Shown in pieces: positions 1 through 23,804 of a DNA stretch of 23,804 nucleotides (within the stretch, counting starts at the first letter, position 1; every line of letters begins with the position of its first letter). The stretch lies in IMG/VR virus record IMGVR_UViG_3300027917_000176, positions 1 to 23,804 of that record; one strand, 5' to 3'. Under the pieces are notes generated by a model. That model was not told where the DNA came from. It worked only from the letters and a program-made list of their open reading frames with translations, and did not search any database. This stretch comes from a virus. The translations under genes and the position numbers were made by a program.

Positions 1-381
1 CCCAGGACTGATGCCTACGATGATGACGACTATCTGCTGCCGGACATTCCGGACGCACTCAAGAAGGGTTGCGCCGAGTACGCTCTGCTGCAACTCCAGC
101 TTGGACGAAACTTGGCTCCTCCGCCGGACACTGGGTTCAGTACGATTGACCCGGAGACTGGCGAAGTCGAGTACGAGAAGGGTACGGTCACGGGGGAGAA
201 GGAGCAGGTCGGACCCATCCTCACGGAGACCCGATACTCCGATGGGGGAGGGTTCAGCTCGTCGAAGCCAATGACGTCCTCGGGGAACCTCCTCCAGCAG
301 ATCCCGGAATACCCCCAGGCCGACCTATGGATGGAGGAGCTTCTCCGCTCCTACGGCTCGAGAGGACTGCTTCGTGGCTGA
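1..381 (+). CDS. Head-tail connector (Ad1 / DnaT-like family), 5' truncated
   Basis: The reading frame is open from the first base, so the N-terminus lies outside the window. The visible part has the pattern of phage neck proteins often annotated as DnaT-like ssDNA-binding or adaptor Ad1: a helical 'ALKKGCAEYALLQLQ' stretch, then a charged loop with 'VGPILTET', and a C-terminal 'YPQADLWMEELL' helix. In this family the protein sits between the portal and the head-closure protein. It is first in the run of neck genes here, which agrees. The stop overlaps the next gene by 8 nt, so translation is probably coupled. The assignment rests on remembered family pattern plus position; the DnaT label should not be read as a replication role. 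Confidence 0.7.
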   Translation, partial: PRTDAYDDDDYLLPDIPDALKKGCAEYALLQLQLGRNLAPPPDTGFSTIDPETGEVEYEKGTVTGEKEQVGPILTETRYSDGGGFSSSKPMTSSGNLLQQIPEYPQADLWMEELLRSYGSRGLLRG

Positions 382-760
382 TTTCACGGCACTCGCGGCG
401 ACAGCCAAGAGGCTGATCGATGCCAACGGACGGTCGATTACCGTCCGGAAGTTGACGGACGTACCGACCGATTCGGCCAAGCCTTGGCGCGGAGCAAGTC
501 GGGCTGTGCAAGACTCGGTCACTGGAGTTGGCGTCTTTGTGAGCACGGCTCCTGGTGAGCTGGGCTTTGGGGTGGTCAACGAAGACGGTCTTCTCCGTGG
601 ACGAAAAGTTGTGTTCTTTGCAGCAGCGGACGATGGAGGTAAGCTCCTCGAGACCTACAACGAGATTCTTGATGATTCGACTCTTTGGCGGATTGTCGAT
701 TATCAGATTCTCGACCCAGGTGACGTTCGGTTGCTGTACATGTTCATGGTGGAGCGATGA
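374..760 (+). CDS. Head closure / neck protein (Hc1-like)
   Basis: A 128-aa protein starting at a GTG that overlaps the end of the connector gene. It has the layout of siphophage head-closure proteins: N-terminal helix 'LIDANGRSITVRKL', then 'SAKPWRGAS' at about residues 35-43, a Gly-rich 'VGVFVST' strand, a 'GRKVVFFAAADDGG' strand and a final 'WRIVDYQILDPGD..LLYMF' beta pair. In the family this protein forms the ring that closes the portal channel and docks the tail. Position between connector and tail terminator supports the call. The end overlaps the next start as ATGA. No truncation or unusual feature is seen. Confidence 0.72.
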   Translation: MADFTALAATAKRLIDANGRSITVRKLTDVPTDSAKPWRGASRAVQDSVTGVGVFVSTAPGELGFGVVNEDGLLRGRKVVFFAAADDGGKLLETYNEILDDSTLWRIVDYQILDPGDVRLLYMFMVER

Positions 761-1188
761 CGGCGACGCTGGATCAAGCACGTGACGAAGTTCTGACGGT
801 CTTCAAGACTGCTTGGGAACTTGACGCCACGAGCCAGAACATTCCGGTCTTGTACTGGGACGTCGCAGACGATATTCCGGACTCAGGTGCTTGGGTTCGA
901 ATTTCGATGCGCCACCTTGGTGGAAGGCAGGCTACTCTGCGTGGTGCCACTGGCGAACGCAGATATCGGTACACTGGCATCGTGACGGTGCAAGTGTTCA
1001 CACCATTCAGTGAGGGGATGGTGTTGAACGATGCGTTGGCGACAATCGCCAAGAACGCTTTCGAGGGAGTGACGACCGATCCGGGTCGAGTCATCCTTCG
1101 GAATGTAAGGATCAACGAAATCGGCCCGGATGGTCAGTGGTTCAACACGAACGTGCTGGCAGACTTCGAGTACGATGAAGTGAGGTAA
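757..1188 (+). CDS. Tail terminator / tail completion protein
   Basis: A 143-aa protein whose ATG overlaps the TGA of the head-closure gene. An N-terminal helix ('LDQARDEVLTVFKTAW') is followed by a run of beta strands with 'GAWVRISMRHLGG..ATL', 'RRYRYTGIVTVQVFTPFSEG', a helix 'NDALATIAKNAFEG' and a final strand pair. This matches the phage tail terminator fold (DUF4128 / gpU-type), which caps the tail tube and sets the end of polymerisation. Its place directly before the major tail protein is the conserved siphophage order. Family membership is inferred from pattern and synteny. Confidence 0.75.
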   Translation: MTATLDQARDEVLTVFKTAWELDATSQNIPVLYWDVADDIPDSGAWVRISMRHLGGRQATLRGATGERRYRYTGIVTVQVFTPFSEGMVLNDALATIAKNAFEGVTTDPGRVILRNVRINEIGPDGQWFNTNVLADFEYDEVR

Positions 1189-1191
1189 GGC

Positions 1192-3057
1192 ATGGCCAAG
1201 CTCAACAAAATCGACAGTAACGTCACCGGCTTGCGGTATGCCGAAGAGGAATCTTACAAGGTTCTGCCGGCATCCCCGACCTGGTTTCCTCTCGAGCCGA
1301 ACAGCTATGCTGACTTCGGTGGAGAGATCACCACGGTGGCGCGAAACCCAATCAACCCTTCGCGTCAGCGGAAGAAGGGTGTGACTACCGACCTCGATGC
1401 CAGCGGTGGCTTCGAGACGGATGTGACGCAGGAGAATCTCCAGGATCTGCTCCAGGGGTTCTTCTTCGCTGATCTTCGTCGCAAGGCTGACGTGGGACAG
1501 TACCGGAGTCCGTATGGCTCTGGGCTCTTCGGAGAGAACGACGACTACACCATCACCGACATCGACACCACGGGAGACACCATCACGGTGGATTCGCGAG
1601 TGGCGGTTTCGGCAGTGGTGGTCGCTACCGGAGCTGGCTACGCTCTGGGCGACATCGTCGAGGTGACAGATGCCAACGCTACCATCCTCGCCAGGTTCGT
1701 TGTGACTGGTGAGACTGGTGGTGCGGTGGACACCGTCGCACTCAGCTACACTTCTGGCACCACGACGATCTACGGTCGTGAAGGTCGGACGCAGACCGAC
1801 ACCGGAGCGGGTGCTGCCACGACCGCAATCACGGGTACGGGCAATGATGCCCTGACTTTGACCCTGACCTACGGGGATGGCCTCACCTGGCAGACGGGTG
1901 ACCTGCTCTTCCTGTCTGGTAACAACGATCCCGGCAATGATGGCCTGAAGTCGGTTGCTTCGGTGTCCAACAATGTCATCACCGTCAACGAGAACCTCAT
2001 CACCGATGCGGCTCCGGCGGCAGCGGCTACGATGTCCACCGTGGGTATTCAGGGCACTGCTGGGGACATTGATGTCTCGACGGCAGGGACGCTTCCGGCT
2101 CTGACTTCGACCACGCTGGACTTCACGACCCTGGGCCTGACCGTTGGTGAGTGGATCTTCATCGGTGGGGATACGGCTTCGCTCGCGTTCACCAACAGCG
2201 TGAACAACGGATTTGCTCGCATCAAGAGCATCTCTGCTAACTCTCTGTCGCTGGACAAGACGCAAGCCACCATGGTCACTGAAGCATCCACCACGGAGAC
2301 CATTCAGATCTTCAAGTTCGCTCGATTTCTGAAGAACGAGTTGGGCTCGTTGATCAAGCGTCGGACCTATCAGCTCGAACGTGAGCTGGGAGTTCCGGAG
2401 AGTACGGCTCCTGCTGAGGTTCAGGCAGAGTACATCAGTGGTGCGGTGCCTGGTGAGTTCAACCTCGAGATTCCGACGGCGGACAAGATGATCGCCAACT
2501 TGACCTTCGTCGGTGCGGACAACGAGACCATCGATGGCCCAACGGCGCTGAAGACTGGCACTCGTCCTTCCCTGTTGGAAGCCGATGCCTTCAACACTTC
2601 CAGTGACTTCAGCCGGATCAAGATGGCTCTGGTGGACCCGACGGATCCTGCTCCGACTGCGCTCTTTGCGTTCGTTCAGGAGCTGTCCATCAACATCAAC
2701 AACAACGTGACGCCCAACAAGGCGGTGGGTGTCCTCGGTGCTTTCGAGGTCACGGCAGGTACGTTCGAGGTTGGCGGTGAGCTGACTGCCTACTTCGCGG
2801 ACGTTGCTGCGATTCAGGCGGTACGTGACAACTCGGACATCACCATCGATGCCCACATCGTGAAGGCGAATGGTGGGATCTCCATCGACATTCCGTTGCT
2901 CAGTCTTGGTGACGGGCGACCGAACGTCGAGCAAGACCAACCGATCACTCTTCCTCTCAGCATGGAGGCGGCGACCGCAGCCAAGCTGGACACGGCAACC
3001 GATTACACCTTGATGATCGGTTTCTGGGATTACCTCCCGTCTGCGGCCGACGTGTAG
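1192..3057 (+). CDS. Major tail (tube) protein with large inserted domains
   Basis: A 621-aa tail tube protein of the Phage_tube_2 type. The N-terminal part (about 1-120) has 'LRYAEEESYKVLP....WFPLEPNSYADFGGEITTVAR.PINPSRQ' and 'DLDASGGFETDVTQENL', and the C-terminal part (about 385-620) has 'RTYQLERELG' and 'SFRIKM'-like tube strands ('DFSRIKMAL', 'LSININNNVTPNKAVG'). About 250 residues are inserted between them: a Gly/Thr-rich beta domain (142-228) resembling one in the tail gene starting at 7171, then two related segments (about 226-288 and 307-374), each with 'G..(L/I)F(L/I)(S/G)G' followed by 'NxG...(V/I)xS(V/I)S.N'. These are probably surface decorations on the tube. Simple tail tube proteins are usually a few hundred residues, so this is long. 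Start ATG follows the previous stop by 3 nt. Confidence 0.85.
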   Translation: MAKLNKIDSNVTGLRYAEEESYKVLPASPTWFPLEPNSYADFGGEITTVARNPINPSRQRKKGVTTDLDASGGFETDVTQENLQDLLQGFFFADLRRKADVGQYRSPYGSGLFGENDDYTITDIDTTGDTITVDSRVAVSAVVVATGAGYALGDIVEVTDANATILARFVVTGETGGAVDTVALSYTSGTTTIYGREGRTQTDTGAGAATTAITGTGNDALTLTLTYGDGLTWQTGDLLFLSGNNDPGNDGLKSVASVSNNVITVNENLITDAAPAAAATMSTVGIQGTAGDIDVSTAGTLPALTSTTLDFTTLGLTVGEWIFIGGDTASLAFTNSVNNGFARIKSISANSLSLDKTQATMVTEASTTETIQIFKFARFLKNELGSLIKRRTYQLERELGVPESTAPAEVQAEYISGAVPGEFNLEIPTADKMIANLTFVGADNETIDGPTALKTGTRPSLLEADAFNTSSDFSRIKMALVDPTDPAPTALFAFVQELSININNNVTPNKAVGVLGAFEVTAGTFEVGGELTAYFADVAAIQAVRDNSDITIDAHIVKANGGISIDIPLLSLGDGRPNVEQDQPITLPLSMEAATAAKLDTATDYTLMIGFWDYLPSAADV

Positions 3058-3063
3058 GAACGA

Positions 3064-3204
3064 ATGATTCGGAAGGTGAAAGGTGGCTACAGGCTCTTGT
3101 CCAAGAAAGGCAAGAGCCTGGGCACCTATCCAACGAAGAAGCAGGCGCAAGCGCGTGAGCGTCAGGTCAACTTCTTCAAGCACAAGAAGAGGAGCAAACC
3201 GTGA
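3064..3204 (+). CDS. Conserved small basic phage protein (46 aa)
   Basis: A 46-aa, Lys/Arg-rich protein: 'MIRKVKGGYRLLSKKGKSLG' then 'TYPTKKQAQARERQVNFFKH' and a basic end. The 'KGGY.L.SK.GK.LGTY.TKK.A..RERQV.FFKH' layout is one I recognise as recurrent in tailed phages, often next to structural genes, with no established function. It sits between the major tail protein and the tail assembly chaperone, and its TGA overlaps the chaperone's GTG start by four bases. The basic charge and a beta-hairpin-helix look would fit nucleic acid or virion binding, but that is inference only. Confidence 0.8.
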   Translation: MIRKVKGGYRLLSKKGKSLGTYPTKKQAQARERQVNFFKHKKRSKP

Positions 3205-3635
3205 GCATGTACAACCAGTTCCGCACCGATCCGGAAGCGGAAGAGAAGGGGATCATCCTCGACTACGGAGACTTCCGGGTCACTGTCGCTCGCGCAGGTG
3301 GTGCGAACAAACGGTTTCAGCGTGTGCTGGAAGCGAAGACTCGTCCGCATCAGCGGGCGATTCAGACCAACAACTTCGACAATGACCGTGCGGCGGTTCT
3401 CATGAAGGAAGCCTTCGCGGAAGCGGTCATCCGTGACTGGGAGGTCAAGAAGGAAGACGGTACTTGGGAGTCCGGGATTGAATCTTCGGACGGTGGCGTG
3501 ATGCCTGTGACCAAGGAGAACATCCTCAAGGTGTTCGAAGACCTTCCCGACTTGTTCCAGGACATCATGACTCAAGCCCAGACTTCGATGCTCTTCCGGG
3601 CATCGTTGCGGGAGGAAGCGGCAAAAAACTCGTAG
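3201..3635 (+). CDS. Tail assembly chaperone, short form (gpG-like)
   Basis: A 144-aa protein translated in the zero frame, starting at a GTG that overlaps the stop of the small basic protein. It lies between the major tail protein and the tape measure, the fixed location of the chaperone pair that coats the tape measure during tail assembly. It starts with a beta-rich part ('GIILDYGDFRVTVARAGG.NKRFQRVLEAKTRP') and continues with helices ('DRAAVLMKEAFAEAVIRDWEV', 'ENILKVFEDLPDLFQDIM'). It ends two codons after a slippery A AAA AAC. A second, longer product by -1 frameshifting is strongly indicated (see next entries). The short form should be the major product, as in lambda gpG. Confidence 0.85.
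   Translation: MSMYNQFRTDPEAEEKGIILDYGDFRVTVARAGGANKRFQRVLEAKTRPHQRAIQTNNFDNDRAAVLMKEAFAEAVIRDWEVKKEDGTWESGIESSDGGVMPVTKENILKVFEDLPDLFQDIMTQAQTSMLFRASLREEAAKNS
3623..3629 (+). promoter_or_regulatory. -1 ribosomal frameshift slippery heptamer A AAA AAC
   Basis: The zero-frame codons are GCA AAA AAC, giving the canonical X XXY YYZ pattern A AAA AAC. The zero-frame stop TAG follows only one codon later, and the -1 frame is open for a further 133 codons. A stem-loop begins seven bases downstream. This is the expected programmed frameshift of siphophage tail chaperones. Confidence 0.88.
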
Positions 3636-4030
3636 AGTGTCTGCTCTATACATTGGAGCAGGCACCTGTCGAGCAGAAGATTATCCAGCAGTGCATGCGT
3701 GAACGGCTTCCTCTTCCTTCGAGGATTGCCAATGCACCATCGCTGCAGATCGGGTTGGAGCTGTACTACGATGCCTTCTGGGAACTCTCGACGTGCAGGT
3801 CAACTGGCTGGTCTCTTGGGCCAATCCCCTGGAGTGCGGTCAATGATTATGCTACGACGTTTGAGTTTGATGGAGAGCAGCGGGATGCATTGCACCATTA
3901 CATCCGTGTGATGGACAATGCGTACATCTCCCACTTCACGCCGAAGGAAGGGAAGGGCGGCAAGAAGTGGCGAAGTCAACCAGCTTCGGGCAGTTCCGGC
4001 AGCGCATGGCGTTCCTCGGCAAAACGGTAG
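3629..4030 (+). CDS. Tail assembly chaperone, -1 frameshift extension (gpGT-like)
   Basis: This is the second part of the frameshifted chaperone, not an independent gene. Slipping back one base at A AAA AAC joins Asn143 of the short form to 'LVECLLYTLEQAPVEQKIIQ', giving a product of about 276 aa. The extension is helical, with 'RIANAPSLQIGLELYYDAFW' and 'YATTFEFDGEQRDALHHYIRVMDNAYI', the usual composition of the T-type domain that binds the tape measure and recruits tube subunits. An internal ATG exists at 3653 but has no good ribosome binding site, so frameshifting is the better explanation. The 3' end overlaps the next gene by 64 nt. Confidence 0.8.
   Translation, partial: LVECLLYTLEQAPVEQKIIQQCMRERLPLPSRIANAPSLQIGLELYYDAFWELSTCRSTGWSLGPIPWSAVNDYATTFEFDGEQRDALHHYIRVMDNAYISHFTPKEGKGGKKWRSQPASGSSGSAWRSSAKR
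3637..3665 (+). promoter_or_regulatory. Frameshift-stimulating stem-loop
   Basis: GTGTCTGCTC (3637-3646) pairs with GAGCAGGCAC (3656-3665), ten base pairs including one U-G, with a 9-nt loop. The spacer from the end of the slippery heptamer is 7 nt, in the usual range for -1 frameshift stimulators. It overlaps the start of the -1 frame extension. Folding was judged by eye. Confidence 0.7.
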
Positions 4031-4401
4031 TGGGGAACTCTGAACGTGCTGTCAAGCGTGCAGCGATTGCCGCAGACAATGCCTTGGTCAATGAGACTCC
4101 GTTCGATACGGGTCGGGCCAGAGGGAATTGGTTCGTCTCTATCGGTGCACCGGATATCCGAACCGAGGACACTTCAGATCTGGGTCCGGCGGCTAACGCT
4201 CAAATGGCACTCACGCAAGGTGAGCAGACCATCGAAGGCTGGAAGATTCGCCTTGGGCCAATCTTCATTTCCAATTCTCTCCCGTACATCCTAGCTCTTG
4301 ACAGTGGGAGCTCCCGGCAGGCACCTGCTGGTATGAGCCAAGCTGGGATAGAAGCTGCACGCCAGGAACTCGCGAAAGCTAGATTGCTGAGAGGGGCATG
4401 A
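3967..4401 (+). CDS. HK97 gp10-like / minor tail protein
   Basis: A 144-aa protein with an N-terminal helix ('FGQFRQRMAFLG..VVGNSERAVKRAAIAADNALVNETP') followed by 'FDTGRARGNWFVSIGAPD', a motif of the HK97 gp10-like family, and a late 'SNSLPYILALDSGSSRQAPAGM' segment, which in the family contacts the tail tube. The family usually lies among the neck genes; here it sits between the chaperone and the tape measure. The GTG start overlaps the frameshifted chaperone by 64 nt; an in-frame ATG at 4006 is an alternative start that would remove most of the overlap. The role in tail completion is inferred from the family. Confidence 0.68.
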   Translation: MAKSTSFGQFRQRMAFLGKTVVGNSERAVKRAAIAADNALVNETPFDTGRARGNWFVSIGAPDIRTEDTSDLGPAANAQMALTQGEQTIEGWKIRLGPIFISNSLPYILALDSGSSRQAPAGMSQAGIEAARQELAKARLLRGA

Positions 4402-4402
4402 A

Positions 4403-7174
4403 GTGGCTACCGAGCAACTAGTCATTTCGGTCAGTGAGAAGGGCACGCTTACCGTCAAGCGCAAGTTTGACGAACTAGGTAAGAGTGCCCAGAAAGCCGG
4501 GAGCGGTGTGAAGCTCCTCCGCACCGCTCTCGGCGCACTTGCTGCCATCGGCTTGACAAGAGTATTGACTCAGAATGTCAGGCTTTTGGCTGATTTTTCG
4601 CAGACGCTTTCTACGGTCAAGGCAGTTTCTGGTGCAACGGAAGAGCAGTTCGCAGCACTCAGAGATGAAGCGAAGCGACTTGGCGCTACGACTCGATTCA
4701 GTGCTACGGATGCAGCGGAAGGCTTGCTCTTCCTCTCGCGTGCAGGCTTCACCGCTGAAGAGAGTTTAGATTCGCTTGAAGGAACGTTGAAGCTCGCCCA
4801 AGCTGGTGCCTTGGATCTTGGCACGGCAGCCGACATCGCCTCGAATGTGTTGGCTGGTTTCCGGGGAGACACGTCGAAGCTCAATCAGATCATCGATGTG
4901 CTCGCTAAGGCAGCGAACAGCAGCAACACGAACGTCCAGCAACTCGGTCAAGGTTTGAAGTTCGTGGCTCCAGTGGCGGCTGGTCTTGGTGTCACGATCG
5001 AGGAGACGGCTGCTGCGATCGGAACTCTGTCAGATGCTGGCCTTCAGTCGACTTTGGCTGGTACTGGTCTCCGGAAGGTGCTTGCGACCCTGGAGCGACC
5101 GACTTCAGCAGCCCAGAAGATCCTCAAGGAGCTTGGCCTCACAACCAAGGATGTCGAGGTCTCCCAGGTCGGCCTAGTAGCGGCTCTAACGAAGCTCAGA
5201 GACGCAGGGATCGGAACGGGTCAGGCATTGGCTCTCTTCGGCCAGCGAGGCGGTCCTGCGTTCGACGTCCTCGTCAATACCATCCCGGACATCGAGCGGT
5301 TCACCGAGAAGCTGCAAGGTTCGGCTGGCACGGCGGATCGCATTGCCAAGATCATGGACGAGAACCTCAATGGTGCGCTGTTGGCAGTTCGGTCTGCCTT
5401 CCAAGCAGTGATCATCGAGTTTGGGGAACTCGGTGCTGAGTCAGCCTTGACTCAGTTCATGCAAGGCTTGGCCAAGACGCTTCGTTTCGTTTCTGAGAAT
5501 CTCGAGAACATCGGTCGCGCAGCAGCCATTGCTGGTGTTGCCCTGGGCATTACGTTCTACCAAAAGGGACTTCTCCTTGCGAATAAGGGGTTGCTGATTG
5601 CACTCGGTCGCTTGAAAGCATTGGGTGTGGTCATTGCTGCTAATCCCATAGGAGCGATGGTGACTGCACTCGGTGCGGTCATTGCTCTCCTCACCATCTT
5701 CAACGACAAGATTACCTTCGGTTCAGAGAACACTGCGAACCTTGGGGATGTTGCATCAGTAGCGTTTGGTAAGATCAGCACTGCGCTGAGTTCGCTCTTT
5801 GCTGTCGCCAATACCGGATTTGATGAGACTGGTAAGAAGGCAGACAGCACGGGCCAGATCATTGGGTCTGCCCTGGGCGCAGCAGCCTTGACCATTGCTC
5901 AGATCCTAGACAAGACCGTTGGACTCATCACTGGCATCTTTGGTGTCATCATCTTTCAGGCTGAAAGATTACCGGGTGCTATCGGTGATCTCTTGATCAC
6001 TGCTTTCAATTTCTGGGTCCAGATCATCGAAGACGGGATCAACAAGATTATCCAAGGGATCAATTCTGTCAGTGGTGCGTTGCGTATTCCGCCCATTGAT
6101 GAAGTGACCATTGGTGGCATCTTCAACAAGTTCGAAGGTCAAGCACAACGGTTTGGTGAGGACACCGGAGCAATCTTCTCGGAAGCCTTCAACAATACGG
6201 TGGCCCAAGACGCAGTGCTGGGAGTGCTTGATGAAGCCCAGGCGCTGGCGTTGGCGAGGCAGGCGGGTGCAGCCACTGGGACCGTGGCTGGTGGTGGTGC
6301 TCCTGTGGTCGAGGGCGCAGGAGCGGGAACGCCAACGCCAGTGCCGGAGGTTGATAAGTATCAGCAGTACATTGCGCTGCTTCAGCAGGAGAATGACCTC
6401 CTCAAGCAAAGCGTTCCTCAGCGAGAACGGAATCAAGCACTTCTCGAAGCTAAGGCAGAGATCGAACGTGCGTTGACTCCGACGGAGGAACAGCGACTCA
6501 AGCAGTTGATCAATCAGAACCAGCAGTTGCAGCTTCAGTCTGAGATCCTCGAGCAAATCCGTGGTCCGCAACAGGAGTACGAACGAAGCCTCGAAGCGTT
6601 GAACCTGTTGAAGCCACAGCTCACGGCGGAGGAATATGCCAAGGGTCTCGAGCTGATCGAACAGAATCTTCAGAAGACGACTGAGACGAATGATGCGTTC
6701 GTTCAGGGAGTTGGTTCAACGTTCGATGCAGCGAAACAATCTGTTCTCGATTTCGTCGAGACAGGGAAGTTTGCTTTTGCTGACTTTGCTTCTTCTGCAT
6801 TGGCATCGATCGCGGACATTATTGCTGGGTTGCTTCGTGCGCAAGCGATCCAAGCAATTGGCTCTGCCTTTGGAATCCCAGTTCCGGTAGCTCAGCATGG
6901 ACTGAGTTTTCAGGTAGCTGGTAGTGGAGGAACGGACAGCCAACTCGTGGCGTTCAGAGCAACTCCTGGCGAGCAGGTAGATGTAAGGACTCCTGCCCAG
7001 CAACGAGCGATGGCTGGGCCAGGACCAATAGTCACGCCTACTCCTCAGTTCAAAATCGTGAATGTGATGGATCCGAACGAAATCCGTAGCGCGATGGCGG
7101 CTGAGGAGGGCACGCAAGTCATCTTGAATACCCTGACCCGAAATCGGTCGGCTGCAAGGCAGGTGCTCTCGTGA
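4403..7174 (+). CDS. Tail tape measure protein
   Basis: A 923-aa protein, one of the two longest in the window, in the conserved position after the tail chaperone. Residues about 60-260 match the PhageMin_Tail-type domain ('FSQTLSTVKAVSGATEEQFAAL', 'KRLGATTRFSATDAAEGL', 'AADIASNVLAGFRGD', 'GLGVTIEETAAAIGTLSDAG'). A hydrophobic stretch at about 370-435 probably contributes to membrane passage during DNA injection. A Gly/Pro/Ala linker near 625-650 precedes a Gln/Glu-rich coiled coil (about 650-770). The C-terminus has 'AFADFASSALASIADIIAGL' and 'ATPGEQVDVRTP', as in lambda-type tape measure C-termini. Using the rule of about 0.15 nm per residue, the tail would be near 140 nm. GTG start, one base after the preceding stop. 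Confidence 0.93.
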   Translation: MATEQLVISVSEKGTLTVKRKFDELGKSAQKAGSGVKLLRTALGALAAIGLTRVLTQNVRLLADFSQTLSTVKAVSGATEEQFAALRDEAKRLGATTRFSATDAAEGLLFLSRAGFTAEESLDSLEGTLKLAQAGALDLGTAADIASNVLAGFRGDTSKLNQIIDVLAKAANSSNTNVQQLGQGLKFVAPVAAGLGVTIEETAAAIGTLSDAGLQSTLAGTGLRKVLATLERPTSAAQKILKELGLTTKDVEVSQVGLVAALTKLRDAGIGTGQALALFGQRGGPAFDVLVNTIPDIERFTEKLQGSAGTADRIAKIMDENLNGALLAVRSAFQAVIIEFGELGAESALTQFMQGLAKTLRFVSENLENIGRAAAIAGVALGITFYQKGLLLANKGLLIALGRLKALGVVIAANPIGAMVTALGAVIALLTIFNDKITFGSENTANLGDVASVAFGKISTALSSLFAVANTGFDETGKKADSTGQIIGSALGAAALTIAQILDKTVGLITGIFGVIIFQAERLPGAIGDLLITAFNFWVQIIEDGINKIIQGINSVSGALRIPPIDEVTIGGIFNKFEGQAQRFGEDTGAIFSEAFNNTVAQDAVLGVLDEAQALALARQAGAATGTVAGGGAPVVEGAGAGTPTPVPEVDKYQQYIALLQQENDLLKQSVPQRERNQALLEAKAEIERALTPTEEQRLKQLINQNQQLQLQSEILEQIRGPQQEYERSLEALNLLKPQLTAEEYAKGLELIEQNLQKTTETNDAFVQGVGSTFDAAKQSVLDFVETGKFAFADFASSALASIADIIAGLLRAQAIQAIGSAFGIPVPVAQHGLSFQVAGSGGTDSQLVAFRATPGEQVDVRTPAQQRAMAGPGPIVTPTPQFKIVNVMDPNEIRSAMAAEEGTQVILNTLTRNRSAARQVLS

Positions 7175-8490
7175 GTTGGATCCGAGGATCATCGACTGGT
7201 CATGTCACGCTCAGTAACGACATCGTTGCTGCGATCACAAACACGTCGGTGCTCACGGTTGCTATTGATGGCACTGACGCTAGCACCGGATACGTCGCAG
7301 GCGACATCCTGACGATTGCTGGTGGAACGTCAGTCATTGCAGCTCAGGTTGAGGTTGTGACTGTCGATGGTGGTGGGACGCTCACTGCTGTGCGTATGTA
7401 CAATGGCGGATCGTACACTGTGGCTCCCAGCACACCCAACTCTGCTACGGGAGGAACTGGGTCGGGTGCTGTGTTGGCGATTACTACTGGGACCAAGGGG
7501 TGGACGCTCAACGGTGATCAAGTGTGGGATGGTGGCACCGAGCGCGAGGTCTTTCTCGAGGGGAATGGTGGAGGTAGCGACAACATCTACGTAGGCTGGC
7601 GGACGTACTCAAACGCAGGAGCCCAACGGTGGAACTGGGAGCTTCATGGTTTCACCGGGTATTCGGAGACTGGTGGAACTCCGTTGCCGACGCAGAACCA
7701 ACCAGGCATCAGCCCTGGGGACCACACTGGAATCTCGCAAGACGAAAGAGGAGCGTACCTGCTCTTGACCAATGGCAGCATGAATTGGTTCTTGAGCGTG
7801 ACGTCTTTCCGCATCATCCTCATCGTCGAAGCTGGATCGGGTAAGTGGTATCCCATGTACCTTGGGTTCCTCAATCGCTTCGCTACGGCAACTGAGTATC
7901 CGTATCCGGTCATGGTTTGTGGACCCACCGATTACTATCTGGGGACAGCGAATCAGAGTGAGCGCATGAGCACGCTCGTTAATCCCTGGACTACTCTTGG
8001 GTCTACGAACGGCCCGATGCAAATCATCGATCCTGCTGGAACCTGGGACTTCGTTTCCAACAACACGGTCACTGGGACTGGGTTGAATCCTGCAGGCATC
8101 GATAATTTCGTCACACCTTGTGGCTACCCACAGGCCAGTTCTGCATCAGGTGGGGCACCGGAGATTGATCGTCATTCTCCCTTCAGTACTCAGCTCAATT
8201 GGAGCAGGATCATCGATGCCGCTGCCGCAGATGCTGCGGACGCCAACTTGTTGCCGACACCAGGTACGGGAGCGGATGCGTATGCGCTATTTCCTGCTGT
8301 GGTTCAGCGAATCGACACGGATGGAGGAAACCCGTTTGTGTTCGGGGAAATCAGCGATTGCTTCTGGATGTCCGGCCAAGGAACGATTACGGCCCAAGAT
8401 CGAATCATCCAAGGTTCTGATCTCTACCGTGTGTTCTTCAACTGCAACGGGACGCAGCTCTACGATTACTTCGCCGTGAAGGAAGTCTGA
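7171..8490 (+). CDS. Tail-associated virion protein with N-terminal Gly/Thr beta domain
   Basis: A 439-aa protein starting at a GTG that overlaps the tape measure stop by four bases. Residues about 30-107 ('TGYVAGDILTIAGGTSVIAA', 'VDGGGTLTAVRMYNGGSYTV', 'GGTGSGAVLAIT') form a beta domain that resembles the insertion in the major tail protein. The rest (about 110-439) is rich in Trp, Tyr and Gly, with 'NIYVGWRTY', 'GSGKWYPMYLGFLNRFATATEYPYPV' and 'FVFGEISDCFWMSGQ'. That part looks like a diverged copy of the next gene. I cannot assign a molecular function; position suggests a distal tail or tail-tip decoration protein, perhaps carbohydrate-binding. No signal peptide or membrane segment is seen. 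Confidence 0.65.
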   Translation: MSWIRGSSTGHVTLSNDIVAAITNTSVLTVAIDGTDASTGYVAGDILTIAGGTSVIAAQVEVVTVDGGGTLTAVRMYNGGSYTVAPSTPNSATGGTGSGAVLAITTGTKGWTLNGDQVWDGGTEREVFLEGNGGGSDNIYVGWRTYSNAGAQRWNWELHGFTGYSETGGTPLPTQNQPGISPGDHTGISQDERGAYLLLTNGSMNWFLSVTSFRIILIVEAGSGKWYPMYLGFLNRFATATEYPYPVMVCGPTDYYLGTANQSERMSTLVNPWTTLGSTNGPMQIIDPAGTWDFVSNNTVTGTGLNPAGIDNFVTPCGYPQASSASGGAPEIDRHSPFSTQLNWSRIIDAAAADAADANLLPTPGTGADAYALFPAVVQRIDTDGGNPFVFGEISDCFWMSGQGTITAQDRIIQGSDLYRVFFNCNGTQLYDYFAVKEV

Positions 8491-9461
8491 TGGCACTTCA
8501 ATACGAAACCGGCACGCCCACAAGCCCAGAGGATCTGGTCAACAAGCTACAGACGTTCGCGGCTACGCACGGCTGGACAGTAGACGATTACGATGCAACG
8601 GAGAATGAGTGCACGATGCACTCGAACAACTGTTACGTCCACATGAAGTGGGCGGATTCCGGCACCGAGATCAACCTGTGCCAGTCGCTCGGCTACACGG
8701 CAGACAACGAAGTCGACAACATGCCCAACGACTCCGGCAATGGATCGGCGACAGTTGGGAATGAGAGGCGGGTCGATTTCGATGCTGCGGGATCGTACAC
8801 TGCCTATCACTTCTTCGCTTCCGATGCTGCACCAAGGTACATCCACATCGTTGTTGAAGTGTCCTCGGGCATCTTCAGGCACTTTGGATTCGGAACGATC
8901 AACAAGTTCAATGACTGGACTGGTGGCGAATACGTCTACGGTCATATCTGGCAGGCTGATGTGGACAATCCTCAGGCTGCGCAGAACTACCTTGGCCTTG
9001 ATGGGTTCTCTAGTGCGCCGAATGCTGATGTTGCGACTTTGCACATGGAAGGGGTCGGCGACCAAGGTGTGAGTGACAAGTGGGCCGTCGTAAAGAACAC
9101 GACGCCAGCTTCAGCGGGAACGGATACAGCCGGTGAAGCTCGATGGGTAGTGTACGGTGGCTGGCGAGCTGGTCTGTACAGCTATCAGTACCAGGCTTTC
9201 CACAATTCAGTCCTCAATGCTTACGTTCCAATCTACCCGTACACTCTCTTCTACCGGAACTCGACTCCAGTTCCGGATGAATGGATCTACCTCGGTGTGC
9301 AGCAGAACATCGGAGGAATCAACATGGATGGTTTCTCCCCAGGTGACGAAGTCACCCTCGGTGGGGAAACGTGGAAGATCTTTCCTTGGGTGCGCAAGCA
9401 GTACCTGAAGAACTCCACCCAAGAGAGCTGGAACGCAGGCGTTGCCTATAGGAAGTCGTAA
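8490..9461 (+). CDS. Tail-associated virion protein, paralogue of preceding gene
   Basis: A 323-aa protein whose ATG overlaps the previous stop (TGATG). Its features follow those of its neighbour in the same order: 'CYVHMKWADSGTEINLCQSL' corresponds to 'IYVGWRTYSNAG...ELHGF', 'SSGIFRHFGFGTINKFNDWT' to 'GSGKWYPMYLGFLNRFATAT', and 'EWIYLGVQQNIGGINMDGF' to 'FVFGEISDCFWMSGQG'. The Gly/Thr domain found at the neighbour's N-terminus is absent here. The last third has 'VTLGGETWKIFPWVRKQYLK', a pattern seen in various phage virion proteins. Function is not known; tail tip location is inferred from its place between tape measure and hub genes. Confidence 0.62.
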   Translation: MALQYETGTPTSPEDLVNKLQTFAATHGWTVDDYDATENECTMHSNNCYVHMKWADSGTEINLCQSLGYTADNEVDNMPNDSGNGSATVGNERRVDFDAAGSYTAYHFFASDAAPRYIHIVVEVSSGIFRHFGFGTINKFNDWTGGEYVYGHIWQADVDNPQAAQNYLGLDGFSSAPNADVATLHMEGVGDQGVSDKWAVVKNTTPASAGTDTAGEARWVVYGGWRAGLYSYQYQAFHNSVLNAYVPIYPYTLFYRNSTPVPDEWIYLGVQQNIGGINMDGFSPGDEVTLGGETWKIFPWVRKQYLKNSTQESWNAGVAYRKS

Positions 9462-11161
9462 TGGCAGACTTCAGCGGAGACATCGCCTACTCCCCTGGGC
9501 TACAGGAAGCTCCGATTGTCACAGCTTTCTGGAATCCAGGAGGACCACCTGCTGATGCCTTCACAGCCACTCCTGTTCTCGATCTATCACAAACAGCCGG
9601 AACACTCCTAACCGGAGACTTCTTTGCTGCTTCGGTTGTTGACTTCAGCGGAGACAGGCTTGAGTTGGTGTCGGATATTTTTCTTGAGAAGGTGTGGTCC
9701 GTCCCTGGGCGCATTGACCTGGGCAACATCATCTCAACGGTGATACGTGAGATTGAACTCTACAACGCATATCGTACGGAAGCACGAAGCCTGACTGCAG
9801 CGACTCCCAATGCAGGAGCTGGGATCAGCTTTGATGGGCTTCCTGGTTTACCTGCTGCGATCAATGCTCAGTCAGGTCTCTTCTTTGATGTTGTAGTGTC
9901 CTCGAGTGGTGCTGCGACGATCAATGGTACCCTTGACTTCACGCTGGATTCTGGTACCCTCCAGATACCCATTACTGGTACCAGGGTCATCGTGTTCCCC
10001 TTTGAACCTGAAAGTCCACTGCAAGAGACCTTGGAGTTCAAGACGGACATTTTGAAGTCTGTTGATGGAACCGAACAACGGATCTCAGTTCGGAAGCATC
10101 CGCGACAGATCTTCAATATGATGTTCCGCATATTGGAGGGAGGGGATCGGCGGACATTCCAGATTCAGCTCTTTGGGTCGCAAGCAGCCATCGTTGGTTT
10201 GCCCATGTGGCATGAAGCTCGGTTCCTGACATCTGATGCATCAACCGACGATACGGTGATCTACGTAGACACTTCGTACGGAGACTTCCGAGCAAATTCG
10301 CTGGTGGTCCTTTGGCGTAGTCCTTCTGACTTTGAAGCTCAGGAGATCAGTTCCTTCACTAGTAGTTCGATTACGATTTCATCGAACTTGGTTGGGAACT
10401 TCCCAGCTCAGGACACATTGGTGATGCCAATGCGTACTGTTCGGGGTGAGCAGAAGGCAGAAGGTCGCAAGTACATCAAGGATCTTGATGAATACAACTT
10501 CCGCTTTACCGTGCTGGACAATGAGGCGGATCTTGCCGACGCGACACCGTACAACAGCTACAATGGACGTGTCGTTCTTGACGATCCCAATTGGATTGGA
10601 TCTGGTCAGACAATCGAGGATTCTGCGGAAACCTATTACACCCTCATCGACAATGAGTCCGCTTCGATCTTCGTCGTGTCGGATTGGAACAACGCTCAGT
10701 TCCTTTCGACGAAAGGTTTTGTGACCAACACTCCCAAGGAATTGTGGCAGGTCAGGCGACTCATCCATGCATTCCGTGGTTCCCAGGTTTCCTTCTACAT
10801 TCCGACGTTCTATTCGGACGTCATTCCCATTGCTCCACTGGGAGCGGGTTCTAACGAGATCACGATTGAGAACATCGGCTACACTGATTTCGTTGGAGGC
10901 AACAATCCATTCGGAGCTTTGTGGCTACTCAAGACTGATGGCACTGTGATCAGAAGGGAGATTACTGCGACCCAAGAAGTTGATGATGCTACGGAAAGGC
11001 TGACTGTTGATGCCAACTGGGGCGAACTGGTAGCTCTTGAGGACATCGATCGTATCAGCTTCATGCGGCTTTCTCGAATCGCAGATGACAAGGTTCAACT
11101 CCAGCACTTCCGCCCAGGTGAAGCTCAAATCCTTATGGCAACGACTGGAGTCCAGCAATGA
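9461..11161 (+). CDS. Probable distal tail / baseplate protein
   Basis: A 566-aa, beta-rich protein with start ATG overlapping the previous stop (TAATG) and a 3' end overlapping the hub gene by four bases. Near residues 190-260 it has 'EPESPLQETLEFKTDILKS', 'GTEQRISVRKHPRQIFNMMF' and 'AAIVGLPMWHEARFL', and later 'YNFRFTVLDNEADLAD' and 'ELWQVRRLIHAFRGSQVSFY'. The mention of target tracts such as 'EQRISVRKHPRQ' is typical of distal tail proteins that join the tube to the tip in lambda-like and gene-transfer-agent-like tails. It immediately precedes the cysteine-bearing hub protein, which is the usual order. The exact family is not certain. Confidence 0.6.
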   Translation: MADFSGDIAYSPGLQEAPIVTAFWNPGGPPADAFTATPVLDLSQTAGTLLTGDFFAASVVDFSGDRLELVSDIFLEKVWSVPGRIDLGNIISTVIREIELYNAYRTEARSLTAATPNAGAGISFDGLPGLPAAINAQSGLFFDVVVSSSGAATINGTLDFTLDSGTLQIPITGTRVIVFPFEPESPLQETLEFKTDILKSVDGTEQRISVRKHPRQIFNMMFRILEGGDRRTFQIQLFGSQAAIVGLPMWHEARFLTSDASTDDTVIYVDTSYGDFRANSLVVLWRSPSDFEAQEISSFTSSSITISSNLVGNFPAQDTLVMPMRTVRGEQKAEGRKYIKDLDEYNFRFTVLDNEADLADATPYNSYNGRVVLDDPNWIGSGQTIEDSAETYYTLIDNESASIFVVSDWNNAQFLSTKGFVTNTPKELWQVRRLIHAFRGSQVSFYIPTFYSDVIPIAPLGAGSNEITIENIGYTDFVGGNNPFGALWLLKTDGTVIRREITATQEVDDATERLTVDANWGELVALEDIDRISFMRLSRIADDKVQLQHFRPGEAQILMATTGVQQ

Positions 11162-11964
11162 CGTACCAGGCATTCGAAGAAAGCATTGAGGGTGGTCGGC
11201 CGATTGAGCTCTACAAGTTTACGATTGGGCTCACGATCTATCGCTACACGAGCGCAGAGGACACGGTGACACCGTCGTTCGATCCGACGCCATACCTCTC
11301 TCGTCAGATCGACCGGAACAACCCCAACGTAAGCAACGTCGACCGAAATCAGGAACTGGAAGTCACGCTACCATCGGACGATGATCTATCTCGTCGGTTC
11401 ATGACATCGACTCCTGGACCAGAGGTCAGCTTGACCGTCACACGTTTTCATCGAGGGGATACCCAAGCCTATGTGATTTGGCGAGGGAAGATCGTCAGCG
11501 CGAGCTATGTTGAGAATGCCAATCTATGCAAGCTGGCTGGTTCGACTGCGGAGCGCACGTTCAACAAGCCACTGCCAAGGTTCCGCTACCAGAGTTTGTG
11601 CAACCACGTTCTGTACGACGCCAATTGTACGGTGGTTCGATCGAGCTATCTGTATTCCGGTACCGTAACGGCTGCAAGCGGCAATGAGGTCACAATCAAC
11701 AACCTCGCTCTGAAAGGTCCCACCTGGGCGATTGGCGGATACGTCAATATCGACGATACAGATTACCGGATGGTTCTGGACCAAAGCGGAGATGTCGTGA
11801 CTGTGTTGCTTCCCTTTGATGAAGCAGTGCTCGGGAAAACGGCAGAGGTCTACGCTGGCTGTGACCACACCATTGGAACATGCAACGGGAAGTTCTCGAA
11901 CGCGGTGAACTATGGAGGCTTCCCCTTCGTTCCAAAGATCAATCCGTTTGAGGAGGGTCTCTGA
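11158..11964 (+). CDS. Tail hub protein (phage_BR0599 / gpL-like), four-Cys C-terminus
   Basis: A 268-aa protein. The N-terminal part has hub-type strands ('IELYKFTIGLTIYRYTSAED', 'SNVDRNQELEVTLPSDDDLS', 'VIWRGKIVSASYVENANLCK'). The C-terminal part carries 'SLCNHVLYDANCTV' and 'GCDHTIGTCNGKF.NAVNYGGFPFVP', the BR0599-like pattern. Cys148, Cys157, Cys235 and Cys242 are in the places expected for a metal or iron-sulfur site, as reported for lambda gpL; Cys124 is extra. The protein should form the ring beneath the distal tail protein. It is overlapped by both neighbours (ATGA upstream, TGATG downstream), so the tail-tip genes are translated as a coupled set. Metal binding is inferred. Confidence 0.78.
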   Translation: MTYQAFEESIEGGRPIELYKFTIGLTIYRYTSAEDTVTPSFDPTPYLSRQIDRNNPNVSNVDRNQELEVTLPSDDDLSRRFMTSTPGPEVSLTVTRFHRGDTQAYVIWRGKIVSASYVENANLCKLAGSTAERTFNKPLPRFRYQSLCNHVLYDANCTVVRSSYLYSGTVTAASGNEVTINNLALKGPTWAIGGYVNIDDTDYRMVLDQSGDVVTVLLPFDEAVLGKTAEVYAGCDHTIGTCNGKFSNAVNYGGFPFVPKINPFEEGL

Positions 11965-14876
11965 TGCCCTGGTGGCTCACAGTCCTGATCTTCGCAGCTA
12001 CTACGGTACTTGCTGAGCTTCTTAGACCCAAGGTAAGTCAGGAGCGAGATCGTCCTGCTGGGCTTGGGGACTTCAAGTTTCCGACCGCAACCGAAGGTCG
12101 TCCAGTGCCGCTTCTGTGGGGAACTGCAGTTGTTGATGGCCCGAATGTGATTTGGTACGGAGACCTGGAAGTTCAGACAGACAAGAAAGAAGTTTCAACA
12201 GGTCTGTTCAGTTCAACGGAAATCATTACTGGCTATCGTTACTTCGTTGGCATGCACTTTGCGATTTGCCGAGGACAGGCAACCCTGAAAGACATTTTGA
12301 TTGAGAAGAAATCTCAAGGCACTACGTTGCCTGTCTACTATGCATGGTATGGCAGCATCCTTGCTGAGAAGCTCATTGGTGCCAGGTACCAACAGTACCT
12401 CTCCGGAGATGGCACGCACACTGCCAATAGCTATCTGTCAGGGCAGCTTTCGCCAGCAGTTGTTCCTGGTTATCGGGACATTGCCCAGTTCATTTTTGAA
12501 GGGTTTGTTGGTACGAGTCCCAACGTTCCTAAGTTCGCATTCAAGGTCGAGCGGATTCCTGATCCGTTGAACATGGCGGTGGAAGATCCTGGAGCTCAGA
12601 GGATCGACACCACTGAAGCTAACCCCGTGAATGTTCTCTACGAAATCCTCACTGATACTGATTGGGGACTTGGCATTCCCACAGCGGAAATTGACATAAC
12701 CAACTTCCGCACAGCAGCTTCAACAGTTGCTGATGAAGGTAATGGCTTCAGCCTGTTGCTGGACCAAGAGAATGAAGCTGACAAGATCATCACTGAACTC
12801 TTGCGGCAGATCGATGCATCGCTCTACTACGACAGGTCGGATGGATTGTGGAAACTCATCTTGATTCGAGATGACTACACTCCGGCCAGCTTGCCGCTCT
12901 ACGATGAGAGCAATACCGTTGAGCTAGTGGAATACGCCAAGACTTCCTGGACGAACACAGCCAACCAGGCACGGCTCAGGTTCTTTGACAAGAGCGACGA
13001 CTACAAAGAGACCTTCGCGTTTGCCCAGGATCTAGCGAACACAGAGATCCAAGGAGCCAACGTAAGCTCTGAGGTAAGCTATCCAGGTGTGAAGATGCGC
13101 ACCTTGGCAAACAAGCTCGTGTGGCGTGAGCTGGGAACATCCAGCTACCCACTGGCGAAGCACACCATGAAGGTGAACCGAAGTGGATTTGACCTCGTAC
13201 CTGGGAGCGTCTACAGATGGTCTTGGGGTGCCCTGGGCATTTCCGAGAAGGTGATGCGCGTTACAAAGCTCGACTATGGGACGTTGAACTCAGGGTTGGT
13301 CACCGTCTATTCCGTTGAAGACATCTTCACCACTCCCAATACGGGAGTCTTTGGAGATCCGTCTAATACGGATTGGACGGATCCGGATGTTGCTCCTGTG
13401 GCAGCAACGACAACAGTTCTTCTTGAAGCTCCACTCAAGTTTGTTTTCCGGGATGCCTACGATCCGACTCAGACGAAGCGTCTGTGGTATGGAGTGGTGA
13501 AGCCCAGTGGGGGCACGGTAGAAGCTGATGCGTGGACAGCGTTCAATACGGTGGCCTCTCAGCCAGCAGATGGTAGCTTCTCTTATGATTCCACACCCAC
13601 TCGCTTTGTGAAGCGAGGGACGCTGAATGCTGCCCTCGATGCCTATGGGTCATCGATCATCCAGCTTTGGAACGGTACGATTACCCTTGACGATCTTGAT
13701 GACTTGAGTGAGTCCGGGTTGACGTATGGGTCCGTAGACTCCCTGAAGGGCATCGCAGCAATCGGTTCTGGCAATGACATCGAGTATATCATCTACGAGA
13801 TAGCTACCGTAGGGACGAATCAGCTCGTTCTTGACAATGTGTATCGTGGGGTCTTCCACACCACTTCTCGCGATTGGCCTTCGGGAACAACGGTGACGTT
13901 GTTGTCGCAAGGTGGGGCGCTTCTCAAGAGCTTTATCGCTGAGAACCAAGACCATGCGTATGTCAAGCCGATTTCTCGGAGCCGAAGCCAGGCCACTGAG
14001 CTTTCGGATTATCAGCCAGCAGACTACTACAACTTCACTTCTGTGGATGATCTGCAGTATGTGCCCTCAGCAGCTCAGCACCCCTACCTTCATGGGACCC
14101 ACGCAGACGATACCAATGTATCGGTCGATACGAAGTACGGATTGGTGGACATCTCGTTCTCTAACGAGGCTGGTGCGGCGATCAAGCTGGAGGTCGAGGC
14201 GCGAGACTGGAAGGCAGATAATCTCGGCATAGACTACAACGGGATTAGCGACTCGGTATCGTATGCCTTGTGGAAGGCGGACGATCCGCTTTACGACGTG
14301 GACTTCATCTTGATCAAGCCTGGTCCCACGGAAGTCACGGTTGCTCGTAACGCTTGGACCGAAGACATCACGATGGAGGATCCGTACAATCCCTCCAACG
14401 ATAGGATCGTCGCTTACATCAAGAGAACGGAGATGATCAAGATCCTTGGGCCAAACACGGCAATTCCGAGCAACGCTAGGATCGAGGTTATCTCCAAGCA
14501 CACTCCTGACACGACCGAATACGTTTGCCCACAGAAGCTGGTCCACGATTTGACGATCACGTCATCGTTGCAATCGGCTGACTTGATCTTTGGAGGCATT
14601 CCGGTCAACACGGACAGCACGACCATCCAGTTCAACGAGACTGGGAACTACAGTTTCCAGACCTCCCATGTGATGCCCTCTGGAGGAGTTCTCCAAGCGG
14701 ACAAGAACGGCGGAGGTTTCAACACAGTCATCTCTACTGGCCAGGCATCGGGAACTCTGGCAGTCACGTCAGGGGATGACGTCACTTTGAAGTTTACGGT
14801 GGCTGAATCATACGATATCCACCTGGACATAACCGGACCCACAGCAGAGTTCGGGTATGCGGTGCTGGAAGCATAG
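11964..14876 (+). CDS. Central tail protein / tail fibre hub (Phage-tail_3-like)
   Basis: A 970-aa protein, the last tail gene. The N-terminus is hydrophobic ('WWLTVLIFAATTVLAELL'), followed by 'PTATEGRPVPLLWGTAVVDG', typical of central tail proteins. Residues about 200-310 match the Phage-tail_3 pattern: 'NPVNVLYEILTDTDWGLGIP', 'QENEADKIITELLRQIDASL' and 'DGLWKLILIRDDY'. The C-terminal third (about 640-970) is a set of beta domains, probably receptor-facing, ending with strands such as 'GDDVTLKFTVAESYDIHLDI'. In siphophages this protein forms the tip, contacts the receptor and opens the tail. Start ATG overlaps the hub stop (TGATG). Confidence 0.8.
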   Translation: MPWWLTVLIFAATTVLAELLRPKVSQERDRPAGLGDFKFPTATEGRPVPLLWGTAVVDGPNVIWYGDLEVQTDKKEVSTGLFSSTEIITGYRYFVGMHFAICRGQATLKDILIEKKSQGTTLPVYYAWYGSILAEKLIGARYQQYLSGDGTHTANSYLSGQLSPAVVPGYRDIAQFIFEGFVGTSPNVPKFAFKVERIPDPLNMAVEDPGAQRIDTTEANPVNVLYEILTDTDWGLGIPTAEIDITNFRTAASTVADEGNGFSLLLDQENEADKIITELLRQIDASLYYDRSDGLWKLILIRDDYTPASLPLYDESNTVELVEYAKTSWTNTANQARLRFFDKSDDYKETFAFAQDLANTEIQGANVSSEVSYPGVKMRTLANKLVWRELGTSSYPLAKHTMKVNRSGFDLVPGSVYRWSWGALGISEKVMRVTKLDYGTLNSGLVTVYSVEDIFTTPNTGVFGDPSNTDWTDPDVAPVAATTTVLLEAPLKFVFRDAYDPTQTKRLWYGVVKPSGGTVEADAWTAFNTVASQPADGSFSYDSTPTRFVKRGTLNAALDAYGSSIIQLWNGTITLDDLDDLSESGLTYGSVDSLKGIAAIGSGNDIEYIIYEIATVGTNQLVLDNVYRGVFHTTSRDWPSGTTVTLLSQGGALLKSFIAENQDHAYVKPISRSRSQATELSDYQPADYYNFTSVDDLQYVPSAAQHPYLHGTHADDTNVSVDTKYGLVDISFSNEAGAAIKLEVEARDWKADNLGIDYNGISDSVSYALWKADDPLYDVDFILIKPGPTEVTVARNAWTEDITMEDPYNPSNDRIVAYIKRTEMIKILGPNTAIPSNARIEVISKHTPDTTEYVCPQKLVHDLTITSSLQSADLIFGGIPVNTDSTTIQFNETGNYSFQTSHVMPSGGVLQADKNGGGFNTVISTGQASGTLAVTSGDDVTLKFTVAESYDIHLDITGPTAEFGYAVLEA

Positions 14877-14916
14877 GGAGTTTCCAGACCGACTCTTTCG
14901 GTAGAAAGGAACAGAC

Positions 14917-15237
14917 ATGTTCAAGAAGCTGCTCAAAGGTATCGGCTCTGCTGTAGTGCCTGTGGTCATCGGGATGGCCGCTCCAGAGTCGATCATCAAT
15001 GCGGCTGTGATGGGTGGCATCAAGAATGCGACGCCCATCAACAACCAGGCGATTCCATTCATCAATCTGGCGGCGAGCACTGGTGTATCCTATGCTCGTC
15101 ACCTGATGACAGGCCAGGATCCGGTCAGTGCCATCATGCCTGCGCTCAGTGAGGGTGGGCTCCTGATGGCTGCCTCAACTGGCCTCCACCAGTCCCTGAA
15201 GATTCCCATCAAGGCTCGTACCGGACGCAGCATCTAG
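14917..15237 (+). CDS. Small hydrophobic protein, possible holin or virion protein
   Basis: A 106-aa protein with a clear AAAGGA site upstream. The N-terminus is basic ('MFKKLLKGIG') and followed by a hydrophobic segment (about 11-22, 'SAVVPVVIGMAA'); a second weakly hydrophobic segment spans about 71-90. The middle, 'GIKNATPINNQAIPFINLAA', is not membrane-like. It stands between the central tail protein and the membrane protein/muramidase pair, so a holin role is possible, but the hydrophobic segments are short and broken by Pro and Ser. It could equally be a minor virion protein. The 40 bases before it hold only the ribosome binding site. Confidence 0.6.
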   Translation: MFKKLLKGIGSAVVPVVIGMAAPESIINAAVMGGIKNATPINNQAIPFINLAASTGVSYARHLMTGQDPVSAIMPALSEGGLLMAASTGLHQSLKIPIKARTGRSI

Positions 15238-15561
15238 ATGGACCATGCAGCTTGGATCAGCGTCATCGTAGCCTTCTTGGCTATCGAAGGTTCACTCTTT
15301 GCTGCGTGGATGAATCTACGTGAACGTGTAACTAGGAACGAAGCGACTGTGTGCAAGTTTCGCGAAGTGATGGAAGCAAGAATGGATCCCCTCAATGAGC
15401 TCTGCAAGCATCTCATGGAAGAAGGGGACGGCTCTCGAGAGAAGATTGCTGCCAACGTTGCGAGGCTAGACGTTCACGACCAACAGCATCGTTCTGCAGA
15501 AGCTCGCCTCCGCAGATTGGAGGGTGGGGATGTACGAAGAGATCCTACGACGAATCCTTGA
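15238..15561 (+). CDS. Single-pass membrane protein with coiled coil, probable lysis-cassette member
   Basis: A 107-aa protein beginning immediately after the stop of the preceding gene. Residues about 5-24 ('AWISVIVAFLAIEGSLFAAW') form one membrane segment, and the rest is a charged helix with coiled-coil character ('NLRERVTRNEATVCKFREVM', 'GSREKIAANVARLDVHDQQH'). It overlaps the muramidase gene by 38 nt. An N-terminal anchor plus coiled coil just before an endolysin fits an i-spanin or a small holin/antiholin. No partner o-spanin is seen next to it on this strand; a lipoprotein on the opposite strand at 18144-18467 is a distant candidate. The lysis role is inferred. Confidence 0.62.
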   Translation: MDHAAWISVIVAFLAIEGSLFAAWMNLRERVTRNEATVCKFREVMEARMDPLNELCKHLMEEGDGSREKIAANVARLDVHDQQHRSAEARLRRLEGGDVRRDPTTNP

Positions 15562-16081
15562 CATCGAGGGTGGCTACTCCAACGACCCTGATGATGTTGG
15601 TGGAGAAACCATCTGCGGAATCGCGCGTAACTTCTGGCCCAACTGGGAGGGTTGGCAGTACGTGGACGAGATCAAGGCCAACGGTGAAGTGCCCAAGGCT
15701 GAAAGATTCGTCCCGTTGGCGGAGAAGTTCTACCGCCAGATGTTTTGGGATCCCATTCGCGGTGACGACCTCATCAACCACGATGTGGCCTATGAGATGT
15801 TCGACACTGCGGTCAACCTGGGCACGCATCGCGCATGCGTCCATCTTCAACAGGCTCTCAACCTACTCAATCGGAACGAGAAGAGTTGGGATGAGATCCT
15901 CGAGGATGGACGAATTGGCCCACGGACGTTGGCGACTCTACAGAAGGCTCTTGCTCAGAAGAACGGAGCACGAGACCTTTGCCGAGTCATCAACGCTCTG
16001 CAATCGATGCACTACATCACCCGTGTGCGAGAGAAGCCAAGCCAGGAAAGGTTCCTGCGAGGCTGGCTCGACCGAACGTAG
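15524..16081 (+). CDS. Endolysin, GH108 N-acetylmuramidase with C-terminal peptidoglycan-binding domain
   Basis: A 185-aa muramidase that cleaves the MurNAc-GlcNAc bond of the host cell wall at lysis. The catalytic motif 'DIEGGYSNDPDDVGGETICG' places the active Glu at residue 15. 'FYRQMFWDPIRGDDLINHDV' and 'EMFDTAVNLG' (about 70-100) are the conserved GH108 block, and 'ILEDGRIGPRTLATL' plus 'RFLRGWLDR' belong to the PG_binding_3 C-terminal part. Length is normal for the family. No signal peptide is seen, so release depends on a holin. The GTG start is followed two codons later by an ATG at 15530, which may be the true start; either overlaps the preceding gene. Confidence 0.92.
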   Translation: MGMYEEILRRILDIEGGYSNDPDDVGGETICGIARNFWPNWEGWQYVDEIKANGEVPKAERFVPLAEKFYRQMFWDPIRGDDLINHDVAYEMFDTAVNLGTHRACVHLQQALNLLNRNEKSWDEILEDGRIGPRTLATLQKALAQKNGARDLCRVINALQSMHYITRVREKPSQERFLRGWLDRT

Positions 16082-16090
16082 GAGGAACGT

Positions 16091-16342
16091 ATGTCGACTC
16101 CGCAGGAAACTGCTGCCAAGCTCGTCGAGGGAACCTTCGAGGTTCTCGGTGGCGACGCTGCCTACAAGGCGAAGGTCGCGGCAGAGATCGTCGACCAGAT
16201 GATCGGAAGCGACCCTCATGCCCTGGTCCGCTCCATCGCCGGGATGCCGGAGAGCCTGGTGGAGACCGTCTCCGACGGGCTCGTCGACGCTCTCGAGGCT
16301 GCGGTTCTGAAGAAGTTGAGCCCACCCTCCGGGACTCCCTGA
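16091..16342 (+). CDS. Uncharacterised 83-aa helical protein, end of late operon
   Basis: A small, mainly helical protein with a strong AGGAGG site five bases before the ATG. The sequence has Ala/Val/Glu-rich helices ('QETAAKLVEGTFEVLGGDAA', 'AKVAAEIVDQMI', 'LVETVSDGLVDALEAAVLKK') and no membrane segment, cysteine or recognised motif. It is the last plus-strand gene before the terminator hairpin. Its codons use G/C at the third position more than its neighbours. Function unknown. Confidence 0.7.
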   Translation: MSTPQETAAKLVEGTFEVLGGDAAYKAKVAAEIVDQMIGSDPHALVRSIAGMPESLVETVSDGLVDALEAAVLKKLSPPSGTP

Positions 16343-16375
16343 AGCCTCGCTCTAGCGGAGCGGAGAGGTGGCGAG

Positions 16376-16416
16376 GGACGGCTCCTCTGATAACGGAGGA
16401 GCCGTTCTCTATTCCG
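16376..16416 (+). terminator. Terminator hairpin between convergent operons
   Basis: ACGGCTCCTC (16378-16387) and GAGGAGCCGT (16396-16405) form a perfect ten-bp stem with an 8-nt loop, extended outward by G-C and G-T pairs, and followed on the plus strand by the T-rich TTCTCTATT. It lies 35 nt after the last late gene and right beside the stop of the last minus-strand gene, so it probably ends both transcripts. On the minus strand the T-tract is poor. Confidence 0.8.
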
Positions 16417-16612
16417 TTCCGGGCAACCCCTTCACGGCACGCTTCAGGGCTCCGAGGAGGAGCCAGATCATGCGGAGGACCGTGTCCCCAGGGACCGGAT
16501 CCAGGGACGGGATGTGGCCATTCTGTCGAGCCGAGACTAGGTTCTGAGCGCAGAAGTAGGCTTTCCGCCATTGGCTGGTTCGGATGAAGCCTTCAATGTT
16601 TTCGTACCACAT
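16409..16612 (-). CDS. Uncharacterised 67-aa protein, last minus-strand gene
   Basis: The ATG lies two bases after the stop of the upstream gene, which favours this start over longer in-frame versions that would run into that gene. The protein has an N-terminal 'MWYENIEGFIRTSQWRKAYF' helix, a middle polar part and a hydrophobic helix near the end ('TVLRMIWLLLGALKRAV'). The last segment could be membrane-associated or amphipathic. The stop codon abuts the terminator hairpin. No family is recognised, and expression is only inferred from operon position. Confidence 0.5.
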   Translation of the reverse strand: MWYENIEGFIRTSQWRKAYFCAQNLVSARQNGHIPSLDPVPGDTVLRMIWLLLGALKRAVKGLPGTE

Positions 16613-16614
16613 GC

Positions 16615-16869
16615 TTACAAGGGCAGGATGAGTTGCCGTGGGTCGGTGCTGTCCCTGGGCTTTTGACGCGGATCGTCGTCTGTGACAATCCACTTGAACA
16701 CCTGGCCGATTCCGTAGTCGAACCCAGCCCGATAGGACGAGCCACGGTCAGGCTTGGGGATCTTGCCCAGGGCAGCGATCATGCGGAGCTTCTCGTCCGT
16801 GCGACCATAGACGGCACCACGAACTTCAGCCAGCTCCTCAGCCTTCGTCAGAGTCTTCTTCGTCGTCAT
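16615..16869 (-). CDS. Uncharacterised 84-aa protein
   Basis: Start chosen at 'MTTKKTLTKAEELAEVRGAV', which overlaps the 3' end of the upstream acidic gene by 32 nt; a longer version would extend 10 residues further into that gene. The protein begins with a charged helix and has 'RGSSYRAGFDYGIGQVFKWI' in the middle, then a polar tail. No membrane segment or cysteine is present. No family is recognised. It is one of a run of short genes transcribed towards the terminator. Confidence 0.55.
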   Translation of the reverse strand: MTTKKTLTKAEELAEVRGAVYGRTDEKLRMIAALGKIPKPDRGSSYRAGFDYGIGQVFKWIVTDDDPRQKPRDSTDPRQLILPL

Positions 16870-17008
16870 CGTAGCTGCCCAGCGTCTCAATGTAGACATC
16901 GATCTCGTCGCGTGCTTCCTGAAGACCTTCCCTGGTCTCCTCTGGGCCGCGAGTGTTGTCTTCGAAGAATGCTTTGATCGCGGCTAGCATCTTAGCTTTG
17001 GTCATCAT
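16838..17008 (-). CDS. Small acidic protein (56 aa)
   Basis: A short ORF with GGAGG six bases before its first ATG (a second ATG follows directly). The product starts 'MMTKAKMLAAIKAFFEDNTR', continues with 'ETREGLQEARDEIDVYIETL' and ends in an Asp/Glu-rich tail ('SYDDDEEDSDEG'). It is helical and strongly acidic, as are many phage host-takeover proteins and DNA mimics, but that similarity is only in charge. Its start overlaps the upstream gene's end by 17 nt. Confidence 0.6.
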   Translation of the reverse strand: MMTKAKMLAAIKAFFEDNTRGPEETREGLQEARDEIDVYIETLGSYDDDEEDSDEG

Positions 17009-17318
17009 TGGTTTCCTCCAGCCAGGCTCGCACCTTGGCTAATTGGGCGGGTTGGATCCGTTGCCGTTCTTTCGCTTCCATCCCCAAAGAATGGACGCGA
17101 AGCCTCTCAGCAAATTGCCCGGAGTCTCGCCCATGATGCGGAAGCACACTGCCACTACGACGAGTAGGCCAGCACCAGGGGCAACCTTCACGAGTGCATC
17201 GATGATCTTCGTCAAGTCTTCTGGTTCTAAATTCATAGGGTTCTCCCGTTCGATAAACCTTGACGAAGATTGCTACCAGCCCACTGATGAGTACTAGCAC
17301 CGTGATTGGCCAGAACAT
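16992..17318 (-). CDS. Small membrane protein with Cys motif (overlaps another frame)
   Basis: A 108-aa frame whose ATG overlaps the stop of the upstream membrane protein gene (ATGA), supporting this start. Residues 1-19 ('MFWPITVLVLISGLVAIFV') are one membrane segment. A 'DHRCTREGCPWCW' tract (C-x4-C-x2-C) follows near residue 40, and the protein ends with a helix ('PAQLAKVRAWLEETNDD'). Most of this frame (17039-17236) is also open in a second frame with its own ribosome binding site. Only the first 27 codons and the last 15 are unique to this frame. It may be the real gene, or only its start may be translated. Confidence 0.5.
   Translation of the reverse strand: MFWPITVLVLISGLVAIFVKVYRTGEPYEFRTRRLDEDHRCTREGCPWCWPTRRSGSVLPHHGRDSGQFAERLRVHSLGMEAKERQRIQPAQLAKVRAWLEETNDDQS
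17039..17236 (-). CDS. Small membrane protein (65 aa) nested in another frame
   Basis: An ORF with GGGAG six bases before its ATG. The product has an acidic amphipathic N-terminus ('MNLEPEDLTKIIDALVKVAP'), a hydrophobic core ('GAGLLVVVAVCFRIMG', about 21-36) and a basic Trp-containing C-terminus ('ASILWGWKRKNGNG'). That layout is right for a small bitopic membrane protein with the C-terminus inside. It lies entirely within the 108-aa frame. Many of its codons end in G or C, like other genes here, which favours it as a real gene; overlapping membrane genes also occur in phage lysis cassettes. The two frames cannot be separated by eye. Confidence 0.55.
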   Translation of the reverse strand: MNLEPEDLTKIIDALVKVAPGAGLLVVVAVCFRIMGETPGNLLRGFASILWGWKRKNGNGSNPPN

Positions 17319-17809
17319 CAGTCGTCACGGCTCCAGCGCACTCGACCTTCGCTGACGCGCAAGATGAACTTGGCATCACCCTCCCTGCGGACACGGAGAT
17401 TCACCACGTGGCTGTCAGGCAAGGCGATGATGGTTTGCTCCATCTCCCGCATCAGAGTGTGGAAGGTACGACTAAGCTCCTTGAACTCTGCCGTGTAATC
17501 GGGACAATCGCAAGGTTCGGGAACGGGGATCTCTCGAATCGCCCGAGCAAGGCTCTCGAGCCGAAGATTGTGGTCGGGCACTGTGACCTCTGGGATCTCA
17601 CCCAGTGCCCGAACCACTTCCTCGCGTAGCTCAGTGACGGTTGACGACAACGCGAGGATCGAGGGAGCAGGATCAATCATCTCTTCCTCCACGATTCGCT
17701 GAGTTTGCTTCTCGACGATTCGGGTGGTGACTCCTGCGGTAATGGCGCTGGTTCCGGTGATGAGAACCATGAACTGCCACCAGATGATTCGCGCTGTCGT
17801 TGCCTTCAT
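17318..17809 (-). CDS. N-terminally anchored membrane protein with coiled-coil domain
   Basis: A 163-aa protein. Residues about 8-27 ('IIWWQFMVLITGTSAITAGV') form a membrane anchor. The rest is charged, with two helices of similar pattern ('VVRALGEIPEVTVP', about 65-78, and 'LARAIREIPVPEP', about 87-99), a 'CDC' (100-102) and a further helix ('EFKELSRTFHTLMREMEQ'). It ends with a beta-like 'HVVNLRVRREGDAKFILRV'. One anchor plus a coiled coil outside the membrane resembles an i-spanin, but the protein is long and could instead be a superinfection-exclusion or envelope-stress protein. Start overlaps the HTH gene stop by one base (TAATG), end overlaps the next start (ATGA). Confidence 0.65.
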   Translation of the reverse strand: MKATTARIIWWQFMVLITGTSAITAGVTTRIVEKQTQRIVEEEMIDPAPSILALSSTVTELREEVVRALGEIPEVTVPDHNLRLESLARAIREIPVPEPCDCPDYTAEFKELSRTFHTLMREMEQTIIALPDSHVVNLRVRREGDAKFILRVSEGRVRWSRDD

Positions 17810-18144
17810 TACGCCACCATTGCCTTCCTGACTTCGTTGGCAAGAGCCCGAAGTTCGGTGATGGACTGGACTCCGATGCGACCGAAGAGGTAGTCGAGTG
17901 ACACCTCATACAGATCGGCGAATCGTACCAGGTTCCAGATCGTGGGAAGAGTCACACCGTTGTACCAGTTGTACACAGTGTGTGGGTGGAGCTTGAGGGA
18001 TTCCGCTGCTTCGCAACACTCCGCCCACTCGCCTTTCTCCTTGGCGTAGGGTTTCATCACCATGCGGATGCGGGAACCGACCTTGGTGCGGAACTCGCCG
18101 GGGATGCGCTTGCTCCCCTGGGGCACTCCTCTTCGCGCACCCAT
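17809..18144 (-). CDS. Helix-turn-helix DNA-binding protein
   Basis: A 111-aa protein from the ATG that overlaps the lipoprotein stop (TGATG); a GTG one codon earlier is better spaced from GGAGG and could be used. A basic N-terminus ('RIPGEFRTKVGSRIRMVMKP') is followed by a Cro/XRE-like helix-turn-helix at about 42-72 ('ECCEAAESLKLHPHTVYNWY', 'NGVTLPTIWNLVRFADLYEV') with the family-typical 'SLDYLFGR' after it. It probably binds operator DNA. It is located inside a membrane-protein operon, so it could regulate that operon or the micropeptide array upstream. No palindromic operator was found right before it. Confidence 0.75.
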   Translation of the reverse strand: MGARRGVPQGSKRIPGEFRTKVGSRIRMVMKPYAKEKGEWAECCEAAESLKLHPHTVYNWYNGVTLPTIWNLVRFADLYEVSLDYLFGRIGVQSITELRALANEVRKAMVA

Positions 18145-18467
18145 CACCAGTTGCCTCCTGGGCCACCACCCACAAGGTCGCATGAGAGCATGCTTCCTCG
18201 GGGACCAGGAGTGTAGCACTCCTCCGCGAGCGTGAGTCCACAATGGCGCACGTACCAACGGCCATCATCGTGGGTCCAGTGCCAGCATTCGCTCTGGCTG
18301 CCGTCTTTGTTGAGCGTCATGGCGTCCCAGGCTTCGGGCTCTGAGTCGAAGCGGACACCATCGACGTACCACATGTCGGTCGTCTGCTCCACGGCTGGCT
18401 CGGTCACATCAGAAGAGCAACCGGCAAACAGTAGCAGAACAGCGAGAATTGGGAGAACGTTCTTCAT
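18144..18467 (-). CDS. Phage lipoprotein with four conserved-looking cysteines
   Basis: A 107-aa protein with a well-placed AGGAG site. The N-terminus is a lipoprotein signal peptide: 'MKNVLPILAVLLLFAGCSSD', lipobox LFAG-C with Cys17 as the modified residue and Ser after it, which fits outer-membrane sorting in Gram-negative bacteria. The mature part has Cys61, Cys76, Cys84 and Cys96, which could form two disulfides, and Trp-rich 'CWHWTHDDGRWYVRHCG'. That makes a compact periplasmic domain, unlike typical proline-rich o-spanins. A role in superinfection exclusion, as for the T5 Llp lipoprotein, is a reasonable guess; an o-spanin role is the alternative. Confidence 0.78.
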   Translation of the reverse strand: MKNVLPILAVLLLFAGCSSDVTEPAVEQTTDMWYVDGVRFDSEPEAWDAMTLNKDGSQSECWHWTHDDGRWYVRHCGLTLAEECYTPGPRGSMLSCDLVGGGPGGNW

Positions 18468-18552
18468 GATTTACTCCTGTGGGGATTGGTTTGATTCGGT
18501 GGACAGGCAGGTCGCCCCACGCCATACCCACCTGCCCACCTTTGATGCGGCA
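18468..18552 (-). promoter_or_regulatory. Leader between micropeptide array and lipoprotein, with hairpin
   Basis: These 85 bases carry the lipoprotein ribosome binding site and an imperfect hairpin: GGCAGGT (18506-18512) pairs with ACCTGCC (18530-18536), and outer GGTG/CACC pairs add to it across a small bulge. It could act as an attenuator or processing site between the array and the lipoprotein. No convincing promoter was recognised. Confidence 0.4.
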
Positions 18553-18612
18553 CTAACGCCGCAACCACCAGAAGATGTCGGCTCCAAGCACGACATCGAT
18601 GATGAGCTTCAC
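18553..18612 (-). CDS. Membrane micropeptide 1 of 4 (DIFWW family, 19 aa)
   Basis: A 19-aa peptide, MKLIIDVVLGADIFWWLRR, from a GTG start with GGAGG five bases upstream. It has a hydrophobic stretch (residues 3-10), then the shared ending Ala-Asp-Ile-Phe-Trp-Trp-Leu-Arg-Arg. It is the most downstream of four related tiny genes, and its ending uses CGGCGT where the other three use CGGAAG for the last two residues. The ribosome binding site lies in the loop of a small hairpin. The peptide should insert in or lie on the inner membrane with its basic end in the cytoplasm. Function unknown. Confidence 0.75.
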   Translation of the reverse strand: MKLIIDVVLGADIFWWLRR

Positions 18613-18632
18613 GATTCCCTCCTCGGGAGATC
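18613..18632 (-). promoter_or_regulatory. Hairpin at ribosome binding site of micropeptide 1
   Basis: GATTCCC (18613-18619) pairs with GGGA (18625-18628) and, past one bulged base, ATC (18630-18632). The 5-nt loop is on the minus strand GAGGA, part of the Shine-Dalgarno site, so the structure may modulate ribosome access. Folded by eye. Confidence 0.4.
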
Positions 18633-18652
18633 GAGTGATTAGAACACGTGGC

Positions 18653-18724
18653 CTACTTCCGGAGCCACCAGAAGATGTCCACGCCCAACGCGAACAAGGC
18701 AGCGATGTAGTGTCCGTACTCCAT
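18653..18724 (-). CDS. Membrane micropeptide 2 of 4 (DIFWW family, 23 aa)
   Basis: A 23-aa peptide that starts MEYGHYIAALFALG and ends VDIFWWLRK. The ATG has the site TAGGTGA six bases upstream. It is four residues longer than its relatives at the N-terminal side of the hydrophobic core. The shared ending has Val in place of Ala before Asp. The acidic N-terminus, hydrophobic middle and Arg-Lys end give an N-out, C-in topology by the positive-inside rule. Its ribosome binding site forms one strand of a perfect seven-bp stem (next entry), so its translation may be specially controlled. Confidence 0.78.
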   Translation of the reverse strand: MEYGHYIAALFALGVDIFWWLRK

Positions 18725-18730
18725 CGAATC

Positions 18731-18770
18731 TCACCTACCTTGGTTCCGTGCCAAGTCGACACTTAGGTGA
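18731..18770 (-). promoter_or_regulatory. Shine-Dalgarno-sequestering hairpin before micropeptide 2
   Basis: TCACCTA (18731-18737) and TAGGTGA (18764-18770) are perfectly complementary, and CTTGG (18739-18743) with CCAAG (18751-18755) form an inner stem. On the minus-strand RNA, UAGGUGA at 18737-18731 is the ribosome binding site itself, six bases from the start codon. The structure would hide the site unless opened by a protein, an antisense RNA or translation through the region. Confidence 0.55.
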
Positions 18771-18784
18771 TTAGCTGCCCTATC

Positions 18785-18844
18785 CTACTTCCGGATCCAC
18801 CAGAAGATGTCAGCACAGACGAAGTAGGATTTGATCCAGTCCAT
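18785..18844 (-). CDS. Membrane micropeptide 3 of 4 (DIFWW family, 19 aa)
   Basis: A 19-aa peptide, MDWIKSYFVCADIFWWIRK, with GGAGG five bases before its ATG. It shares the M-(D/E)-(W/Y) opening with micropeptides 2 and 4 and the Ala-Asp-Ile-Phe-Trp-Trp-Ile-Arg-Lys ending with the family; Ile replaces Leu. It has the only cysteine in the family (residue 10). The hydrophobic core is interrupted by Lys5, so an amphipathic, surface-lying helix is also possible. The 90 bases upstream hold an imperfect hairpin near 18878-18901 and no other ORF. Confidence 0.75.
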   Translation of the reverse strand: MDWIKSYFVCADIFWWIRK

Positions 18845-18937
18845 CTGTCCCTCCATTCATGTCGGCTTCGGGCAGATCCCGGTCAGAGAGTACTGGCCGG
18901 GAAGCGGATTTATGGTGGATAGGCAGACCTGACCTGA

Positions 18938-18997
18938 CTACTTCCGAAGCCACCACCAAATGTCGGCAGCGAGGAAGACGCTGATCAGGTAATCCAC
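18938..18997 (-). CDS. Membrane micropeptide 4 of 4 (DIFWW family, 19 aa)
   Basis: A 19-aa peptide, MDYLISVFLAADIWWWLRK, from a GTG start. Upstream is GGAGGTGAT, a near-perfect match to the anti-Shine-Dalgarno sequence, overlapping the stop of the 39-aa gene before it. The ending carries three Trp in a row (Trp replaces Phe). Its core codons differ from the other copies at synonymous positions (ATT for Ile, CTT for Leu), which supports selection on the peptide. It is the first of the four to be transcribed. Confidence 0.78.
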   Translation of the reverse strand: MDYLISVFLAADIWWWLRK

Positions 18998-19002
18998 GGA
19001 TA

Positions 19003-19122
19003 TCACCTCCCTCCGAGCAACTCAGCGATGATGACAACAGCCATGACCGTGAGCCACACTTTGAAGAACTTCGACCGAACCACGTTCTCCGCGACAGCTT
19101 CGTAAAGGCTATTGTACCTCAT
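19003..19122 (-). CDS. Small membrane protein (39 aa) leading the micropeptide array
   Basis: A 39-aa protein. A polar N-terminal half ('MRYNSLYEAVAENVVRSK') is followed by a membrane segment ('FFKVWLTVMAVVIIAELL', about 19-36) and a short 'GGR' end. The ATG overlaps the stop of the upstream gene (ATGA), and GGAGG is ten bases upstream. Its last codons and stop overlap the strong ribosome binding site of micropeptide 4, suggesting translational coupling. It lacks the DIFWW ending, so it is not a fifth family member, but it shares the small-membrane-protein character. Confidence 0.68.
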   Translation of the reverse strand: MRYNSLYEAVAENVVRSKFFKVWLTVMAVVIIAELLGGR

Positions 19123-19415
19123 GTTGTCTCTTCCTCCCAAGGCATACCGATGCGCGCAAGTTCCTCGATGGTCAACGGACTGATGCCATGCGCGGAAGCC
19201 TTCTTCACCAGCTCACCGAGCGTGATGTCCGGGGAGAACTGCTTGCAGAACTCCCACGCTTCCCGAAACAACTCGGCATCAGTGTTGTCGACGAAAGTGA
19301 GCGCGATACGCTCGGCCTGTTGACGATCAGGAGCGATGCCCACCACGGAACCTCGGTGCCGGATGACCCATCGCTCCTCAGCTTGGTACGTTACCATAGA
19401 CCCATCCATGGTCAT
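19119..19415 (-). CDS. Uncharacterised 98-aa protein
   Basis: Start chosen at the ATG that overlaps the stop of the upstream gene (ATGA) and has GGAG five bases before it; a longer in-frame version would overlap that gene by 115 nt. The product begins with strands ('MVTYQAEERWVIRHRGSVVG'), has a helix 'PDRQQAERIALTFVDN', then 'ELFREAWEFCKQFSPDITLG' and a C-terminal helix-turn-helix-looking part ('LGELVKKASAHGISPLTIEE'). A DNA-binding role is possible but not shown. Its stop overlaps the 39-aa gene. Confidence 0.6.
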   Translation of the reverse strand: MTMDGSMVTYQAEERWVIRHRGSVVGIAPDRQQAERIALTFVDNTDAELFREAWEFCKQFSPDITLGELVKKASAHGISPLTIEELARIGMPWEEETT

Positions 19416-19636
19416 GCAGACTCCACGTTTGGGTCGGAACCAGGACATGCGAACCACAACCCCCATCGTGTTGTGCTTTCGTACCGCAACAGAACCTTCT
19501 TCCCAGGTTCCATCGCGACACGGCATTGGGAAGGCAACAGGTGGTGAACGGACTGGTGTTGATGAGGGCTGTCCGTTTCCACTACCCAGTAACCGTGCTC
19601 GAATTTACGGACCACTCCTTGGATGTCGGCAGCCAT
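19412..19636 (-). CDS. Small beta-rich protein (74 aa)
   Basis: A 74-aa protein with GGAGG seven bases before its ATG. It looks like a small beta barrel: 'IQGVVRKFEHGYWVVETDSP', 'HHLLPSQCRVAMEPGKKVLL' and 'RYESTTRWGLWFACP', with charged turns. Such short barrels often bind nucleic acid or act as RNA-binding cold-shock-like folds, but no family motif is seen. It follows the zinc/OB protein gene by two bases and is coupled to the next gene. Confidence 0.6.
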   Translation of the reverse strand: MAADIQGVVRKFEHGYWVVETDSPHQHQSVHHLLPSQCRVAMEPGKKVLLRYESTTRWGLWFACPGSDPNVESA

Positions 19637-19638
19637 GA

Positions 19639-20481
19639 CTATACCTCCACCGACGAAGGCTCCACAATGGAAGCCTTCGCCGGACGCGAGAAGAATCCGA
19701 AGCCACGGTCATCCGACCGTTTGAGGGTAGCAGTGAAGCGGACAACATGGTTGCGCTCGATGTCCGCGACGAGGTTCGTGGGGACGGTGCCCCACACCTT
19801 GAAGATGCCTTCGTCGGTCGTGACTCGGACCAGCATCTTCAGTGTGTCGCCGAATGCCGTGTACTTCATCTTCACGCTGAGGACTTCACCCTCTAGCTGC
19901 TGGCGACCCTCGGGCACGTCAACAGCCATTTCGGCTTCCTCAGCCTGACGCTGGGCACGTTCGGCAACCTGCTTCTGGAGCTTGAACACCAGAGCGATCT
20001 GCTTGTCGCTGATGTTGCCCCACTTGATGAACTTGGCGCGAATGTCGCGCGTGATGTCGTTGTCAGTGCGGAAGGCTTCGTACAGCCCAGGGTTCTCGCG
20101 AAGCGTCTCGCGCATCCCTTCCCAAGCCTCGGCACGCTGCGCCATGAACTTGGCCCGACGGATCTCCCTGGCTTTCTGGCTCTTGTACTGGGCCAGGTCC
20201 ATGTAGAGCTCGTACTTGGCAGCGCACTGGTGGCCGACCGAGATGATCTCGCCGGAATCGTGCCGCCACAGTTCACCTTCCTTGAAGTGCGCGCCACAAA
20301 CGTCGCACGAGAAGATGCCACCGTGAATCTTGACGCCAGCTTCGCGGTAGATCTCGATGGCTTCCTGCACGCGGAAGGCAGCGATGGGCCAACCAGCGTG
20401 ACGCAACGGAGCGTGATACCACATCACGAAGGTGAACTCCTGGGGAGCGATGTTGCTGGGGGAATAGCGGTCGGTGCGCAT
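19639..20481 (-). CDS. Zinc-knuckle plus beta-barrel phage protein (280 aa)
   Basis: A 280-aa protein in three parts. Residues about 55-90 hold a probable zinc site, 'FSCDVCGAHFKEGELWRHDS' followed by 'GEIISVGHQCAAKY', with Cys59, Cys62, His84 and Cys86 as candidate ligands. A helical, Lys/Gln-rich middle spans about 90-185. Residues about 193-275 form an OB-like beta domain ('EGEVLSVKMKYTAFGDTLKM', 'VWGTVPTNLVADI', 'VVRFTATLKRSDDRGFGFFS'). I recognise this architecture from other phage and some bacterial proteins without a known function; a nucleic acid-binding role is likely from its parts. The AAAGGA site precedes the ATG within a GGACACCGA leader shared with the DUF2786 gene. Confidence 0.7.
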   Translation of the reverse strand: MRTDRYSPSNIAPQEFTFVMWYHAPLRHAGWPIAAFRVQEAIEIYREAGVKIHGGIFSCDVCGAHFKEGELWRHDSGEIISVGHQCAAKYELYMDLAQYKSQKAREIRRAKFMAQRAEAWEGMRETLRENPGLYEAFRTDNDITRDIRAKFIKWGNISDKQIALVFKLQKQVAERAQRQAEEAEMAVDVPEGRQQLEGEVLSVKMKYTAFGDTLKMLVRVTTDEGIFKVWGTVPTNLVADIERNHVVRFTATLKRSDDRGFGFFSRPAKASIVEPSSVEV

Positions 20482-20496
20482 GTCGGTGTCCTTTCT

Positions 20497-20709
20497 CTAG
20501 CCGAAGAAGACGAGCGGAGTGATCCGGCTCGGCTCCAGTTCGGAGTTCAGGTAAGCATCCTTCGCACGGTCGCGGAGGAGCGTGGCCTTCGGCAGACGGG
20601 AGTCGAACTCACCGTTGGTACGGAAGCTGGAGTAGATCTCGACGAACTTCTCGAGACGCTTCCAGCGGAGGCGAAGCTGCATCAGGCGGTCGGAGGTCAC
20701 GGTCTTCAT
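20497..20709 (-). CDS. Uncharacterised 70-aa basic helical protein
   Basis: A short protein with two helices ('SDRLMQLRLRWKRLEKFVEI' and 'KATLLRDRAKDAYLNSELEP') around a polar turn. It is rich in Arg and Lys and could bind DNA or RNA. GGAAAGG lies upstream of the ATG. It follows the two hairpins at 20790-20855, so it may start a new transcription unit, though no clear promoter is visible. No family is recognised. Confidence 0.6.
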   Translation of the reverse strand: MKTVTSDRLMQLRLRWKRLEKFVEIYSSFRTNGEFDSRLPKATLLRDRAKDAYLNSELEPSRITPLVFFG

Positions 20710-20789
20710 GGCGTTTGCCTTTCCGAGTTTGGGTCCTGACCTCTCCGACTAGCAAGACTCGGGCCGGGAACAACGAGGAACAGGCGGGT

Positions 20790-20815
20790 GTCGGGGGGAG
20801 CGAACTCCCCCCGAC
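20790..20815 (-). terminator. Strong GC hairpin downstream of DUF2786 gene
   Basis: GTCGGGGGGAG (20790-20800) pairs perfectly with CTCCCCCCGAC (20805-20815), an 11-bp stem with a four-base loop that reads TTCG on the minus strand, a loop frequent in terminators. The minus-strand sequence after it is only moderately T-rich. It most likely ends transcription from the DUF2786 gene or protects the 3' end. Confidence 0.6.
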
Positions 20816-20817
20816 GT

Positions 20818-20855
20818 GTGAGCGATTCGCGACACCGAACAAGCAAATCGCTCAC
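20818..20855 (-). repeat. Ten-base inverted repeat at end of DUF2786 gene
   Basis: GTGAGCGATT (20818-20827) and AATCGCTCAC (20846-20855) are perfect inverted repeats with an 18-nt loop. One arm includes the DUF2786 stop codon. The loop contains part of a 15-base sequence found again at 22401-22415. It directly precedes the GC-rich hairpin on the minus strand, giving a tandem-hairpin 3' end. Confidence 0.55.
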
Positions 20856-21586
20856 CCCTTCAGACGGCGGGTTCCTCCCCCGATGCGCGCACCACCACCA
20901 CCGAGGTTGATCCGCTTGCCGTCTTGCCGTCCCTGGGCTCTGGCACCGGAGTCGCCCCAGAACTTCGACCCACCACGCGACCGCAGCCCGAGCTTCTGGC
21001 CGATGACCTCGACCGCAGCCTTGCGTCGCTCCACGACAGCCACTGCGTTGTCCAGCACCATCAGCGACGTTCCGGTCGAGTGATGCTCCTGGTACAACTC
21101 CTCCATCGCCTTCTTCTGGGCTTCACGCAGGCGCATCCGCAACGTGTCGACAACTCCGTGTCGCCAGTTGTTGGTCCAGGTGCGTCCGTTCCCAGCGTAC
21201 TTCATCGAGAGCTTCGTGATCTCGCGAGTGAGGAAAGCGTACATGTACCGAACGCTCTGTGCGTCGCGCTGCTCGCCGATGATCTTCAGGTGCGGTCCGT
21301 TGCGGTAGATCTTGCAGGAGTTCACGGCAGCGATGGCCATGGCCAACTGCGCACGCCACGAAGGCAGACGGTTGCTGCTGTCGAGCGGATCCTCCCAATC
21401 ACGGATGTTCTCCGGCTCTTCCTTGTTCTCCTCCAGGTCGAGCATGGCATCCTCGATCTGGTACTTGGTCATCAGAGCCTGCGCACGCCCAGCAGCGGCA
21501 GCAGCCTCACCTTCAGTGGCGGACGGTGCGTTCGCCAGGTTCAGGAGCTTCTTGATCTTGGCCAGGATTTCCTGTGGTGCGGTCAT
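20852..21586 (-). CDS. DUF2786 domain protein (244 aa)
   Basis: The N-terminus 'EILAKIKKLLNLANAPSATE' followed by 'GEAAAAAGRAQALMTKYQI' (about 6-43) is the DUF2786 signature. A second domain (about 75-190) contains 'LPSWRAQLAMAIAAVNSCKI', 'YMYAFLTREITKLSMKYAGN' and 'NNWRHGVVDTLRMRLREAQK', as in the usual C-terminal partner of DUF2786 proteins. The end is Gly/Arg-rich ('GGGGARIGGGTRRLKG') and may bind nucleic acid. The family is common in phages and prophages, with no settled biochemical role. The ATG follows GGAGG within the GGACACCGA leader. Confidence 0.82.
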   Translation of the reverse strand: MTAPQEILAKIKKLLNLANAPSATEGEAAAAAGRAQALMTKYQIEDAMLDLEENKEEPENIRDWEDPLDSSNRLPSWRAQLAMAIAAVNSCKIYRNGPHLKIIGEQRDAQSVRYMYAFLTREITKLSMKYAGNGRTWTNNWRHGVVDTLRMRLREAQKKAMEELYQEHHSTGTSLMVLDNAVAVVERRKAAVEVIGQKLGLRSRGGSKFWGDSGARAQGRQDGKRINLGGGGARIGGGTRRLKG

Positions 21587-21599
21587 CTTCGGTGTCCTC

Positions 21600-22070
21600 C
21601 TACAGCTTCAGCGAGAGCTGACCCGTGGTCAACTCGTCGTACGCGGTTTTGTCACCAAGCTGAACCCGACGGGCCAGCGCGAGTTCACGGTCCTCAGCAA
21701 CCGGAGCATCCTTCGACAGCGTGACGAAGAAGTCAGTGCCCCAGTGCCCAGTGATGATGAAGGCAGGCGAGCAGCCACACGAGCAGCCAGCCTTGCGGCT
21801 CCAGTTGAACTTGACGTCCTCAGGCAGATCGAACTTGGCGCGAACTTCCTCGAGGAACGTGCGGTAGATCTTCCAGGGTCGGCTGGCGCGATTGCCGAAG
21901 CCTTCCAGGATCGACTCGCCATCGTGGTGGAAGTAGAGTCGGCTCTTGCCCTGGGCTTCGCGGTTCACGACCATCATCTCGATGGCTCTGCCGTTCCGCC
22001 AGCGTCGGTCCTTGACCATGCTGGGGCGACGACGCTGATCGGCTTCGGTGATCTTGATGTTGGTGGTCAT
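21600..22070 (-). CDS. Cys-cluster phage protein (156 aa)
   Basis: Start chosen at 'MTTNIKITEADQRRRPSMVK', one base after the stop of the upstream gene; a longer version would overlap that gene. The first half is basic with 'RWRNGRAIEMMVVNREAQGK' and 'KIYRTFLEEVRAKF'. 'NWSRKAGCSCGCSPAFIITG' has Cys96, Cys98 and Cys100, a close-set cysteine cluster I have seen in other phage proteins and which may bind a metal. The C-terminal part is helical. No function is known for the family. It lies between two other small phage genes and ends 13 bases before the DUF2786 start. Confidence 0.65.
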   Translation of the reverse strand: MTTNIKITEADQRRRPSMVKDRRWRNGRAIEMMVVNREAQGKSRLYFHHDGESILEGFGNRASRPWKIYRTFLEEVRAKFDLPEDVKFNWSRKAGCSCGCSPAFIITGHWGTDFFVTLSKDAPVAEDRELALARRVQLGDKTAYDELTTGQLSLKL

Positions 22071-22071
22071 C

Positions 22072-22281
22072 TTAGAACTCCTCGCCAAGCAGGCTCACGA
22101 ACACGGGACGCTTCTTCTCGGTACGACGACGGCAAACGTCCATGGACTGCTTGCGAGTCACGCGAGCCGAGGAACCGTCGAAGAACAGGACCAATTCCTT
22201 GGTCTCGCTGTTGGCTTCCTCGATGCTCTCCAGCAGGGCATCCAGGACGAAGTCGGTGGTGGTGTCGTTGGTGCGCTTCAT
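22072..22281 (-). CDS. Uncharacterised 69-aa protein
   Basis: A short protein with AAGGAG seven bases before its ATG. It starts with an acidic helix ('TTDFVLDALLESIEEANSET'), then a strand 'KELVLFFDGSSARVTRKQ' and a basic stretch 'DVCRRRTEKKRPVFVSLLGE'. No domain is recognised. Its stop is one base before the start of the Cys-cluster gene. Upstream is a palindrome that could be an operator. Confidence 0.62.
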   Translation of the reverse strand: MKRTNDTTTDFVLDALLESIEEANSETKELVLFFDGSSARVTRKQSMDVCRRRTEKKRPVFVSLLGEEF

Positions 22282-22306
22282 TGTCTTGCTCCTTTGAGCG
22301 GGTTTC

Positions 22307-22319
22307 GGTGTCGGACACC
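22307..22319. promoter_or_regulatory. Palindrome GGTGTCGGACACC, possible operator
   Basis: A perfect inverted repeat of GGTGTC around a central G, placed about 25 bases upstream of the 69-aa gene start in the 84-base gap between genes. A dimeric repressor site is a natural reading. No convincing -35/-10 promoter was recognised around it. Confidence 0.4.
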
Positions 22320-22365
22320 CATAGCCATAGCAAGGTCCGGGCCGATTCGCGAGGACTCCTCCTCG

Positions 22366-22752
22366 TTACCCGCTGTTCCTTCCTGTTCCTTGGGCCGTTC
22401 GCGATTCGCGACACCACTCTCGCGGAATGCCTTCCTCCAGGGCTGCCCACTCCCCCATCCCTCCGAGGAACACGTCCTCGGACGCTCCTAGGAGCCGTCT
22501 CCGGCTCGTGCCGACGATGAGACCGTGCTCCTTCAGGAAGGCCACAGCCGTGGCGACCTGGGTGCTCGGGAGCCCGGAGAGGCGAACCAAGTCGAGGTAG
22601 ACGAAGGGTCGGTCCGCCTGCTCATCCACCAGGTGGCAGACTTCCTTGAAGGTCGACTCCTCGCACGTGTGCACGTAGGTGGTGCCCTTCGTCGTCCGGA
22701 CGTGCCGGAACAACTGCCCATGGGCCACCGTGAACTCCTCATCCCGTTTCAC
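22366..22752 (-). CDS. Winged-helix-like protein (128 aa)
   Basis: A 128-aa protein from a GTG start that overlaps the preceding gene's end by 14 nt. The N-terminal half is beta-rich ('LFRHVRTTKGTTYVHTCEES'). Residues about 47-82 resemble a winged helix: 'DRPFVYLDLVRLSGLPSTQV' then 'ATAVAFLKEHGLIVGTSRRR', the helix-turn-helix and wing of a DNA-binding domain. The C-terminus is polar and less ordered. It may regulate the small-gene operon. A small CGAGGA/TCCTCG hairpin follows the stop codon. Confidence 0.62.
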   Translation of the reverse strand: MKRDEEFTVAHGQLFRHVRTTKGTTYVHTCEESTFKEVCHLVDEQADRPFVYLDLVRLSGLPSTQVATAVAFLKEHGLIVGTSRRRLLGASEDVFLGGMGEWAALEEGIPREWCRESRTAQGTGRNSG

Positions 22753-23014
22753 GACCGTAGCCTTTCATGAACGAGCGGATGGAGTCGATCATGCTTTCCG
22801 CTCCCCACGTCGGGTGCTCAAGCACTTCCATCACGTGCTGGGCCAACTCGTACTCCTCGATGAACTCCTCGCTGGTGCGGTGCTTGTGGTCGGTCAGCAA
22901 CTTGGCGATCAACTCGGCATCACCACGTCGCATGCAGCAGGCTACGTCAAGACCGTTGAACTGCACCCACCACAGGTCCGGTTGATCGCCAGCGACGACC
23001 TTGTACTTATTCAT
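22739..23014 (-). CDS. Uncharacterised 91-aa protein
   Basis: Start chosen at 'MNKYKVVAGDQPDLWWVQFN', which overlaps the upstream gene by 8 nt; longer in-frame starts run far into that gene. The N-terminal part has strands with 'DVACCMRRGDAELIAKLLTD', then an acidic helix ('SEEFIEEYELAQHVMEVLEH') and a C-terminal 'ESMIDSIRSFMKGYGRE'. Paired Cys at about residues 27-28 stand out. No family is recognised. Confidence 0.6.
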   Translation of the reverse strand: MNKYKVVAGDQPDLWWVQFNGLDVACCMRRGDAELIAKLLTDHKHRTSEEFIEEYELAQHVMEVLEHPTWGAESMIDSIRSFMKGYGRETG

Positions 23015-23414
23015 CGCCAATCTCCTTCCAGCCCATGGTGTCACAGCCCAGGATGAACCGATCACCAGCGTGCTCAATGACGAGCACGTCGGCGACGGAC
23101 AGCGACCGCTTCTTGGCGCACTCAATGGCAGGCGCACCGAAGTGGATGAACTCATCCGGAGTGAAATCGGTCAGCGTGGTATCCTGCTCCGTGAACCAAG
23201 GAGTCGAGAACCATGGTGCGTTCTGACGCTCGAACATCTCGTCCGCCAGCTTCATGGCCAGGTCGAGCGTCAGCTCTTGGTTCATGTCACGCTCGACGGT
23301 GGCAGCGAAGATCCAACCCTGGTCTTCCTCCTCCGTCTTGGCGTTCCAGTAGTTGAGCGAGTCGGCGAAGAAGGCAAAGCCATGGCCGACAGCCTTGTGG
23401 ATCTCGATCTTCAT
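23007..23414 (-). CDS. Uncharacterised 135-aa protein with LAMKLAD motif
   Basis: A 135-aa protein whose ATG overlaps the stop of the upstream gene (ATGA). It starts with strands 'MKIEIHKAVGHGFAFFADSL' and 'GWIFAATVERDM', then a helix 'LTLDLAMKLADEMFERQN'. The C-terminal half has 'FIHFGAPAIECAKKRSLSVA' and 'DVLVIEHAGDRFILGCDTMG'. The LAMKLAD helix and 19 bases of DNA around it also occur in the next upstream gene. No family is recognised. Confidence 0.62.
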   Translation of the reverse strand: MKIEIHKAVGHGFAFFADSLNYWNAKTEEEDQGWIFAATVERDMNQELTLDLAMKLADEMFERQNAPWFSTPWFTEQDTTLTDFTPDEFIHFGAPAIECAKKRSLSVADVLVIEHAGDRFILGCDTMGWKEIGDE

Positions 23415-23577
23415 CGTGCTTCCCTCCAGAGCTTCTCAGCGATGGGCAGGATCTCGGCATGCGTGGCACGTTCCTTGCCTTGCTGAAGCAGGTTCTCGAT
23501 GGCTTCCTCGATCCAAACCTCGAAGTCGATGACGTCGGAGTCGGGATCGACCTTGTCGGCCAGCTTCATGGCCAGGT
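23245..23577. repeat. 19-base direct repeat (23245-23263 and 23559-23577)
   Basis: GCCAGCTTCATGGCCAGGT occurs exactly twice, in two neighbouring minus-strand genes and in the same reading frame, where it encodes the LAMKLAD segment. The surrounding sequence is not alike. It is either a conserved protein motif with retained codons or the trace of a partial duplication. Confidence 0.6.
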
Positions 23578-23632
23578 TCCAGACGTTGTCGTTGTAGTGG
23601 TCCATGGTGGCTTCGGTGTACGTCAGCTTCAT
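23411..23632 (-). CDS. Uncharacterised 73-aa acidic protein with LAMKLAD motif
   Basis: A short helical protein starting 'MKLTYTEATMDHYNDNVWNL', then 'AMKLADKVDPDSDVIDFEVW' and 'IEEAIENLLQQGKERATHAE'. Its 'LAMKLAD' and the DNA encoding it match the neighbouring 135-aa gene, suggesting a shared interaction helix or partial duplication. It overlaps the preceding and following genes with ATGA junctions. Confidence 0.62.
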   Translation of the reverse strand: MKLTYTEATMDHYNDNVWNLAMKLADKVDPDSDVIDFEVWIEEAIENLLQQGKERATHAEILPIAEKLWREAR

Positions 23633-23787
23633 GACCGTGCCTCCGACTCGCGGATGATTTCCTTACCCTCGGCGACGCTGTCGATCGGGATGAGCATCCC
23701 GTTGCCGACCACGTAGAGCCCATCGCTCTTGCGGACGATCCGGAGCTTGCCACTGGTGTCGAAGGTCATGCCGTCGGTGAACTTCAT
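23629..23787 (-). CDS. Small beta protein (52 aa)
   Basis: A complete 52-aa ORF with GGAGG seven bases before its ATG. The product is 'MKFTDGMTFDTSGKLRIVRK' followed by 'SDGLYVVGNGMLIPIDSVAE' and a charged end, a pattern of short beta strands with Gly turns. It is the first visible gene of the minus-strand small-gene run, and its stop overlaps the next start (ATGA). No family is recognised. The 17 bases beyond it hold only the ribosome binding site. Confidence 0.65.
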   Translation of the reverse strand: MKFTDGMTFDTSGKLRIVRKSDGLYVVGNGMLIPIDSVAEGKEIIRESEARS

Positions 23788-23804
23788 TACAGAACCTCCG
23801 GACC

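What the first reader, a model, noticed from the sequence alone, without database searches (positions are those of the whole stretch)
18553..18997. Array of four tiny genes for a new family of DIFWW-ending membrane micropeptides
Seen directly: four minus-strand ORFs of 19, 23, 19 and 19 codons, each with its own Shine-Dalgarno site, each ending in (A/V)-D-I-(F/W)-W-W-(L/I)-R-(K/R) before TAG. Codons for the shared residues vary synonymously (Ala GCC/GCT, Ile ATC/ATT, Leu TTG/CTC/CTT) and the replacements are conservative, which argues for selection on the peptides rather than on DNA or RNA. Three of four start M-(D/E)-(Y/W). N-terminal acidic, hydrophobic centre, basic end suits a C-in membrane peptide. 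In size and tandem layout they recall the 18-19 aa Ibs-type toxins, but the sequence is different. A role in membrane modulation, lysis timing or superinfection exclusion is inference. Gene callers would miss them all.
Basis: partly seen in the sequence, partly recalled or inferred. Interest (0 to 1): 0.92.

Follow-up and report, generated by a model that had tools for sequence, protein, structure and literature searches.

The report
Phage array of four DxxWW micropeptides
Four tiny genes in a row in this phage encode members of a real but undescribed family of 15-24-residue, membrane-seeking peptides that in two little-studied bacterial phyla always sit beside the gene of one membrane signalling phosphatase, so the phage has probably borrowed a host signalling part.

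Summary
The four ORFs are there and are far beyond chance: the core GAYATHTKSTGGTGG occurs 4 times, shuffles give 0. Pattern scans show a real family, hydrophobic leader plus D-[I/L]-[F/L/W]-W-W-[L/I]-R(K/R)-stop, 14-24 aa, in about 20 other phage contigs and in bacteria. All synonymous codons are used, so selection acts on the peptide. The family is not phage-specific. In Krumholzibacteriota and Eisenbacteria it is the genomic partner of a membrane PDZ-GAF-SpoIIE phosphatase ("F1"). All 49 testable loci fetched only for F1 homology have the peptide gene within about 800 nt, even at about 26% F1 identity. In Krumholzibacteria it has its own sigma-54-like promoter and a terminator. In some Patescibacteria it sits near c-di-GMP-II riboswitches. 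Known-family libraries and papers contain nothing like it. Best reading: a membrane micropeptide that modulates a signalling protein, which the phage carries in four copies to act on host signalling. The family and the F1 pairing are shown; the mechanism is inference (about 0.4). The toxin/lysis analogy is unsupported; a pheromone precursor (as in ComS/SHP) is the main rival.

The parts
18938..18997 (-). micropeptide 1 (GTG start), MDYLISVFLAADIWWWLRK
   Evidence: SD GGAGGGAGGTGATATCC overlapping the end of the upstream small ORF
18785..18844 (-). micropeptide 2 (ATG), MDWIKSYFVCADIFWWIRK
   Evidence: SD GGAGGGACAG
18653..18724 (-). micropeptide 3 (ATG), MEYGHYIAALFALGVDIFWWLRK
   Evidence: SD moderate (GGTAGGTGAG)
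18553..18612 (-). micropeptide 4 (GTG), MKLIIDVVLGADIFWWLRR
   Evidence: SD GAGGAGGGAATC
18468..18552 (-). spacer after micropeptide 4 with a strong hairpin (no U tract)
   Evidence: -32.9 kcal/mol, z -1.78
19003..19122 (-). upstream small membrane ORF (MRYNSLYEAVAENVVRSKFFKVWLTVMAVVIIAELLGGR) whose 3' end carries the SD of micropeptide 1
   Evidence: sequence; frame listed with an earlier start
18144..18467 (-). downstream gene, 107-aa predicted lipoprotein (LFAGC lipobox)
   Evidence: no PHROG match

Best explanation
The array encodes four paralogous members of an undescribed family of membrane-seeking micropeptides. The active part is the C-terminal D-[I/L]-[F/L/W]-W-W-[L/I]-[R/K] module, carried by a short, interchangeable hydrophobic leader. 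In Krumholzibacteriota and Eisenbacteria the single chromosomal copy is the dedicated partner of F1, a membrane protein with an extracytoplasmic PDZ domain, a multi-helix membrane domain, a GAF domain and a SpoIIE/PP2C phosphatase with its conserved Asp residues. There it most likely acts as a small membrane-embedded regulator or ligand of F1, expressed from its own promoter (sigma-54-like in Krumholzibacteria). The phage most likely acquired such a gene and amplified it to four copies in a minus-strand gene block, to push this or an equivalent host membrane-signalling protein in a direction useful for infection. SHOWN: the ORFs, the family, peptide-level selection, the F1 synteny in two phyla, the sigma-54-like site and terminator in Krumholzibacteria, and the c-di-GMP-II riboswitch context in Patescibacteria. 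INFERRED: membrane location, physical interaction with F1, direction of the effect, and the host of this phage.
For: Family. Dropping the Asp from the scan pattern added only loci without the start codon, SD and short hydrophobic ORF of true members, so Asp is required. Codons: 116 distinct ORFs use GAC 60/GAT 56, six Leu codons, all six Arg codons and all three stops. F1 pairing: 49 of 49 testable F1-selected loci have the peptide gene, two of them in inverted orientation; further F1-adjacent copies in Eisenbacteria and in genomes with weak F1 matches. Relaxed pattern: 60 of 80 genomes of the phylum of G001 against 3 control hits; 24 of 47 genomes of the Eisenbacteria phylum against 2 control hits. 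F1 domains; conserved catalytic Asp residues and a conserved G-[F/M/L]-x-[V/L] loop in the PDZ region; PDZ resembling RseP/DegP/SpoIVB. Own transcription unit: sigma-54-like site 8-21 nt after the F1 stop in 24 of 53 gaps, score >=13 in 43% against 4% of shuffles; terminator stem with compensatory changes.
Against: The Patescibacteria that carry the peptide have no convincing F1 or SpoIIE homologue, so F1 cannot be the only partner. No direct evidence of translation, membrane location or interaction. The last residues vary (LR, LRK, LRR, LKKR, LRD, LKD), which speaks against classical PDZ recognition of a fixed C-terminus. The host of this phage is unknown: its tail protein is as distant from Krumholzibacteria prophages (33%) as from Pseudomonas phages (31%). 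Synteny could reflect shared regulation rather than direct contact.
Confidence: 0.4

Rival explanations
1. Pheromone precursor. The short hydrophobic leader is removed and a C-terminal 7-8-mer D[I/L]FWWLR(K) is the exported signal, sensed by F1 (for example through its extracytoplasmic PDZ); phages carry mimics or decoys.
For: Constant C-terminal module with a variable hydrophobic leader and a gene next to a sensor. Phage variants L001/L005 have a typical signal peptide ending AVAKA before exactly DIFWWIRK, and L025, L004 and L021 also carry signal-peptide-like leaders. Works like SHP octapeptides, which are C-terminal and start with Asp/Glu (DILIIVGG; PMC3679016), and XIP pheromones with a double-Trp motif (PMC5131902).
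Against: The module is nearly identical across phyla, unlike pheromones that diversify for specificity. Leaders of only 7-8 residues are too short to be export signals. C-terminal ends vary. No maturation protease or importer is linked.
Confidence: 0.2
2. The peptide acts on a widely conserved membrane target (for example FtsH, as lambda CIII and SpoVM do), and each lineage wires its expression to a different regulator.
For: Explains Patescibacteria without F1, the different control regions (sigma-54-like site, c-di-GMP-II riboswitch) and diverse phages.
Against: Does not explain why 49 of 49 F1 loci keep the peptide gene next to F1 even at about 26% identity. No target evidence. Rare outside these lineages under the strict pattern.
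Confidence: 0.2
3. Type I toxin or lysis-type membrane-active peptides in tandem, as the first reader suggested (Ibs/Ldr-like).
For: Size, hydrophobicity, tandem repeats, and Trp-rich basic ends.
Against: Bacterial copies are single and vertically kept next to F1 with strong SDs, unlike mobile toxin-antitoxin loci. No antisense promoter or RNA was found for the window array (one chance-level promoter match; no RNA family). The array lies on the opposite strand from the endolysin.
Confidence: 0.12
4. Leader or arrest peptide, or an RNA element, with the encoded peptide irrelevant.
For: Tandem Trp codons just before a stop recall TrpL/TnaC. In Krumholzibacteria the SD can pair with the DLF codons.
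Against: Synonymous codons vary at every site. In Krumholzibacteria the ORF is followed directly by a terminator. The SD-codon helix shows almost no compensatory changes. Window spacers fold no better than shuffles, apart from the last hairpin.
Confidence: 0.05

Closest known systems
SHP/Rgg and ComS/XIP pheromone precursors of streptococci
   Same: Very short hydrophobic precursor, fixed C-terminal module (SHP starts with Asp/Glu; XIP has WW), gene next to its sensor
   Different: Different phyla and sensor type (membrane PDZ-GAF-SpoIIE, not cytosolic Rgg); cleavage and export not shown; sequence unrelated outside D/WW
Co-encoded micro-subunits of membrane proteins (CydX, KdpF, AcrZ; from general knowledge)
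   Same: Tiny hydrophobic protein kept beside one large membrane protein
   Different: Own promoter-like site, sometimes inverted orientation; partner is a signalling phosphatase; phage arrays
Ibs and Ldr type I toxins (from general knowledge)
   Same: 18-35 aa hydrophobic peptides in tandem repeats; LdrD also ends in a WW-basic tail
   Different: No antisense RNA seen; bacterial copies are single, syntenic and clade-wide; invariant Asp
Phage lambda CIII / B. subtilis SpoVM (from general knowledge)
   Same: Very small membrane-surface peptides that modulate a membrane enzyme; CIII is phage-encoded
   Different: No sequence similarity known; target unknown here
SiaA-type biofilm phosphatases / SpoIIE family (F1, the partner)
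   Same: F1 has the SpoIIE/PP2C domain; weak NCBIfam match to SiaA
   Different: F1 adds an extracytoplasmic PDZ and GAF, and a micropeptide neighbour

Membership tests
D-x-x-W-W micropeptide family (defined here) | 14-24 aa ORF with SD, hydrophobic leader, invariant D..WW, then [LIM][RK] and 0-2 further residues before stop | tested here: met
   All four window ORFs; family-wide counts; anchored without the motif by F1 synteny
D-x-x-W-W micropeptide family (defined here) | Genomic neighbour F1 (PDZ-GAF-SpoIIE), seen for the bacterial members of two phyla | tested here: not met
   No F1 in the 23.8-kb window ORF list; met for bacterial members only
Ibs/Ldr type I toxin-antitoxin | Antisense RNA gene opposite or beside the toxin gene | tested here: inconclusive
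   No Rfam match; single promoter match at chance level; transcription not testable
Ibs/Ldr type I toxin-antitoxin | Sequence match to a known toxin family | tested here: not met
   No Pfam, NCBIfam or PHROG family above chance
Ibs/Ldr type I toxin-antitoxin | Toxic on overexpression | not testable with these tools
   needs experiment
SHP/ComS-type pheromone | Short hydrophobic precursor with a conserved C-terminal 7-8-mer | tested here: met
   alignment, one search counts
SHP/ComS-type pheromone | Adjacent Rgg/ComR (RRNPP) regulator | tested here: not met
   Neighbour is SpoIIE phosphatase F1 or a receiver-like protein
SHP/ComS-type pheromone | Cleavage, export and sensing of the C-terminal peptide | not testable with these tools
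   needs mass spectrometry and synthetic peptide
Leader/attenuator peptide | Controls a co-directional downstream gene | tested here: not met
   Terminator directly after the ORF in Krumholzibacteria, with F1 upstream

The most novel reading that the evidence does not exclude
A previously unseen bacterial signalling module, a 15-24-residue membrane micropeptide paired with a PDZ-GAF-SpoIIE phosphatase, is conserved across two phyla, is wired elsewhere to sigma-54 and c-di-GMP control, and is hijacked by phages that carry amplified arrays or signal-peptide versions of the peptide to rewire host stress or lifestyle decisions.
Probability: 0.4. Interest if true: 0.9.

Novelty: new variant of a known kind. 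Interest (0 to 1): 0.8.

Why it matters
These are among the shortest conserved bacterial proteins (down to 14-16 residues), easily missed by gene callers and absent from the libraries and open papers searched. They are locked to a specific signalling phosphatase across two phyla. The pairing makes the function directly testable, and the phage array suggests that viruses exploit host signalling through peptides too small to be annotated.

Tried and rejected
Phage-only family: rejected, most members are chromosomal. Micropeptide as obligate ligand of F1 everywhere: rejected, the Patescibacteria carriers lack F1. Classical PDZ C-terminal ligand: weakened by variable ends (LR, LRK, LRR, LKKR, LRD, LKD). 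Leader peptide or SD-sequestering RNA: little compensatory change. Known RNA family in the array: none. sigma-54 site at the window array: none near 18.5-19.0 kb, and window-wide matches not clearly above chance. Host assignment by tail protein: uninformative. Related phages with a homologous array: no relative of the tail protein in viral contigs, no DNA match in INPHARED, so dN/dS on orthologous arrays was not possible. Literature for the motif, for F1 terms with Krumholzibacteria, and for Patescibacteria with c-di-GMP-II riboswitch: nothing. Structure prediction was not run, because it could not model the peptide-F1 complex.

Full report
OBSERVATION. The four minus-strand ORFs exist as described: (M)DYLISVFLAADIWWWLRK (18997-18938, GTG), MDWIKSYFVCADIFWWIRK (18844-18785), MEYGHYIAALFALGVDIFWWLRK (18724-18653) and (M)KLIIDVVLGADIFWWLRR (18612-18553, GTG). 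All end in TAG and all have purine-rich SD contexts, three strong and one moderate. The core DNA pattern occurs four times; 100 shuffles give none. The copies are 70-78% identical to the reference copy as DNA.

A REAL FAMILY. Scanning IMG/VR with degenerate codon patterns for D-I/L-F/W-W-W-x-R-K/R returned about 20 other phage contigs in which the motif ends a short SD-led ORF. Examples are MDLVILAIFVADIFWWLRK (L003), two copies in L007, MEKFWLAIALIDLFWWLRK (L013) and MHYEIFLGLALIDLFWWLRK (L024). Leaving out the stop codon added almost only frames without a start codon, so the motif belongs at the C-terminus; one phage member, L036, runs four residues further. Leaving out the Asp added 14 loci, none of which has the start codon, SD and short hydrophobic ORF of the true members, which serves as a built-in negative control. 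Allowing Lys at the Arg position added nothing in viruses. Over 116 distinct ORFs, Asp is coded GAC 60/GAT 56, Leu by six codons, Arg by all six, and the stops are TGA 52/TAG 44/TAA 20. Selection is therefore on the peptide. Invariance of D and WW in that set is partly built into the search pattern; the F1-anchored sample below is the independent test.

NOT A PHAGE FAMILY. The same scan of one genome per species gave 42 stretches. Those with a proper ORF fall mainly in Krumholzibacteriota, Eisenbacteria, a few Patescibacteria and unlabelled MAGs. In the Krumholzibacteria the ORF is stand-alone: GGAAAGGGGGG SD, 21-22 codons, then an intrinsic terminator whose stem shows compensatory changes.

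PARTNER GENE. In 21 loci the gene upstream is one family, F1: a membrane anchor, a PDZ domain, a multi-helix membrane domain, GAF, and SpoIIE phosphatase with conserved catalytic Asp residues. The independent test was to fetch loci only by F1 homology in the phylum of G001, the Krumholzibacteriia genome behind L049. Of 50 such loci one is cut by a contig end. All 49 others carry a D[L/I][F/L/W/Y]WW peptide within about 800 nt: 47 on the same strand and two inverted. F1 identity to the query ranges from 100% to about 26%. The shortest forms are MLPIFLIIDLLWWLK, MKQINLIDLLWWLRR and MSWIYLLDLLWWLRR. Eisenbacteria show the same pairing. Relaxed-pattern counts are 60 of 80 genomes against 3 control hits and 24 of 47 genomes against 2. 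Even genomes that missed the F1 cut-off have the peptide next to a more diverged F1 (L230, which ends LRD; L229, at the cut-off, ends LKD).

REGULATION. In Krumholzibacteria a sigma-54-like site (about CGGYMC-N5-YTTGCW) lies 8-21 nt after the F1 stop in 24 of 53 distinct gaps, at near-constant distance from the peptide within each clade. Scores of 13 or more occur in 43% of gaps against 4% of shuffled gaps. In six of the seven Patescibacteria-type loci a c-di-GMP-II riboswitch lies near the peptide gene, mostly in the order riboswitch, receiver-like protein F4, peptide; three of these loci hold two copies. These genomes have no convincing F1 or SpoIIE homologue. Expression is thus tied to signalling systems in each lineage, but F1 is not the universal target.

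PHAGE CONTEXT. Phage copies sit in varied places, next to terminase-type genes (L006, L007, L013, L015; judged from the sequences) or early enzymes (L016). Several are long forms with signal peptides or exported leaders in front of the same tail: L001, L005, L025, L004, L021, L006. In the window the array lies in the minus-strand block between a small membrane ORF and a lipoprotein gene. No RNA family, sigma-54 site or unusual structure explains it, although the spacer after copy 4 has a strong hairpin. The host is unresolved.

MECHANISM. The invariant Asp, the double Trp and the basic end after a hydrophobic stretch indicate a membrane-embedded or interfacial peptide. Strict synteny with a membrane signalling phosphatase indicates that it modulates that protein. 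I commit to a micropeptide regulator of F1-type membrane signalling, carried by phages in extra copies, at 0.4. The pheromone-precursor model is the best rival because of its architecture: a constant C-terminal module starting with Asp and containing WW, and signal-peptide variants in phages that would release exactly DIFWWIRK. It parallels SHP (PMC3679016) and XIP (PMC5131902). Cross-phylum constancy and 14-16-residue members speak against it.

NOVELTY. No Pfam, PHROG or NCBIfam family matches above chance and no open paper contains the motif strings. Micropeptides encoded beside a partner are a known kind; this partner, the extreme size and the phage arrays are new.

LIMITS. All evidence is comparative; nothing here shows translation. 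Taxonomic labels come from MAG record titles.

Noticed in passing
L039, L058, L061, L066, L075, L076: c-di-GMP-II riboswitches in Patescibacteria-type genomes, mostly in front of a receiver-like gene (F4) and the micropeptide gene; no paper in the library links the two terms.
   Followed up: partly
L058 after 5938 and 6178; L074 below 3059: Conserved non-coding stretch (..CACTCTAAGGAGTG.CCAACCGGG..) directly after each micropeptide ORF in Patescibacteria; no Rfam match at gathering score there.
   Followed up: no
L173 and L180, about 50-200 nt after F1: Highly similar stretch (GGACCAG.CGGACTACATTGCGTTACGTG...CACGATCGCGCAGTCCG) in two genomes that looks like a structured RNA.
   Followed up: no
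L058:6329-7036 and L074:2167-2943: Secreted lipoprotein-like F39 family with a glycine-rich, bacteriocin-like C-terminus, near the micropeptide gene in Patescibacteria.
   Followed up: no
L041, L042, L043, L045, L062, L069, L073, L077: TlpA/DsbD-type thioredoxin family genes (F0) are often the next genes after the micropeptide in Krumholzibacteria.
   Followed up: no
window:18468-18552: Strong long-stem hairpin (GGUGGGCAGGU...ACCUGCCUGUCCACC) without a U tract between the last micropeptide and the lipoprotein gene.
   Followed up: partly
window:17809-18258: HTH regulator (weak PHROG repressor match) just downstream of the array and the lipoprotein gene on the same strand.
   Followed up: no
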